A stretch of 64,000 nucleotides of DNA. Source: Paludibacterium purpuratum (GTDB lineage Bacteria; Pseudomonadota; Gammaproteobacteria; Burkholderiales; Chromobacteriaceae). The stretch covers positions 1-64,000 of the forward strand of contig NZ_SNZP01000016.1 in NCBI RefSeq assembly GCF_004363805.1. Reading direction: 5' to 3'. Under the pieces are notes generated by a model. The model was not told the DNA's origin. It did not search any database and saw only the letters and a program-made list of their open reading frames with translations. The position numbers were made by a program, and so were the translations under genes. Shown one piece after another: positions 1 to 64,000 of this stretch. The stretch's first letter is position 1. Every line of letters starts with the position of its first letter.

Positions 1-438
1 ACGCAGGGAGATCTGAGCAATCCGCTCAAACCAAATATCCACTTGGAGATTACCTCGGGGGAAGGTATTGCTGGCGTTACCAGCCCATCCTCCCTGTCCA
101 CCCAGCAAATTCAAGCTCTGTACGACACCATCGTCAAAACTATCCGCATCCGTCCAATCGGCGGACACGACAAAACTTCCGACGCCACGCCTGCCGCCCC
201 AAAGGCTCCGGATCGTCTGCCCTTGGGTAGCAAGGTGGCCAGTGGCCGGCCTTGCCCTGAAAGCGGTCTATGGCAATGCACGCATCCACAGGCCACGCCC
301 CGGCAGCAGTCGTTCACGATAGGCCAGACCCTGCCGTCGGTGCTGGTGCCGAACCAGCGTAGTCTTTGGCAAAAGCTGAAAGGCGCGCCGGAGGAACTGG
401 CCATCGATAGCGAGTGGGAGTTGGTGCAGCTTGGCTAG
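1..438 (+). CDS. Tli4-like T6SS immunity protein, C-terminal fragment (partial at left edge)
   Basis: The reading frame is open from the first base of the window to a TAG at 436-438, so this is the 3' end of a longer gene. A TTG at 43 is unlikely to be the start because the frame is open upstream of it. The fragment reads SSLSTQQIQALYDTIVKTIR near its start, which resembles the end of the Tli4 domain found in immunity proteins against type VI secreted lipases. A short tail with PCPESGLWQC and SLWQKLKG follows and may be an extra accessory domain. Such proteins sit in the periplasm and neutralise a cognate phospholipase effector, whose gene would lie to the left. The family call rests on remembered resemblance only. 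The alternative is an unrelated hypothetical protein. Confidence 0.5.
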   Translation, partial: TQGDLSNPLKPNIHLEITSGEGIAGVTSPSSLSTQQIQALYDTIVKTIRIRPIGGHDKTSDATPAAPKAPDRLPLGSKVASGRPCPESGLWQCTHPQATPRQQSFTIGQTLPSVLVPNQRSLWQKLKGAPEELAIDSEWELVQLG

Positions 439-456
439 ATCCTCCATGACGCGGTT

Positions 457-480
457 GGTGCGATGCTTCGCGAACGCACC
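457..480. repeat. dispersed palindrome, GGTGCG...CGCACC family, copy 1
   Basis: A 24-bp inverted repeat, GGTGCG and CGCACC flanking a TGCTTCGCGA core, lies 18 bases after the stop of the edge gene. The same arms and nearly the same core recur at 6837-6860, and a longer relative is at 44809-44842. It could act as a transcript 3'-end hairpin or be a small mobile repeat of REP type. Confidence 0.6.
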
Positions 481-651
481 CTTCTACCGTGCTGGATAGT
501 TTCAGCATTTTCTGACGGCTGCGCTTGGTTGTCAGTGGGTGTGAGGCTGGGTAATCTACCGGTGCGGCATTTGCCGCGAAGAGGCGCGGGCCCGGGGTGC
601 AACGAACACCACCGAACCCGCTGGCCAAACCAAACTTCTAGGGAGTTCAGA

Positions 652-909
652 ATGGTTGCCAACCATGTTAAAGCAGTCCCTGTCTTTTCACAAAATCCGG
701 ATTCCCGCCAGCAGCAACTCTTTTCCCTGATTTCCATGTTGTGCTTGCCGCGTCGCAGTCGTCCAAATTCCGACGAGTGCCGTTTGATCGTCGATAGTCG
801 CTTGCCGTGGGCATTCGAGCCGATCGACGGCAACACTTCATGGCTCTATCTGCCGCAAACCGCACAAGCGCGTCGGCTGGCGGGTTGCCTGGTGCTAACG
901 GCCGATTAA
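652..909 (+). CDS. small hypothetical protein (85 aa)
   Basis: An 85-residue ORF begins at an ATG preceded by AGGGAG at about nine bases, a credible ribosome-binding site, and ends at TAA 907-909. The product has no signal peptide or membrane helix that I can see. Its C-terminal part contains LPWAFEPIDGNTSWLYLP. I recognise no family. The upstream gap (439-651) holds only the palindrome at 457-480. The gene converges on the Nramp transporter gene. It may be real because of the ribosome-binding site and the lack of a competing ORF, but a chance ORF is possible. Confidence 0.35.
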   Translation: MVANHVKAVPVFSQNPDSRQQQLFSLISMLCLPRRSRPNSDECRLIVDSRLPWAFEPIDGNTSWLYLPQTAQARRLAGCLVLTAD

Positions 910-925
910 CGGCCTTTTCGGAGGC

Positions 926-942
926 GGAGGGCACAGCCCTCC
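926..942 (-). terminator. possible terminator hairpin of the Nramp gene
   Basis: GGAGGGC and GCCCTCC pair around a three-base loop just downstream of the minus-strand transporter gene. There is no clear U-run after it, so termination is uncertain. Confidence 0.3.
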
Positions 943-973
943 GACCGGAAGTGATGCGGCACTGCCCCCTTTA

Positions 974-2590
974 CTAGAACGAGATCGCCACCTTGTAAAT
1001 CACCATGGCGATCGCCACCAACATGTAACCGCGCAAGACCGCCATCCACAGCTTGCTGCGACCGGTCAGCAGCATCGGCTTGAGGTCGGCCAGTGCCGGC
1101 ATGCGCCAGTTGTACAGCGTTTCCATATCCGGCTTGACCGTCACCGCGTCGCGCCCACCCATGAACTGCTGCACGATCACCGTCAGCACACAGGCGACGC
1201 CGCCGCCGATCAAGATGGCCAAGATGATGCTTTCCGAAATATTCGGGAACAACACCGCGGCGGTCAGAATGACCGACATCATCACCAGAACCGACACGAT
1301 CAAGGCGGTAAAAATATTGGTCAGGCGCGAGTTGACCCAGGGGCCAAGCACGTCGCGGTCATTGCACAGCAGCAACAGAAAAACCGTTGCGCTCGGCAAC
1401 AATACCCCGGCCAAAGTCTGTACCGCATTGACCAGCAAACCCAGCGGCACCCCTGGCATCAGCACCAGCGCGGCGGCGAAAACGATCAGTCCGCAGTACA
1501 TGGCATAGAATCCCAGGGCATCGGTCGGCTTGCGATGCAGCGAATGCTTGAGGCTCAACACATCGCCCAAGGCATAGGCGGTCGACAGCGACACGGCCAT
1601 GGCGCCGATGATCGACGCGTCGATCAACGCGATGGCAAACAGCACGCCAGGTAGTCGGCCATAGTACTTGCCCAGCCCATGCGCGACCGCGCCGGCATCC
1701 ATGAAGTTGCCGAACTCCGGACGTCCCGCGAACACTTGCGAGGTAAAGGCGATCATCGCCACGGCGCCGACGATCACCAGCACGATGCCGAGCCACAAAT
1801 CGGCGCGTTCGTAACGAATGAAGCGCGGGGTGATGCGCTTATCGATGATATAGCTCTGCTGGAAGAACAGCTGCCAGGGCGCCACGGTGGTACCGACGAT
1901 GGCGATGATCAGCAGCATCACATCCGCCAGCTTGCCGCCCGCCGGCATGCCGGGCACCAGGAAGTCGTGCGCCACTTGGCCGACCGGTGGATGAATCATC
2001 ACCAGGATAGGTACCAGGAGCAGACTGCCGGCCACCAGGATCAGCGAGAAACGCTCGAAGCGGCGGAAGTCGCCGGTGGCCGCCGAAAGCATGATCAACA
2101 GTGCCGCCAGTACCACCCCCATGATCTTGGAAACACCCAGGTATTCCATACCCAGACTGATACCGATGAACTCGGTCACGATGGTCAGCGCGTTGAGCAG
2201 GAACAGATCGATGGCGCTGAATGCTCCCCAGAATTTGCCAAAGCGCTCCAGAATCAGCCGCGCATGGCCGACACGGGTCACCGCGCCCAGGCGCAGCACC
2301 ATTTCCTGATTGACGTAGATGACGGGAATCAACAAGGCCAGCGTCCACAACAGCGAGGTGCCGTAATTCTGGCCGGCCTGGGTATAGGTGCTGAAGGCAC
2401 CGGCATCGTTGTCGCCGACCATGACGATCAGCCCTGGTCCAAGAATGGCCAGCAGGGTTTTCAGTTTGGCCAGCCAACCATTGCGCGGTGCGGTGTCGTC
2501 GTGGCGGATAGTGCCCAGCGCACCGCGGATGTCGCCCAGGTGGGCGGCGTCCAGTACGGCGGCATTGGCGTCGTTCTTGCTCATGTCCAT
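974..2590 (-). CDS. Nramp-family divalent metal transporter with non-canonical motifs
   Basis: This is a 538-residue polytopic membrane protein of the Nramp (SLC11) superfamily, which imports divalent metals with protons. LGPGL opens transmembrane segment 1 near residue 50. The metal-site motif there, DPGN in classical MntH, is GDNDAG (59-64). The TM6 equivalent is GTTVAPWQLFFQQ (about 233-245) instead of the AxxMPH of Mn/Fe importers. This matches a divergent clade of uncertain substrate, possibly magnesium or another ion, so I do not call it mntH. I start at the ATG at 2590 because AGGGAG lies six bases upstream. A GTG-type start farther up would add 12 residues, and an ATG at 2584 is also possible. 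The long leader contains strong hairpins. Confidence 0.85.
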   Translation of the reverse strand: MDMSKNDANAAVLDAAHLGDIRGALGTIRHDDTAPRNGWLAKLKTLLAILGPGLIVMVGDNDAGAFSTYTQAGQNYGTSLLWTLALLIPVIYVNQEMVLRLGAVTRVGHARLILERFGKFWGAFSAIDLFLLNALTIVTEFIGISLGMEYLGVSKIMGVVLAALLIMLSAATGDFRRFERFSLILVAGSLLLVPILVMIHPPVGQVAHDFLVPGMPAGGKLADVMLLIIAIVGTTVAPWQLFFQQSYIIDKRITPRFIRYERADLWLGIVLVIVGAVAMIAFTSQVFAGRPEFGNFMDAGAVAHGLGKYYGRLPGVLFAIALIDASIIGAMAVSLSTAYALGDVLSLKHSLHRKPTDALGFYAMYCGLIVFAAALVLMPGVPLGLLVNAVQTLAGVLLPSATVFLLLLCNDRDVLGPWVNSRLTNIFTALIVSVLVMMSVILTAAVLFPNISESIILAILIGGGVACVLTVIVQQFMGGRDAVTVKPDMETLYNWRMPALADLKPMLLTGRSKLWMAVLRGYMLVAIAMVIYKVAISF

Positions 2591-2646
2591 GATTTTCTCC
2601 CTAACCGCGACGACGACGGGGCCCATGATGGAAAACGGCCGAACAA

Positions 2647-2696
2647 GCTTCCGTTCGCCACTCTAGGCCTAACGGCCCTAAGCGGCGAATGGAAGC
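2647..2696 (-). promoter_or_regulatory. large leader hairpin upstream of the Nramp gene
   Basis: A 50-base nested inverted repeat lies 57 bases before the transporter start on the same strand. The outer arms are GCTTCC-N-TTCGCC and GGCGAA-N-GGAAGC. The inner arms are TAGGGCC and GGCCTA around GTTA. Farther upstream CAGACG...CGTCTG can also pair (about 2745-2762). Leaders of metal-transporter genes often carry metal-sensing RNA, but I do not find the conserved bases of the manganese (yybP-ykoY) or M-box riboswitches. This could be an uncharacterised regulator or simply a hairpin. Confidence 0.45.
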
Positions 2697-3154
2697 CCGG
2701 CGACCCATCATCGATCCACGGCCGACGCACGGCCTCATCGGGCAGACGACATGCGTCTGTCCAGACGGATTGATAACAGCGATCCGAAACTTGGACACTC
2801 CGAACGGTGCATCGGCCATGGCGACGGCAAGCAATCAGCTTTGGCCGAACGCCGAGGCGAATACCCGATTCGGAGGGTTTTCTAGTAGAGCGTGCTAGGG
2901 ATGATGCAGCCGGTCATTCGAACCGGTACTCGAAGCGCGCTAACCCGTTGCGGCGAGTCAGCGGCGGGGAAAAAGACCCGTGTGTGCTTAACTCGCCAGT
3001 ACTTCGCTGGCCCAAGCCAGCATGCAACTCTGGGAACTACTGCCCACGTCGGAGCCCTTATGTCATTGATAACAGCCGGATTATAGCCATTGATAAACTG
3101 TTTGAGAAGCCCGGCGACTGACCGTGCCAGCAATTTGTTCGGATAAATCCCAAT
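2697..3154. other. intergenic region without a recognisable gene
   Basis: This part of the 671-bp gap between the divergent Nramp and PliI genes has short ORFs on both strands. None has a ribosome-binding site or a family resemblance. It presumably holds the transporter promoter. Confidence 0.5.
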
Positions 3155-3217
3155 GTGCATTGCCTTCGGCGAATGCACGCTACCTACTCAGGTAGCATGC
3201 GTTCGCGCAGCGACGCA
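3155..3217. repeat. cluster of three tandem hairpins upstream of the PliI gene
   Basis: Three adjacent inverted repeats can be read: GTGCATT...GAATGCAC (3155-3178), GCTACCT-ACTC-AGGTAGC (3179-3196) and the imperfect TGCGTTCGC...GCGACGCA (3198-3217). The outer two share the TTCG/CGAA core and the GTGC arms of the dispersed palindrome family. Confidence 0.55.
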
Positions 3218-3261
3218 CGACTTTACTATATTGCCTTTCATAACCACCCAGGGAGACTCCG

Positions 3262-3726
3262 ATGAGCTGGCGCCTACTATTGCTGTTGTTTTTGATCCCG
3301 ACTCGATTGTTGGCCGACGAGATGGATAGCCGGCTAGTGAAACTGCGCCTGGACTCGGGCCAGACGCTGGTGGTGGCGGAAGGGGAGGGCGAGGCACGCT
3401 CGCTGGGCAGTTACAGCATCCGGCTCTACGCCAAGGCTGACGACCCGAGCTTTGCCTTGGATCATTTCCAACAAGGCCTCATCAGGCCGCGCGACGGCTC
3501 GGTCACCGCCGTGCGCCAAATTCAACTCAAGCCGCAAGGCAAGCCGTTCGTGATGGTGGTGATGCAAAGCGCCGGGTCGGGCAGTTATTTGTCGGCCGAC
3601 GCCTACACGCAACCGAAACCCGGCCACCTGGCGCTCTGGCGCTGTGTGCGCGCCCTACCGCCCACGGCCGACTTACGCGCGGCGCTGATGGCGGCAAAGG
3701 GCGCTGCGAAATCCTGTACGCCGTAA
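3262..3726 (+). CDS. pliI: PliI-family periplasmic lysozyme inhibitor
   Basis: The 154-residue protein begins with a Sec signal peptide (MSWRLLLLLFLIP, with cleavage likely near LLADE at 18-20). The mature part carries the PliI pattern: VVAEGEGEARSLGSYSIRLY, then GLIRPRDGSV, then SAGSGSYLSADAY. The last segment is the loop inserted into the lysozyme active site in characterised PliI proteins. The product would sit in the periplasm and block invertebrate-type (I-type) lysozyme, protecting cells in contact with animals or their gut. AGGGAG precedes the ATG. The gene appears monocistronic and converges on the ABC importer genes. The family assignment is confident; the target specificity is inferred. 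Confidence 0.8.
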   Translation: MSWRLLLLLFLIPTRLLADEMDSRLVKLRLDSGQTLVVAEGEGEARSLGSYSIRLYAKADDPSFALDHFQQGLIRPRDGSVTAVRQIQLKPQGKPFVMVVMQSAGSGSYLSADAYTQPKPGHLALWRCVRALPPTADLRAALMAAKGAAKSCTP

Positions 3727-3733
3727 CGGACGA

Positions 3734-5029
3734 TCAGGCCTCGTCTTCCAGGCCGAACATCTCCGCCTGGTCGTCGTAGGAGAAGATCTCGCCGTAACGG
3801 CCCCAGTTGATCACCGAGTCGAGCGTCTCCTCGGCGGCCTCGTCGCTCAGGTAATCTTCCAGTTCCTGCTTGAAGCGGTCGCGCGGCGCGCGCTGCTTCG
3901 GCCGCTCGTTCAGCACCTGTTTGATGTGCGACGCCAGCGGTACACCGCGCAGCAGGCAGTCGGCAAACAGCTGCTTGCGCTCCTGTGTGCCGAAGTCGGA
4001 GTACTGCCGGCCGTAGTAGGTCAGGGTGATGTCGCCTTCGGACATCTCGGCGAAACCCAGGTGCTGCAGCAGTTCGGCCACCGGGAACAGGTCGTCGACC
4101 TCCATATGCAGTTGCTGGGCGATTTCCGGCATGTCGGCCCGACCGTTGTATGGCGCGGCGGCCACGGTCTCGATCAGACCGGCGATCAGGTTGGTCGAGA
4201 CCTGCGGCAGCCAGCTCTTGAGCTCCAGCCCCACCTTGCGCTGTGCGTCCGCTTGCGGCCGGCGCGTCATCTTGGCGTAGATATCGTCGACGAACTGGCG
4301 GAATGCCGGGTCGAGACGATTGCGCGGATGGGCGAACGGCACGGTGACTTCGGAAATCACCCGGCCCGGATTGGACGACAACAGCAGGATGCGGTCGCAC
4401 ATGAAGACCGCTTCTTCAATATTGTGCGTGACGATCAAGATCGACTTGATCGGCAGGCCGCCCTCGTTCCACAGATCGAGCAGGTCGGTACGCAAGGTTT
4501 CGGCGGTCAGCACGTCCAGCGCCGAGAACGGCTCGTCCATCAGCATCAGGGTCGGATTGACCACCAGTGCGCGGGCGAATCCGACGCGCTGGCGCATGCC
4601 GCCGGACAACTCGCGCGGATAGGCGCTTTCGAAACCGTCCAGACCGATCAGGTCGATCGCCTTGAGCGCGCGTTCGCGGCGCGCTTGCGCCGGCACGCCG
4701 AGCGCTTCCAGGCCGGCTTCGACGTTCTCCAGCACCGTCAACCACGGGAACAGGGCGAAGGTCTGGAACACCATGGCCACACCTTCGACCGGGCCGTCGA
4801 CCGGCCGGCCGCAATAATTGACCTCGCCGTCGGTGGCCGGAATCAGGCCGGCGATAATGCGCAGCAGCGTCGATTTGCCCGAGCCGGAACGGCCGAGCAG
4901 GCCGACGATTTCGCCTTCCTTGAGCGTCAAATTGACACCGTCGAGTACCTTGAGCTCGCCTTGCGCCTTTTCAAAGCCGCAGCAGACATCGCGCGCGTCG
5001 AGAATGGTCGAATTAGCAATGTTTTCCAT
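3734..5029 (-). CDS. ABC transporter ATPase with C-terminal AAA-associated domain
   Basis: This 431-residue protein energises an importer of the nitrate/sulfonate/taurine group. The ATPase half has Walker A GRSGSGKS (46-53), the signature LSGGMRQ (141-147), Walker B LMLMDEP (161-167) and a switch His in IVTHN. From about residue 265 a second, all-helical 'AAA-associated' domain follows, typical of a subset of these ATPases. The ATG at 5029 is chosen. A GTG at 5056, three bases after the permease stop, would add nine residues and is a real alternative because neither site has a strong ribosome-binding sequence. It is cotranscribed with the double permease upstream. No periplasmic binding-protein gene is nearby, so the substrate is unknown. 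Confidence 0.85.
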   Translation of the reverse strand: MENIANSTILDARDVCCGFEKAQGELKVLDGVNLTLKEGEIVGLLGRSGSGKSTLLRIIAGLIPATDGEVNYCGRPVDGPVEGVAMVFQTFALFPWLTVLENVEAGLEALGVPAQARRERALKAIDLIGLDGFESAYPRELSGGMRQRVGFARALVVNPTLMLMDEPFSALDVLTAETLRTDLLDLWNEGGLPIKSILIVTHNIEEAVFMCDRILLLSSNPGRVISEVTVPFAHPRNRLDPAFRQFVDDIYAKMTRRPQADAQRKVGLELKSWLPQVSTNLIAGLIETVAAAPYNGRADMPEIAQQLHMEVDDLFPVAELLQHLGFAEMSEGDITLTYYGRQYSDFGTQERKQLFADCLLRGVPLASHIKQVLNERPKQRAPRDRFKQELEDYLSDEAAEETLDSVINWGRYGEIFSYDDQAEMFGLEDEA

Positions 5030-5059
5030 GAATCTCAATCTTTCTTCGTCAGCCACGGA

Positions 5060-6790
5060 TCAACGCAGATGGTTTTCGGCATAGGCATACATCGGCCGCC
5101 ACAGCAGACGGTTGAATAGCACCACGAATAACGACATGGTGGCGATGCCGAGAATGATGCGCGGAAAATCCCCGGCCGCGGTCGTTTCGGCAATATAGGC
5201 GCCAAGGCCATGCGCCTTGAGCTTGATATCGCCCCACTGCACCATTTCGGACACGATGCTGGCGTTCCAGGCGCCCCCCGAGGCCGTGATGGCGCCGGTA
5301 ACGTAGTAGGGGAAAATCCCGGGCAACATCACCTTGCGCCACCATTGCCAGCCGCGAATGCGGAAATTGGCCGCCGCTTCGCGAAAATCGTTGGGAAAGG
5401 CGGAAGCACCGGCAATGACGTTGAATAGGATGTACCACTGCGTGCCCAGTACGATCAGCGGCGACAACCAGATATCCGGGTTGGCGTGAAAATGCACGAT
5501 GCCGATCACGAAGACCGGGAACAGCAGGTTGGCCGGGAACGCCGCCAGGAACTGCGCCAACGGCTGGATCTTTTCGGCCAGTCTGGGGCGCAAACCGATC
5601 AATACGCCGAGCGGCACCCACACCAGCGAGGCAAGTGCGATGAGCAGCAGCACCCGCAGCAGGGTGACGAATGCCAGGGTCAGCACCTGCCAGACATCGT
5701 GCCAGCTCACGCCGGCGGCGACATAGCTGACCACCCGCCAGGCGAGCGAACAGGTTCCCAGAATGACCAGCACCGCCCACAATACATCGGCTAGCCGGCC
5801 CATGGCCGGTGTCGCCGGCTTGCCGGACGCGGGTAGCGGCAGCTTAAGCGGCATGCGCGCCAAGGTTCGCAGCAAAGTGCCCAGCGGCTGGAACATTTTT
5901 TGGATCAGCCGTGTGCGGCGGATCAGATCCAGCAACCAGGATTCGGGCTCGTTCTGCGAACTGGTGTCCTCCATGCGGAACTTGTCGGCCCAGGCAACCA
6001 GCGGACGGAACAGAAACTGGTCGTAGGCCAGGATCACCAGCGTCATGGTAAGAATTACCCAGCCCACCGCGCCGAGGTTGCGCTCGGCGATCGCCTGCGC
6101 CAGATAGGAACCGATGCCTGGCAGGGTAACCGTGTTGTTGCCCACCGTAATCGCTTCCGAGGCCACGACGAAGAACCAGCCGCCGGACATGCTCATCATC
6201 ATGTTCCAGATCAGGCCGGGCATGGAGAAGGGCACCTCGAGCTTCCAGAAACGCTGCCAGCCGGTGAGCTGGAACCCGCGCGACACCTCGATCAGATCGC
6301 GCGGCACCGTGCGCATCGACTGATAGAAGCTGAAGGTCATGTTCCAGGCTTGGCTGGTGAAAATGGCGAAGATCGCGGCGAACTCGGCGCCGAGCACCCG
6401 ACCCGGGAACAGCGCGATGAAGAAGGTGACGGTAAACGAGATATAGCCCAGCACCGGCACCGACTGCAGGATGTCCAGGATCGGCACCAGCACTTTCTCG
6501 GCGCGCCGGCTCTTGGCGGCCAAGGTGCCATAGACCAGGGTGAACACCAGCGAGGCGAACATGGCGGCCAGCATGCGCAGGATCGTGCGTAGCGCATACT
6601 CCGGAAGACTTGCGGGATCGAGCGAGATCACCTGGGTCTTGAGCGTCGATAACGGCGCCATGGTCTGGTGAAACCCGGTGCTGCCGAGCACGATCACGCA
6701 CAGAATCAGCGGAAAGGCGACAAAGTCCCAGCGATTGGGCAGCAGCCGCCGCGCGGAGGCATTGAAGAGGGGAGGCAGGATCATGCGCAT
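5060..6790 (-). CDS. ABC transporter permease, two fused membrane domains
   Basis: A 576-residue inner-membrane protein in which two binding-protein-dependent permease domains are fused head to tail, so one chain can form the whole channel. Each half has an EAA-type loop that docks on the ATPase: EVSRGFQLTGWQRFWKLEVP in the first and EAAANFRIRGWQWWRKVMLP in the second. A charged linker separates the halves near residues 270-320. AAGGGAG lies seven bases before the ATG at 6790. The gene is followed directly by its ATPase. Family members move nitrate, sulfonates, taurine or thiamine precursors. Nothing in this window specifies which. Confidence 0.85.
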   Translation of the reverse strand: MRMILPPLFNASARRLLPNRWDFVAFPLILCVIVLGSTGFHQTMAPLSTLKTQVISLDPASLPEYALRTILRMLAAMFASLVFTLVYGTLAAKSRRAEKVLVPILDILQSVPVLGYISFTVTFFIALFPGRVLGAEFAAIFAIFTSQAWNMTFSFYQSMRTVPRDLIEVSRGFQLTGWQRFWKLEVPFSMPGLIWNMMMSMSGGWFFVVASEAITVGNNTVTLPGIGSYLAQAIAERNLGAVGWVILTMTLVILAYDQFLFRPLVAWADKFRMEDTSSQNEPESWLLDLIRRTRLIQKMFQPLGTLLRTLARMPLKLPLPASGKPATPAMGRLADVLWAVLVILGTCSLAWRVVSYVAAGVSWHDVWQVLTLAFVTLLRVLLLIALASLVWVPLGVLIGLRPRLAEKIQPLAQFLAAFPANLLFPVFVIGIVHFHANPDIWLSPLIVLGTQWYILFNVIAGASAFPNDFREAAANFRIRGWQWWRKVMLPGIFPYYVTGAITASGGAWNASIVSEMVQWGDIKLKAHGLGAYIAETTAAGDFPRIILGIATMSLFVVLFNRLLWRPMYAYAENHLR

Positions 6791-6836
6791 CGACCGGCTC
6801 CCTTCGTGTTGTTATTCATAGTCGCCTTTTGTTGAT

Positions 6837-6860
6837 GGTGCGTTGCTCCGCGAACGCACC
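6837..6860. repeat. dispersed palindrome, GGTGCG...CGCACC family, copy 2
   Basis: GGTGCG and CGCACC flank TTGCTCCGCGAA. The arms are identical and the core near-identical to the copy at 457-480. A partial third arm, GTGCGTTCGCCG, follows at about 6876-6887. It lies in the gap between the ABC permease start and the OprM-type gene end. Confidence 0.6.
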
Positions 6861-6998
6861 CTGCGTGTTAGTAGCGTGCGTTCGCCGCCGGCCGATAGTC
6901 TAGCTTGCTTTGATGACATTTCGGCGCTTTTACATGAAAACGGGCCAGCTCGCGCCGACCCGTTATTTTCGCCGATCTACGTGACGCAGGGAACCCCG

Positions 6999-8414
6999 TC
7001 AAGGAGAAGCGGGCGCATCGCCGACAGGGGTGCGATAACCGCCGCCCAGAGCCTTGATCAAGCCGACCGTCGCAGTCAGTCGGCTATTGAGAATGTCGAA
7101 CTCCGCGCGCTCGCTCGACTGCTGGGTGGCATTGGCCTGCGTGACGTCCAACATGCTGGCGGTCCCCGCTTGGTACCGATTCAGCGTAATGGCGGCCGAT
7201 TGGCGCGCCGATAGCACCGCCTGGTGCTGCATCTCGGCTTCTTGTGTCAGGATGCGCATGGCGGCCAAGTTGTCTTCCACATCCTGGAACGCGGAGAGCA
7301 CCGTCTGCCGATAGGCGGCGACGGTCTGATCGTAGTTGGCCTGCGCCGCGTCGTTCTGCGCGTTGCGCAACCCACCGTCGAACAGCGTGGCCGCCAAAGT
7401 CGGCCCGACCGACCAGACCCGGTTGGGTAACGTGATCCAATCGCTCAGATTGTTGCCTCGGAAACCGCCGCTGGCGCCCAGCGTCAGCTGCGGAAACCAG
7501 GCGGCGCGTGCAACGCCGATTTTCGCGTTGGCCTGGGCCACCAGCCGTTCGGCGGCCGCCACGTCCGGGCGGCGTTGCAACAATTCGGACGGCAAGCCCG
7601 CGGGAATGACCGGCATACTCGGCGCCGCCTGGCGTTCGCCCAGCGCAAAACCGGACGGCGACTGGCCGATCAACACCGCGATCGCATGCTCCAGCTTGTC
7701 GCGTTGCAATCCTTTATCGATTGCCTGCACCTGGATGCTTTGCAGTTGGCTCTGCGCCTGGGCGACATCGCCTTGGCCCGCGACACCGGCGGCATAACGG
7801 TTCTGCGTAATTTGCAGTTGCTGCCGGTAAGCCGCCACGCTGTCGTCCAACGAGCGCTTCTGGCTATCGGCGACATACAACTGGAAATAGGCGATCGCCA
7901 ACTGCGCCTGAGCGCTCAAACGCGCATTGGCCAAACTGGCGAGGCTGGCAGCTTCGCCTGCTGCGCCAGCCTCGGCGCCACGGCGCAGTTGCCCCCATAG
8001 ATCGATTTCCCAACTGGCCGACAAGGCCGCGTTATACGCGGTGTCGACCGAACTCGATGCGCTGCCGGACCCGGTACTGCGACCATGCGTTTCGCTGGCC
8101 GACAGGCCCACGGTCGGGAAGAAACCCGCCTGAGCTTCACGCAACAAGGCCGCCGACTGCCGGTATTGCGCCTCCGCCTGAGCGATGCTCAGATTGGCGG
8201 CGTTGAGCAGCCCCTCCAGCCGATCCAGATCCGGATCGCCGAACACGGTCCACCAGTCGCCCTTCGGTCGCTGGTCGGCCGGCTCGGCCTGTTGCCAGCC
8301 CTTCGCCTCCTTGAACTGGCTACTCGTCTCCACGCTAGGCCGGACGTAATCCGGCCCGACCGCACATCCCGTCAGAACCAGCCAGCACAAGCCGCAGAAT
8401 AAGCGCTTTTTCAT
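6999..8414 (-). CDS. OprM/NodT-family outer membrane efflux lipoprotein
   Basis: This 471-residue protein is the outer-membrane channel of the tripartite RND pump encoded just upstream. It starts with a lipoprotein signal, LTGCAVGPDYVRP, with the lipidated Cys at residue 17. Two repeated OEP domains follow, with long alpha-hairpins rich in Ala and Gln; ELLQRRPDVAAAE and the segment ending NRYQAGTASMLDV are typical of the family. Trimers span the outer membrane and reach down the periplasm to the fusion protein. It is the last gene of the mdtA-mdtB-mdtC-OMF operon, 21 bases after mdtC, like opmB behind muxABC in Pseudomonas. Confidence 0.9.
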   Translation of the reverse strand: MKKRLFCGLCWLVLTGCAVGPDYVRPSVETSSQFKEAKGWQQAEPADQRPKGDWWTVFGDPDLDRLEGLLNAANLSIAQAEAQYRQSAALLREAQAGFFPTVGLSASETHGRSTGSGSASSSVDTAYNAALSASWEIDLWGQLRRGAEAGAAGEAASLASLANARLSAQAQLAIAYFQLYVADSQKRSLDDSVAAYRQQLQITQNRYAAGVAGQGDVAQAQSQLQSIQVQAIDKGLQRDKLEHAIAVLIGQSPSGFALGERQAAPSMPVIPAGLPSELLQRRPDVAAAERLVAQANAKIGVARAAWFPQLTLGASGGFRGNNLSDWITLPNRVWSVGPTLAATLFDGGLRNAQNDAAQANYDQTVAAYRQTVLSAFQDVEDNLAAMRILTQEAEMQHQAVLSARQSAAITLNRYQAGTASMLDVTQANATQQSSERAEFDILNSRLTATVGLIKALGGGYRTPVGDAPASP

Positions 8415-8435
8415 ACTGCATCCTTGTTATTCATG

Positions 8436-11400
8436 TCATGCATTGGTGCCGTCACCGCCCCGCGGCGCCTGGGCGGGCGACAGCGGCGGCTTACGCCACG
8501 ACAAGCACCACAGCCGGAAACGGTCGAGGTATAGATAGATAACCGGCGTGGTATACAACGTCAGTGCCTGGCTGACCACCAGGCCGCCGACGATGGCGAT
8601 ACCCAGCGGCTGGCGCATTTCGGCACCGTCGCCATGCCCCAGCGCCAACGGGATGGCGCCAAACAAGGCGGCCATCGTGGTCATCATGATCGGTCTGAAA
8701 CGCAGCAAGCAGGCCTGAAGGATCGCCTCGCGCGTCGACAGCCCCTGCTGTCGTTCGGCTTCGAGCGCGAAATCGATCATCATGATGGCGTTTTTCTTGA
8801 CGATGCCGATCAACAGCAGCACGCCGATCATGGCAATGACGCTGAATTCGGTATTGCAGGCCAACAGCGCAAGCAGAGCCCCCACGCCGGCCGACGGTAG
8901 GGTCGACAGGATGGTCAGCGGATGCACGACGCTCTCGTAGAGCATACCCAGCACGATGTACACCGCCAGGATCGCCGCCAGGATCAGCACCGGCTGGCTC
9001 GACAGCGAGCTTTGGAAAGCGGCGGCCGAGCCCTGGAAACTGCCGATGATCGTGGCGGGCAGGCCGATTTTCCGCATTGTGCCGTTGATGGCGTCGGTGG
9101 CGTCGGAGAGCGAGACGCCGACCGGCAGGTTGAAGGAAATAGTGACCGCCGCGAACTGCCCCTGGTGGTTGACCGCCAGAGCGGTATTGCTCGGCTCGTA
9201 GCGGCTGAACGCCGACAACGGCACCATCTGGCCGCTAGGCGAGCGCACGTAGATCCATTGCAGGGCATCGGGGTTTTGCCACCATGTCGGCGCCAGCTCC
9301 ATCACCACATGGTACTGGTTGAGCGGCCGGTAAATGGTCGAGACCTGGCGCTGGCCGAACGCATCGTTGAGCGTGCTATCCACCGCCTGCTGGGTCAAGC
9401 CTAAGCGCGCCATGGTATCGCGATCGAACACCAGCTTGACCTCGCGGCCTTTGTCCTGCTGGTCAGAGTTGACATCGGCAAGCATCGGCAATTGGGATAG
9501 CGCCCGCCGGACTTTCGGCTCCCACTGGCGCAGCGTCTCCAGGTCGTCGCCCTGTAAGGTGTATTGATACTGGGCGTTGCTGGCCCGCCCGCCGATGCGG
9601 ATATCCTGCACCGATTGCAAATAGAGCGTTGCGCCCGGCTCGTTCGCCAGCGACTTGCGCAGCCGGGCGATCACCTGATCGGCACTTTCCCGGCGCGCCG
9701 AGAGCGGCTTGAGCACCACGAACAGATTGGCGGTATTCAGCTGAGAGCCGCCGGTGAAACCGACCACGGTCGCCACGGCGGGATCTTGCCGTACCTTGGC
9801 CATGAAGCGGTCGAGCTTGACCTTCATCGCCTGGAAAGAGGTCTGCTGGTCGGCCTGCAGCATGCCGGCGAGCCGCCCGGTATCCTGCTGCGGGAAAAAG
9901 CCTTTCGGCACCGCACCGTACAGATAGACATTCAAACAAATGGTTGCCAAAAGCAACATCATCATCAAACGGCCGTGCGCCAACGCCCAGACGAGCGAGC
10001 GACGGTAGCCGTCTTGCATCGCATTGAGTGCGCGCTGCGCCCATTCCACCACCCGCCCATGCTCGCGCGCTTCGTCGTGCGGCTTAAGCCAGCGCGCGCA
10101 CAACATCGGCGTGGTGGTCAGCGAGACCGCCAGAGAAATCAGAATCGCCGCCGACAGGCTAATGGCGAACTCGCGAAACAACCTGCCGATGATGCCGCCC
10201 ATGAGCAGAATCGGGATGAATACCGCGATCAGCGACAAACTCATCGACAAGACGGTAAAGCCAACTTCCTTCGCGCCCTTGAAGGCCGCAGACATGGGCG
10301 ACATGCCGTCTTCGATGTGGCGCGAGATGTTTTCCAACACCACGATGGTATCGTCGACCACGAAGCCGGTGGCGATGGTCAACGCCATCAACGACAGATT
10401 GTTCAGACTGAAGCCGGCGAGATACATCACGCCGAAGGTGCCTACCAGCGACACCGGCACGGTAATGGCGGGAATCATCGTGGCGCGGCCGTTACGCAGA
10501 AACAGGAACACCACCATGATCACCAGTGCGATCGAGATCATCAGCGTGCGCTCGACGTCGGCCAGCGATGCGCGGATGGTCGGCGTGCGATCCAACGGCA
10601 CGTTGAGTTGAATCCCCTGTGGAATCGACGCCTGCAATTGCGGTAACAACGCGCGCACCCGATCGACGGTATCGATGATGTTGGCGCCAGGCTGGCGCGT
10701 CACCACCAGCAACACCGATGGCTGACCATCGACCGCACCGGCATTGCGCAAGTCCTGTACCGAATCCACCACCTCGGCCACATCGGAGAGCCGCACGGCG
10801 TTGCCGTTTGCGTAACGAACGATCAGCGGCAGATAGTCGCGCGCTTGGATGGCCTGGTCGTTGGCCAGGATCTGCCAATGCCGGTCGCCTTCCTCCAACG
10901 CGCCCTTGGGTCGGTTGGCATTGTTGGCCGCCAAGACCGCGCGCACCTGTTCCAGGCCGATGCCGTAGTGATTGAGCGCCTGCGGCTGCAATTCGACACG
11001 CACCGCCGGCAGCGAGCTGCCGCCGACCGTCACATCGCCCACCCCCTGCACCTGAGCCAATTGCTGCGCCAGCATGGTCGAGGCGATGTCGTACATCTGC
11101 CCCTTGCTGTAGGCCTTGGAGGTCAACGAGATGATCATGATCGGCGCTTCCGACGGATTGACCTTGCGGTAGCTCGGATTGCTCGGCAATCCCGTCGGCA
11201 ACAGCGAGCGCGCGGCGTTGATCGCCGCCTGCACATCACGTGCGGCGCCGTTGACGTCGCGGTCGAGATCGAACTGCAGCGTAATGCGCGTCGACCCCTG
11301 GGCACTGGTGGAGGTGATTTGGGTAATACCGGCAATGCGGCCGAGCGAGCGTTCCAGCGGCGTCGCCACGCTGGACGCCATGGTCTCGGGGCTCGCGCCC

Positions 11401-11555
11401 GGCAATCTGGCCGACACCGAAATGGTCGGGAAATCGACCTGCGGCAACGGCGACACCGGCAGCAGCTTAAAAGCCAGCGCACCGGCCAGCAGCACGGCCA
11501 GCGTCAACAGCACCGTACCGATCGGCCGACGGATAAAGGGGGCGGACAGGTTCAT
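8436..11555 (-). CDS. mdtC: RND multidrug efflux transporter, MdtC-like
   Basis: A 1039-residue inner-membrane drug/proton antiporter. It shows the RND plan: an N-terminal helix ([17 protein letters not shown]), a large periplasmic loop, the TM4 proton relay [13 protein letters not shown] with adjacent Asp residues, a second loop, and the ending transmembrane bundle. MdtB and MdtC form heterotrimers in characterised systems, and the two neighbouring non-identical RND genes here fit that. Its ATG overlaps the mdtB stop by four bases (ATGA), suggesting coupled translation and fixed stoichiometry. In relatives the substrates include bile salts, novobiocin and flavonoids; the actual substrates here are unknown. 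Confidence 0.92.
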
Positions 11556-14500
11556 GCCGGTTTCCGTCGACGCGCGAACACGCGGTCAAACGCCAGGTAA
11601 ATCACCGGCGTGGTAAACAGCGTCAATACTTGGCTGACCATCAGACCGCCGACCATGGTCAAACCCAGCGGATGGCGCAGCTCCGAGCCGACCCCCGTGC
11701 CGAGCATCAGCGGCAGCGCGCCGAGCAGTGCCGCCATGGTGGTCATCAGGATCGGCCTGAAGCGCAGCAGACAAGCCTGGAAGATCGCCTCGCGCGGCGC
11801 CATACCCTGTTCGCGCTCGGCATCGAGCGCGAAGTCGATCATCATGATGGCGTTTTTCTTGACGATACCGATCAACAACACAATGCCGATGATGGCCACC
11901 ACGCCCAGATCGTTGCCGGACACAAGCAATGCCAACAGCGCGCCGACGCCGGCCGAGGGGAGGGTGGACAGGATCGTCACCGGATGGATGGTGCTCTCGT
12001 ACAGCACGCCCAGTACGATATACATCGTGATGATGGCCGCCAGGATCAGCCACAGCGTATTGGACAGCGATGCCTGGAAAGCCGCTGCCGCGCCCTGGAA
12101 GTGCGTCTGGATCGACAAGGGCAGATCGAGGTCGCCCTCCGCCTGCCGCACCGCCCCGACAGCGCTGCCGAGCGAAGCGCCCGGCGCCAGATCGAAGGAA
12201 ATGGTCGCCGACGGGAACTGCCCCAGGTGGTTGATCGTCAGCGGCGTGTTGCGCTCTTCGACCCGCACCACGGTCGATAACGGCACCTGGGTACCGCCGG
12301 TCGTGGGCAGATAGACCGCCCCCAACTGCGCCAGCCCCACTTCGCCGGCTTGTTGCTCCAGCACCACGCGATACTGACTGGTCTGGGTGAAGATAGTCGA
12401 GATCAGCCGCTGGCCAAAGGCGTTGTATAACGCATTGTCGATGGCGGCCGGCGTGATCCCCAAACGCGCGGCGCTGTCGCGGTCGATGGACACATAGGCC
12501 TGCAAGCCTCGGTTCAGCAGGTCGCTGGCCACATTGCGTATTTCCGGCGACTGCTGCAGACGGCGCACCAGCTTAGGCACCCACAGGTTCAGCTCGTCCA
12601 GACTATTGGCCTGCAAAATGAAGCGATATTGCGAGCGGCTGACGCCGGAATCGATGGTCAAGTCCTGTACCGGTTGCAAATAACTATCGATGCCGGGCAC
12701 TTGCGCCAAGCGATCCGATAATCGCGGCAGAATGACGGCCATCGCCTCGCGGCGGTTTTCCGGCTTGAGGTTGACCAGCATGCGGCCGTTATTGAGTGTC
12801 GCGTTGTTGCCGTCCACGCCGATGAAGGAAGACAGGCTCTCCACCGCCGGATCTTGTAGCAGCAGCCGCGCCACTTGCTGTTGGCGCTCGGCCATGGCGG
12901 TAAAGGAAATCGACTGCGGCGCATTGGTGATCACCTGGATGGCGCCGGTATCCTGTTGGGGGAAAAAGCCCTTCGGCACCCAAAGATACAGCAGCACCGT
13001 CAGCGCCAAGGTACCGAAGGCGACCAACAGCGTGGCCTTCTGTCGATCCAGCACCCAGGTCAGCACGCGCCCGTAGCCGGCGATGACCCGGTCGAAGAAT
13101 TGGCCGCTGGCGTGATAAAACCAGCCTTGCTGTTCTTCCGGTATATGCTTGAGCAGCCGTGCGCACATCATCGGCGTCAGCGTCAGCGAGACCACGGCCG
13201 AAATCAGGATCGACACGGCCAGGGTCACGGCGAACTCCCGGAAGACGCGGCCCACCACGTCCCCCATGAACAGCAGCGGAATCAGCACCGCGATCAGCGA
13301 AAAGGTCAGCGAGATGATGGTGAACCCGATTTGCTCCGACCCCTTGAGTGCGGCTGCGAACGGTTTTTCTCCCGCCTCGATGTAACGCGCGATATTCTCG
13401 ATCATCACGATGGCGTCATCGACGACGAAACCGGTCGCGATGGTCAGGGCCATCAACGTCAGATTGTTGATGCTGAAACCGGCGAGGTACATGACGGCAA
13501 AGGTGCCGACCAGCGACAGCGGCACCGCCACGGCGGGAATAATGGTGGCCGGCACATTGCGCAGGAACAAGAAGATCACCATCACCACCAGCGCCACCGC
13601 CAGCAGCAGTTCGAACTGCACGTCGGCCACCGAGGCACGCACCGTGACCGTGCGGTCGGTCAACAGACGCACGTCGACCGTGCCGGGCAGGGTGGATTGC
13701 AATAGCGGCAATTGCTGCTTGATGCGGTCGACCACCTGAATGACGTTGGCGCCCGGCTGACGCTGGATATTCAGAATCACCGCCGGCGTGGTGTCGGCCC
13801 AGGCCGCCAGCCGATTGTTTTCCGCGCCGTTTTCCACCGCGGCGATATCGGCGAGCCTGAGCGGCGCGCCGTTCTTATAGCTGAGCACCAGCTTGCGATA
13901 GTCGTCGGCGGTGTTGAGTTGATCGTTGCCGTCGATGGTCGCGGCCATCTGCGCACCGTCGAAACTGCCCTTGGCCTGATTGACGTTGGCGCTGCCGATC
14001 ACGCTTCGCACGTCATCCAGGCTCAGGCCTTTGGCGGCAAGCGCGGGCCCGTTGACGCGAATGCGCACCGCCGGGCGTTGGCCGCCGCCGATACTCACCA
14101 GGCCGACGCCGGGCACTTGCGACAGCTTCTGAGCCAGCCGGGTATCGACCAGGTCGGTCAACATCGGCAGCGGCAGGGTTTTCGAGGTGATGGCCAGCGT
14201 CACGATCGGGGTGTCGGCCGGGTTGACCTTGCTATAGACCGGCGGGGTCGGCAGGTCGGACGGCAGCAGATTGGAAGCGGCGTTGATCGCCGCCTGCACT
14301 TCCTGCTCGGCCACATCCAGGCTGGTTTCCAGGCCAAACTGCAGCGTGATGGTCGAAGCGCCGCCGGAACTGGACGAACTCATCTGATCAAGGCCCGGCA
14401 TCTGGCCGAACTGCCGCTCGAGCGGCGCGGTGACCGACGAAGTCATCACATCCGGACTAGCGCCGGGGTATAAGGTCACCACCTGGATCGTCGGGTAATC

Positions 14501-14620
14501 GACTTCCGGCAACGCGGACACCGGCAAAAACCGGTAGCAAAGCAGGCCGACCAACAAGATCGCCAGCATGGCCAGCGACGTCGCGACCGGCCGCAGAATA
14601 AATTGGCGTGACGGATTCAT
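11552..14620 (-). CDS. mdtB: RND multidrug efflux transporter, MdtB-like
   Basis: A 1022-residue RND subunit and partner of the following MdtC-like protein. The N-terminus [20 protein letters not shown] is the first helix. [19 protein letters not shown] in TM4 holds the two proton-carrying Asp residues, and [15 protein letters not shown] marks the second bundle. It starts two bases after the stop of the fusion-protein gene and ends overlapping mdtC by four, so the three pump genes form a tight unit. The paired paralogues indicate an asymmetric B2C-type pump instead of a homotrimer like AcrB. Confidence 0.92.
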
Positions 14621-14622
14621 CC

Positions 14623-15828
14623 CTATTTGGCTCCGTGCGCCTTATGCTTGCCGCCGCCGGGCGCGGCCGAGTCTTTCGCACTCGCCACGATCACCTTGGC
14701 GCCGTCGCGCAACCGATCCATGCCGTCGACCACCACCCGGTCGCCGGCCTTGAGCCCATCCTCGACGATCATCAGGTCGCCGACCACCGGGCCGGGCCGT
14801 ACCACCTGCAATGCCACGGTATCGTCCGGCAAAATCCGGTAGACGAAGGTACCGGGCTGGCCACGTTGCAACGCGACGAGCGGAATCACCAGCGCGCCCT
14901 TGCGCTGCTCGGTACCGAGCCGCACGTTGACAAACTGGTTGGGGAACAGCGCATTGTCCTGGTTGGCGAAAACCGCCTTGAGCTTGACCGTGCCGGTCGA
15001 GGTGTCCACTTGGTTGTCGACGGTCAATAGACGGCCGTCGGCCAACTTGTTGCGATTGTCGCGGTCGAGCGCCTCTACCGGCAGCACCGCATTGGCGCGC
15101 ACCGACGGCAGAACGGGCGAGACTTGATCCTCCGGCAACGAGAACACCACATTAGCCGGCTGCATCTCGGTAATGACCACAATGCCATTGCTGTCGCTGG
15201 CATGCACGATGTTACCCAGATCCACCTGCTTCAGGCCAACCCGCCCGGACACCGGCGCGGTCACCCGGCTATAGCTCAACTGCAGTTGGGCGTTCCCGAC
15301 CGCGCCGCGGTCCGCCATGACCGTGCCCTGGTACTGCGCCACCAAGGCCTCTTGGGTCGCCACCTGCTGCTGGGAGATCGAGTTCTGCGTCAACAGCGTG
15401 CGATAGCGCGCCAAGTCGATCTGCGCATTCTTCAGTTGTGCCTGGTCGCGCGCCAGTTGTCCCTCTGCCTGCATCAGCGCCACCTGAAACGGACGCGGGT
15501 CCAATTCGGCCAACAGTTGTCCAGCCTTGACCATCTGTCCCTCGCCAAACCCCAAACGCATCAGTTGGCCATCGACACGGCTACGCACCGTGACGGTATT
15601 GTTGGGCGTCACCGTACCGAGCGCGCTCAAATAGATCGTCATGTCGCGCGGCGCCACGCTGGCCACGGTGACGACTTGCTTTGTCTGCTTGCCGCGTCGC
15701 TGGGCATCGGCGTTCGCGGCCTGGTTACGCCAGACCAGCCAAACAGCCAGCAGCACGAACAGCAGCAGGATCAAAAGGAATTTGCCTTTGGCGCGCTGGC
15801 GCAGGACTTTTGTAAGCAAAGGGGACAT
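14623..15828 (-). CDS. mdtA: RND efflux periplasmic adaptor, MdtA-like
   Basis: A 401-residue membrane-fusion protein that joins the RND pump to the outer-membrane channel. An N-terminal anchor ([17 protein letters not shown], about 17-33) is followed by the barrel-lipoyl segment with [14 protein letters not shown] and [12 protein letters not shown], a coiled-coil hairpin rich in Gln and Ala (about 125-185), and the second lipoyl half with [17 protein letters not shown]. The C-terminus is Lys/Gly/His-rich ([11 protein letters not shown]). It is the first gene of the mdtABC-OMF operon, so the promoter lies in the 15829-15949 gap next to a parS site. No regulator gene adjoins it. Confidence 0.9.
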
Positions 15829-15950
15829 GGCAACCGGGCTGTTGAACGCAAATAGTTTAGGAGATGCCCTAGATGTTACTCGATCAGCATTACAATAGCC
15901 GGAAGGGATTTAAGTACAAACCCCTTGCTTGATTAACATCTTTTAATTCG

Positions 15951-15964
15951 GTTCCACGTGAAAC
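15951..15964. promoter_or_regulatory. parS site 1 (ParB-binding), GTTCCACGTGAAAC
   Basis: This matches the bacterial chromosomal parS core, with the C variant at position 4 that is also found in Bacillus. It lies between the CDF gene end and the mdtA promoter region. It is one of five copies in the window. The site is bound by ParB to seed the partition complex near the origin. Confidence 0.85.
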
Positions 15965-15972
15965 GCCACGTT

Positions 15973-17073
15973 TCAACTTTCCAGGAACACACGCAGACGG
16001 GTCACGCGCGCCGGTAACGGGATCGCCTTCAGGCGATCGGCCAATTCGGCATGATTGGCAGGCAGACGAATATCGATCTCGATCGCGCCATCCAAATAAT
16101 GCAGCAGAGCCTGATCGAGCAGGCCCGCATCCGCCCCCAATGCCGCCGCATAAGGCGACAACGTGATCTGGCGCGACGGTAGCCCCAGATTGGCGCCGCC
16201 GTCTTCTTGATCGGCATCGATATGGATGGTCACGTCGGTCAGCTCGAAGTCGCGCATCAGCCGCTGCTGGGCGCGCAAGCTGATCTGGTGCCCTTCGGAC
16301 ACGCTGATATGGCTCCCCACCAGCAGATGCGCATCGACGATAACCAGATCGCCCATCTTGCGCGTGCGGATATCGTGCGCATCCACCACGCCCTCGGTCT
16401 GCAACAGCGCCTTGCGCATCGCTTCGACCTGCGCGGGCGCCAGGCCTCGATCCATCAGATCCTGAAAGGCGTCGTAGCCGAAGCGCCACCCCATGCGTGC
16501 CACCATCAATCCGACCACGCCGGCGGCCAGCGGGTCGAACACAGGTAGCCCGGACAAATTGCCGACGATCCCGATCGCCACGACCAGCGAGGAGGCGGCA
16601 TCGGAACGCGCATGCCAAGCATTGGCGGTCAGCATGCCGGAGTTGACCCGGCGGGCGACGGCCAGCATATAGCGGAACAGCCCTTCCTTGGCCAAGAGCG
16701 CGACGATGGCCGCCCATAACGCGATGAAGTGTACGCGCGGCACCTGGCCAAAGTGCTGGAGCTTCAACACCGTACTCCACAGCATGCCGAGCCCGACAGC
16801 CAAAAGTAGGGTTCCGAGCACCAACGACGCCGCGGTTTCGAAACGGAAATGGCCATAGGGATGATCCTGATCCGCCGCCTTATGGCTGTATCGGTTGGCG
16901 ACCAGCACCACGAAATCGGCGAGCAAATCGGATAAGGAATGGATGCCATCGGCGACCAGGCCGCTGGAGTGCGCCAGCATCCCGGTCAGGATCTGACCGA
17001 CGGTCAGCAGGAGGTTGACCACAACGCTGACTAGCGTGCTTTTTTGTGCGGCTTGCTGCTTGGCACTACTCAT
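15973..17073 (-). CDS. cation diffusion facilitator (CDF) metal exporter
   Basis: A 366-residue CDF-family divalent-cation/proton antiporter of the inner membrane. The metal-site signature HSSGLVADGIHSLSDLLADF in TM2 and HARSDAASSL in TM5 carry the expected His and Asp ligands. HDIRTRKMGDLVIVDAHL begins the cytosolic metallochaperone-like domain near residue 220. The extra C-terminal 80 residues (after HIDADQED) are longer than in FieF. Likely cargo is Zn, Fe or Mn. I start at the ATG at 17073 (MSSAKQQ); a TTG at 17094 would add seven residues. It diverges from uppP. Confidence 0.85.
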   Translation of the reverse strand: MSSAKQQAAQKSTLVSVVVNLLLTVGQILTGMLAHSSGLVADGIHSLSDLLADFVVLVANRYSHKAADQDHPYGHFRFETAASLVLGTLLLAVGLGMLWSTVLKLQHFGQVPRVHFIALWAAIVALLAKEGLFRYMLAVARRVNSGMLTANAWHARSDAASSLVVAIGIVGNLSGLPVFDPLAAGVVGLMVARMGWRFGYDAFQDLMDRGLAPAQVEAMRKALLQTEGVVDAHDIRTRKMGDLVIVDAHLLVGSHISVSEGHQISLRAQQRLMRDFELTDVTIHIDADQEDGGANLGLPSRQITLSPYAAALGADAGLLDQALLHYLDGAIEIDIRLPANHAELADRLKAIPLPARVTRLRVFLES

Positions 17074-17178
17074 GGCTGGATGATGTATCCGCAATGGAAT
17101 GGACTGGGATCATTGTAGCAGGCACCGTAGCTGGTTACTTCTTAGTCATAAGCTATCTGAAATATTTAACTGTGGCAT

Positions 17179-17184
17179 ATAATC
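17179..17184 (+). promoter_or_regulatory. candidate -10 box (TATAAT) for uppP
   Basis: A perfect TATAAT stands 40 bases upstream of the uppP ATG in an AT-rich gap. I see no good -35 hexamer at 16-18 bases, so this is tentative. Confidence 0.3.
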
Positions 17185-17223
17185 GCCCATTAACTTGTTT
17201 GGCTACTATCTCACAGGAACATC

Positions 17224-18051
17224 ATGTCCACCTTACACGCCATTCTTTTCGCCATCATGCAGGGCATCAGCGAACTGTTCCCCGTGAGCAGTTTAGGCCA
17301 TGGCGTTGTGCTTCCCGATTTGCTGCATTGGGGGCTGAATCGCCAAGATCCGTCCTTTCTAGCGTTCATGGTGACGCTGCACCTGGGCACCGCATTGGCG
17401 CTGCTGATCTATTTCCACCGCGATTGGCTCGATCTGATCGGCGGCTTCGTGCGCGCCGGCGGGCGGCCGGTGAACCCTGAATCGCGCTTGGTCTGGCTCT
17501 TGATCGGCGGCACGATTCCGGCCGGCCTGCTCGGCCTCTTGCTGGAAAAGAAACTGCGCGGGCTGTTCGGTTCGACCACGCTGGTTCTGGCGGTGCTGAT
17601 CGTCAACGGCATTATCCTGATCGCCGGCGACATGCTGCGCCACAACGGCCGAGGCCGCACGCTGGACGAGCTGAGCTTCTTCGGCGCGCTGAAGATCGGC
17701 CTGGTGCAAGCACTGGCGCTGATTCCCGGTATTTCGCGCTCCGGTGTGACGCTGATCGCCGGCCTGCACGAAGGTTTGAGCTACGCCGCGTCGGCCCGCT
17801 TCGCCTTCTTGCTGGCCACGCCGATCATCGGCGCCGCCGGGGTACTGGAAGTGCCGAAGCTGCTCCAACACGGCAGCCAGATCTCCATCGGGCTGGCACT
17901 GGGCTGCGGTCTGCTGTCCGGCGTATTCGCCTACTTGAGCACCTGGGTACTGATGCGCTACTTCAACAAGCATGAAATCCAGGCCCTGCGCCCATTCGGC
18001 TGGTACTGCATCGGACTTGGCCTGCTGGGGCTGTTGCTGCGCTTGTTGTGA
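17224..18051 (+). CDS. uppP: undecaprenyl-diphosphate phosphatase
   Basis: A 275-residue polytopic inner-membrane enzyme of the BacA/UppP family. It removes a phosphate from undecaprenyl diphosphate to recycle the lipid carrier for peptidoglycan and O-antigen. The two active-site motifs are present in variant form: QGISELFPVSSLGH (about 14-27; consensus QGxTEFLPxSSxGH) and PGISRSGVT (about 170-178). Overexpression of family members gives bacitracin resistance. The TE-to-SE and LP-to-FP changes in the first motif mark a sub-branch, but Glu, Ser and His are kept. It is followed 29 bases later by a DUF4337 gene, probably in one transcript. Confidence 0.9.
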   Translation: MSTLHAILFAIMQGISELFPVSSLGHGVVLPDLLHWGLNRQDPSFLAFMVTLHLGTALALLIYFHRDWLDLIGGFVRAGGRPVNPESRLVWLLIGGTIPAGLLGLLLEKKLRGLFGSTTLVLAVLIVNGIILIAGDMLRHNGRGRTLDELSFFGALKIGLVQALALIPGISRSGVTLIAGLHEGLSYAASARFAFLLATPIIGAAGVLEVPKLLQHGSQISIGLALGCGLLSGVFAYLSTWVLMRYFNKHEIQALRPFGWYCIGLGLLGLLLRLL

Positions 18052-18080
18052 TCGATTAAGACGCGAAAGAGATTTGAGAA

Positions 18081-18617
18081 ATGGCAGAAGAAAAAAAGGA
18101 TCCATGGCTGAATTATTTGGCGCTGACCACGGTCATCTTCGCCGTATGCGCAACGCTGTCAACGTTCAAGGGCGGCGGGTTTTCGACCAAAAGCGTGATT
18201 AGCCAGGCGCAAGCGTCGGATCAATGGTCGTTTTACCAAGCCAAGGCCATCAAGGGCGACCTGTATCAGGTCGAACGCGATGCGCTGAAGGTCGCACAGG
18301 ACGCTCTGCCGGCCAATGCGCCGGAGACGCAACGCAAGGTCTACGCCGATAAAGTCGCCGAGTACGACAAGAAGGTCGCCAAGTACACGGCCGAGAAAGC
18401 ACAGATCATGCAGGAAGCCCGCGCGCTGGAAGATGCGCGCGATGCCGCTCAGCGGCAGGGCAAACCGTTCGGCGTCGCCGTGATTTTCCTGCAGGTGGCG
18501 ATCCTGATCTCGTCGATCGCCGGCCTGTTCAAACAGCGCAATATCTGGTTCGCCGCGCTGCCGGTGGGCCTGGTGGGCATGCTTTATTTTGCCGACGGCT
18601 TCTTCTTGTTCCTCTGA
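18081..18617 (+). CDS. DUF4337 membrane protein
   Basis: A 178-residue protein of the DUF4337 family, function unknown. It has an N-terminal hydrophobic segment (about 11-27), a charged and probably coiled-coil middle with the typical SDQWSFYQAKAIKGDLYQ motif (about 46-63) and long Lys/Glu/Ala runs, and two C-terminal membrane segments (about 131-178). It follows uppP closely and is closed by a strong terminator, so uppP and this gene probably form a two-gene operon. Whether it works with UppP is not known. Confidence 0.75.
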   Translation: MAEEKKDPWLNYLALTTVIFAVCATLSTFKGGGFSTKSVISQAQASDQWSFYQAKAIKGDLYQVERDALKVAQDALPANAPETQRKVYADKVAEYDKKVAKYTAEKAQIMQEARALEDARDAAQRQGKPFGVAVIFLQVAILISSIAGLFKQRNIWFAALPVGLVGMLYFADGFFLFL

Positions 18618-18636
18618 AATTAAGTTGTTTTACGCA

Positions 18637-18664
18637 ACAAGCCGGCTCGTCCGGCTTGTTTTAC
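18637..18664 (+). terminator. rho-independent terminator after the DUF4337 gene
   Basis: ACAAGCCGG and CCGGCTTGT form a nine-pair stem around CTCGT, followed by TTTTA. Confidence 0.8.
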
Positions 18665-18763
18665 TTATCATTCCACAATTTCTCCGCTTCATTTTTGCCA
18701 GCCTCGTCTATCCTCTGTATCCTAATTAAATATCTAGACAAATATTAATACCTTGGTGGTCTC

Positions 18764-20185
18764 ATGCTGGCCGTAGTACAAAACCTGTTTTTCCTCCTGT
18801 TGCGCCCGTTCGGGCTCGGGCACGCACGCGTCTGGTTCAAAGAGTTGCGCCCGATTCTCAACATGTCGCTACCGCTGATCCTGTCGCAAGCGGCACAGAT
18901 GGGCATCATGTTCATCGACTCGGTACTGATGGGTCGACTCGGTCCGGATAAGCTGGCTAGCGGGGCGCTGGCACTGTCGAGCTATTTCTTCTGTCTGGTG
19001 TTGGTCTTCGGGATTTGCGCCGCCGCCGGCAACCTGGTGGCGCTGGCGCATGGTCGAGACGATCGCCGCGCCGTGGTCGCGGCCACGCGCGCCGGCCTGC
19101 TCGCCACACTGGTGCTGTGTGTGATCATCGGCACGCTACTGTGGCATGCCGAGCCGATCATGCTGGCGCTTGGCCAGCAAGCGGACAACGCCCATCGAGC
19201 CGCCAGCTTCCTACACATCCTGGTCTGGGGCCTGCCGTTCAGCATGCTGTTTCTCACTTTGCGCAGTTTCGCCTCCGGGATCGGCAACCCGGGACCGGTG
19301 CCGTTCATCACCGTCTCCTCGTTGCTGATTGCGCCTTGCGTGGGCTATGTGCTGTCGCAGGGAGTGGGCGATTGGGGTGGGTTGGGGCTCAACGGGATCG
19401 CGATTTCTTCAGTGATCACCTACGCCTACACCGGCCTAACCTTCGCGGTCGTGGTGATGCGCAATCCGGTGTTTGCCCGTTACCAGCTGTTTGCCGGCCT
19501 GTCGCGCTGCGACCTGGCCACCATCCGCCCACTGCTGAAGCTAGGCGTTCCGACATCGGGCACCTTGGCAATGGAAAGCGGGCTGTTTTCGTCCGCCGCT
19601 TATCTGATGGGCGCGCTGGGCACCGCACAATTGGCCGCGCACCAGAGCATGATGCAGATCGTGATCGCCAGCTTCATCATTCCGATCGGCTTGATGCAGG
19701 GCGTGTCGATGTGCGTCGGCCAGGCGGCCGGCAAGGGCGACTTCGTACGGGTCAAACATCTCGGCAATCTGGGGCAGATGCTGGGTGTACTGTGGAGCCT
19801 GCTGACCTCGGCCATTTTGCTGCTGTTCCCACAAATGGTCCTGGCGTTGTTCCTACCACTGACACACCCGGGCGCCGTCGCGGCGCGCGAAGTGGCGGTG
19901 ACGTTGACACCGCTGGTGGCGCTACTGCTGGTATTCGATGCTTGGCAGACCATCGCCAATGGGGTATTGCGCGCGCTCAAGGACGCACACAGTACGCTGG
20001 TGATCTTCGCGTTCGGCTGTTGGGGTATCGGCATGCCGCTGGCCTGGTGGCTTTCGCGCCATGCAATCGGCGCAAAAGGCGTCTGGGCCGGCATGGCCGT
20101 CGGGCTAGCCTGTGTGACAGTATTGCTGGTACTGCGTTTCAAACGCGTATCGCACGAGTTGCAGTCGGGAAAACGCCGGGTATAA
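18764..20185 (+). CDS. MATE-family multidrug exporter
   Basis: A 473-residue, twelve-helix MATE transporter of the NorM branch. It exports cationic drugs or metabolites against sodium or protons. Landmarks include LRPILNMSLPLILSQAAQMG in TM1 and FIDSVLMGRLGPDKLASGAL after it, with the second half-repeat starting near residue 250 (LLKLGVPTSGTLAMESGLFS). The sequence MGRLG at the TM1-TM2 junction fits NorM/YdhE. An AT-rich gap (18665-18763) precedes it and may carry its promoter. It converges on the short DUF2892 gene. Confidence 0.85.
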   Translation: MLAVVQNLFFLLLRPFGLGHARVWFKELRPILNMSLPLILSQAAQMGIMFIDSVLMGRLGPDKLASGALALSSYFFCLVLVFGICAAAGNLVALAHGRDDRRAVVAATRAGLLATLVLCVIIGTLLWHAEPIMLALGQQADNAHRAASFLHILVWGLPFSMLFLTLRSFASGIGNPGPVPFITVSSLLIAPCVGYVLSQGVGDWGGLGLNGIAISSVITYAYTGLTFAVVVMRNPVFARYQLFAGLSRCDLATIRPLLKLGVPTSGTLAMESGLFSSAAYLMGALGTAQLAAHQSMMQIVIASFIIPIGLMQGVSMCVGQAAGKGDFVRVKHLGNLGQMLGVLWSLLTSAILLLFPQMVLALFLPLTHPGAVAAREVAVTLTPLVALLLVFDAWQTIANGVLRALKDAHSTLVIFAFGCWGIGMPLAWWLSRHAIGAKGVWAGMAVGLACVTVLLVLRFKRVSHELQSGKRRV

Positions 20186-20193
20186 ACGCTCGG

Positions 20194-20382
20194 TCAGGTC
20201 TCTTCGTGAGTACTCAGTTTCAACAGCCAGTACGCGGGGCACCAACCGAACAGGCCGGTCAATAGCGGCACCAGACCAAACCAGGCCCAGGGGGTCTGCG
20301 GGCCGATGAACGCCAGGCTGACAATGCCGGCGCCGATTAGCGTCCGGATGATGCGTTCTGCCTTACCAACATTGCGTTGCAT
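20194..20382 (-). CDS. DUF2892 (YgaP-like) small membrane protein
   Basis: A 62-residue protein with the DUF2892 pattern: NVGKAERIIRTLIGAGIVSL, a short loop, and GWCPAYWLLKLST at the end. Two membrane-crossing segments are likely. The domain occurs alone or fused to rhodanese in YgaP, where it anchors sulfur-transfer activity. A good ribosome-binding site (AAGGA) precedes the ATG. It follows prfA by 38 bases, in the place where prmC often sits, and prmC is absent here. Confidence 0.75.
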   Translation of the reverse strand: MQRNVGKAERIIRTLIGAGIVSLAFIGPQTPWAWFGLVPLLTGLFGWCPAYWLLKLSTHEET

Positions 20383-20420
20383 TCTGCGTCCTTTACGGGC
20401 TGCCCCATCCGGGCCCCTGG

Positions 20421-21497
20421 TTATTCCGACATAGCGGCCAAGAGTTCTGCCTGGTGCTCGGCCGTCAGCGCATTCGTCAGATCGCTCAAATCGCCATCCA
20501 TCACATATTCCAGCTTGTAGAGCGTCAGGTTGATCCGGTGGTCGGTGATGCGCCCCTGAGGGAAATTATAGGTACGGATGCGCTCGCTACGGTCGCCGGA
20601 ACCGACGAGGCTCTTGCGCGTGGCGGCTTCTTTGGCCTGCGCCTCGCGCAACCTGGCGTCCATGATGCGCGCGGCCAGTACCGACATGGCGCGAGCCTTA
20701 TTCTTGTGCTGCGACCGGTCGTCCTGGCATTCGACCACGATGCCGCTCGGCAAGTGGGTGATGCGCACGGCCGAGTCGGTCTTGTTGATGTGTTGCCCGC
20801 CGGCGCCCGACGCGCGGAAAGTATCGACGCGGATATCGGCTGGATTGATTTCGACTTCGGCCACTTCGTCGGCCTCGGGCATGACGGCGACGGTACAGGC
20901 CGAGGTATGAATACGGCCTTGCGTTTCGGTCACCGGCACGCGCTGCACGCGGTGGCCGCCGGATTCGAATTTCAGCCGCGAGTAGGCGCCGAAACCGATG
21001 ATGCGGACGATGACTTCCTTATAGCCGCCCAGATCGGATTCGGAAGCCGAAACGATCTCCACCTGCCAACGGTTGCGTTCGGCGTAGCGGGTGTACATGC
21101 GCAACAGATCGCCGGCGAACAGCGCCGCTTCGTCGCCGCCGGTGCCGGCGCGGATTTCCAGGTAGATGTTGCGTTCGTCGTTCGGGTCTTTCGGCAGCAG
21201 CAATTTCTGCAGCTCGATGTCCAACTGCGCCATGCGCGTCTGGCCGGCATCGATTTCCGCCTGGGCGAATTCCTTCATATCCGGATCGGACTGCATCTCT
21301 TCGGCGGTCGCGATATCCACTTGGCACTGCAGCCAAGCCTGCCAGGCTTCGACCACCGGCGTCAGTTCGGCATGCTCGCGCGTCAGGCGGCGATAGTTTT
21401 CCATATCGTCGGTGACGCTGGGCTGGGCCAGAAGCTGGGTGACTTCTTCAAGCCGGTCGGCCAGTTGGGACAATTTGGCCGCAATCGACGGTTTCAT
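20421..21497 (-). CDS. prfA: peptide chain release factor 1
   Basis: A 358-residue RF1, full length for the family. It recognises UAA and UAG in the ribosomal A site and triggers peptidyl-tRNA hydrolysis. The codon-recognition motif PVT is at about 188-190 and the catalytic GGQ, within [11 protein letters not shown], at about 233-235, where the Gln is methylated by PrmC. The start codon overlaps the hemA stop by one base (TGATG), the usual hemA-prfA coupling in proteobacteria. Confidence 0.95.
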
Positions 21498-22747
21498 CAG
21501 GACTCCGAATGCAAACGGTAGATCCGCGCCACAGCCTGGCTCATGGCGGCTTGGTCGTCGCCATGTTGAGATAGGGCCTGGGTCGGCGGATGCATCAATT
21601 TATTGGTGAGCTGGACCGATAGGGTTTCCAGCACTTTTTCCGGGGCGTCGCCCCGGGCCAGTTGTTTCAGCGCCGCTTCGAGCGCATGGCGTCGGAGCCG
21701 CTCGCCTTCGTCGCGCAATGCCCGGATCAGCGGCACAGTCTGGCGCTGGCGCAGCCATTGGCTGAATTCGTTGACGCGCGACACGATAATGTTTTCGGCT
21801 TGCTCGGCCGCCACCTGGCGTGCCTCGCGGCCGACCTCGACCACGCTGGCGATATCGTCGACGGTATAGAGGAACACGTCGGCCAGGCTCGCGACTTCCG
21901 GCTCGACATCGCGCGGCACGGCCAGGTCGAGCATGAACATCGGCCTGTGACGACGCTGCTTGATGGCACGCTCCACCAGCCCCTTGCCGACGATGGGCAC
22001 CGGGCTCGCGGTCGACGTGACCACCACGTCGAAGCGCGCCAGATGGTCGTGCAGGTCGGCCAGCGTAATGGCTTGGCCGCCGAATTGCTCCGCCAACGCC
22101 CGCCCGCGCTCTAGCGTGCGGTTGGCCACGGTGATGCCGGCGGGCTGGCGGGCGGCGAAGTGGGTCGCCACCAGCTCGATCATCTCGCCGGCACCGATGA
22201 ACAGCAGGTTCAGTTCGCGGATGCTGGGAAAAATCTGTTCGGCCAGGCGCACGCCCGCCGCGGCCATCGAAACCGAGCTTGCGCCGATCGCCGTCTTGCT
22301 ACGCACTTCCTTGGCCACCGAAAACGCCTGCTGGAACAAGGCGTTGAGGTGGGTGCCGAGCGTTCCGCTCTGTTGCGCGACCCGTACCGCATCCTTGAGC
22401 TGCCCCAGGATCTGAGTCTCGCCCAGCACCATCGAGTCCAAGCCGCTGGCGACGCGGAAAGCGTGGCGCGCCACATCGCTGGCATCGAGCCGGTACAGAT
22501 AGGGCTCGACTTCGGCAGGGGACATATTGTGGTAGTGCGCCAGCCAGGCGATGGCGTCCGCCGGGTTCTGACCGGCGCAGTAGATCTCGGTGCGGTTACA
22601 GGTGGACACGATGGCGGCTTCGTGCGCCGCCTGGCTCTGCGTCAACTGGCGCAAGGCTTCCGGCAGGATGTCAGCCGGGAACGCCAGCTTCTCCCTGATC
22701 GCCAGCGGAGCGGTTTGATGGTTGAGACCAAAAGCCAGGAGATGCAT
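21497..22747 (-). CDS. hemA: glutamyl-tRNA reductase
   Basis: A 416-residue enzyme that reduces glutamyl-tRNA(Glu) to glutamate-1-semialdehyde with NADPH, the first committed step of C5 heme synthesis. The product is passed to HemL, encoded at 44.9-46.1 kb. The catalytic Cys lies in [11 protein letters not shown] (about 46-56). [15 protein letters not shown] starts the NADPH domain and the C-terminal helices form the dimer. It is translationally coupled to prfA. The N-terminal residues after [14 protein letters not shown] are where heme-dependent turnover acts in enteric relatives. Confidence 0.95.
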
Positions 22748-22803
22748 GCGTGCGTGCCGGACCGCGATTGAAAGGTGTTAGTTTAACGTATCTTGTATCA
22801 CAA

Positions 22804-22821
22804 GTCCTGTTGCTACAGGAC
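22804..22821. other. perfect hairpin between nupC and hemA
   Basis: GTCCTGT and ACAGGAC pair around TGCT in the 140-base gap downstream of nupC and upstream of hemA. No U-run follows, so it may be a weak terminator for nupC or an operator. Confidence 0.35.
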
Positions 22822-22887
22822 ATCCGGTTATACCAAATCACGGTGTCGAAGGCGGGGACGATCCGACCAAGACCGCCCCCGGCTCGC

Positions 22888-24069
22888 TTACAGCGCCAGT
22901 CCGGCCACCATGGCGGACAGAATGCTGACCAAGGTTGCGCCGTAGACCAGTTTAAGACCGAAGCGCGACACCATATTGCCGCGCTCTTCATCCAGGCCCT
23001 TGACCGCGCCGGCGATAATGCCGATGGAGCTGAAGTTGGCGAAGGACACCAGGAAAATCGACAGTGTGCCCTGGGTGTAGGGCGACAGGTGTGCCGACTG
23101 ATCCTTGAGCGCCATCATGGCAACGAACTCGTTGGTCACGAGCTTGGTGGCCATGATACTGCTGGCGCTGAGGATGTCTTGGCCGGGGATGCCGATCAGC
23201 CAGGCCAGCGGGTAGAACGCGAAACCGAGCACATGCTGGAAGTCGACGCCGAAACACCAGGCGAACAAAAAGTTGACTGTGGCAATCAATGCGATGAAGC
23301 CGATCAACATGGCGCCAACGATCACGGCGATCTTGAAGCCGGCGAGAATGTAGTCGCCCAACATCTCGAAGAACGACATGCGCTCGACCGGCGCGGCAAT
23401 CAACTGGTCCTCATTCGCTTCGCCATCGTAAGGATTGATCAACGACAGGATGATAAAGGTACTGAACAGGTTGAGGATCAGCGCGGTCACCACGAAGCGG
23501 GGAGCGATCAATTGCATGTAGGAACCGACAATGGACATCGATACGGTCGACATAGCGGTTGCGGACAAGGTGTACATACGCTTTTCGCTGAAGCTGCCGA
23601 TGATATTCTTATACGCGATGAAATTCTCCGACTGCCCGACGATCATGGCGCCGACCGCGTTGAACGACTCGATCTTACCCATGCCGCTGAGTTTGGCCAG
23701 CACCAGGCCGATGCCGCGAATCACCCACGGCAGAATGCGCAAGTGCTGCAGGATGCCGATCAGTACCGAGATGTAGACGATAGGCATCAGCACCATCAGG
23801 AAGAAGCTGAACTCGCCGCGGTGCAACAGCCCTCCGAAGACAAAGCGGGTACCTTCCGCGGCGAACTTCATCAGTTGGTCGAATACGTTGGCCATACCGC
23901 CGACGGCGGCCAGGCCATAATCGGTGTGCAACAACGCATAGGCCACGGCCACTTCGGCCACAAGCAATTGCAGGACATAGCGGATCTTGATGTGTTTACG
24001 GTCTCGGGCAACCAACTGGGTCAGGACGAGCACGACCAGCAAGCCGAGGAAAAACTGGAAAATATGCAT
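22888..24069 (-). CDS. nupC: concentrative nucleoside transporter NupC
   Basis: A 393-residue inner-membrane proton/nucleoside symporter of the CNT family. The C-terminal two-thirds closely resembles E. coli NupC, with [45 protein letters not shown] and [18 protein letters not shown]. These hold the Gln/Glu/Asn/Ser residues that contact the nucleoside and the ion. It likely imports pyrimidine nucleosides and adenosine for salvage. The gene stands alone on the minus strand, diverging from pdxH over a 213-base gap in which I recognise no regulatory site. Confidence 0.92.
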
Positions 24070-24282
24070 GATTCTTGACGGCGACTTTCGGATTTCGGGG
24101 ACAAAAAAGCTCGGGGAAGGGGAGCAAAAGCCGGCTATGCTACCTTTTCTCGATGCGAAGATAAACTACCGCGCTCCTATATTTCCATTGGCCGCCAGTG
24201 CTGATCTGGCGCAAGCGGGCTCGGAGGCGGGCTCGCGCCCGGTGGGATTCACACGCTAAGATAATCGGCAGGAGGATTTGCC

Positions 24283-24924
24283 ATGTCGCTTAAACTCGCT
24301 GATATCCGCAAGGATTACAGCAAAAAGGAATTGTCCCCGGAGGAATGCCTGCCGGATGCGGTCGCACAGTTCGAAATCTGGTTGAAGGAGGCGATCGGCG
24401 CCGAGGTGCCGGAGCCGACGGCTATGCATGTCGCTTCGGTGGATGCCGACGGACGCCCGAGCTCGCGTATCGTGCTGCTCAAAGGCGTGGAAAACGGCCA
24501 ATTCCTGTTCTACACCAATTATCTAAGCCGCAAGGGGCGCCAGATCGCCGCCAACCCGTTCGTTTCGCTGACTTTCTTCTGGCCGGAACTGGAGCGTCAG
24601 GTACGTATCGAGGGCCAGGCACGCCAGTTGCCGGGAGAGATCTCGGACGAGTACTTCGCAAGCAGACCCTACACCAGCCGACTCGGCGCCTGGGCTTCCG
24701 AGCAGAGCACGGAGATTGCGTCGAAAGCCGAGCTGGTGAAACGCGCGGCGATGTTCGGCGTTCGTTATCCGTTCAAGGTACCGCGCCCGCCGCATTGGGG
24801 CGGCTATGCGGTCACGCCGGATCACATCGAGTTCTGGCAGGGTCGACCGAGTCGTCTGCACGACCGGGTGCAATATACCTTGCAACCGGACGGCCGCTGG
24901 CAAACGGCGCGTCTAGCACCCTAA
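24283..24924 (+). CDS. pdxH: pyridoxamine 5'-phosphate oxidase
   Basis: A 213-residue FMN enzyme that oxidises pyridoxine or pyridoxamine 5'-phosphate to pyridoxal phosphate, the last step of B6 synthesis and salvage. Family landmarks are present: [21 protein letters not shown] for FMN and substrate binding, [20 protein letters not shown], and the C-terminal [19 protein letters not shown] and RLHDR motifs. It acts as a cytosolic dimer. AGGAGG lies just upstream of the ATG. Many PLP enzymes in the window depend on its product (HemL, HisC, LysA, YggS). Confidence 0.95.
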
Positions 24925-25073
24925 AGACGTTGCGAGCAACCGTCCTTTCGCACCGTATTCGAGTTCCCCATTCCGCCAAAAAGGACAGCTGTCAATCGAC
25001 TGCTTCATCCCGCTAGATAGTAATCGGCGCGGCTACCCGTCGCGCCGATGACACTTTCGCGGAGAATTATTAG

Positions 25074-26534
25074 ATGAAGAGATTGCCAATTTGTCTTGTC
25101 CTGGCCGCCGGCCCCTTGTTGCAGCCGGCGTTTGCCGCCAACCTCGTCGACATCAAGACCGTCATGCGGCAGGGTATTGCCGCGTCGGCCGGGCTGCCCG
25201 CCGATTTCAAAGCCGTGCGCAGTCAGTCGTTCCCTGGCGGCAAAGTAATCACGCGCTATCAGCAGTACTACCAAGGTATCCCGATCTGGAGCCAGGCCGT
25301 CATCGGCGTGCGCAACCCTTCCATCGCCAGCAATGGCGACAGCAACCGTTACGATGGCAAGATGGTCACCGGCATCAAGGAGGATCTGTCGAGCGCCAAA
25401 CCCACCCTGTCGAGTGCGCAGGCGCTGACACTGGCCAAGGGACTCAAAGCGGCCGGCAAACCGGTTATTAACGAAAAGGCTCAGTTGCTGGTGCAATTGG
25501 ATCGCCGCAATGCGGCGCGCTTGATCTACCAAGTGTCCTACTTCGTACCGTCCGCCCATCCCACCCGACCGAACTTCCTCATCGACGCCAATAGCGGCGC
25601 GGTGCTGAGCCAGTGGGACGGCCTGGCCCACCTGGATGCCACCGGCCCCGGCGGCAACAAAAAGACCGGCAAGTACGAATTCGGCACCAAGTACGGCTAT
25701 CTGCCGGTCAGCGCCAATTGCGATATGGACAACGGCAAGGTGGTGGCGACAGACTTGCAGTCCTCCGAGGACACCAGCACGAACACGCCGTTCCACTTCA
25801 CTTGCCCACGCAATACGGCGGATCGCACCGTCAATGGCGCTTATGGCGCGATCAACGACGCTTACTACTTCGGCAACGCAGTGGTGAAGATGTACAAAGA
25901 GTGGCTGGGACTCTCTCCGCTCAATGGACCGCTCTACCTGCACGTCCATTATGGCTCCCGCTATGAAAACGCCTTCTGGGATGGCAGCAGCATGAACTTC
26001 GGCGATGGCGCCAGCCGGTTCTATCCACTGGTTTCCGTCGATGTTACCGGCCATGAAATCAGCCATGGCTTCACCGAGCAGAATTCCGGCTTGGTCTACG
26101 ACGGCCAGTCCGGCGGTATCAACGAGGCCTATTCCGATATCGCGGGCGAAGCCACCGAGTTTTACGTCAAAGGCAAGAACACTTGGTTGATCGGGCAGGA
26201 TATTACCAAGGGGACGAAGCCGCTACGCTACATGGAGCACCCGGCTAAAGACGGCCGCTCCATCGAAAAGGCCGGCGACTATCAGGACGGGATGGATCCG
26301 CACCGCAGCAGCGGGGTCTTCAACCGTGCGTTCTTCCTGCTGGCACAATCGAAAGGTTGGTCCGTTCGCCAGGCCTTCCAGGTATTCGCCGATGCGAACC
26401 GGCTCTACTGGAACCAGAACAGCGATTACAACCAAGCCTCGTGCGGGGTGATTCGCGCGGCACGCGAGCGAGGCTATGACAGCAACGCCGCCGTATCGGC
26501 CTTCGCCGATGTGGGCGTCACTTGCAAGCAGTAA
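25074..26534 (+). CDS. secreted M4-family (thermolysin/elastase-like) metalloprotease
   Basis: A 486-residue preproenzyme. A Sec signal peptide (MKRLPICLVLAAGPLLQPAF, cleaved near residue 22) is followed by an inhibitory propeptide with FTP and PepSY-like parts (about 30-190) and the catalytic domain. Zinc ligands are His327 and His331 in HEISH, with catalytic Glu328, and Glu351 in GINEAYSDI. His410 in DPHRSSGVFNR is the transition-state His. No C-terminal PPC or PKD domain is present. The nearest characterised group is LasB/vibriolysin. It probably crosses the outer membrane by type II secretion and degrades host or environmental protein. Confidence 0.9.
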   Translation: MKRLPICLVLAAGPLLQPAFAANLVDIKTVMRQGIAASAGLPADFKAVRSQSFPGGKVITRYQQYYQGIPIWSQAVIGVRNPSIASNGDSNRYDGKMVTGIKEDLSSAKPTLSSAQALTLAKGLKAAGKPVINEKAQLLVQLDRRNAARLIYQVSYFVPSAHPTRPNFLIDANSGAVLSQWDGLAHLDATGPGGNKKTGKYEFGTKYGYLPVSANCDMDNGKVVATDLQSSEDTSTNTPFHFTCPRNTADRTVNGAYGAINDAYYFGNAVVKMYKEWLGLSPLNGPLYLHVHYGSRYENAFWDGSSMNFGDGASRFYPLVSVDVTGHEISHGFTEQNSGLVYDGQSGGINEAYSDIAGEATEFYVKGKNTWLIGQDITKGTKPLRYMEHPAKDGRSIEKAGDYQDGMDPHRSSGVFNRAFFLLAQSKGWSVRQAFQVFADANRLYWNQNSDYNQASCGVIRAARERGYDSNAAVSAFADVGVTCKQ

Positions 26535-26543
26535 AGTAGGGAT

Positions 26544-26577
26544 CCGCCGCCCGGCACGCTTTCATGCCGGGCGGCGG
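26544..26577. terminator. bidirectional hairpin between the M4 protease gene and parC
   Basis: A 13-pair GC-rich stem (CCGCCGCCCGGCA and its complement) around CGCTTTCA fills the 47-base gap between the two convergent stops. No U-run is present, but the position suggests a shared 3' end. Confidence 0.55.
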
Positions 26578-26581
26578 CGGG

Positions 26582-28951
26582 TCAGGCGTCGGCAATCGCC
26601 AGGATATTCCACTTCTTCGGCAGCAGTTTGCCACGCTTGGCCCGACGGCCAAGGTATTCGGCCAATGCCAACTTTTCCTCTCCAGGCTTGCCGCGGGCGG
26701 ACAGTACCGACAACACGACCTTCTCGCCGCGAGCGAGCCCGATCGCGGTCAAACGCTCGCCATCGTCGAGCTGCAGCAGCATCAGACCGCGCCCCTTGGC
26801 TAGATCTCGCAGCTCCCCGGCGCTGAATGCCAGCAAGCGCCCGTTATCGGCGGCGGCGACCAACTGCAAATCGACCTGGGCAATATCGGTCGGCACCCGC
26901 ACCGGCGCCAGTACGCCATCGCCGGCTTCCAATGTGATGAACGCCTTACCCGCCTTAACGCGTCCGGCCATATCGCCCACAGTGGCGATGAAGCCGTAGC
27001 CGGAAGAGCTGGCCACCACATAGCGAGTGGTCTCCGGATCGGACAGCATATGGCAGGGCTTGCCGCCATCTTGCAGGTCGATCAGCGACGCCACCGGCAC
27101 ACCGTCGCCACGGCCGGTCGGCACATCGGCGGCATTGACGGTATAGGCTCGGCCAAGGTTGTCCAACACAACGATTGGCCATACCGAGCGCGTTTCTACG
27201 ACCGTGTGTTGGCCATCCCCATCCTTGAAGGTCAGTGTGGACAAATCGAGATTATGGCCGACGCGGGCACGTAGCCAGCCCTTTTGCGACAGAATGATGG
27301 TGATCGGCTCGTCGGCCACGGTCTGCGTCAGCACCGCGCGCTGCGCCGCCTTGATTTCGCTACGGCGGGCATCGCCGTACTTGGCGGCGTCGGCACGAAT
27401 CTCCTCGCCGATAAGCCGGCGCTTGGCGTCGGGCGTATCCAGCAGATGGCGCAGCCCTTCGCGCTCTTCGCGCAACTCGGACAGCTCTTTCTCCAGCTTG
27501 AAACCTTCCAAACGCGCCAATTGACGCAAGCGGATTTCGAGAATGTCCTCGGCTTGGGCCTCGGACAGGCCGAATGCCTTGATCAGATCGACCTTGGGAT
27601 CGTCGGACTCGCGAATCACGCGGATGACTTCATCGATATGGATGAAGGCGATCATCCGCCCTTCGAGGATATGGATGCGCTTTTCCACCTGCGCCAAACG
27701 ATGCGCCAAGCGGCGAGTGACGGTTTCGTCGCGGAAGGCCAGCCAATCGGCCAAGATGGCCTTGAGCCCCTTCTGTCCCGGGCGGCCGTCTAGGCCGATC
27801 ATCACCAGGTTGAGCGAGACGTTCCCTTCCAGGCTGGTTTGCGCCAGCAACATCTGTACGAACTCATCCGGATCCTGCCGGCTCGATTTGGGTTCGAACA
27901 CCAGCCGTACCGGCTGATTGCTGTCCGATTCGTCGCGCACGCGATCGAGCATCGACAGCATCAGGCTCTTGAGGTTTTGCTGCTCCTGGGTCAGTGCCTT
28001 CTTGCCAGGCCGGGGCTTGGGGTTGGTGGCCTCCTCGATTTCGGCCAGCACCTTCTGTGCCGAACTACCGGGCGGCAGTTCGCTCACGATCACGCGCCAT
28101 TGCCCGCGCGCCAGTCGCTCCACCTCCCAGCGCGCACGTACTCGCACCGAGCCGCGACCGCCTTCGTAGGCCGCGAGAATGTCTTCGCTCGGGGTGATGA
28201 TCTGGCCGCCGCCGGGGAAGTCCGGTCCGGGGATGTACTGCATCAGATCGGCGGTGGTGAGTTCGGGGTTGTCCAGCAAGGCGGCCGCGGCCTGGGCCAC
28301 TTCCGTCAGGTTGTGCGGCGGGATCTCGGTGGCAAGACCGACGGCAATGCCGGAGGCGCCGTTGAGCAGCATCATCGGCAGGCGTGCCGGCAGACGCGAG
28401 GGCTCTTCGAAGGCGCCATCGTAATTGGGCACGAAATCGACCGTGCCCATGTCGATTTCCGACAGCAGCAGATCGGCATAGGGCGTCAACCGCGCTTCGG
28501 TGTAACGCATCGCGGCGGCACCGTCGCCGTCGCGGCTGCCGAAGTTGCCTTGGCCGTCGATCAGCGGGTAGCGCAGCGTGAAGTCCTGCGCCATGCGCAC
28601 CAACGCCTCATAGGCGGAGCTATCGCCGTGCGGATGGTATTTACCGAGGATTTCGCCGACCACGCGCGCCGATTTGACCGGTTTGGCGCCGGCGACCAGC
28701 CCCATATCGCGCATCGCGAACAAGATGCGGCGCTGTACCGGTTTCTGGCCGTCGGCCACTTCCGGCAGAGCGCGGCCCTTGACCACGCTCATCGCATATT
28801 CGAGATAGGCTCGCTCGGCGTACAGATCGAGGGCGATCCAATCGTCGCCCCCTTGGGTGGCGGGCGGAGCCGCTGGAGGCGGGGGAGGCGGTGCGCCGTC
28901 GTCGGTGGCAGTATCGAACAGGTCGCCGCTCAATTGATCTTGGTTATTCAT
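26582..28951 (-). CDS. parC: DNA topoisomerase IV subunit A
   Basis: A 789-residue ParC that with ParE decatenates daughter chromosomes. The N-terminal extension carries a proline run ([11 protein letters not shown]). The catalytic domain has [11 protein letters not shown], the quinolone-resistance region [21 protein letters not shown] (Ser and Glu both wild-type in form) and the active Tyr in [10 protein letters not shown]. The coiled-coil tower is near [19 protein letters not shown] and the C-terminal beta-pinwheel follows. The ParC type of C-terminus and the absence of a GyrA box argue against gyrA. I start at the ATG at 28951 (MNNQDQLSG); upstream in-frame codons would add 21 unlikely residues. 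parE is not adjacent. Confidence 0.92.
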
Positions 28952-29242
28952 GGGCTTGGTCGCAGTCGTGTGGCCAACGATAAAATTTCTTAAGTGCGAG
29001 ATTGTACATGGCAAGCTTACTGAATGGGCAATGCCGCCGCGTCGACGATTTCTCGCTATGCAGGCTGATGACGGGCTGACTTGGAAAACTCCATATCTTC
29101 ATATCAAGATATCTATAATTCGTGTAGTTGTAATACTACATGACAATATCGTAGCGCTTTCCCACCTCTGCGCCCGCACCGGCCAACCTTCTAGAACATA
29201 GGCATAACCGACGCGGTTCTGCACGCATCTCAAGCCGGCAGG
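28952..29242. other. AT-rich gap between divergent parC and tkt
   Basis: There is no gene here. The centre is AT-rich, with ATATCT...AGATAT (about 29093-29112), a TATAAT at 29114-29119 and GTAGT...ACTAC just after. These could be promoter or operator elements for either gene; I recognise no known operator. Confidence 0.4.
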
Positions 29243-29272
29243 TTGCCTGATTCGGGTAAAATCGGCGATAAT
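29243..29272 (+). promoter_or_regulatory. candidate sigma-70 promoter of tkt
   Basis: TTGCCT (29243-29248) and GATAAT (29267-29272) are 18 bases apart and about 75 bases before the tkt ATG. A GGTCC-TCTT-GGACC hairpin at 29293-29306 lies in the leader, followed by a T-rich tract. Confidence 0.4.
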
Positions 29273-29347
29273 TGCATGATTTTTCAACGGTTGGTCCTCT
29301 TGGACCGGTCTTTGTTCACGTTCTTCTAGTATCGAGGTTTCTTCCGC

Positions 29348-31336
29348 ATGGTCTCCAGAACCGAGCTCGCCAACGCCATCCGTTTCCTCGCCATGGATGC
29401 GGTGGAGAAGGCCAAATCCGGCCACCCCGGCATGCCGATGGGCATGGCCGACATCGCCGAAGTCCTGTGGCGCGATCACCTGCAACACAGCCCGCGCCAT
29501 CCGCACTGGGCCAACCGCGACCGTTTCGTACTGTCCAACGGCCACGGTTCGATGCTGCTCTACAGCCTGCTGCACCTGACCGGCTACGCTCTCTCGATCG
29601 ACGACCTGAAGAACTTCCGCCAACTGCACTCGAAAACCCCGGGACACCCGGAGTACGGCTATGCCGATGGCGTCGAAACCACCACCGGCCCGCTGGGCCA
29701 GGGCATTTGCAACGCAGTGGGCATGGCGCTGGCGGAGAAGCTGCTGGCCGCCGAGTTCAACCGCCCGGGCCATGAAATCGTCGACCACCACACTTGGGTA
29801 TTCCTCGGCGACGGCTGCCTGATGGAAGGTATTTCGCACGAAGCCTGCTCGCTGGCCGGCACCTGGGGGCTGAACAAGTTGATCGCCTTCTATGACGACA
29901 ACGGCATTTCCATCGACGGCGACGTCGATGGCTGGTTCACCGACGACACCCCGGCACGCTTCGGCGCCTACGGCTGGCAGGTCATCCCCAACGTCGACGG
30001 TCACGACCCGAAGGAAATCGCCACCGCCATCGCCACCGCCAAACAGTCGGATCGCCCGACCCTGATCTGCTGCAAAACCAAGATCGGCTTCGGCGCCCCC
30101 AACAAGCAGGGTGGCCACGATGTGCACGGCGCACCGCTGGGTGCGGCCGAGATCGCCGCCGCGCGCGAACATCTGAAATGGCCGCATGCCCCGTTCGAAG
30201 TGCCGTCAGATATCTACGCCGCCTGGAACGCCGCCGAAGCCGGACAGGCTCGCGTGTCGGCATGGGATCAGCGCTTTGCCGCCTACCGCGCGCAGTTCCC
30301 GCAGCAAGCCGCCGAGTTCGAACGCCGCATGAAGGGCGAATTGCCGGCCGACTGGGACGCCCATGTCGCCGCCAAAATCGCCCAGGCCAACGAGAAGGCC
30401 GAGACCATCGCGACCCGCAAGGCGTCGCAAAACGCCATCGCCGCGTTGGCCGAAGCGCTGCCTGAACTGGTAGGCGGCTCCGCCGATCTGACGCCGTCGA
30501 ATTTGACCAACTGGCCGAACGCCAAGTCGTTCGCCGGCAACGGCACGGCCAATTACATCCACTACGGCGTTCGCGAATTCGGCATGGCCGCCATCATCAA
30601 CGGCATGACGCTGCACGGCGGCGTGAAGCCGTTCGGCGCCACCTTCCTGATGTTCAGCGAATACGCCCGCAATGCGCTGCGCATGGCCGCGCTGATGAAG
30701 ATCAACCCGATTTTCGTGTTCACGCACGACTCGATCGGCCTGGGCGAAGATGGCCCGACCCACCAACCGGTGGAACAGATCTCCACCTTGCGCATGATTC
30801 CCAACATGGCCGTATGGCGCCCGTGCGACACCGTCGAATCGATGGTGGCATGGTCCGAGGCCTTGTCGGCCAAGGATCATCCGAGCTGTCTGATCTTCAG
30901 CCGTCAAAACCTGCCGTTCGTGGCACGCGATGCGGCGACGATCTCCGACATCAAGCGCGGCGGTTACGTAATCCGCGATGCGCAAAATGCCCGCGCGGTA
31001 TTGATCGCCACCGGCTCCGAAGTCGAGCTGGCGCTGAAGGCGGCCGAACGGCTGGCCGAGCAGGGCATTGCCGTGCGCGTCGTTTCCATGCCGAACACCC
31101 ATGCGTTCGACCTGCAGGACAAGGCCTACCAGGTTTCCGTGCTGCCGACCGGCCTGCCGCGCCTGAGCATCGAAGCCGGCGTCAGCGGCTTCTGGCGCAA
31201 GTACGTCGGTCTGGACGGCGAAGCGATCGGCATCGACCGCTTCGGCGAATCCGCGCCGGCCGGCGAACTGTTCAAGTTGTTCGGCTTCACGGTGGACAAT
31301 GTGGTCTCCAAGACCTTGTCCCTGATCGGTCAATAA
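29348..31336 (+). CDS. tkt: transketolase
   Basis: A 662-residue TPP enzyme that moves two-carbon units between sugar phosphates in the pentose-phosphate pathway. The transketolase signature [19 protein letters not shown] is at 10-28. TPP binding follows with [13 protein letters not shown] (about 157-169) and the His in [12 protein letters not shown]. The pyrimidine-binding domain has [17 protein letters not shown] (about 458-474), and the C-terminal domain ends near residue 660. It is the first gene of a carbon-metabolism group with gap, pgk and fba, separated from gap by a terminator and a parS site, so gap has its own promoter or depends on read-through. Confidence 0.95.
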
Positions 31337-31346
31337 GTTGGTACCC

Positions 31347-31374
31347 AAGCCGCCCCGACCCGGGCGGCTTTTTT
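31347..31374 (+). terminator. rho-independent terminator after tkt
   Basis: AAGCCGCCC and GGGCGGCTT pair around a short loop and are followed by TTTTTT. Confidence 0.85.
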
Positions 31375-31381
31375 ACACCGG

Positions 31382-31395
31382 GTTTCACGTGAAAC
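31382..31395. promoter_or_regulatory. parS site 2 (ParB-binding), GTTTCACGTGAAAC
   Basis: A perfect 14-base parS core lies in the 88-base tkt-gap gap, eight bases past the tkt terminator and 30 bases before the gap ATG. Confidence 0.88.
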
Positions 31396-31424
31396 CTGCC
31401 AGCACCTCCGGGAGAGAATAGAGT

Positions 31425-32435
31425 ATGACCATCCGTATCGCGATCAATGGCTATGGCCGTATCGGCCGTCAGGTTCTCCGCGCCATCTACGAGTACGACC
31501 TCGACAAGGAATTCGAAGTCGTAGCCGTCAATGCCAGCGGCGACCTTGCCACCAACGCGCACATCACCAAATTCGATACGGTTCACGGACGCTTTCCGGC
31601 CGACATCGGCCATGACGAACACCACCTGATCATCAACGGAAAATCGATTCCTTTCTTCAGCACGCGCGACCCGTCGCTGTTGCCGTGGAAAGACTTGAAT
31701 GTCGACCTGGTGATGGAATGTACCGGCTCGTTCACCAGCAAGGCCAAGTGCCAGGCCCACCTGCAAGCCGGCGCCAAGAAGGTGCTGATCTCGGCGCCAG
31801 GCGGCGACGATGTCGACGCCACCGTGGTATACGGCGTCAACCACGCCGTGCTGAAGCCGGAAATGACCGTCGTTTCAAACGCATCCTGCACCACCAACTG
31901 CCTGGCGCCGGTCGCCAAGGCGCTGCACGACAAGATCGGCATCGTCAAAGGCCTGATGACCACCATTCACGCCTTCACCAACGACCAGGTACTGACCGAC
32001 GTGCGCCACAAAGACCTGCGCCGGGCCCGCTCCGCCGTGCAGAACATGATTCCGACCAAGACCGGCGCCGCCAAGGCGGTGGGCCTGGTACTGCCGGAAT
32101 TGGCAGGTCGACTCGACGGCTTCTCGGTACGCGTGCCGACCATCAACGTTTCGTTGATCGACCTCACTTTCGAGTCCGCCCGCCACACCAGCAAGGAAGA
32201 AATCAACAATGTGGTACGCGCGGCATCCGAGGGCGAAATGAAGGGCGTGCTGGGGTACAACACGCTGCCGCTGGTCTCGATGGACTTCAACCACACCACC
32301 GAACCGTCGACTTTCGATGCCACTCTGACAAAAGTGACTCACGGAAATATGGTGAAAGTCCTCGCTTGGTACGACAATGAGTGGGGGTTCAGCTGTCAAA
32401 TGCTGAACACCGCCCGCGCCATGTTTGCCGCCTGA
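31425..32435 (+). CDS. gap: type I glyceraldehyde-3-phosphate dehydrogenase, GapB-like cofactor site
   Basis: A 336-residue enzyme of glycolysis/gluconeogenesis that interconverts G3P and 1,3-bisphosphoglycerate. It has the Rossmann start NGYGRIGR (8-15), the active Cys in [12 protein letters not shown] (about 152-163) and the catalytic His in TTIHAF. After the second beta-strand the sequence reads VAVNASGD where NAD enzymes have NDL; the acidic residue that fixes the NAD ribose is therefore missing, as in B. subtilis GapB (INAS). This suggests NADP use and a gluconeogenic role, but is an inference from one motif. The C-terminal half also resembles erythrose-4-phosphate dehydrogenases. pgk follows after 97 bases. 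Confidence 0.9.
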
Positions 32436-32452
32436 GCCAAAGAGCTCGATGA

Positions 32453-32478
32453 CCGGCCCCGCCATCAGGCAGGGCCGG
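32453..32478 (+). other. hairpin in the gap-pgk intergenic region
   Basis: CCGGCCC and GGGCCGG pair around 12 bases in the 97-base gap. No U-run follows, so it may stabilise or process the mRNA instead of ending it. Confidence 0.35.
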
Positions 32479-32532
32479 ATACGACGGCGGCGCGGGGACG
32501 ATTTGTCTCATCTGAACAACCAGGACTGAAAA

Positions 32533-33711
32533 ATGGAATTCAAAAAACTGACTGATCTGAATCTGCGCGGTATGCGCGTATTGATCCGCGTAGATATGAA
32601 CGTACCGGTCAAAGAGGGCGTCATCGGCGACGATACGCGCATCCGTGCCTCGTTGCCGTCGATCGAGCACGCCCTGGCGCAAGGCGCAGGGGTGCTACTG
32701 ATGACCCACCTTGGCCGTCCGACCGAAGGCGAACCCAAGCCGGAAGACAGCCTGGCACCGGTGGCAACCCGCCTGGCCGAACTGTTGGGCCGCCCGGTAC
32801 GCCTGGTGGCCGATTGGCAGGCGCTACCCGCCGTGACCGCCGGCGAAGTCGTCATGCTGGAGAACGTGCGCCTGAACAAGGGCGAGAAGAAGAACAACGC
32901 CGAGTTGGGCCAAGCCTATGCCCGCTTATGCGATATCTTCGTCAACGATGCCTTCGGCACCGCGCACCGCGCAGAAGCCTCCACCCACGCCGTGGCCGTT
33001 GCCGCGCCCGTGGCTTGCGCCGGCCTGCTGCTGGCGGCGGAACTGGACGCGCTGGGCAAGGCGTTGCAGCATCCGGCGCACCCGCTGGTGGCGATCGTGG
33101 CCGGCTCCAAGGTATCGACCAAGCTGACCATTCTCGAATCGCTGGCCGACAAGGTCGATCTGTTGATCGTCGGCGGCGGTATCGCCAACACCTTCCTGCT
33201 GGCCGAGGGCCGTACCATCGGCAAATCGCTGTGCGAACCGGATCTGGTGGAACAGGCTCGCACCGTGATCGCCAAGATCCGCGCTCGCGGCGGCGACGTA
33301 CCGCTGCCGACCGATGTGGTCTGCGCAACCGAATTCGCCGAGAGCGCTGCCGCCACGCTGAAGAACGTCAAGGATGTCAGCGCCGACGACATGATCCTGG
33401 ATATCGGCCCGGATTCTGCCGCCGAACTGGCTAAGCTCATCGCCAAGGCCGGCACGGTGGTATGGAATGGCCCAGTCGGGGTATTCGAATTCGAGCAGTT
33501 CAGCCATGGTACCCGAGCACTGGCGCAGTCGATCGCCGATTCCGCCGCATTCTCCATCGCCGGCGGCGGCGACACGTTGGCGGCCATCGCCAAATTCGGC
33601 ATTACCGACCGCATCAGCTATATCTCCACCGGCGGCGGCGCCTTCCTTGAGTTCCTCGAAGGCAAGATCCTGCCGGCCGTCGCCATCCTGGAGGAGCGTG
33701 CCCGCGCTTAA
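32533..33711 (+). CDS. pgk: phosphoglycerate kinase
   Basis: A 392-residue cytosolic enzyme that transfers phosphate between 1,3-bisphosphoglycerate and ADP. The N-domain substrate motif [15 protein letters not shown] spans about 15-29, with [12 protein letters not shown] at 56-67 and [12 protein letters not shown] near 113-124. The C-domain nucleotide motif [15 protein letters not shown] is near 186-200 and [11 protein letters not shown] near 311-321, and the Gly-rich GGGDTLAAI is close to the end. It continues the gap unit and is followed by a LysE exporter gene only 36 bases later. Confidence 0.95.
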
Positions 33712-33747
33712 GCGGCGACGCGAGGCAACGATGACGGGGAAGATGCA

Positions 33748-34371
33748 ATGACACTGAATATCTGGTTGCTGTTCGTCACGACCACCTTCTTCGTTTCCGC
33801 GGCGCCCGGCCCCAATATGCTGCTGGCGATGACGCACGGCATACATTACGGGGTACGGGCGACCGTCATCACCTGCCTTGGCCTGATGGTGGGATTGCTG
33901 CTGTATATCCTGGTCTCCGCCGCCGGGCTTGGCGCCTTGCTGACCGCATCGCCGCGACTGTTCGCCGCCGTCAGCTACTTGGGCGCCGCTTTCCTGGTCT
34001 ACCTGGGCATACGCAGCTGGCGCGCCGCGCCGGTCACGCCGGAGGCCGCGCGCGCCGCAGGCGGCATGGCGACATTACAACGCTTTCGCCATGGCTTTTT
34101 TGTCGCGTTGAGCAATCCTAAGGCCGTGATTTTTTTCACCGCCCTGTTTCCGCAGTTTATGAACCCGCACAGTGCGCAATTGCCGCAACTGGCGATACTG
34201 ACCGTCTCTTTTTACGCGATTGAAGCCTGCTGGCAATTCGCCTACGCCAGCGGTGGCGCACGGCTATCCGGCTGGCTGCAATCGCCGCGGCACATTCAAC
34301 TGGTCAACCGCCTATCGGGTGGGGCCTTCATTTGTGCCGGCATTGTTTTGACCGGTGTTTCACACCACTAA
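33748..34371 (+). CDS. LysE/RhtB-family amino-acid exporter
   Basis: A 207-residue inner-membrane protein with six predicted helices. It has the family signature SAAPGPNMLLAMTHGIHYG at 17-35 and GAAFLVYLGIRSWR in the middle, and RhtB-type proteins export homoserine, threonine, lysine or similar compounds. SNPKAVIFFTALFPQF near 123-138 is the conserved TM4 segment. Its insertion between pgk and fba is unusual for a glycolytic cluster and probably reflects chance linkage; co-transcription is likely from the short spacing on both sides. The substrate cannot be told from the sequence. Confidence 0.85.
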   Translation: MTLNIWLLFVTTTFFVSAAPGPNMLLAMTHGIHYGVRATVITCLGLMVGLLLYILVSAAGLGALLTASPRLFAAVSYLGAAFLVYLGIRSWRAAPVTPEAARAAGGMATLQRFRHGFFVALSNPKAVIFFTALFPQFMNPHSAQLPQLAILTVSFYAIEACWQFAYASGGARLSGWLQSPRHIQLVNRLSGGAFICAGIVLTGVSHH

Positions 34372-34431
34372 AGTAGCGTCGCTGATCCAAGGATCGGCGT
34401 GATAACCATCTGCGCCCTGAGGGAGAAATTC

Positions 34432-35496
34432 ATGGCACTCGTTTCGATGCGTCAACTGCTGGATCATGCGGCCGAATTTGGCTATGGCTTGCCGGCGTTC
34501 AACGTCAACAACCTGGAACAAATGCGCGCCATCATGGAAGCCGCCGACAAGGTCGATGCACCGGTGATCGTGCAAGCCTCCGCCGGTGCACGCAAATATG
34601 CCGGCGCGCCGTTCCTGCGCCACATGATTCAGGCGGCAGTGGAAGAGTTTCCGCACATCCCGGTGGTCATGCATCAGGATCACGGCACCAGTCCCGATGT
34701 CTGCCAGCGCTCGATCCAATTGGGATTCAGCTCGGTCATGATGGACGGCTCGCTCAAAAGCGACGGCAAGACCCCGGCCGACTATGACTACAACGTCGGC
34801 GTGACCCGTACCGTGGTCAACTTCGCGCACGCTTGCGGCGTGTCGGTGGAAGGGGAGATCGGCTGCCTGGGCTCGCTGGAAACCGGTATGGCCGGCGAAG
34901 AGGACGGCGTGGGCGCCGAGGGCATGCTGGATCACAGTCAACTGCTGACCGATCCGGAAGAGGCCGCCCGCTTCGTGCGCGATACCGGCGTGGACGCACT
35001 GGCCATTGCCATCGGTACCAGCCACGGCGCCTACAAGTTCAGCCGCAAGCCGACCGGCGACGTGCTGCGCATCGACCGTATCAAGGAAATTCACGCCCGA
35101 ATCCCCAACACGCACTTGGTTATGCACGGTTCGTCCTCGGTACCGCAAGACTGGCTGGAAATCATCAATCAGTACGGCGGCGAAATCCCGGAAACCTATG
35201 GCGTTCCGGTAGAGGAAATCGTCGAAGGCATCAAGCATGGCGTACGCAAGGTGAACATCGACACCGATTTGCGCTTGGCGAGCACCGGTGCCGTGCGCCG
35301 CTTCCTGGCGACACACCCGTCCGAGTTCGATCCGCGCAAATACCTGGCGGAGACCATCAAGGCCATGCGCGACATCTGTATCGCCCGCTACGAGGCGTTC
35401 GGCTCGGCCGGACAGGCCAGCAAGATCAAGGCCGTTGGACTGGAAGCCATGGCCACCCGCTACAGCAAGGGCGAGCTGGCGCAAATCATCAAGTAA
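34432..35496 (+). CDS. fba: fructose-bisphosphate aldolase, class II
   Basis: A 354-residue zinc aldolase that interconverts fructose-1,6-bisphosphate with DHAP and G3P. The class II signature is seen in [10 protein letters not shown] (zinc His and catalytic Asp, near residues 80-89), [20 protein letters not shown] and [12 protein letters not shown] (near 198-209). [12 protein letters not shown] near 229-240 and NIDTDLRLA near 279-287 bind the phosphates. The long form with the [13 protein letters not shown] insertion is the Calvin-cycle/betaproteobacterial subtype. The ATG at 34432 is used because GGGAG lies seven bases upstream; an earlier in-frame codon adds 11 atypical residues. Confidence 0.95.
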
Positions 35497-35516
35497 GCGC
35501 ACACCGCTCGATAAAC

Positions 35517-35553
35517 AAAAAACGGCAGCTGCCCTGGCAGTTGCCGTTTTTTC
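35517..35553. terminator. bidirectional terminator between fba and aroG
   Basis: AACGGCAGCTGCC and GGCAGTTGCCGTT form a long stem with one mismatch, flanked by A-runs on the left and T-runs on the right. It can serve both convergent genes. Confidence 0.88.
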
Positions 35554-35570
35554 ATCGTTTGCCCGAATAT

Positions 35571-36626
35571 TTAGCGTGCGCGCCGCGCCCGCACCGCCTC
35601 GGCCAATTGAGACAGCAACGCCTCGGTGTCGTCCCAACCAATGCAACCGTCGGTAATACTCTGGCCATACACCAGCTCGCAGCCGGGCGTCAGATCCTGG
35701 CGGCCTTCCACCAAATGGCTTTCCACCATCACCCCGAAGATATGCTTGTCGCCGCCCGCCAACTGCTGCGCCACGTCCTGGCCCACCTCCATCTGTCGCC
35801 GGAAATCCTTACGGCTATTGGCATGGCTGAAGTCGATCATCAGCTTTTGCGTCAACCCCACGGCGGCCAGTTCGCTGGCAGCCGCTTTGACGTGCTCGAT
35901 ACCGTAGTTCGGCTCCTTGCCGCCACGCAGAATCACATGGCAATCCGGGTTGCCGCCGGTGGAGACGATCGCCGAATGGCCGGTTTTGGTCACAGACAAG
36001 AAATGATGCGGTTGACTGGCCGCGCGAATCGCATCGATGGCGATGCGCAGATTGCCGTCGGTGCCGTTCTTGAAGCCGACCGGACAGGACAGGCCGGAGG
36101 CCAGTTCGCGATGCACTTGCGATTCGGTGGTGCGTGCGCCGATGGCACCCCAGGAAATCAAGTCGGCAAAATACTGCGGCGTAATCATATCCAGGAATTC
36201 GGTCGCCGCCGGCACACCCATATCGTTGAGCGTCAACAGCAGCCGGCGCGCCTGACGCAGGCCGGCATTGATATCGTAGGACTCGTCCAGGTGCGGATCG
36301 TTGATCAGGCCTTTCCAGCCCACCGTGGTGCGCGGCTTTTCGAAATACACCCGCATCACGATCACCATCTCATGGGCGTACTCCCTGCACAGCGGTTGCA
36401 GGCGCCGGGCGTATTCCTCGGCGGCGGCCACATCGTGGATCGAGCAGGGGCCGATCACCACCAGCAAGCGGTCGTCTTCTCCACGCAGGATGGCGGCAAT
36501 ATCGCGCCGCGTGTTGAAGATCAACTCGGAAGTCTTGTCGTCGATCGGCAACTCATACAGGTGGGCAATCGGCGGCAGTAACTCCTTGATTTCCCGAATT
36601 CGTACATCATCGGTCTGGTGTTGCAT
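35571..36626 (-). CDS. aroG: 3-deoxy-7-phosphoheptulonate synthase, class I
   Basis: A 351-residue DAHP synthase that condenses phosphoenolpyruvate and erythrose-4-phosphate in the first step of aromatic amino-acid synthesis. It opens with RIREIKELLPP as in the E. coli AroF/G/H group. LLVVIGPCSIHD (about 55-66) and RVYFEKPRTTVGWKGLINDP (about 92-111) carry active-site and metal residues, with GARTTESQVHRELASGLS and GFKNGTDGN farther on. Feedback inhibition by an aromatic amino acid is expected, but I cannot say which one. It stands alone on the minus strand. Confidence 0.92.
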   Translation of the reverse strand: MQHQTDDVRIREIKELLPPIAHLYELPIDDKTSELIFNTRRDIAAILRGEDDRLLVVIGPCSIHDVAAAEEYARRLQPLCREYAHEMVIVMRVYFEKPRTTVGWKGLINDPHLDESYDINAGLRQARRLLLTLNDMGVPAATEFLDMITPQYFADLISWGAIGARTTESQVHRELASGLSCPVGFKNGTDGNLRIAIDAIRAASQPHHFLSVTKTGHSAIVSTGGNPDCHVILRGGKEPNYGIEHVKAAASELAAVGLTQKLMIDFSHANSRKDFRRQMEVGQDVAQQLAGGDKHIFGVMVESHLVEGRQDLTPGCELVYGQSITDGCIGWDDTEALLSQLAEAVRARRAR

Positions 36627-36729
36627 GGGGATCCCTTGGCATCTGTTTTTTTGACGATTTACAGCAAGATACCCTCATTCCAACAACCAGGACAAGCGTT
36701 TTTCCGATCCGTTTGGCGCGCTGCACCAA

Positions 36730-36755
36730 GCAAAACGCCACCTGACGGTGGCGTT
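36730..36755 (-). terminator. rho-independent terminator of dksA
   Basis: AACGCCACC and GGTGGCGTT pair around a four-base loop; on the minus strand a short U-run (GTTTTG) follows. Confidence 0.75.
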
Positions 36756-36780
36756 GTTGGGATAGACACTCGCGGATCGA

Positions 36781-37191
36781 TCAATCGGCATATTGGCGCT
36801 TCATACGCTCCCGCCGCTCTTGCGCTTCCACCGACAATGTGGCGGTCGGTCGGGCGATCAGACGTTTGAGGCCGATCGGCTCGCCCGTATCTTCACAGAA
36901 GCCGTAGGAACCGTCTTCGATCTGACGTAACGATGCCTGAATCTTTTGCAGCAGCTTGCGCTCGCGATCCCGTGTGCGCAGTTCCAACGCATATTCCTCT
37001 TCGAGGGTTGCGCGGTCCGCCGGGTCAGGGGTGGCCTCCTGCTCCTGCAGATGATTGGCAGTCGCGCTGGCATTGACCAGCAGTTCCTGCTGCATCTGCA
37101 ACAAACGATCTTTAAAGAACTCAAGATGGTCGGCGTTCATGTAATCGTCGCCGTCCCAGTTGAGAATATCCTGTTCGGTCAGCTTGGCCAT
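36781..37191 (-). CDS. dksA: RNA polymerase-binding factor DksA with a degenerate zinc finger
   Basis: A 136-residue DksA that enters the polymerase secondary channel and, with ppGpp, controls rRNA and amino-acid promoters. The coiled-coil arm runs from about 20 to 85 and its tip has the required DPADRA (DxxDxA) motif. The zinc-finger region reads GFCEDTGEPIG ... ATLSVEAQ. Only one of the four zinc Cys remains, the others being Thr, Ser and Ala, as in zinc-independent DksA2 of Pseudomonas. The ATG at 37191 (MAKLTEQDIL) fits the family start and has GGAAG upstream; longer in-frame starts add 23 residues without support. Confidence 0.92.
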   Translation of the reverse strand: MAKLTEQDILNWDGDDYMNADHLEFFKDRLLQMQQELLVNASATANHLQEQEATPDPADRATLEEEYALELRTRDRERKLLQKIQASLRQIEDGSYGFCEDTGEPIGLKRLIARPTATLSVEAQERRERMKRQYAD

Positions 37192-37344
37192 AATTGGTAC
37201 TTCCAGCATAGAGTTGGCAGACAGGCGGAGAAGATTACCTACAGCTCCAGCTTTGTGCAACTATCTTGCCAAAGCCCTGTAACATTCCTGCTGCTGAGAA
37301 CTTGTATAGCGTGATTCTGCATTGGCTACAAGGTTTTTCATCAA

Positions 37345-37371
37345 AATAAAGGCGGCCGAAGCCGCCTTTCG
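37345..37371 (-). terminator. rho-independent terminator of the cytochrome c gene
   Basis: AAGGCGGC and GCCGCCTT pair around a four-base loop; on the minus strand it is followed by TTTATTTT. Confidence 0.82.
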
Positions 37372-37393
37372 GTTCACACGGGTATCTACCGGC

Positions 37394-37705
37394 TTATTTC
37401 AATGCCAGGATCCCCTTGACCAACGTCTTCACGTCGGCATCGCTCACCATCGAATTAGGCGGCATCGGCACTTGGCCCCACACGCCCGAGCCACCATTCT
37501 TGACCTTGGCGATCAACTTGGCTTCGGCCGTTTTGTCGCCCTTATACTTCTTGGCAACGTCTTTCCAGGCCGGACCGACTAATTTTGTGTCGATCGTATG
37601 ACAGGCAAAACAGCCATCCTTTGTCGCCATCGGCTTGATATCGGCCATGGCCGGTGCAATCAGCGCGCCGCTCAGCACCGATGCCAACAGGATTTTTTTC
37701 ATCAT
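37394..37705 (-). CDS. class I periplasmic c-type cytochrome (c551/c552 type)
   Basis: A 103-residue exported monoheme cytochrome c. A signal peptide (MMKKILLASVLSGALIAPAMA) is followed by an 80-residue mature domain with the heme-binding CFACH and the distal Met in MPPNSMVSDADV. KLVGPAWKDVAKKY is typical of cytochrome c551. It would shuttle electrons in the periplasm between the bc1 complex and a terminal oxidase or denitrification enzyme. AGGGAG lies eight bases before the chosen ATG at 37705; ATGs at 37711 and 37702 are also possible. It forms its own transcript, closed by a terminator. Confidence 0.88.
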   Translation of the reverse strand: MMKKILLASVLSGALIAPAMADIKPMATKDGCFACHTIDTKLVGPAWKDVAKKYKGDKTAEAKLIAKVKNGGSGVWGQVPMPPNSMVSDADVKTLVKGILALK

Positions 37706-37773
37706 CTGCATCTCTCCCTTTTAGGTTTGCACAATCAAAACTATTCGCAGAGTATGACAAATAAACATAAACG

Positions 37774-38355
37774 TTAGACAAGAATCTTGAGTTGCATCAA
37801 CAAACCACTTTCCAGCAACCGGACCGGTAGCATGAGGATCACCTGGATAATCAAGAACAGGATGATCGGCGACAAATCGACGCCACCCACCATTGCGCGA
37901 CGGAATGGGCGTAGGTAGGGACGCGTCAGCGAGTCCAGTATCGGGGCTAGCGGATTATAGGGATTCACCCAGCTCATCACCGCCTGTACGATCACAGCGC
38001 CCATCAATAAGAACAGCGATTGTTTGAACAGGTAGAGCACGCTCAGCAACGCCAAAGCCAGCAGCGTCTGCGGCGCGGCGAAGTTGTAGGGCAGGGGATT
38101 GAGCGCCAGAATCAGCCCGTTGGCGATCATGCCGACCAGCCAAGCGGCCAGCAGGGTCGCCATGTCATAACTGCGAAAGCTAGGCACCATCCGGCGCATC
38201 GGCAAGACGGCGAAGTTAGTGACCGCCATGACGAACTGGCACAACGGATGTCTGAACGGTGCGTGCGCCACTTGCAGATAAAAGCGCAGCAGCAGTACGA
38301 GCACGAATAGATCGGACAAGGTCTTGATCAGGAACTGCAGGGTTTCGATGAGCAT
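37774..38355 (-). CDS. YggT-family integral membrane protein
   Basis: A 193-residue inner-membrane protein with two YggT repeats, each ending in an amphipathic segment. The first has LVLLLRFYLQVAHAP and PFRHPLCQFVMAVTN; the second has AVIVQAVMSWVNPYNPLAP and SLTRPYLRPFRRAM. The precise role is unknown. Family members have been linked to osmotic tolerance and, in cyanobacteria and chloroplasts, to membrane or nucleoid organisation. The ATG lies one base after the proC stop, so yggS-proC-yggT form an operon, as in many gammaproteobacteria. Confidence 0.85.
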   Translation of the reverse strand: MLIETLQFLIKTLSDLFVLVLLLRFYLQVAHAPFRHPLCQFVMAVTNFAVLPMRRMVPSFRSYDMATLLAAWLVGMIANGLILALNPLPYNFAAPQTLLALALLSVLYLFKQSLFLLMGAVIVQAVMSWVNPYNPLAPILDSLTRPYLRPFRRAMVGGVDLSPIILFLIIQVILMLPVRLLESGLLMQLKILV

Positions 38356-38356
38356 G

Positions 38357-39160
38357 TTAATCCTGACTGAGCTGTTGGCCCATTTCAATGGAGCGGGCTC
38401 GACAATCCATGGCGCCGGCGACGATCGCCGCCTTAACCCCTTCCTGGTCGAAACGGACGATCGCCCGTTCGGTCGTCCCCCCCTTCGAGGTAACATTGCT
38501 TCGTAATTGCTCGACCGGCAACGGCGACTGGCGCGCCAGCGTCACGGCGCCATCGAAGGTGTCCAGCACCAGTTGACGCGCCGTCGCCTCGTCGAACCCC
38601 ACGTCGCGGGCCGCCTGCATCATCGACTCGATAAAATAAAACACATACGCCGGGCCGCTGCCGCTGACGCAGGTGATATCGTCGATGCCGACCTCCCGTT
38701 CTAGCCAGACCACGGAGCCCACGGAAGCCATCACGATTTCCGCCGCCGCCAGATCGGCGGGCGACACCGCAGGCGCGGCGAACAGGCCGGAGATGCCCTT
38801 GCCGACCATCGACGGCGTATTCGGCATGGCGCGCACCAGGCGCTCGCTGCCCAGCCAACGCGCCAGCGCATCGCAGCGGATGCCCGCGGCGATCGAAATC
38901 GTCAACGCACCGCCCAGCCGTGGCGCCAGATCATGGCATAGCGCTTTCAACTGCTGCGGTTTGACCGCCAGCACCACCACCTCTTGCGGAGAGAATTGCG
39001 CCGGCATGGCGGTCAGGCCTTGCGCGCCATATTGCTGGTTTAATCGATCCAGCTTGTCTTGATTGCGATCCAATACACGAATCGTGTGCTCCGGGTGCTT
39101 GCTGAGCCCGGCGATGATAGCGGCGGCCATGTTGCCGCCCCCGATGAAAGTAATCTGCAT
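38357..39160 (-). CDS. proC: pyrroline-5-carboxylate reductase
   Basis: A 267-residue NAD(P)H enzyme for the last step of proline synthesis. The dinucleotide motif FIGGGNMAAAIIAGL starts at residue 4, VRAMPNTPSMVGKG is near 109-122, and the family signature is in DDITCVSGSGPAYVFYFIES (about 155-174), which holds the substrate-binding Ser and the dimer interface. It is the middle gene of yggS-proC-yggT, with three bases after yggS and one before yggT. Confidence 0.95.
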   Translation of the reverse strand: MQITFIGGGNMAAAIIAGLSKHPEHTIRVLDRNQDKLDRLNQQYGAQGLTAMPAQFSPQEVVVLAVKPQQLKALCHDLAPRLGGALTISIAAGIRCDALARWLGSERLVRAMPNTPSMVGKGISGLFAAPAVSPADLAAAEIVMASVGSVVWLEREVGIDDITCVSGSGPAYVFYFIESMMQAARDVGFDEATARQLVLDTFDGAVTLARQSPLPVEQLRSNVTSKGGTTERAIVRFDQEGVKAAIVAGAMDCRARSIEMGQQLSQD

Positions 39161-39163
39161 GGA

Positions 39164-39874
39164 TCAGTTCCCCGTCTGCTTCTGGCTGTAATCGCGCGCG
39201 CCAAAGATGGCGGTGCCTACCCTTACCATGGTGGCACCTTGCCCAACGGCAAGGGCCAAATCCGCCGACATGCCCATCGACAATGTATCCAACTCGAACC
39301 CTTCCGTTCGCAACGTATCGCGCAACTGGCACAGCAGAGCGAAACGTTTTGCCAACAGTACTTGATCCGCAGTCGGTTCGGGAATACACATCAAACCGCG
39401 CACGCGCACATTCGGCAACAGTCCGATCTGACGCACCAAATCACCGACCGCTTCCGGCGCACAACCGCTTTTGCTCTGCTCTCCCGATACATTGACCTGA
39501 ATGCATAGGTTTAGCGCTGGCATGGCCGACGGCCGCTGTGTCGACAACCGTTCTGCGATCTTATGTCTATCAACTGAATGCACCCAATGCGCATATTCTG
39601 CCACGATGCGCGTCTTGTTGGATTGAATTGGCCCGATAAAGTGCCATTCGATATCCAGATCCGACAGCTCCGCCACTTTACTGGCGAACTCCTGCACATA
39701 ATTTTCGCCAAAAGCCCGCTGCCCGGCCGCATAGGCCTCACGGATGGCATCGCCTGGAAAGGTCTTGCTGACCGCGATCAGTTGTACCGCGCCTGCCGGC
39801 CGATTAGCCTGCGCTTCGGCATCGTGAATCCATTGCCGGACTTGATCCAGCGCCATCTGGACGGTTTGGGACAT
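39164..39874 (-). CDS. yggS: YggS-family pyridoxal phosphate homeostasis protein
   Basis: A 236-residue PLP-binding protein (PLPBP/PROSC family) that buffers free PLP and influences amino-acid and B6 balance; no catalytic reaction is established. The PLP Lys lies in LIAVSKTFPG (about 32-41), followed by FGENYVQEFASKV and IEWHFIGPIQSNK. The C-terminal ELDTLSMGMSADLALAVGQG holds the phosphate-binding residues and VRVGTAIFG ends the barrel. It heads the proC operon and diverges from a PilT-like gene, the same neighbourhood seen in many type IV-piliated proteobacteria. Confidence 0.92.
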   Translation of the reverse strand: MSQTVQMALDQVRQWIHDAEAQANRPAGAVQLIAVSKTFPGDAIREAYAAGQRAFGENYVQEFASKVAELSDLDIEWHFIGPIQSNKTRIVAEYAHWVHSVDRHKIAERLSTQRPSAMPALNLCIQVNVSGEQSKSGCAPEAVGDLVRQIGLLPNVRVRGLMCIPEPTADQVLLAKRFALLCQLRDTLRTEGFELDTLSMGMSADLALAVGQGATMVRVGTAIFGARDYSQKQTGN

Positions 39875-39940
39875 TGCAATTCCTGTCTTTGTTCATGGCC
39901 GGGGCCAAGGGGCGCCTAGCCACCGAAGGGGAGATTATAA

Positions 39941-40957
39941 ATGCAATTGACCGCGCTCCTTAAGTATTGCGCCAGTCAGCACGCGTCGGACTTGCACCTT
40001 GCGCCAGGCGAACCGCCGATCTTACGCCGACATGGTCGGTTGTATCGACTTGCCGTCAACGCGCTGGACGCCGATAGCTTGTCCGAAGCGTTACAAACCG
40101 TTCTACCTGTCTTTCTGCGAGATCGGCTGGCAAGCGAACGGGCTTGCGATTTCCGTCTGTCGCTGCCGGAAACGCAGGCCCGCGTGCATCTATACCATCA
40201 ACGGTGCGGGCTAGCCGCAGCCATTCGGCTGCTACCGTCCGATTTGCCGGATATGGCCGCTCTCGGCCTTCCTGCGGCCGTCGCCGACTGGACACACGTG
40301 CCGCATGGGCTAATCCTCATTTGCGGCGCCACCGGCAGCGGAAAATCCACCACCCTGGCAGCCTTGGTTCACCAAATCAACCGACTGCGAGCCTGCCATA
40401 TTTTGGCACTGGAAGATCCAATCGAATTTATCCACACCGGGCTGAAAGCCCTGGTAACGCAACGCGAGATCGGTTCCTGGGATGGGGGCTTTGCCCAGGC
40501 ATTGAAGACGGCGCTACGCGAAGATCCCGACATCATCATGGTAGGAGAAATGCGCGATAGAGAAACGGTCGCACTGGCTCTTGAAGCGGCCGAGACAGGC
40601 CATTTGGTGCTGTCGACCCTACATACGCGCAGTACCGCTAATGCCATCGCCCGCATCTGCGGCTTCTTTCCTGCCGATGCCCAGCAAACGATCCGGTTGC
40701 AACTTTCGCAATCGTTGCACGCCATCATGGCGCAAATGTTATTGCCGAGCTCGGGGGACGGTGTGCGCGTGTTGGCACACGAGGTTCTACACGCCACGCA
40801 CGCGGTGCGTCACGTCATTCGCGAAAATCGACTGGAGCAAATCGAAACCTTGCTGCAGACCGGGCGCCAGCACGGTATGCATACGCTACGCCAATGTCTC
40901 GATCAGCTTGTCGCCCAGCAACTGATAGCGCCCGAAGCATCCGCCATCGACACATGA
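39941..40957 (+). CDS. PilT/PilU-like type IV pilus retraction ATPase
   Basis: A 338-residue hexameric ATPase of the PilT/PilU group. The N-terminal PAS-like domain has ASDLHLAPGEPPILRRHG. The ATPase core has Walker A GATGSGKST (about 126-134), the Asp box LALEDPIEFIH, Walker B DPDIIMVGEMRD (about 203-214) and the His box ETGHLVLSTLHT. The last part (GRQHGMHTLRQCLDQLV) matches the PilT end, but LLATNAIR-type AIRAGK is lacking. It is more divergent than housekeeping PilT, and the usual neighbour pilU is absent, so it could be an accessory retraction motor. GGGGAG precedes the ATG. Confidence 0.85.
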   Translation: MQLTALLKYCASQHASDLHLAPGEPPILRRHGRLYRLAVNALDADSLSEALQTVLPVFLRDRLASERACDFRLSLPETQARVHLYHQRCGLAAAIRLLPSDLPDMAALGLPAAVADWTHVPHGLILICGATGSGKSTTLAALVHQINRLRACHILALEDPIEFIHTGLKALVTQREIGSWDGGFAQALKTALREDPDIIMVGEMRDRETVALALEAAETGHLVLSTLHTRSTANAIARICGFFPADAQQTIRLQLSQSLHAIMAQMLLPSSGDGVRVLAHEVLHATHAVRHVIRENRLEQIETLLQTGRQHGMHTLRQCLDQLVAQQLIAPEASAIDT

Positions 40958-40962
40958 AAAAA

Positions 40963-40988
40963 CCGGCGGTTTCACGTGAAACCGCCGG
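40963..40988. promoter_or_regulatory. parS site 3 inside an extended 26-bp palindrome
   Basis: The perfect parS core GTTTCACGTGAAAC at 40969-40982 is extended on both sides by CCGGCG and CGCCGG to a 26-bp perfect palindrome, between the convergent pilT-like and rsmA genes. Poly-A precedes it. It may act both as ParB site and as a transcript 3'-end hairpin. Confidence 0.88.
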
Positions 40989-41012
40989 CTTGGCTTACCT
41001 TCGCAGCGAATA

Positions 41013-41786
41013 TCAACGCGCTGCCAGCATATTGGCCATGGCAACGTATTGTTCGACACCGATATTCTCCGCTCGTAGCGTGGGATCGATTCCCAAACCG
41101 GTAAACTCGTCGTCGGTCAGCAATCCCTTGAGATTGTTGCGCAAGGTTTTGCGACGTTGAGCAAAAGCCTGCAATACCAGTTTTTCCAATATCGCCTCAT
41201 CGGTCGCGACACCACAGCGGCCAGCAGCAGGAATCATGCGCACCACGGCCGATTCAACCTTGGGCGGCGGCCAAAAAGCATCCGGCGGCACATCGATCAG
41301 ACTTTCCATTTCAAACCGATATTGCAACATGACGCTCAGGCGACCGTAATCGGCACACGAGGGTTCGGCAACCATCCGATCGACCACTTCCTTCTGCAAC
41401 ATGAAATGCATGTCGACGACGTGATCGCCATACGACGCCAGATGAAACAACAAAGGCGTGGAAATGTTGTACGGCAAGTTGCCGACGATTTTCAGCTTGC
41501 CGGCGACCGAAGCGAAATCGAAGGCCAGGGCATCGCCCTCGTGGATGACCAGTTTGTCGGCAGGAAATTCTTTCTTCAGCCGGCCGATGATGTCGCGGTC
41601 TATCTCGACCACGTGCAACTGCCGCAACCGGTCAAGCAAGGGTCGGGTGATCGCGCCGAGGCCAGGCCCGATTTCGATCACGGTATCGTCCGGTCCTGGA
41701 TTGACGGCATGGACGATACTTTCAATGATTCGCGAATCTTGCAGAAAATTCTGCCCGAAACGTTTACGGGGAATGTGTTGATTCAT
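41013..41786 (-). CDS. rsmA: 16S rRNA dimethyladenosine transferase
   Basis: A 257-residue SAM enzyme (KsgA) that dimethylates two adjacent adenosines in the 3' hairpin of 16S rRNA late in 30S assembly. It begins [15 protein letters not shown]. The SAM motif [12 protein letters not shown] is near 37-48 and the catalytic NLPYNIS near 108-114 ([16 protein letters not shown]). The C-terminal helical domain has [14 protein letters not shown]. Loss of KsgA gives kasugamycin resistance in other bacteria. It is monocistronic here, without the surA-pdxA neighbours of enteric bacteria. Confidence 0.95.
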
Positions 41787-41846
41787 GGTGTCCCAATCAG
41801 GTAGGCCGCCATTTTACCTGCGATACGGCGACGTTGCCGAGGTCCA

Positions 41847-42170
41847 TCATGCGGTTTGCCAGGAGAATGTTTCACCGGCCGACCGCCCGATCAGTTGCGA
41901 CAAGGCCTGGCCCAGTTCGGAACCATCGCGCGTGTTGCGCCACTGTCCTTGTTCGTTCAAGCCGAAATGGAACCCGCCGCTTTTTGCCGCCACCCAGATT
42001 TCCTGGTTCGGTACATGGCGGTTAACGATGATTTTTTCGCCCGAATCGAATTCGATTTCCAGCACTCCGCCGTTGAGTTCATAATCGAGATCGAGTGCGC
42101 TTTCATCCAGCGCCGTCTGGAGCGAATCAAGCAGCGTATCGGTTAGATCGAGAAATTCGCTTTCAGTCAT
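41847..42170 (-). CDS. cyaY: iron donor protein CyaY (frataxin)
   Basis: A 107-residue frataxin homologue that binds iron and modulates IscS in iron-sulfur cluster assembly. The acidic first helix (TESEFLDLTDTLLDSLQTALDES) provides the iron site. Strands with VLEIEFDSGEKIIVN, PNQEIWVAAKSGGFHF and WRNTRDGSELGQALSQLI complete the fold. AGGAAG lies directly before the ATG at 42170; a longer frame from 42197 lacks such a site. It is divergent from lptM-lysA over 75 bases, an arrangement common in Neisseriales. Confidence 0.92.
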   Translation of the reverse strand: MTESEFLDLTDTLLDSLQTALDESALDLDYELNGGVLEIEFDSGEKIIVNRHVPNQEIWVAAKSGGFHFGLNEQGQWRNTRDGSELGQALSQLIGRSAGETFSWQTA

Positions 42171-42245
42171 TTTTCTTCCTTGGTCGTGCTCTAGCACGAT
42201 GAGCTTTTGTTAGTATCCTAATTTTGCCACAGCGGATTTCATTGT

Positions 42246-42410
42246 ATGCGATACCTCACCCTTTCTTTGATTCTTGCAGGTTGTCTGAGCGCATGCGGCT
42301 ATAAAGGCCCGCTGTATCTGCCGACCGATGCCCCCAAGACCGCCCAGCCCGCGGCCAGCCAGCCGGCGACGTCGCCCGTTCAACCTCACAAGGACGCCAG
42401 CCAGCCGTGA
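42246..42410 (+). CDS. lptM: LptM/YifL-family small lipoprotein
   Basis: A 54-residue ORF encodes a lipoprotein: hydrophobic MRYLTLSLILAG, lipobox LSAC with the lipidated Cys17, then the conserved CGYKGPLYLP and a proline/alanine-rich tail ending KDASQP. LptM (YifL) of E. coli binds the LptDE translocon and helps LptD disulfide maturation for LPS export. It is short and easily missed. The stop overlaps the GTG start of lysA in GTGA, so the two are translationally coupled. In enteric bacteria the same lipoprotein precedes dapF, so linkage to lysine/diaminopimelate genes is conserved. Confidence 0.88.
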   Translation: MRYLTLSLILAGCLSACGYKGPLYLPTDAPKTAQPAASQPATSPVQPHKDASQP

Positions 42411-43660
42411 ATGCCATCCACTACCGTGAAGACGATCTATACATCGAAGATCTCCCGCTGAGCGAGATTGCCGCTCAATTCGGCACGCCGGCCTACATTT
42501 ATTCCGAAGCCGCGCTGACCGGTGCCTTCGAATCCTATCGTGCGGCATTCGCCAACCTCGATCCGCTGTTGTGCTATGCGGTCAAGGCCAATTCCAATTT
42601 GTCCATCCTGCGCCACTTCGCACGGTTGGGATGTGGATTCGACATTGTCTCCGGCGGCGAGTTGGCGCGCGTGCTGGCGGCTGGCGCCGATGCACGCAAG
42701 GTCGTTTTTTCAGGTGTGGGTAAATCAGAGCAAGAAATGATCGAGGCGCTCAATGCCGACATCAAATGCTTCAATGTCGAATCGCTCAACGAGCTGCTGA
42801 AACTAAATACCGTAGCCGGCCGAATCGGCAAGACGGCACCGATATCGCTACGGGTGAATCCCGACGTCGACGCCCAAACGCACCCCTATATCTCCACTGG
42901 ATTGAAAGACAACAAATTCGGCATCGCCTACGATGCGGCCCTCGATATTTATCAGCAGGCCAAGTCCTTGCCGCATCTACATATCGTCGGCATAGACTGT
43001 CATATCGGTTCGCAATTGACCGATGCCGCGCCGCTCATCGATGCGCTCGACCGTCTGCTCGGCCTGATCGATCAACTTTCCTCGGCCGGTATTGCGCTTC
43101 ATCACCTGGATATCGGCGGCGGCCTAGGCATTCGTTACCGCGACGAAACCTTGCCGGACTTATCGGCCTTCGCCCAAGCCTTGTCGGAACGCCTGCAAGG
43201 TCGAGGCCTGCAGTTAGTGATGGAGCCTGGTCGCTCGCTGGTGGGCAATGCCGGCATTCTGCTGACCCGGTTGGAATATCTGAAACTGGGCGAACACAAA
43301 AATTTCGCCGTGGTCGACGCCGCCATGAACGATTTGATGCGTCCATCGCTCTATTCTGCCTACCACGGCATCCTGCCTGTCACGCGTCGCGAACACCTGG
43401 CCACGATCACGGTCGACGTGGTCGGCCCGATCTGCGAGTCTAGCGATTTTCTCGGCAAGGATCGCCAGCTAGCGATCATGGAAGGCGACTTGCTGGCCGT
43501 GATGTCCTGCGGTGCCTACGGTTCCACCATGGCGAGCAACTACAACACACGAACCCGGGCCATTGAAGTCATGGTCAGCGGCGACCAAACCCGTGTGATT
43601 AGAAGCCGCGAGACGCTGGACGAACTGCTGGCCAATGAAAAATCCTGCCTAGACAAATAG
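42407..43660 (+). CDS. lysA: diaminopimelate decarboxylase
   Basis: A 417-residue PLP enzyme that decarboxylates meso-diaminopimelate to lysine. The PLP Lys is in CYAVKANSNLSILR (about 57-70). FDIVSGGELAR and the Gly-rich HHLDIGGGLGIRY follow, with MEPGRSLVGNAG contacting phosphate. The C-terminal Cys in VVGPICESSDFLGK closes the active site across the dimer. The start is a GTG overlapping the lptM stop, matching the family start (NAIHYREDDLYIED). hisC follows 41 bases later. Confidence 0.95.
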   Translation: MNAIHYREDDLYIEDLPLSEIAAQFGTPAYIYSEAALTGAFESYRAAFANLDPLLCYAVKANSNLSILRHFARLGCGFDIVSGGELARVLAAGADARKVVFSGVGKSEQEMIEALNADIKCFNVESLNELLKLNTVAGRIGKTAPISLRVNPDVDAQTHPYISTGLKDNKFGIAYDAALDIYQQAKSLPHLHIVGIDCHIGSQLTDAAPLIDALDRLLGLIDQLSSAGIALHHLDIGGGLGIRYRDETLPDLSAFAQALSERLQGRGLQLVMEPGRSLVGNAGILLTRLEYLKLGEHKNFAVVDAAMNDLMRPSLYSAYHGILPVTRREHLATITVDVVGPICESSDFLGKDRQLAIMEGDLLAVMSCGAYGSTMASNYNTRTRAIEVMVSGDQTRVIRSRETLDELLANEKSCLDK

Positions 43661-43701
43661 TTGTCTTTGGCAATCAATTAAAGGTAAGAGGAACGTACAG
43701 C

Positions 43702-44790
43702 ATGCGCTTCGCACGACATCTGCAGGATCACAGTATCCACAACCCGTTCCCGGGCCTTGTGCGCCTGGAGCAGAAAATCGGCCGCGAGATCACCACGCGC
43801 ATCGGCTCGAACGAAAGCCCCGCTTTGCCGCTGCCGGCCCTGGTCGAATTACTCGGCGAACAAGGGCTGGCGCAAGCCAATCTCTACCCCGATCCCTATG
43901 CTCACGAAATCCGTCGCCTGGCAGCCGATCTCAACCAGGTGAAAAGCAGCGAGGTCATTGTGGACAGCGGCGCCGATAGTCTGATCCTGCTGACGCTGCG
44001 GTTATGCTGCAATGTCGGCGATACCGTCATCACCAGTGCCGGTAGTTATCCCACTTTCCGCTATTTCGCCGAAGGTTGCGGCCAGCGCGTGGTGGAAGTC
44101 AGCCTGCAAAGCGGCCCGGAAGGACGACTGGAAGCCGACTTGGGGGCACTGGCCTTCAATGCCCATCAATACAAGGCCCAGTTGGTCTACTTGGCCAATC
44201 CGGACAACCCGACCGGCCACTACCATTCGCAAACCGAAATCGAACGCTTCCGCCAAAGCCTGCCGGCCGATTGCATGCTACTGCTGGACGAGGCCTACCT
44301 GGAATTCGCCGAATTGGGGCGGGCCACGAGCCCGGTGATGGTCAATACCATCCGCCTGCGCACGCTCTCCAAGGCCTATGCCTTGGCTGGATTACGCGTT
44401 GGCTATGCCATCGCGGCAGCGGAAACCATCGCCAAAGCCGATGAAATCCGACCGCAATTCGCCGTCTCCTCCTTGGCGCAAAGTGCCGCCTGCATTGCCC
44501 TGCAGGCACAGGATGACGTCAATAAATTGCTTCAGACAACAATTAACGATCGCGAACGCCTAAGCCAAGCACTTCGAGAACGCGGCCTGACAGTACTGAA
44601 TTGCAGCACCAATTTCGTCAGCATCCACTATCCAGACTCTCTCATCGCCGAACAGATACAAAAGCGCTTATTCGAGCGTGGCGTGGCGGTACATCGTCCA
44701 AGTCATCCGGCGACCAATCACCTACTACGGATTACCGCGCACCCGGCAGCGCTAGACGATGCCATTCTCGACGAGTTGGCACGGGCGTAG
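43702..44790 (+). CDS. hisC: histidinol-phosphate aminotransferase
   Basis: A 362-residue class II PLP aminotransferase that converts imidazole-acetol phosphate and glutamate to histidinol phosphate. It begins near VRLEQKIGREITTRIGSNESP (split by family variants), with YLANPDNPTGHYH (about 163-175), LLLDEAYLEFAEL and the PLP Lys in RLRTLSKAYALAGLRVGYA (about 218-236). The length and motifs fit HisC, although some aromatic aminotransferases in this class look similar. It lies far from a his operon, so a paralogue with a broader role is possible. It probably shares a transcript with lysA. Confidence 0.88.
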   Translation: MRFARHLQDHSIHNPFPGLVRLEQKIGREITTRIGSNESPALPLPALVELLGEQGLAQANLYPDPYAHEIRRLAADLNQVKSSEVIVDSGADSLILLTLRLCCNVGDTVITSAGSYPTFRYFAEGCGQRVVEVSLQSGPEGRLEADLGALAFNAHQYKAQLVYLANPDNPTGHYHSQTEIERFRQSLPADCMLLLDEAYLEFAELGRATSPVMVNTIRLRTLSKAYALAGLRVGYAIAAAETIAKADEIRPQFAVSSLAQSAACIALQAQDDVNKLLQTTINDRERLSQALRERGLTVLNCSTNFVSIHYPDSLIAEQIQKRLFERGVAVHRPSHPATNHLLRITAHPAALDDAILDELARA

Positions 44791-44808
44791 GGATGCCGTA
44801 GGCGCGGC

Positions 44809-44842
44809 CGTAGGGTGCGGTCGCGAAGCACCGCACCCTACG
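44809..44842. repeat. long palindrome, GGTGCG...CGCACC family, copy 3 (putative bidirectional terminator)
   Basis: A perfect 13-bp inverted repeat (CGTAGGGTGCGGT and its complement) around CGCGAAGC lies between the convergent hisC and hemL stops. The inner GGTGCG and CGAAGC sequence relates it to the copies at 457 and 6837. Confidence 0.7.
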
Positions 44843-44852
44843 CTAATCCACC

Positions 44853-46130
44853 TTACAACGCCTTCAACACCTCTGCGGCCAAGGCAATGGTTTCCTCGAT
44901 CAACGATTCGCTGTGCGCATCGGAGACGAAACCCGCCTCGAAAGCCGACGGCGCCAAGTACACACCCTTTTCCAACATGCCGTGGAAGAAGCGCTTAAAC
45001 GCACTAATATCGGCTTTCGATACTTCGGCAAACGAAGATGGCACCTTCTCGGTCATATACAAACCGAACATACCGCCCACACTATCCGCACACATCGGCA
45101 CCCCGGCGCGACGCGCCGCCTCGCTAATGCCCTGGGCAAGGCGCTCAGTGCGCTTACTCAGTTCGAGATGGAAGTCCGGGCGTTGGATCAGGCGCAACGT
45201 CGTCAGGCCGGCCGTCACCGCCAGCGGGTTACCCGACAAGGTCCCCGCTTGGTAAACACTCCCCAACGGCGCGATGCACGCCATGATGTCGGCGCGCCCG
45301 CCAAAGGCCGCCAGCGGCATCCCGCCGCCTACCACCTTGCCGAGCGTGGTCATGTCCGGCTTGATGCCGTGCAAGTGTTGCGCGCAATGCAGATCGACCC
45401 GGAAGCCCGTCATCACCTCGTCGTAGATCAGCACCGTGCCACTCTGCTCGGTCAGCTCGCGCAGTGCGCGAACGAATTCGCCGCTGGGCTTGATCAAGTT
45501 CATATTGCCGGCGAACGGTTCGAGAATCACGCAAGCGATCGTGGTACCGATTTCAGCGAAAGTCTGCTTCAGCTGCTCGACATTGTTGTACTCAAGCACC
45601 AGCGTATGCTTGGTGAAATCCTGCGGCACGCCGCCGGATGACGGCGTACCGAAGGTCAACAAACCCGAGCCTGCCTTGACCAGCAGGCTATCCGAATGGC
45701 CGTGATAGCAGCCTTCGAACTTAACGATGGTGTCGCGGCCGGTGAAACCGCGCGCAAGGCGAATGGCGCTCATGGTGGCTTCCGTACCGGAAGACACTAG
45801 GCGCACTTGCTCGATCGACGGCACCAGGCGGCAGATTTCCTCCGCCAGGTCGATCTCGCCTTCGGTCGGCGCACCGAAGGACAAGCCGCCTACAGCCACT
45901 TCCTGAACGGCGGCCACCACTTCCGGGTGCGCATGGCCGAGAATCGCCGGGCCCCAAGAGCCAACATAGTCGATGAAACGTTGACCGTCTGCATCCCACA
46001 CGAACGCACCATTGGCACGAGCGATAAAACGCGGCGTACCGCCCACCGAGCCGAAAGCCCGAACCGGCGAGTTCACCCCGCCAGGAATGCGCGCTTTGGC
46101 GCGATCAAACAACTGCTGGTTACGCGACAT
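44853..46130 (-). CDS. hemL: glutamate-1-semialdehyde 2,1-aminomutase
   Basis: A 425-residue PLP enzyme that turns glutamate-1-semialdehyde (the HemA product) into 5-aminolevulinate. It begins [41 protein letters not shown]-like sequence ([17 protein letters not shown]) binds phosphate, [12 protein letters not shown] carries the cofactor Asp, and the PLP Lys is in [19 protein letters not shown] (about 264-282). It is the last gene of the rubredoxin-hemJ-CYTH-hemL series on the minus strand. Confidence 0.95.
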
Positions 46131-46153
46131 GATGAGTCCTGTCTTCTATGACA

Positions 46154-46630
46154 TTATTCGGAAGAATGATCCCAACTGCTAAAAGGGTGATCCGCCAGCC
46201 AGGCATTGGTGAAGCGGCTGTCCGCCGTCACCTCCTCGCCCAGCCAGTCCGGTCGCTCGAACGGCGTCTGCTCGTCCGGTAATTCGATTTCCGCCAGCAC
46301 CAAACCGGCATTGGCACCAAAGAATTCATCCACTTCCCACGTCATGCCGGCATGGGCGACACGGGTACGGTGTTTTTGCACTTGCATCGGGCATAGTGCG
46401 TCCAGCATTGTCTGTGCGTCCGCTAGGGGAAGGTCGTACTCGAACTCATAGCGCGATGCATCGGTTATTTTCGCCTTGATCGTCAACCACGCCCGGTCGC
46501 CGACCACGCGCACGCGCACGGTGCGTGCCGGATCGACCGACAGGTATCCCTGGCGATAAACCAGGGGTTCGCCCAGTGCCCTCCAGCTATCGCCACGCAC
46601 TAGAAAACGACGTTCGATTTCCATTCCCAT
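46154..46630 (-). CDS. CYTH-domain phosphohydrolase (inorganic triphosphatase-like)
   Basis: A 158-residue CYTH protein, a tunnel-fold enzyme that handles triphosphate compounds with divalent metal. The EIERRFLV signature (ExExK-type, here ending Arg) is at 4-11. Alternating charged strands follow: RVRVVGDRAWLTIKAK, YEFEYDLPL, WEVDEFF and LAEIELPDE. It resembles the bacterial CYTH tripolyphosphatase characterised in Nitrosomonas; adenylate cyclase class IV is another member of the fold. The physiological substrate is not known. It sits 13 bases after hemJ and 23 before hemL, so it is in their operon. An in-frame ATG at residue 3 is an alternative start. Confidence 0.85.
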   Translation of the reverse strand: MGMEIERRFLVRGDSWRALGEPLVYRQGYLSVDPARTVRVRVVGDRAWLTIKAKITDASRYEFEYDLPLADAQTMLDALCPMQVQKHRTRVAHAGMTWEVDEFFGANAGLVLAEIELPDEQTPFERPDWLGEEVTADSRFTNAWLADHPFSSWDHSSE

Positions 46631-46643
46631 CGGTCAGGCCTGC

Positions 46644-47060
46644 TCAAAATGGTTTGACCACCACCAGAATCACGATGGCCAACAAAATAAAAGTCGGAAT
46701 TTCGTTGAAAACCCGATACCAGACGTGCGAGCGCTGATTACGTCCCGCCTCGAAATCGCGGTAGATCCGACCGCAATAATATTGAAAGCCCAACAACAAC
46801 ATCACCAGTGCCAACTTTGCGTGCAGCCAACCGCCAGCGATGCCGTAACCGAGCCACAGCCAGAGACCGAAGACGATCGACATCAGCGACAACGGCATCA
46901 TGAATCGGTACAGCTTGCGCGCCATTTCCAATAGGCGCTGGGATTCATCGCCAGGCTTCGCCATCGCCAAATTGACAAATAGCCGCGGAAGATAGAACAA
47001 CCCCGCGAACCAGGAGGTCACAAAAAAAATATGGAACGCCTTGATGTACAAATAACCCAA
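46644..47060 (-). CDS. hemJ: protoporphyrinogen oxidase HemJ
   Basis: A 138-residue, four-helix membrane protein that oxidises protoporphyrinogen IX to protoporphyrin IX, the form of the enzyme in bacteria lacking HemG or HemY. YIKAFHIFFVTSWFAGLFYL at the start holds the essential His in helix 1, LPRLFVNLA follows, and WLHAKLALVMLLLG in helix 3 has the conserved Lys region. I set the start at a TTG (47060) because AGGAG lies six bases upstream and the length then fits the family. The longer frame to 47240 adds 60 residues with no resemblance. It is grouped with hemL. Confidence 0.88.
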   Translation of the reverse strand: MGYLYIKAFHIFFVTSWFAGLFYLPRLFVNLAMAKPGDESQRLLEMARKLYRFMMPLSLMSIVFGLWLWLGYGIAGGWLHAKLALVMLLLGFQYYCGRIYRDFEAGRNQRSHVWYRVFNEIPTFILLAIVILVVVKPF

Positions 47061-47112
47061 GATCAACTCCTGCCGATGCGGACATACGGAATCTAGGCCG
47101 GCCTGGCCGGAA

Positions 47113-47277
47113 TCAGATTTCGACCATCTCGAAATCGTCCTTATGTGCACCGCATTCGGGGCAGGTCCAATTCGGCGGAACTTCTTCCCATCGCGTGCCA
47201 GGGGCAATACCATCCTCTGGACGTCCGGATGCCTCGTCAAAGATAAAACCGCAAATCAGACACATCCAAGTACGCAT
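47113..47277 (-). CDS. rubredoxin
   Basis: A 54-residue ORF encodes a one-iron electron carrier: MRTWMCLICGFIFDE, DGIAPGTRWEEVP and CPECGAHKDDFEM. Four Cys in two CxxCG motifs bind a single iron. Rubredoxins of this size pass electrons to oxygenases, hydroxylases or peroxide reductases in the cytosol. It is divergent from thiD and 52 bases upstream of hemJ. Linkage to hemJ invites the idea that it accepts or donates electrons in heme synthesis, but that is inference only. Confidence 0.93.
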   Translation of the reverse strand: MRTWMCLICGFIFDEASGRPEDGIAPGTRWEEVPPNWTCPECGAHKDDFEMVEI

Positions 47278-47337
47278 TTATTTCCCCTTTGTAAGTTAGA
47301 ATGACAATTCTATATCCAGACTGGATGGAGGTTAACC

Positions 47338-48186
47338 TTGGCAGCCAAAAACATGCGAGCGGAAGCGCCGCCGGTCGTCCTGACGCTGGCTGGCTCCGAT
47401 CCCAGCGGTGGCGCTGGTATTCAAGCCGACATTCTGACGCTCGCCAGCTTGGGATGCCATCCCTTGTCGGTGATCACTGCACTGACCGTACAGGATAGCG
47501 CCGGCGTACACGATCTGATGGTCATCGATGCCGACTGGGTCAACGACCAGGCGCGACTATTGATGGAAGACATGCCCGTCGCCGCCTTTAAGGTCGGTCT
47601 GATCGGCAGCGTCGAGAACGTGGCGGTCATTGCCCAATTGGCGGCCGATTATCCGGACATCCCGCTGATTCTCGATCCGGTATTGGCCAGCGGAGGCGGC
47701 GATGCCTTCGCCGATGAAGACCTGATCGGCGCAATGCGCGACATCCTGCTACCCCATGTAACCGTTTTGACGCCCAACAGCATCGAGGCACGCCGATTGG
47801 GCAGCAATGATCCGGACGAAGAAGACGACCTGACGCTCGACGAAAGCGCATCGCGCCTACTGTCGCTTGGCGCGGAATATGTATTGCTTACCGGTACCCA
47901 CGAAAATACAACTGAAGTCATCAATACCCTATATTCCACCGACGGCACCGCACGTGCGCAACACTGGGAACGGCTGCCTGGCAGTTATCACGGTTCAGGT
48001 TGCACGCTGGCTTCCGCCTTGGCCGCCATACTCGCATGCGGCAGCCCGATGCTGGAAGCTGTCGATGACGCGCAGGAATATACCTACCAGACATTACTGA
48101 ATGCCTATCGCCCCGGCATGGGACAACATATCCCTGACAGAATGTTCTGGGCTCGCGAAACGGAAGAAAATGAACAGGCGCCATAA
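47338..48186 (+). CDS. thiD: hydroxymethylpyrimidine/phosphomethylpyrimidine kinase
   Basis: A 282-residue ribokinase-fold enzyme that phosphorylates the HMP moiety of thiamine to its diphosphate. It begins VVLTLAGSDPSGGAGIQAD, the pyrimidine-binding signature. VKVGLIGS-like KVGLIGSVENV, LDPVLASGGGD and the anion hole SYHGSGCTLASALAAIL (about 213-228) hold the catalytic Cys/Asp region. The start is a TTG with a strong GGAGG seven bases upstream. The end overlaps thiE by 17 bases. The HMP it uses is made by ThiC at 56.8 kb, outside this operon. Confidence 0.92.
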   Translation: MAAKNMRAEAPPVVLTLAGSDPSGGAGIQADILTLASLGCHPLSVITALTVQDSAGVHDLMVIDADWVNDQARLLMEDMPVAAFKVGLIGSVENVAVIAQLAADYPDIPLILDPVLASGGGDAFADEDLIGAMRDILLPHVTVLTPNSIEARRLGSNDPDEEDDLTLDESASRLLSLGAEYVLLTGTHENTTEVINTLYSTDGTARAQHWERLPGSYHGSGCTLASALAAILACGSPMLEAVDDAQEYTYQTLLNAYRPGMGQHIPDRMFWARETEENEQAP

Positions 48187-48796
48187 AATTAAGGGCTTGT
48201 ACGCCATTACTCAAAATATTGTCGATGACAACCATCTAGAGCAAGTGCGTCGTGTCCTTGCCGGCGGCGCAAGCGTGCTGCAGTACCGCAGCAAGTCGCC
48301 GGACAATGCATTGAAATACCGCCAAGGCAAGCTATTGCATGCACTGTGCCGCGAGTACGATGTCCTGTTCATCGTCAATGACGACCTCGATTTAGCCATC
48401 AAATTGAAAGCCGACGGCGTTCATCTTGGTCGGGAAGATATGACCGTTCGCCAAGCACGCGTCGCACTCGGTTCACGTGCCGTCATCGGCGCATCCTGTT
48501 ACGACAGCCTGGATATCGCGCGCCAAGCCAAACAGGATGGCGCGGACTACCTTGCCTTCGGCGCCGTCTATCCGTCCAGCACCAAACCCCATGCCGTCCT
48601 GGCTCCACTATCGCTATTCACCAGGGCTCGTAGCGAGTTCGAGTTACCGTTGGTCGCCATCGGCGGCATCAACGCTGCCAATGCTCAAGCCGTCGTCGAT
48701 GCCGGCGCGGATGCCTTGGCGATGATCCAGGGCGTGTTCGCTAGTCCCGATCCGTATCAAGCGGCTCTGGACATTGCTCGATTATTCGTGGATTGA
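48170..48796 (+). CDS. thiE: thiamine-phosphate synthase
   Basis: A 208-residue TIM-barrel enzyme that joins HMP diphosphate and thiazole phosphate to give thiamine phosphate. KGLYAITQNIVDD starts strand 1. LQYRSKSPD holds the Lys/Arg phosphate contacts, FIVNDDLDLAIKLKADGVHLGREDM the Mg and pyrimidine site, and GASCYDS and LVAIGGINAANA the thiazole phosphate site. It starts inside the thiD end with GGAAG upstream, so the two are coupled. Its last 15 bases overlap the convergent waaA end. Confidence 0.93.
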   Translation: MNRRHKIKGLYAITQNIVDDNHLEQVRRVLAGGASVLQYRSKSPDNALKYRQGKLLHALCREYDVLFIVNDDLDLAIKLKADGVHLGREDMTVRQARVALGSRAVIGASCYDSLDIARQAKQDGADYLAFGAVYPSSTKPHAVLAPLSLFTRARSEFELPLVAIGGINAANAQAVVDAGADALAMIQGVFASPDPYQAALDIARLFVD

Positions 48797-50041
48797 AAGC
48801 CGCGACGCGATCAGTTCGACAATACGCTGGCTTGCGCCTCGATGCGCTTTGCTAAATGCCAAGCCAGCCTGTCCCATGGCCACACGGCGGGGCGCATCGA
48901 CCAATAATTGATTGATTAAATCAACTAATCGGTCGGAATCGCTTACCTGACAAGCGGCACCACATTCAAAAGCGATTTGACTTGCTTCAGCGAAGTTGAA
49001 GCAGGAAGGACCGATCAACACCGGCCGACCGATGCTGGCGGGCTCGATCAGATTTTGCCCACCCAGCGGCATCAGGCTACCGCCAATAAATACCAGGTCG
49101 GCGGCATGGTAGTAAGCGAACATCTCGCCCATGCTATCGCCCAACCATACCTGGGTCTCCGGCAGTACTGGCTGCTGATCGCTACGGCGCTGCAGCGTGA
49201 ATCCGTTGGCCAACGCCAACTGAGCCACTTCGTCGAAGCGCTCGGGATGTCGCGGTACGATCACCAGCAGCGCTTGCGGCCGATGAGCGCGCCAAGCCTG
49301 CAGAATCAACGCTTCTTCACCATCACGCGTACTGGCGCACACGACAATGGGTCGATCGCCCAAGCGCTGTTTGAACTCGGCGCCAAGCAATGCCTGCGCC
49401 GGCGGAGGCGTGAAATCATACTTGGTATTACCGCAGACCTGTGGATCGCTCGCCCCAAGTGCAGCCAAACGCTCTGCGTCGTCCTTCGACTGCGCCGCCA
49501 CGGCCGTGAGCTGGCGCAGGGCAGGGCGGATCAGCGCGGCAAAGCGCCGATAACCACGATATGACTTTTCCGATAGTCTGGCATTGGCCAAAAACAACGG
49601 GATGGATTGCTCATGCGCCGCAGCAATCAGATTGGGCCACAGCTCGGTTTCCATCAGCACGCCAAAACGGGGTCGATACGCTTGCAGAAATGCGTGTACC
49701 CCCTGTGGATAATCGTAGGGAAGATAGCGAATCTCCGCCTGTTCGCCATACAGCGCTTCGGCACAGGCACGTCCAGTCGGCGTCATCTGCGTGATTAATA
49801 GCGGTACGCCAGGCCATTGTTGCTGCAGCGCCTGGATCAATGGCATCGCGGCACGCGTTTCACCGACAGAAACCGCATGGACCCAGATAGCTCCCTGATG
49901 CTTAGCATTCAATGCACGGCCAAAACGTTCGTCCCAATATTCCAGATAAGCGGGCGTTTTTTTACCGCGCCGACGCAGATAACGACGTACCAGCGGCGTC
50001 GCCAGGCGCCAGAGGAGAGAATAGAGCGCACGCCAAATCAC
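48782..50041 (-). CDS. waaA: 3-deoxy-D-manno-octulosonic acid (Kdo) transferase
   Basis: A 419-residue GT30 enzyme that attaches Kdo to lipid A on the cytosolic face of the inner membrane. An N-terminal membrane anchor (MIWRALYSLLWRLATPLVRRY) precedes the Rossmann N-domain with IWVHAVSVGETRAA (about 51-64; includes the catalytic Glu) and YGEQAEIRYLPYDYP. The CMP-Kdo domain has LIVPRHPERFDEV, DSMGEMFAYYHAADLVFIGGSL and GGQNLIEPASIGRPVLIGP. Its ATG overlaps the waaC stop by four bases. Number of Kdo residues transferred cannot be told. Confidence 0.93.
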   Translation of the reverse strand: MIWRALYSLLWRLATPLVRRYLRRRGKKTPAYLEYWDERFGRALNAKHQGAIWVHAVSVGETRAAMPLIQALQQQWPGVPLLITQMTPTGRACAEALYGEQAEIRYLPYDYPQGVHAFLQAYRPRFGVLMETELWPNLIAAAHEQSIPLFLANARLSEKSYRGYRRFAALIRPALRQLTAVAAQSKDDAERLAALGASDPQVCGNTKYDFTPPPAQALLGAEFKQRLGDRPIVVCASTRDGEEALILQAWRAHRPQALLVIVPRHPERFDEVAQLALANGFTLQRRSDQQPVLPETQVWLGDSMGEMFAYYHAADLVFIGGSLMPLGGQNLIEPASIGRPVLIGPSCFNFAEASQIAFECGAACQVSDSDRLVDLINQLLVDAPRRVAMGQAGLAFSKAHRGASQRIVELIASRLSIHE

Positions 50042-51003
50042 TGTTGGAACCCCTGACGCGAACTCAGTGCGCTTAAAACCTCATCGATCGACGGCCGCTG
50101 ACCGACACCGCCGATATTCACCGCATACGGCGTTTCGCACACCCCTGTCCGCTTAGGGTCGGTATCGGTATAAATCGCCACGAGCGGCACATCCAGGGCA
50201 TTGGCCAGGTGACTCAAACCGGTATCCACACCCACCACGGCAGCGGCATGACCCAGTACGCCCGCGGCTTCGGTCAAGGTCATGCGCGGTGCCACCATGG
50301 CACCCGCTTGTACCTGTGCCAACCGTTCCGCACGCTGACGTTCGTGCTCGTTGCCCCATGGATAGATGGCGGTCAAGCCGTAATCGGCATTCAGACGCCT
50401 AGCCAGTTCAATCCAGTACGATTCAGGCCATTCCTTCGACGCGCGACTGGTTGCGTGTAGCAACATTACGTAGCTGCCGGCCGGCAGCCATTCGGCACGC
50501 TCGCCAGGTCTGATGCCGAATTGCGCGTCGCCAGCGACCGCATAGCCGAATGCCCTGGCAAAAAGCAAGCGGTTACGAGCCACGGCGGCTTGCTGCCAAT
50601 CGATGCGATAGGTCTTGTTATACAACAGGCTGGCCACTGGCTCGCGAATACTGCGCCAGTCGAAGCCTGCCACCGGGCCACCGGCAAGCCGTGCCGGAAT
50701 GGCGCTTTTCAACAAGCCTTGCGAGTCGATCACCATGTCCCAGTGCATCATGCGCAACTGCTGTTTCAGCTGACGGATTTCACGCCAGGTTGACGGCGAC
50801 AGGATACGCCCGCGCCAACGGCGCCAAGCCAGTGGGATGACCTGGTTGACGGCCGGGTGCAGCCTGGCGATGTCGGCGAAGTTTTCTTCTGCAAGCCAGC
50901 TGATATTCAGATTTGGGTAGTGCTTGACCAATTCGGTGATGGCGGGCCAAGTATGGATCAGATCCCCCATCGACGACGTCCGCACAATCAAGACATTCAT
51001 CAT
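50038..51003 (-). CDS. waaC: lipopolysaccharide heptosyltransferase I
   Basis: A 321-residue GT9 enzyme that adds the first L-glycero-D-manno-heptose to Kdo of the LPS inner core. It begins NVLIVRTSSMGDLIHTWPAI with the catalytic Asp. The middle DSQGLLKSA and GPVAGFDWRSIREPVASLLYNK follow, and the ADP-heptose domain has LLHATSRASKEWP, YPWGNEHERQRAE and GVDTGLSHLANALDVPLVAIY. Two ATGs (51003, 51000) are adjacent with no clear ribosome-binding site; I use the outer one. It is coupled to waaA. Upstream is the DnaA-box region. Confidence 0.92.
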   Translation of the reverse strand: MMNVLIVRTSSMGDLIHTWPAITELVKHYPNLNISWLAEENFADIARLHPAVNQVIPLAWRRWRGRILSPSTWREIRQLKQQLRMMHWDMVIDSQGLLKSAIPARLAGGPVAGFDWRSIREPVASLLYNKTYRIDWQQAAVARNRLLFARAFGYAVAGDAQFGIRPGERAEWLPAGSYVMLLHATSRASKEWPESYWIELARRLNADYGLTAIYPWGNEHERQRAERLAQVQAGAMVAPRMTLTEAAGVLGHAAAVVGVDTGLSHLANALDVPLVAIYTDTDPKRTGVCETPYAVNIGGVGQRPSIDEVLSALSSRQGFQQ

Positions 51004-51027
51004 GGGCGGCATTGTATACGGCCGAGT

Positions 51028-51041
51028 CGTGGTTAACCACG
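51028..51041. repeat. 14-bp perfect palindrome upstream of waaC
   Basis: CGTGGTTAACCACG stands 25 bases before the waaC start and could be an operator or part of the adjacent DnaA-box region. Confidence 0.4.
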
Positions 51042-51061
51042 TTGTTTTCCTTCTGGCGGAA

Positions 51062-51448
51062 TGTGCATAAGCATGCCTTTTCAGTCATGCCAAAACTTAT
51101 CCACAAGCTGTCCATAGGAAGCAGAGTTATCCACCAACCGTACCATGAACAAGGTAATTGATTGATCTAGCATAGAAATAACTAGTTACCCACAGCAAAC
51201 AGTCACCTTCTTCTTATTCATCTATTTTAAAAAGGGCATAATAGTTAACAGATAGCGGCCAAACGAGCCATGTGCCAATCGTACACAGCCACATGCCAAC
51301 AACTGTCTACTAGCTTGTGCATAAGCGGGAAGCTGTGCACTAACCTAGAATTATCCACAAGCCATTCGCAATGAAATCATAGGGTAGAACACAGGAAAGC
51401 GATAAAAATAACCTATTGAAATAAAAATAAAATAACTGGTTATCCACA
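51062..51448. other. oriC: DnaA-box cluster in AT-rich intergenic region: candidate replication origin or DnaA-titration site
   Basis: The 500-base gap between divergent waaC and the GT2 gene is much more AT-rich than its surroundings and has no ORF. Perfect DnaA boxes TTATCCACA are at 51097-51105, 51351-51359 and 51440-51448, all on the plus strand. Near-matches TTATCCACC (51127-51135) and TTACCCACA (51186-51194) share that orientation. TTATGCACA occurs on the minus strand at 51062-51070 and 51316-51324. AT-rich tracts at about 51211-51260 and 51401-51440 could be unwinding elements. A further perfect box (51800-51808) lies inside the next gene. dnaA, dnaN and gyrB are not in the window, so origin function is inferred. 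Confidence 0.55.
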
Positions 51449-51503
51449 GCTCATTGGCATCTTCTACCAGTATCATCAAATATAAAAAAGGCAACTAGAT
51501 ACA

Positions 51504-52262
51504 ATGCAATGTTCTTTCAGCGTGGTCGTGATTACCTACAATGCCGCTGCTCAGCTAGATCAGTGTTTGCAAAGTTGTGCGTTTGCCGATGAAATTGTCG
51601 TCGTCGATTCCGGAAGTACCGATGCCACCGTACAGATCGCCGAAGGACATGGGGCACGCGTGATACAACAGACATGGCTTGGATTCGGGCCACAAAAGCA
51701 ATTTGCCGTCGAACAGGCGAAACACGACTGGGTGTTATGTCTAGATGCGGATGAATGGCTGTCGATAGAATTAACTAAAAATATCAAAGAGATACTTAGT
51801 TATCCACAGTTCGATAGCTATCACTTTCCTCGCTGCAACAAGTTCATGGGGCGCTTTTTACGGCATGGCGAGGGGTATCCGGATTTAAGCCTGAGATTGT
51901 TCGATCGTCGCAAGAACCGTTGGTCGGACGATGTGGTACATGAATATGTGAAGTGCGGCACAGCACCTGGTCGTCTGCAGGGCGATCTGATGCACGAATC
52001 GGGTGAGGATATCGCGCTGTACCTGACCAAGCAAAACCGCTATACCAGTCTGCAGGCCAGACAGATGTATGAGAAAGGAAAGCGCGTTTCCGTGGCCAAG
52101 ATGCTGGTCAGCCCATTGATCAGGTTCATCAAGTTTTACTTGATTCGCCAAGGATGGCGCGACGGTTTGCCTGGATTGGTTCATATTTCCATTGGCTGTA
52201 TGAATTCTTTTATAAAGTATGCGAAACTGCGGGAGTTTTATCGTTTGGAGCAAGCGTCATGA
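51504..52262 (+). CDS. waaE: GT2-family glycosyltransferase (WaaE/KdtX-like, LPS core)
   Basis: A 252-residue family 2 glycosyltransferase. SVVVITYNAAAQLDQCL starts the nucleotide-sugar domain, DEIVVVDSGSTDAT follows, and CLDADEWLS (about 79-87) is the metal-binding DxD region. WSDDVVHEYVKC is typical of the WaaE/KdtX group, which adds beta-glucose to heptose I in Klebsiella LPS. A C-terminal hydrophobic patch (FIKFYLIRQGWRDGLPGLVHI) probably touches the membrane. The position next to waaC and waaA fits a core role. The symbol is used for the group, and the sugar is not proven. It overlaps the epimerase gene by four bases. Confidence 0.8.
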   Translation: MQCSFSVVVITYNAAAQLDQCLQSCAFADEIVVVDSGSTDATVQIAEGHGARVIQQTWLGFGPQKQFAVEQAKHDWVLCLDADEWLSIELTKNIKEILSYPQFDSYHFPRCNKFMGRFLRHGEGYPDLSLRLFDRRKNRWSDDVVHEYVKCGTAPGRLQGDLMHESGEDIALYLTKQNRYTSLQARQMYEKGKRVSVAKMLVSPLIRFIKFYLIRQGWRDGLPGLVHISIGCMNSFIKYAKLREFYRLEQAS

Positions 52263-53227
52263 GGGTGTTGGTAACCGGGGCGGCGGGATTCATTGGACGC
52301 GCGGTGTGCGAAAAGCTGTTGGACATAGGGCAACATGCCGTATTGGCTGTGGATAACCTGAATGACTACTACTCCGTCGATCTGAAGCACGCACGATTGG
52401 CCACTTTGCAGGGCCGCGAGGGGTTCGAATTCCATCAGTTGGACATCGCCGATGCCGCGGCATTGGATAAGCTGTTTAAAACTCAGCCTGTCGACTACGT
52501 CATTCATCTGGCTGCCCAAGCCGGAGTGCGATATTCGCTGAAGAATCCCCATGCCTATGCACAGAGCAACCTGCTCGGCATGACCAATTTATTGGATGTT
52601 TGCCACCGCTATTCGATTAAGCATCTGTTGTTCGCCAGCTCGAGCAGCGTATACGGTAAGAACAGCAAGGTTCCGTTCGCCGAAGACGATCGTACCGACG
52701 AACCGGTTAGCTTTTATGCCGCCACCAAGAAAGCCGGCGAAGTCATGGCGTACAGCTATGCGCACTTGTATGGGCTGCCGACCACCGTGCTGCGTTTCTT
52801 CACGGTCTACGGGCCGTGGGGACGTCCGGATATGGCGCCTTGGATGTTTACCGAATCAATCATTCAAGGCAAGGGAATTAAAGTATTCAATAATGGCGAT
52901 TTGCAGCGTGATTTTACCTTCATCGACGATATCGTCGAAGGTGTGCTGAATGTCATGCCGCGTGTACCGACCGGATCGGTACCCTATGCCCTGTTCAACA
53001 TCGGCAACAACAACCCTGTCAAGCTGATGGATTTTATTCGCTGTGTCGAGGCTGCCTGCGGCAAGGAAGCGATCAAGACCTATCTACCGATGCAGGATGG
53101 CGATGTGCCGATTACTTATGCGGATACCACGCGTCTGCACGAACTGACGGGCTTCGCACCATCGACGCCGTTAAGCGAGGGAATTCAGCGTTTTGTCGAT
53201 TGGTACCGTGGATTTTACTGCGTATAA
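52259..53227 (+). CDS. UDP-glucuronate 4-epimerase-like SDR enzyme
   Basis: A 322-residue extended short-chain dehydrogenase/epimerase. The NAD motif GAAGFIG is at 7-13, the catalytic Ser region is in FASSSSVYG (about 118-126), and the YxxxK pair lies in FYAATKKAGE (about 143-152). VLRFFTVYGPWGRPDMA and NIGNNNPVKLMDFI match the UDP-glucuronate/galacturonate epimerase group (LpsL/CapI). The product would supply galacturonate for LPS core or capsule. The ATG overlaps the waaE stop (ATGA), so the enzyme is co-made with a core glycosyltransferase. The precise sugar remains inferred. Confidence 0.82.
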   Translation: MRVLVTGAAGFIGRAVCEKLLDIGQHAVLAVDNLNDYYSVDLKHARLATLQGREGFEFHQLDIADAAALDKLFKTQPVDYVIHLAAQAGVRYSLKNPHAYAQSNLLGMTNLLDVCHRYSIKHLLFASSSSVYGKNSKVPFAEDDRTDEPVSFYAATKKAGEVMAYSYAHLYGLPTTVLRFFTVYGPWGRPDMAPWMFTESIIQGKGIKVFNNGDLQRDFTFIDDIVEGVLNVMPRVPTGSVPYALFNIGNNNPVKLMDFIRCVEAACGKEAIKTYLPMQDGDVPITYADTTRLHELTGFAPSTPLSEGIQRFVDWYRGFYCV

Positions 53228-53356
53228 CGATATGCCGATTGCCGGGGCGTAATCGGCGTCAGACGGTGTTGAGCCGTTTTTTGATACCCTGGCCTTGGCA
53301 ACATTGAAATCGTTGAATACAGCGCCGTGGTGGATGGGGATTTCACTTTCACGACA

Positions 53357-53392
53357 TAAAAAAACCGCCGTTTTCGCACGGCGGTTTTTTTA
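53357..53392. terminator. bidirectional terminator after the epimerase gene
   Basis: AAAAAACCGCCG and CGGCGGTTTTTT pair around an eight-base loop, with A- and T-runs at either end, between convergent genes. It just touches the stop codon of the CorC-like gene. Confidence 0.88.
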
Positions 53393-54709
53393 GTTATCCT
53401 GACAAGCCGGATCGGGTGGTACGGGATGTCGGGTGACCATGATCTTGTCGACGCGCGTCTTATCCATGTCGACCACTTCAAAAGCGAAATCCATGCATTC
53501 GATGCGATCGGCGACCTGTGGTACGCGCCCAAGCTGGTACATCATAATGCCGCCGAGCGTATGGATGTTGCCGGTTTCTTCGCCAGGCAGCAGTTCGTCG
53601 TGATCGATATCGAAGAATTCCTTGAAGTCGTCCAGCGTCACAGCCCCATCCATCAGCCAGCTATTTTCGTCGCGTTGGACGATGCTGTCGTCTTCCTGAT
53701 CCGTGGCCGGTAGATCGCCGACGATGGCTTCCAGCACATCGTTCATGGTCACCAGGCCTTCCAGTTCGCCGTATTCGTCGACGACCAGCGCGATGTGCGT
53801 GCGGGCCATCTTGAATTGTTCCAGCAGTTGCATCAACGAAACCGATGCCGGTACGTACAGCGGAGGCGTCAGGTCTGCCGGAAAATCGATTGGGCCGCCG
53901 CCGAGCAATTGGTCTAGCATGCGCTTGGATTCCAAAATGCCGACGATATGTTCCATGCCATTTTTGCAGACCGGGAAACGGGAATACGGACTTTCCTGTA
54001 GCAACGCAAAATTATCCGGTTGCGGGTCTGCCAGATCGACCGAGACGATATCTTTGCGTGGTGTCATGATCGATACCACCTTGCGATCGTCCAGGCGGAA
54101 GATGTTTTCCACCAGTTCCTGTTCGGCGCGGTCGAAAACGCCTTCGTCCGCTCCCTGTTCCATCAAAACGCGGATCTCTTCTTCGGTAATCGACGGTTCG
54201 CTGCTCTTCTTGACGCCGATGAGACGCAATAAGCCATCGGTACTTGCGCTCAGTACACGTACCAACGGTGCGGTCAATTGAGATAGCACACGCATTGGCC
54301 GCGCCAAGGCGCGGGCAACCAGTTCGGGGTTGTGCATGGCCAACCGTTTTGGAACCAGTTCTCCCAACAGCAAAGACAGCGCCGTGACGAAAAAGATGAC
54401 TATCGCATCGGCCAAAGGTTTGCTGAAAGGCGCCAATAGGGGATAAGGCTGTAACCAGCCATGTACGTCGCTGGCGATAGAGGCCTCGGCATACACGCCG
54501 GAAGTAATGCTGATGAAGGTGATGCCGATCTGAATCGTCGACAGGAAACGGGTGGGGTCTTCAACCAGGGCGAGGGCCGATTGCGCTCCCTTATCTCCTT
54601 CTTCTGCCCATTGCTGCAAACGTACTTTACGAGAAGAAATCAACGCCAGTTCAGACATGGCAAAAATGGCATTGAATAAGATGAGCAACAGCAATATCAG
54701 AATGTCCAC
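53390..54709 (-). CDS. CNNM/CorC-type membrane protein (DUF21, CBS pair, CorC_HlyC)
   Basis: A 439-residue protein with a DUF21 (CNNM) membrane domain over about 1-190 (begins LILLLLILFNAIFAMSELALIS). Two CBS domains follow from about 215 to 340 (VVSIMTPRKDIVSVD, ARTHIALVVDEYGELEGLVT), and a C-terminal CorC_HlyC FAD-like domain ends it (about 355-430). Relatives include CorB and YtfL; roles in magnesium efflux or magnesium/cobalt balance, and in pH or polyamine tolerance, have been proposed. The 'hemolysin' name sometimes used is historical. It is the last gene of the minus-strand series running from pcm. Confidence 0.87.
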   Translation of the reverse strand: MDILILLLLILFNAIFAMSELALISSRKVRLQQWAEEGDKGAQSALALVEDPTRFLSTIQIGITFISITSGVYAEASIASDVHGWLQPYPLLAPFSKPLADAIVIFFVTALSLLLGELVPKRLAMHNPELVARALARPMRVLSQLTAPLVRVLSASTDGLLRLIGVKKSSEPSITEEEIRVLMEQGADEGVFDRAEQELVENIFRLDDRKVVSIMTPRKDIVSVDLADPQPDNFALLQESPYSRFPVCKNGMEHIVGILESKRMLDQLLGGGPIDFPADLTPPLYVPASVSLMQLLEQFKMARTHIALVVDEYGELEGLVTMNDVLEAIVGDLPATDQEDDSIVQRDENSWLMDGAVTLDDFKEFFDIDHDELLPGEETGNIHTLGGIMMYQLGRVPQVADRIECMDFAFEVVDMDKTRVDKIMVTRHPVPPDPACQDN

Positions 54710-54780
54710 GGCCCTTGGGTATTTTGTTCAGGAAGCCCTAGGATAGGGCATGGGCGTTTCCGATGGAAGTAATAGATCGC

Positions 54781-54804
54781 ACAGGGTGAAAATATCCACC
54801 CTGT
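54781..54804 (-). terminator. hairpin downstream of ung
   Basis: ACAGGGTG and CACCCTGT pair around eight bases, six bases after the ung stop. No U-run is obvious, so it is a weak call. Confidence 0.4.
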
Positions 54805-54809
54805 CCGGT

Positions 54810-55520
54810 TTATACCAAGGAATCCAAATTCCATTGCAAAGGTGCGGCGCCATGCTGTCGCAACCAATCGTTGGCTTTGGAAAAATGTCCGCATTGCATG
54901 AACCCGCGGCTGGCTGACAACGGGGAGGGGTGTACAGCCTCCAGTACCAGGTGTCGTCGTTGGTCGATCTTGTCCGCATTGCTACGCGCCCAATTACCCC
55001 AAAGCATGAAAACGCAGCCGGGGTTCTGAGCATTGACAGTATTGATCAGCGCATTGCTGACAGTCTGCCAACCCAATCGGCCATGGCTGCCGGCCTTGTC
55101 GGCTTCAACCGTCATCACACTATTGAGCAATAACACGCCTTGCTTTGCCCAAGGGGTTAAATCGCCATGCGCCGGCAGTGTGAAACCGGTATCGCGTGCC
55201 AACTCTTTATAGATATTGCGTAGCGAGGGCGGGATGCGCACGCTGTCGGGAACGGAAAACGATAAGCCCATGGCTTCACCGGTGCCGTGGTAGGGATCCT
55301 GACCAAGAATCACAACGCGAACCTGTTCGGGCGCACAGAATTCTAGTGCACGAAAAATTGCCTGGCGGGGAGGGTATATCTCGGTGCCGCATGATTGTAA
55401 TTCGCTCAACTGGCGATCGAGCTCTAGCAATGCCGCGCGGACGTTTTCTTGATTCAGAGTCGGTAGCCAGCCGGGATGGACGGACTGCAGGGCATCGGCG
55501 AGAAACGAGTATGAGGACAT
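54810..55520 (-). CDS. ung: uracil-DNA glycosylase
   Basis: A 236-residue family 1 UDG that removes uracil from DNA and starts base-excision repair. The water-activating loop GQDPYHGTGEAMGLSFSV (about 66-83) holds the catalytic Asp. LLLNSVMTVEADKAGSH carries the uracil-binding Asn, and HPSPLSASRGF (about 190-200) is the minor-groove intercalation loop with the catalytic His. The ATG at 55520 (MSSYSFLADAL) fits the family; a 275-residue frame starting farther up has no homologous N-terminus. It is preceded by a terminator-like hairpin, so it has its own promoter. Confidence 0.94.
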   Translation of the reverse strand: MSSYSFLADALQSVHPGWLPTLNQENVRAALLELDRQLSELQSCGTEIYPPRQAIFRALEFCAPEQVRVVILGQDPYHGTGEAMGLSFSVPDSVRIPPSLRNIYKELARDTGFTLPAHGDLTPWAKQGVLLLNSVMTVEADKAGSHGRLGWQTVSNALINTVNAQNPGCVFMLWGNWARSNADKIDQRRHLVLEAVHPSPLSASRGFMQCGHFSKANDWLRQHGAAPLQWNLDSLV

Positions 55521-55543
55521 GAAGTGGTATCGGTGAAATGACG

Positions 55544-55570
55544 TGAAAATCCCCTGCCGGTAGGCAGGGG
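55544..55570 (-). terminator. terminator after the pcm-rhodanese pair
   Basis: CCCCTGCC and GGCAGGGG pair around a four-base loop and on the minus strand are followed by ATTTT. It lies 12 bases after the rhodanese stop. Confidence 0.7.
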
Positions 55571-55581
55571 AACGATCGCAA

Positions 55582-55905
55582 TCAATAACGCGGTAGAGAG
55601 GGATCGACTGTGGCCGACCAGGCATCGATCCCGCCATTCAGACTGACGACCTTATCGAAGCCTGCTTGACGCAGGAAATGGCAGACTTGCAGACTCCGCA
55701 CGCCATGATGGCAGATAGCGACAATAAGCTGGTCGTCCGGTAATTCGTTGTGGCGTATCGGGATCAAGTTCATCGGCAGATGCACTGACCCTTCAATATG
55801 CACAATGTTCCATTCCCATGCTTCGCGGACATCCAGCAATAGCGGCGCGGTGGCGGGGTCGGCAAGGAGCGCGGACAGTTCGCGTGTGGAGATTTCCGGG
55901 TTCAT
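55582..55905 (-). CDS. single-domain rhodanese-like sulfurtransferase
   Basis: A 107-residue single rhodanese domain. LLLDVREAWEWNIVHIEGSVHLP is the conserved front half and CHHGVRSLQVC (about 65-75) is the active-site loop with the persulfide Cys65. FDKVVSLNGGIDAWS ends the fold. Such proteins carry sulfane sulfur in the cytosol for thiamine, molybdopterin or tRNA modification, or for cyanide detoxification; the partner is unknown. The ATG overlaps the pcm stop by one base (TGATG). thiC begins 0.9 kb away but is transcribed in the other direction. Confidence 0.88.
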   Translation of the reverse strand: MNPEISTRELSALLADPATAPLLLDVREAWEWNIVHIEGSVHLPMNLIPIRHNELPDDQLIVAICHHGVRSLQVCHFLRQAGFDKVVSLNGGIDAWSATVDPSLPRY

Positions 55906-56564
55906 CAGAACACGAACCGTTCCGGTTGCAGTGCTTCGCTGCCTGCAAGGCGCGGAATCACCGTTTCGTATAATTTGGTTTCCGTGAAGTTCGCTTCGCT
56001 TTCACGTCGGATCAGGCAGACCGTCATCACCGGTTCATCACCGACAGTGACAATCATGCGACCCCCGATCGCTAATTGTTGTTTGAGCGTTTCCGGTACG
56101 ACGGGGACCGACCCGCCGACAAAGATCGCATTGAACGGTGCCTGCTTTTCCAGCCCCTCAAGCCCATTTCCTTCTATCAGCTGGACATTGTCCAAACCTG
56201 CTTGATGCAAGCGAGCGGCAGCCGACGCCAGCATGGCGGCATCGCATTCCATGCTAAAAACTTTTTCCGTCAATTTAGCCAGCAGTGCTGTGACGTAGCC
56301 GCTGCCGGTGCCGATTTCGAGCACCTTGTCGCTGGGTTGGAGTACCAAATCCTGCACCATGCGGGCTTCTTGCTTTGGCTGCAGCATGCGGCTGCCGTTG
56401 GGGAGAGGCAATTCGACATCGGTGAACGACAAGGCGCGTTGTTCTTCTCCGACAAAATCCTCACGTTTCACGTGAAACAGCAAATCGAGAATAGTTGGAT
56501 CGAGAACATCCCAAGGACGAATCTGTTGCTCAACCATGTTGAATCGCGCTTGTTCGAAATCCAT
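55905..56564 (-). CDS. pcm: protein-L-isoaspartate O-methyltransferase family protein
   Basis: A 219-residue SAM methyltransferase of the PIMT family, which repairs isoaspartyl residues in aged proteins. DFEQARFNMVEQQIRPW begins it, SRMLQPKQEARMVQDL carries the region before the SAM fold, and motif I is LEIGTGSGYVTALLA (about 83-97). FNAIFVGGSV and LKQQLAIGGRMIVTVG close the core. In the pcm-rhodanese arrangement of betaproteobacteria the protein may act on other substrates. The usual SPH motif of Pcm is replaced by LQPK. The ATG at 56564 is used; a GTG three codons upstream is possible. A perfect parS site lies inside the reading frame. Confidence 0.82.
   Translation of the reverse strand: MDFEQARFNMVEQQIRPWDVLDPTILDLLFHVKREDFVGEEQRALSFTDVELPLPNGSRMLQPKQEARMVQDLVLQPSDKVLEIGTGSGYVTALLAKLTEKVFSMECDAAMLASAAARLHQAGLDNVQLIEGNGLEGLEKQAPFNAIFVGGSVPVVPETLKQQLAIGGRMIVTVGDEPVMTVCLIRRESEANFTETKLYETVIPRLAGSEALQPERFVF
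56465..56478. promoter_or_regulatory. parS site 4 (ParB-binding), inside pcm
   Basis: GTTTCACGTGAAAC lies in the pcm coding sequence, where it specifies the residues around LFHVKR. Its exact palindrome in a coding frame suggests selection for ParB binding. Confidence 0.88.
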
Positions 56565-56627
56565 GCAGAACACCCCAAGGAATTATGACAATAACTTGCG
56601 ATTATCCCATATTTGCCTTACCTTCAC

Positions 56628-56736
56628 AGCATCGCTAGGGGTCCCGCTACCCGTTTTCGTATTCCGACAACAGTAGTGGGTGAGAAATACCCTTCGAACC
56701 TGATCCGGTTAATTCCGGCGTAGGGAAGCGGTGCTG
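56628..56736 (+). promoter_or_regulatory. TPP riboswitch (THI element) of thiC
   Basis: The thiamine-diphosphate aptamer is complete. P1 is formed by CAGCATCGCT (56628-56637) and AGCGGTGCTG (56727-56736). The pyrimidine-sensing helix contains GGGTGAGAAATACCC, and the pyrophosphate-sensing side contains CCTGATCCGG and CCGGCGTAGGGAAG. Ligand binding should hide the thiC ribosome-binding site or stop transcription; the AGGAGG lies 38 bases beyond the aptamer. Confidence 0.96.
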
Positions 56737-56776
56737 CTCTGTAGCATTTCATGCCCCGCGCCGTTTCATCGCCTAG

Positions 56777-58690
<1,914 letters not shown>

Positions 58691-58713
58691 AACTTTTTTT
58701 CAGGAGAGAACTG

Positions 58714-59322
58714 ATGAAATTGTATTACTCACCGGGTGCTTGTTCGCTTTCTCCGCATATCGTGTTGGCGGAATTGGGTTTGCCGTGCGAAGTGGAACAA
58801 GTCGATATCCGTTCGGTTCCGCATATGACTGAAACCGGCAAGTTATTTAGCGACATCAACCCCAAGGGCAGTGTTCCGGCCTTGGTGCTGGATAACGGGG
58901 AATTGCTGACAGAAGGTGCGGTGATCGTGCAGTACCTCGCCGACCTGGTACCGGCGAAGAAGTTGGTGCCGGTAGTTGGCTCGATGGATCGTTATCGTTT
59001 GCAGGAATGGTTGAATTACATTGCCAGCGAGATCCACAAGGGGTTCGGCTTGTTGTTCATGCCAGGCATCACTGACGACGTGCGTCATCTGGTGATGGAG
59101 CGCGTAACCAAACGGATGGAATTTTTGTCTTCCCATCTGAAGAACAAAGCTTACTTAATGGGCGATTTTACGGTAGCCGATGCCTATCTGTTCACTTGTC
59201 TGAATTGGTGCCAATTCCTAAAGGTGTCGCTGGAACCATGGCCCGCGCTGCCTGCATATCTTAAGCGTGTCGCCGATCGTCCGGCCGTTCAGCAAGTTCT
59301 CAAGGCTGAAGGTCTGGTTTAA
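58714..59322 (+). CDS. gst: glutathione S-transferase (beta class)
   Basis: A 202-residue GST. The thioredoxin-like N-domain has YYSPGACSLSPHIVLAELGLP, where Cys10 is the catalytic residue typical of bacterial beta-class GSTs. NPKGSVPALVLDNGELLTEGAVIVQYLAD binds the glutathione gamma-glutamyl part. The helical C-domain includes YLMGDFTVADAYLFTCLNW. It conjugates or reduces electrophiles and peroxides in the cytosol. AGGAGAG precedes the ATG, 23 bases after the thiC stop, so it may be read through from thiC. The physiological substrate is unknown. Confidence 0.9.
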   Translation: MKLYYSPGACSLSPHIVLAELGLPCEVEQVDIRSVPHMTETGKLFSDINPKGSVPALVLDNGELLTEGAVIVQYLADLVPAKKLVPVVGSMDRYRLQEWLNYIASEIHKGFGLLFMPGITDDVRHLVMERVTKRMEFLSSHLKNKAYLMGDFTVADAYLFTCLNWCQFLKVSLEPWPALPAYLKRVADRPAVQQVLKAEGLV

Positions 59323-59362
59323 ATCTCCCCATACCCCGTGGCGCTTGTCAGCGTCATGGGGT

Positions 59363-59376
59363 GTTTCACGTGAAAC
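59363..59376. promoter_or_regulatory. parS site 5 (ParB-binding), upstream of the MazG-like gene
   Basis: The full 16-base consensus TGTTTCACGTGAAACA is present at 59362-59377, three bases before the ATG of the next gene, where a ribosome-binding site would normally be. Confidence 0.9.
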
Positions 59377-59380
59377 AGCG

Positions 59381-59716
59381 ATGAATCAAAAGCTTCTGAT
59401 CGATACGGCCGAATTAGCCTCGGCACTGCAGCATTTCGCCGACGAGCGCGACTGGCAGCAGTTCCACACAGCGCGCAATTTGATGTTGGCACTGACTGGC
59501 GAAGTGGGCGAGCTGGCTGAAATATTCCAGTGGCAAACCGATGCACAAGTTTTGACCATGCGGCAGGATGACCCGGCGCGCTATCAACATTTGCAGGAAG
59601 AAGTGGCGGATGTGCTGCTGTATCTGGTGCGGTTGGCTAGCGTAATGGAAATCGATATCAATAGGGCGGTGTCGGACAAGATAGCGAAGAATGCCATCAA
59701 GTATCCCGCTACATGA
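59381..59716 (+). CDS. MazG-like nucleotide pyrophosphohydrolase
   Basis: A 111-residue all-alpha NTP pyrophosphohydrolase of the MazG/dCTPase (XTP3TPA-like) group. WQQFHTARNLMLALTGEVGELAEIFQW holds the ExxE metal motif (about 40-50), and LQEEVADVLLYLVRLA the second acidic set ExxxD. It would cleave dCTP or another non-canonical nucleoside triphosphate to the monophosphate, cleaning the pool. A parS site occupies its upstream region and no Shine-Dalgarno is visible, so translation may be leaderless or initiate weakly. The 3' end overlaps the convergent HD-GYP gene by eight bases. Confidence 0.85.
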   Translation: MNQKLLIDTAELASALQHFADERDWQQFHTARNLMLALTGEVGELAEIFQWQTDAQVLTMRQDDPARYQHLQEEVADVLLYLVRLASVMEIDINRAVSDKIAKNAIKYPAT

Positions 59717-60926
59717 ATTTGAGCGGGTCGATGTGCAGTTTCTCCGGCGATTCATGGCGCACGATTTTGTCGGCCCCCCCATGCCCCATGCTGCGCGATA
59801 GATCGACGATTTCCGGCGGAATGTACGAGTTACTCTTCAAGCTAAAGAAGACCTTGATCTTTGGGGAGATCAGGTTCTTTTCGTTTTGCTCGACGACGAC
59901 ACCCAGACGGCCGCTTTCCAATCTCACCAAGGTACCGACCGGATAAATGCCGATGGTGCGCATGAAGGACTGCACCAACTCCGGGTTGAAGTGGAATTTC
60001 GACCATTCGTAGATCTTGCGCAGGGCATCGGTCGGCGGCATCCCTTTGTGATAGCAGCGATCCGAGGTCAAAGCGTCGTAGACGTCGACGATTGCCGCCA
60101 TTTGGCCCAATTGCGAAATCTCGTGACCTTTCAGTCCTTCCGGGTAGCCACTGCCGTCATGACGTTCATGATGCTGCGCGGCGACGTCGATCGATGTCTG
60201 CGAAATACCCTTGGCCCGGGAAAGAATGGCTTTGCTTTCGACAACGTGGCATTTGATGATGGAGAACTCGCGCTCGGTCAAGCGATCCGGTTTGTTGAGA
60301 ATCTCATCGGGGATCTTCATTTTGCCGATGTCGTGCAACATCCCGCCGATACCGGCCTGGTGAATCACTTCTTGATCCATGTGCATGGCATTGCAGAAGG
60401 TCACCATCAAGGCGCCGACGCTGACCGAATGCTGGAATGTATAGTTGTCCTTGTCCTTGATGCGGCACAAGGCGAGCAGGGCGCCATTATTGCGTAAGAT
60501 GGATGTGGTCATGCGCTCGACGGAGGGGGTGACGAGTTCCAGATCAACCTGCTTGCCCAGTCGAACGTCGTGCAGCATACCGTGGATGATCTGGTTGGCC
60601 TCATTGTGCACCATTTGCGCGCGGCCGAATTCCTCATGCGCAGAGACGTGCTTGTCGACAGCCGGCGCTTTTCTTGCGCCGATTTCGCGCATCTCGTTTT
60701 CCAATTGAGCTTTCACTTCTTGCATTGTCGGCGCGTGCACGACATCCAGACCCTTGTCGGTATCGATATAGATTTCATGAATGCCGGATTCGGCGATCTT
60801 GCGGATTTCGGCCTCGTTGGAGACAACAAAGCGGTTGCGTAGGAAAGGATGGGACATCCAATCGCAATTGAGGTCATGGATGAACATTCCGACTTTTAGC
60901 TCGGAAATATTGATACATTTAATCAT
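59709..60926 (-). CDS. HD-GYP domain cyclic-di-GMP phosphodiesterase (DUF3391-HD-GYP)
   Basis: A 405-residue protein. An N-terminal DUF3391 module (begins IKCINISELKVGMFIHDLNCDWMSHPF) precedes an HD-GYP domain: the metal His/Asp in MLHDIGKMKIPDEIL (about 195-209), HHERHDGSGYPEGLKG (the HHExxDGxGYP signature, with the GYP motif) and VDVYDALTSDR. HD-GYP enzymes hydrolyse c-di-GMP to GMP and so favour motility over biofilm. The GYP and all metal ligands look intact, so activity is likely. It has no membrane segment or receiver domain. The nearby chemoreceptor gene is on the other strand. Confidence 0.9.
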   Translation of the reverse strand: MIKCINISELKVGMFIHDLNCDWMSHPFLRNRFVVSNEAEIRKIAESGIHEIYIDTDKGLDVVHAPTMQEVKAQLENEMREIGARKAPAVDKHVSAHEEFGRAQMVHNEANQIIHGMLHDVRLGKQVDLELVTPSVERMTTSILRNNGALLALCRIKDKDNYTFQHSVSVGALMVTFCNAMHMDQEVIHQAGIGGMLHDIGKMKIPDEILNKPDRLTEREFSIIKCHVVESKAILSRAKGISQTSIDVAAQHHERHDGSGYPEGLKGHEISQLGQMAAIVDVYDALTSDRCYHKGMPPTDALRKIYEWSKFHFNPELVQSFMRTIGIYPVGTLVRLESGRLGVVVEQNEKNLISPKIKVFFSLKSNSYIPPEIVDLSRSMGHGGADKIVRHESPEKLHIDPLKFM

Positions 60927-61015
60927 TGTGATTGTACAGTGTCTGAAGGCCTCGCTTACATCTTAGCGGTAACGCCGGTTCAGTGTGTAGTTTAGTTTGA
61001 AATTGGTATATCTCA

Positions 61016-61285
61016 ATGAATGAAGCGTTAGTAACCGTTTGCAGACAAGGATGTGGAGCCTGTTGCATTGCCCCATCGATTTCGTCTGCAATTCCCGGTA
61101 TGCCAGACGGCAAGCCTGCCGGTGTGCCTTGTCTCCAGCTAACTCGGGATTTCGGCTGTAAATTGTTCGAGTCGCCGCTCAGGCCGGCTGTTTGTGCCAG
61201 TCTGCGCCCTACAGTGGAAATGTGCGGGCGAGACCGTGCAGGTGCCATGCTTTGGTTGACGGAACTGGAAAAGCAAACACAGTGA
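61016..61285 (+). CDS. YkgJ-family cysteine cluster protein
   Basis: An 89-residue protein of the YkgJ (CxxCxxxCC) zinc- or iron-binding family. [15 protein letters not shown] (about 9-23), [15 protein letters not shown] and [16 protein letters not shown] give the eight-Cys pattern. [12 protein letters not shown] between the Cys groups is typical of the short betaproteobacterial form. The function is not known. It is divergent from the HD-GYP gene with an 89-base gap and followed by 114 bases before the chemoreceptor gene. Confidence 0.85.
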
Positions 61286-61399
61286 GCAGAGGAACGGCGT
61301 ATAGGCCAGTAGGGAGGAGCGATAGAAAATTAAAGTGGCATTAGCAAGCTGGAGCGCATATTTTTCTAATAACACTAGCGAATAAAAAGTGGAGAAGCG

Positions 61400-63475
61400 A
61401 TGTCAGATAAAAAATGGGGGCGTCTCAGCACACGTATCACATTGGTCACCGGTTTGGCGGTTGCAGCGGCATTCATCGTCATGATCGGGCTGATCTCCTG
61501 GCAAGGCTATCGCAACGCCGTCGACATGGGCTATCAATTAGCGCAAAGCCAAGCGCGCAACCTTGCCGACTCGACCGAGGCAGATTTTCGCTTGGGTTAT
61601 GCGTTACCGAAACACTTGGCGCAAGTCGTGGCGGGCATCAAGCGCGGCGGCATGCCTGAGCGCAAGATGGCCGACAACATCCACTTGGAACTGCTCGACA
61701 ATGCACCGCAATCCGTCGGCCTGTGGATGCTATGGGAACCGAATGCTTTCGATGGCAACGATAAGACGTTTCGCTTCAATAAGCCTTACGAGGATCTGAC
61801 GGGTCGCTATACCCCTTACTTTACCCGCAATACCCAAGGCAAAGCGCAGATCGATACCATGCTGTCCGGCGATTATCTGAAGGAACTGGACAAGTTCAAG
61901 GACAAACCGGACAGCTATTCGCCGCCATACGAAAAAACCGGTTGGGGCGATTTCTATATGGTGCCGAAAACGCGCAACCGCGATACGATCACCGAGCCGT
62001 ATCCCTATGATGTTCAAGGGGTAAAGGTACTGGAAAGTTCGTTGGCCGTGGCCGTTAAGGATGCGGGCGGCAAGTTCCTTGGGGTGTCGGCTACCGACGT
62101 GGCGCTGGGCGATCTGCAGAAGCGTTTCAGTCAGATTCATCCGTCGGAAACTGGCTATGTGCGCATGATCTCGGAAGGTGGCCTCTATGTGGTCAATCCC
62201 AAAGCCGAGGTGCTGGGCAAGGGGGTAGAAAAGGAAAATCCGTTGTCCGGTTATCTGGACAAGATCAAGAACGGCGAACCGTTCGTGTATGAAGCCGACG
62301 GTTTTACGCACTTCTTCCAGCCGGTCAAAGTGGCCGATACCGGCCAGTACTGGTCGCTTGGCGTCAGCGTTCCGACCTCGGCTATTACCGCGCCGGCGCT
62401 GCATCAAAGTCTGGTTGCCGCGGGCATCGGCGTTGTCGCCCTGGTCGCCATCATCTTGCTATTGGCCGGTGTCACGCGCGCGCTGACCAGGCCGTTGGAC
62501 AAGATGGCGGCCAGCATGGAGCAACTGGCGTTGGGCCAGGGTGATCTGACTGTCCGCATCAACATCAGCAACAATGACGAAATTGGCCGCTCCGCCGTCG
62601 CGTTCAACCAATTCATGCAGTCGTTGAGCGGCATGTTCACCGATATCCGCAATCAGAGCCTGGCGGTCAGCCAAGCGGCGAGCCATTTGGCCGATTCGGC
62701 AGGGCAAGTGGAACAGGCCACCTCGGTGCAATCCGATGCCGCAAGCGCCACCGCTGCGGGCGTCGAACAGGTCACCGTCAGCGTGCATCACATCGCCGAT
62801 ACCGCCAAGGAAGCTGAAAATCTGGCGCAGCAAACCGGTGAACTGACCGGTCACAGTGTCACCACCGTCGATCAGGTCTCCAGTGAAATCAAGGCGATGA
62901 ACCAGAGCATGTACACACTGGCAGAACATATCAACAGCCTGGGTGCGCGCTCCGAAGAGGTATCGTCGATCATCAATGTGATCAAGGATATCGCCGATCA
63001 GACTAATCTGTTGGCACTCAATGCCGCCATCGAGGCGGCGCGTGCCGGAGAGATGGGTCGAGGTTTCGCCGTCGTGGCCGACGAAGTGCGCAAATTGGCC
63101 GGCCGATCCGCCGAGGCAACTGTCGAGATATCGCGTATCGTCACCACCATCGGCAACGAGACGCGCGATGCCGTCACCGATGTGTCTGGCACGCGCGAGC
63201 GGGTGGATTTGAGCGTCAAGGTGGCGGAAGAGGCCAATGAAGCCATGCGCAGCGTTTTGCGATGCAATCAGGATCTGGCGGTGAAAATAGGAGAAATCGC
63301 CGCTTCGACGCGTGAACAGTCGAATGCCAGCAGCGAGATTGCGCAGAACGTCGAGCGCATCAGCAATATGGCGCAGTCCAATAGCCAAGTCGTGCATGAA
63401 GTGTCCGATTCCGTGCAACGCCTGCGTGAACTGGCGGCTAGTCTCGAGCGGCTGGTGAGCAACTTCAAACTTTGA
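61400..63475 (+). CDS. methyl-accepting chemotaxis protein (dCache, HAMP, MCP signal)
   Basis: A 691-residue transmembrane chemoreceptor. TM1 is at about 13-34 (LVTGLAVAAAFIVMIGLISW). The periplasmic part (35-335) is a dCache-type sensor. It has WMLWEPNAFDGND and YYMVP-like FYMVPKTRNRDTITEPYPYD near the ligand pocket, and TM2 lies at about 340-360. A HAMP domain follows (RPLDKMAASMEQLALGQGDL). The signalling hairpin has the conserved IADQTNLLALNAAIEAARAGE, and GRGFAVVADEVRKLAGRSAEAT follows. No C-terminal NWETF-type CheR tether is seen. Ligand unknown; amino acids or organic acids are common for this domain. Confidence 0.92.
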   Translation: MSDKKWGRLSTRITLVTGLAVAAAFIVMIGLISWQGYRNAVDMGYQLAQSQARNLADSTEADFRLGYALPKHLAQVVAGIKRGGMPERKMADNIHLELLDNAPQSVGLWMLWEPNAFDGNDKTFRFNKPYEDLTGRYTPYFTRNTQGKAQIDTMLSGDYLKELDKFKDKPDSYSPPYEKTGWGDFYMVPKTRNRDTITEPYPYDVQGVKVLESSLAVAVKDAGGKFLGVSATDVALGDLQKRFSQIHPSETGYVRMISEGGLYVVNPKAEVLGKGVEKENPLSGYLDKIKNGEPFVYEADGFTHFFQPVKVADTGQYWSLGVSVPTSAITAPALHQSLVAAGIGVVALVAIILLLAGVTRALTRPLDKMAASMEQLALGQGDLTVRINISNNDEIGRSAVAFNQFMQSLSGMFTDIRNQSLAVSQAASHLADSAGQVEQATSVQSDAASATAAGVEQVTVSVHHIADTAKEAENLAQQTGELTGHSVTTVDQVSSEIKAMNQSMYTLAEHINSLGARSEEVSSIINVIKDIADQTNLLALNAAIEAARAGEMGRGFAVVADEVRKLAGRSAEATVEISRIVTTIGNETRDAVTDVSGTRERVDLSVKVAEEANEAMRSVLRCNQDLAVKIGEIAASTREQSNASSEIAQNVERISNMAQSNSQVVHEVSDSVQRLRELAASLERLVSNFKL

Positions 63476-63495
63476 CAATCCACTCGGATAACATG

Positions 63496-63522
63496 GCGCG
63501 GCGATTTCGCCGCGCTTTTTTT
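63496..63522 (+). terminator. rho-independent terminator of the chemoreceptor gene
   Basis: GCGCGGCG and CGCCGCGC pair around ATTT and are followed by seven Ts. Confidence 0.9.
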
Positions 63523-63555
63523 GCCAATGTCTTCCAAGATAGCGGAAATTCAGGT

Positions 63556-63561
63556 TATAAT
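63556..63561 (+). promoter_or_regulatory. -10 box (TATAAT) of the pyrL-pyrB operon
   Basis: A perfect TATAAT lies 29 bases before the leader-peptide ATG. The best -35 candidate, CTTCCA at 63531-63536, is weak and 19 bases away. Confidence 0.55.
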
Positions 63562-63589
63562 CTGAAAGTTTGTTCGGAAGGGATGTGAA

Positions 63590-63682
63590 ATGTTTGTCGT
63601 TCGCAAGTTGGCAAATCGTCGCCGCGGTACCCAGTTTTCTGGGGCCATGGCCCGGCATCCTTTCTCGGAAATCTGTTTTTAA
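63590..63682 (+). CDS. pyrL: pyrBI leader peptide (PyrL-like)
   Basis: A 30-residue ORF (begins MFVVRKLANRRRG, ends FSEICF) has GGAAGGG upstream and stops at TAA just before a strong attenuator hairpin. The leader RNA has U-rich stretches (CAGTTTTCT, CCTTTCTCGG, TCTGTTTTT). In enteric pyrBI, low UTP stalls polymerase in such tracts, the leader ribosome catches up and blocks the attenuator, and pyrB is transcribed. The position, the overlap with the hairpin and the U-tracts fit that mechanism here. The peptide sequence itself is not expected to be conserved. Confidence 0.75.
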   Translation: MFVVRKLANRRRGTQFSGAMARHPFSEICF

Positions 63683-63711
63683 AAAAGCCCCTGTTTCAGG
63701 GGCTTTTTTTT
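63681..63711 (+). terminator. pyrB attenuator
   Basis: AAAAGCCCCTG and CAGGGGCTTTT pair around TTT and are followed by a run of Ts. It overlaps the leader-peptide stop codon and precedes the pyrB ATG by 37 bases, the layout of UTP-sensitive attenuation. Confidence 0.85.
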
Positions 63712-63747
63712 ATCTATAGAAACCACAAATAAAACAAGGACACGACC

Positions 63748-64000
63748 ATGGCAAACCCGCTTTACCGGAAAAACATCATTTCCATCCCTGACTTTAGCCG
63801 TGAAGAGCTGGAACTCGTCGTGGAGACTGCTGCACGCCTCAAGGCTGAACCTAGTAAGAATTTATTGAAAGATAAACTGATCGCCAGTTGCTTCTTCGAG
63901 CCATCGACTCGGACTCGTCTGTCGTTCGAAACCGCTGTCCAACGCTTGGGCGGCCGGGTCATCGGCTTTGCCGACGGCGGCAATACTTCGGCGCGCAAGG
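63748..64000 (+). CDS. pyrB: aspartate carbamoyltransferase catalytic subunit (partial at right edge)
   Basis: The first 84 residues of PyrB are present; the gene runs off the window. The product condenses carbamoyl phosphate and aspartate to carbamoyl aspartate in pyrimidine synthesis. The start [20 protein letters not shown] is nearly that of E. coli PyrB. The carbamoyl-phosphate motif [16 protein letters not shown] (about 51-66) carries the Ser-Thr-Arg-Thr signature, and [12 protein letters not shown] is at the edge. AAGGA precedes the ATG. The enteric-type sequence and attenuator predict a pyrI regulatory-subunit gene just beyond the window. Confidence 0.95.

What the first reader, a model, noticed from the sequence alone, without database searches (positions are those of the whole stretch)
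51062..51808. DnaA-box cluster in an AT-rich gap: candidate oriC or datA-like site beside the LPS-core genes
Three perfect TTATCCACA boxes in the same orientation, two one-mismatch boxes and two inverted TTATGCACA boxes fall in 390 bases of ORF-free AT-rich DNA between divergent genes, and another perfect box lies just inside the next gene. Elsewhere in the window I noticed only isolated copies. parS sites lie 5 and 8 kb to the right and 10, 20 and 35 kb to the left. This combination is what a chromosomal origin looks like, yet the usual dnaA-dnaN neighbours are missing.
Basis: partly seen in the sequence, partly recalled or inferred. Interest (0 to 1): 0.75.

Follow-up and report, generated by a model that had tools for sequence, protein, structure and literature searches.

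The report
Chromosome replication origin far from dnaA
The cluster is almost certainly the place where this bacterium starts copying its chromosome; it lies beside cell-surface sugar genes instead of beside dnaA, and it is built as two tandem copies of one starting module, found in every relative of its family that was read.

Summary
The 491-bp gap 51013-51503 holds 7 DnaA boxes (<=1 mismatch); dinucleotide shuffles of it give 0.17 on average, at most 2. The contig's cumulative GC skew has its minimum at 51552; 0 of 2000 block permutations give so large a change. parS-like sites flank it. dnaA is on another contig, with one box upstream and no skew switch.

In two complete relatives, sampled, the skew switches at this locus, not at dnaA. 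Origin and dnaA are 15-235 kb apart in 23 genomes of the family, taken from named hits to be Chromobacteriaceae.

New detail: the origin is a tandem pair of modules (inverted box, box, box, 12 nt, C/T-rich and AT-rich tail), 244-257 bp apart, 309 in one genome. All six boxes are kept in 24 of 24 family genomes read. The right-hand tail resembles the box/spacer/DnaA-trio unwinding system; a pattern for it occurs once each in 51 of 61 family genomes, the reversed control once in all 61.

A datA-like site is not supported. Function is inferred, not measured.

The parts
51013..51503 (.). oriC: AT-rich intergenic gap with 7 DnaA boxes between waaC and a glycosyltransferase gene
   Evidence: conserved in the family
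51062..51194 (+). Module 1 boxes: inverted TTATGCACA 51062, TTATCCACA 51097, TTACCCACA 51186 (plus TTATCCACC 51127 between)
   Evidence: start-to-start spacings 35 and 89 recur in module 2
51195..51240 (+). Module 1 tail: 12-nt spacer 51195-51206, DnaA-trio-like CTTCTTCTTATT from 51207, then AT-rich
51316..51448 (+). Module 2 boxes: inverted TTATGCACA 51316, TTATCCACA 51351, TTATCCACA 51440
51449..51503 (+). Module 2 tail, proposed main unwinding site: 12-nt spacer 51449-51460, trio-like CTTCTA at 51461-51466, TCATC, then AT-rich run to the start codon
   Evidence: pattern once per genome in 51 of 61 family genomes
51155..51165 (+). IHF-like site (YAAN4TTGA, consensus recalled), 31 nt before the last box of module 1
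   Evidence: exact match 31-32 nt before that box in 7 of 20 family loci
51409..51419 (+). IHF-like site, 31 nt before the last box of module 2
   Evidence: exact match 30-31 nt before that box in 12 of 20 family loci
51800..51808 (+). Perfect DnaA box inside the glycosyltransferase gene; possible accessory box, or coding coincidence
   Evidence: at the same place also in G002 and G003 of the same genus (L004, L005)
56464..56479 (.). parS-like site (1 mismatch)
59362..59377 (.). parS-like site (perfect)
40968..40983 (.). parS-like site (2 mismatches)
31381..31396 (.). parS-like site (2 mismatches)
50038..51012 (-). waaC, LPS heptosyltransferase I: left neighbour, beside the origin also in four genomes where the right neighbour differs
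   Evidence: TIGR02193 over cut-off
51504..52262 (+). Family 2-type glycosyltransferase gene (type recalled): right neighbour
   Evidence: no NCBIfam model over its cut-off

Best explanation
The gap is oriC, the origin of the main chromosome. DnaA made from a distant dnaA gene binds six positioned boxes arranged as two tandem modules, helped by an IHF-like bend before the last box of each module. From the last box of module 2 (51440), and perhaps also of module 1 (51186), DnaA extends over a 12-nt spacer onto trio-like triplets and melts AT-rich DNA up to the start of the glycosyltransferase gene, where the helicase is loaded and two forks leave. parS sites around it hand the new origins to ParB/ParA. 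Shown: box cluster, its conservation in the family, skew switch, parS cluster, distance from dnaA, tandem design. Inferred: DnaA and IHF binding, site of melting, origin activity, segregation.
For: Box enrichment. Skew minimum of contig C16 at 51552, 0 of 2000 block permutations. G024, 20 stretches: 8 of 8 before the locus negative, 9 of 9 from 1.17 to 3.1 Mb positive, 2 of 2 at 3.6 and 4.1 Mb negative, one spans the locus and switches there; G003: -0.028 before and +0.081 after the gap, 6 of 7 left-arm stretches negative, 10 of 11 right-arm stretches positive. parS-like sites within 55 kb of the origin: 8 of 9, 5 of 5, 3 of 6, 4 of 9 (20 of 29); within 55 kb of dnaA 0 of 29. dnaA loci of 22 of the 25 family genomes of the first set: 19 have one box, 1 has two, 2 (cut at the contig start) none. 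Tail pattern once each in 51 of 61 genomes, reversed control 1 hit. Six boxes at <=2 mismatches in 24 of 24.
Against: No replication, binding or depth data. The own genome is a draft (34 contigs), so its skew test is local; the wider test is by sampling in two relatives. A polarity test with the recalled KOPS motif showed no switch on C16 (6 forward/0 reverse left, 6/2 right). In G003 the first 15 kb after dnaA have negative skew, and one left-arm stretch is +0.011; local switches in G017 (-0.034 to 0.000) and G010 (-0.009 to +0.006) are weak. The weakest 60-bp duplex of the gap starts at 51374, before the last box, not in the module 2 tail, which fits less well with melting at the tail. The loose trio rule (>=3 NTN, any spacer 0-16) is not clearly enriched: 11 of 24 for module 2, 4 of 24 for module 1, against 34% of shuffles. 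IHF-like sites match exactly in only 12 and 7 of 20 loci.
Confidence: 0.95

Rival explanations
1. A datA-like titration or DnaA-ATP hydrolysis site: DnaA is bound here to limit initiation, while replication starts elsewhere.
For: Box cluster with IHF-like sites, which datA, as recalled, shares.
Against: The skew switches here and not at dnaA; parS-like sites gather here; outside contig C16 no two perfect boxes of the own genome lie within 16 kb of each other on one contig, so no rival cluster of perfect boxes is seen; a box-spacer-tail element is conserved.
Confidence: 0.02
2. Transcriptional control: DnaA boxes in a divergent promoter region regulate waaC and the glycosyltransferase.
For: The gap lies between divergent genes and must hold their promoters.
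Against: The cluster stays beside waaC in four genomes where the orthologous glycosyltransferase gene is not the neighbour (G007, G016, G013, G021). In G037, of another family, a similar gene pair (waaC 44%, glycosyltransferase 60%) stands 86 bp apart without a single box with <=1 mismatch. Skew and parS are not explained. A regulatory side role is not excluded.
Confidence: 0.02
3. A second or former origin beside an active one at dnaA.
For: In G027 and G033 (other families of the order) boxes lie just after dnaA, the usual place.
Against: The 22 family dnaA loci read have at most two boxes; among the 20 sampled stretches of G024 the skew goes from negative to positive only once, at the gap.
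Confidence: 0.01

Closest known systems
Bacterial chromosomal oriC away from dnaA (E. coli type location; recalled)
   Same: DnaA-box cluster in an AT-rich gap at the skew minimum, dnaA tens of kb or more away. [quoted passage not shown]
   Different: Neighbours are waaC and a glycosyltransferase gene, not those of E. coli; two tandem modules.
BUS / DnaA-trio unwinding system (B. subtilis, H. pylori; PMC8287927, passages seen)
   Same: Box, 12-nt spacer (reported peak 10-13), trio-like triplets, AT-rich DNA.
   Different: Three or more strict trios in only 9 of 24 (module 2) and 1 of 24 (module 1) family genomes; the layout is present twice in tandem. By its methods that survey was left with a single candidate in over 99% of genomes.
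Laribacter hongkongensis oriC predicted by Ori-Finder, eight DnaA boxes (PMC3135505, passages seen)
   Same: Computed origin in a relative (its kinship is recalled), similar box number.
   Different: Place and structure are not given in the passages seen; not compared here.
Bipartite oriC of H. pylori (PMC8235120, passages seen)
   Same: Two DnaA-box clusters.
   Different: There two box clusters with one unwinding element are described; here two similar modules stand in tandem in one gap, each with a tail.
datA of E. coli (recalled)
   Same: DnaA boxes and IHF-like site.
   Different: Skew switch, parS cluster and unwinding-like tail.

Membership tests
Bacterial oriC | DnaA-box cluster beyond chance | tested here: met
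   7 observed, 0.17 expected, max 2 in 1000 shuffles
Bacterial oriC | At the GC-skew switch of the chromosome | tested here: met
   C16 minimum 51552; sampled arms of G024 and G003. Whole-genome curve of the own draft not made
Bacterial oriC | AT-rich, easily melted DNA next to a box | tested here: met
   Weakest 60-bp stretch starts at 51374, between the last two boxes; 8 windows of 60 bp in the 64 kb are at least as weak, itself included. It is not in the module 2 tail. Melting itself not testable
Bacterial oriC | Conserved in relatives | tested here: met
   24 of 24 genomes read; 51 of 61 by tail pattern
Bacterial oriC | Start of replication in vivo; DnaA binding | not testable with these tools
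   Needs depth sequencing, ChIP, deletion
BUS (box, spacer, DnaA-trio) | Box followed at <=16 nt by >=3 consecutive trios | tested here: inconclusive
   Window: module 1 meets it (CTT CTT CTT ATT), module 2 has two trios. Family: >=3 strict trios in 9 of 24 (module 2) and 1 of 24 (module 1) against 1.2% of shuffles; loose rule 11 of 24 and 4 of 24 against 34%
datA-like titration site | DnaA boxes away from the origin | tested here: not met
   The site is at the skew switch
dnaA-adjacent origin | Next to dnaA | tested here: not met
   15-235 kb from dnaA in 23 genomes with both on one contig or closed chromosome; different contigs in the own draft

The most novel reading that the evidence does not exclude
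A twin origin: two tandem, same-facing, complete initiation modules about 250 bp apart, each able to melt DNA, both kept by selection since the ancestor of the family. They might load the two helicases separately or act as main and reserve unwinding sites, so that bidirectional start is built into the sequence.
Probability: 0.3. Interest if true: 0.7.

Novelty: new variant of a known kind. Interest (0 to 1): 0.5.

Why it matters
Genome records of this family that are numbered from dnaA, as G003, G005 and G064 appear to be (dnaA within the first 1.6 kb), do not start at the origin, and ori/ter growth estimates that use dnaA would be shifted by 15-235 kb in the genomes measured. The family gives a natural series in which origin and dnaA have separated by varying amounts while the origin's inner spacing is kept to within a few bases. 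If both tandem modules melt DNA, the origin offers a direct way to ask how two helicases are loaded at one start site.

Tried and rejected
KOPS polarity (motif recalled) on C16 and part of G003: C16 shows no switch, few sites. IHF forward consensus: no matches in 20 loci. A CAGT-type motif in the tails: only 15 of 24 (module 1) and 16 of 24 (module 2); not used. Boxes inside coding genes: the one at 52348 recurs at about that place in several family loci but lies in the epimerase coding sequence, so may be a coding constraint; the one at 51800 is at the same place in G002 and G003 only among those I compared by position. G031 (other family): two box clusters and two parS sites near 5.13 Mb, but the sampled skew does not separate them from dnaA; left open. 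Literature: 10 searches; none of the listings shown points to a paper placing an origin at this locus or describing such a tandem origin, but only open-licence papers are held, several listings were capped, and the DoriC database could not be consulted, so it may hold a predicted entry.

Rows dropped before counts: G022 (fragment at a contig edge) is the one of 25 family genomes of the first set not among the 24. Of the 10 of 61 genomes without the tail pattern, six (G005, G006, G007, G014, G016, G017) show the cluster when read, four (G022, G060, G061, G074) were not read. The place of the pattern hit beside waaC was checked only in genomes that were read. For G012 (L022) a wider spacing window was allowed after its 309-bp spacing was seen; the module 1 anchor was taken as the best box in a 16-base window, which favours a match slightly; for G007 and G016 the module 2 anchor was the last perfect box. 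In the tail comparison six same-genus rows of 24 were left out. G059 has origin and dnaA on one closed chromosome but was left out of the distances, its length not being known exactly (24 eligible, 23 used). Three of 25 family dnaA loci (G006, G008, G015) were not fetched.

Full report
Observation. Seven boxes with at most one mismatch lie in the 491-bp gap; 1000 dinucleotide-preserving shuffles of the gap give 0.17 on average and never more than 2. The whole draft genome (4,036,026 bp, 34 contigs) holds 18 perfect boxes, of which three are in the gap and one about 300 bp inside the next gene.

Is it the origin? The window is the first 64 kb of a 98,825-bp contig. Its GC skew is -0.033 left of the gap and +0.041 right of it; the cumulative minimum is at 51552, and none of 2000 permutations of 1-kb blocks gives so large a change. 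The contig with dnaA (135 kb, dnaA about 15 kb from its right end) has positive skew in 13 of 14 pieces of up to 10 kb, the other being -0.001, with no switch at dnaA. In the complete relative G024 (4.36 Mb, 20 stretches of 20 kb) the sign is negative in 8 of 8 stretches left of the locus, positive in 9 of 9 from 1.17 to 3.1 Mb, and negative at 3.6 and 4.1 Mb; locally it goes from -0.062 to +0.029 across the locus, with dnaA 131 kb inside the positive arm. In G003 (same genus, 19 readable stretches and one masked) the local change is -0.028 to +0.081; 10 of 11 stretches of the right arm are positive and 6 of 7 of the left arm negative, the exceptions being the first 20 kb at dnaA (-0.045) and one stretch of +0.011; one further stretch spans the locus. 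Local changes in G005 and G009 agree, those in G017 and G010 are weak. A polarity test with KOPS motifs did not show a switch on the contig.

parS. With at most two mismatches, 29 sites occur in four complete relatives: within 55 kb of the origin lie 8 of 9 (G003), 5 of 5 (G005), 3 of 6 (G017) and 4 of 9 (G024), that is 20 of 29; within 55 kb of dnaA lies none. In the own genome five of six such sites are on contig C16.

Conservation in the family. Named matches to the neighbouring glycosyltransferase are Paludibacterium (83%), Vogesella, Chromobacterium, Aquitalea and Crenobacter, besides more distant beta-proteobacteria; Paludibacterium belongs to Chromobacteriaceae, Neisseriales. So the family is taken to be Chromobacteriaceae and the genus Paludibacterium-like; the genome handles themselves are unnamed. 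The 20 family loci with a close match to this gene (63% identity or more) have 4 to 7 perfect boxes each in 3.7 kb; the ten other loci fetched in that call, eight from other families and two from family genomes with a less similar gene (G013, G016), have none. In G013, G016, G007 and G021 the cluster is still beside waaC. So waaC, rather than the glycosyltransferase, is the constant neighbour in what was read.

Separation from dnaA. The 22 family dnaA loci read (of 25 family genomes in that search) carry one box with <=1 mismatch (19), two (1) or none (2, cut at the contig start). Where origin and dnaA share a contig or closed chromosome, 23 genomes measured, they are 15,072 to 235,456 bp apart, median 102 kb. 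In two other families of the order (G027, G033) boxes sit just after dnaA. In G028, another family, a cluster lies 414 kb from dnaA, with parS-like sites around it, and the sampled skew changes sign between it and 65 kb further on; that cluster is 5 kb from hemL, which in the window is also 5 kb from the origin. Whether this is one shared move or two is not settled.

Anatomy. The direct-repeat search gives a 51-nt repeat at 71% identity and an exact 11-nt repeat, both at a spacing of 254 bp. Each module reads: inverted box; a box starting 35 bp further on; a box starting 89 bp after that; 12 nt; tail. In 24 of 24 family genomes read all six boxes are within two mismatches of TTATCCACA, with module spacing 244-257 bp, 309 in one. 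At one mismatch or better the six boxes are kept in 24, 21, 22, 23, 23 and 24 genomes; random anchors have a box at these two offsets (<=1 mismatch) in 0.015% and 0.035% of cases. Tails of the two modules resemble each other (mean alignment score per base 0.51 between genomes, 0.53 within a genome) above shuffles (0.34), but less than each resembles its own kind (0.55 and 0.60), 18 rows. This fits an old duplication with both halves kept; a tree was not made.

Unwinding element. The pattern box (TTNTNNACA), 12 nt, CTTCNNC, 8 nt, TC occurs in 51 of 61 family genomes, exactly once in each; read backwards, it occurs once in all 61. The pattern was drawn from some of the same genomes, so it measures conservation rather than discovery. 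Read as DnaA-trios, module 2 has at least two strict trios in 19 of 24 and three in 9 of 24, against 13% and 1.2% of shuffled tails; module 1 has two in 5 of 24 and three in 1 of 24, that one being the window's own genome. By the looser published rule module 2 (11 of 24) is little above and module 1 (4 of 24) below the shuffles (34%) (rule from PMC8287927, passages). The BUS label is therefore likely for module 2 and open for module 1. IHF-like sites 30-32 nt before the last box match exactly in 12 of 20 (module 2) and 7 of 20 (module 1) loci. By nearest-neighbour stability the weakest 60 bp of the gap start at 51374, before the last box, and not in the module 2 tail; this speaks against a simple picture of melting at the tail alone.

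Mechanism. Most likely DnaA fills the six boxes, IHF bends the DNA before the last box, and DnaA spreads onto one strand of the tail and melts the AT-rich run that ends at the glycosyltransferase start codon. All of these steps are inferred from layout.

Known or new. That oriC need not be near dnaA is known (PMC10225481, passages). A computed oriC with eight boxes is reported for Laribacter (PMC3135505, passages). I found no paper on this location or on a tandem design in the listings of ten searches of open-licence papers (calls listed under Tried and rejected), which does not show that none exists.

Noticed in passing
window 56627-56743 (+): TPP riboswitch (RF00059, 70.9 bits) directly before a thiC-like gene at 56783 (gene name recalled).
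   Followed up: no
G031 C1 5138050-5138900 (L179 8050-8900): In another family a box cluster contains two similar copies, about 390 bp apart, of an element with AGTAGTAGTAGTTAAC next to a DnaA box: a second case of a doubled trio-type element; a further 8-box cluster lies 44 kb away.
   Followed up: partly
G028 C1 1695150-1695700 (L180 9150-9700): Origin-like cluster 414 kb from dnaA between a GTPase gene (RbgA-like) and a thioredoxin-like gene (names recalled from the translations), with one trio-type tail.
   Followed up: partly
G007 (C13, C14, C17), G016, and one pair in G013: Many pairs of perfect DnaA boxes 29-30 bp apart scattered over these genomes, for example G007 C13 279125/279155 and C14 283214/283244; possibly a repeat family or dispersed DnaA sites.
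   Followed up: no
window, from about 36 kb on and most from 50 kb on: G+C falls from about 62% in the left half to 48-57% around and right of the origin.
   Followed up: no
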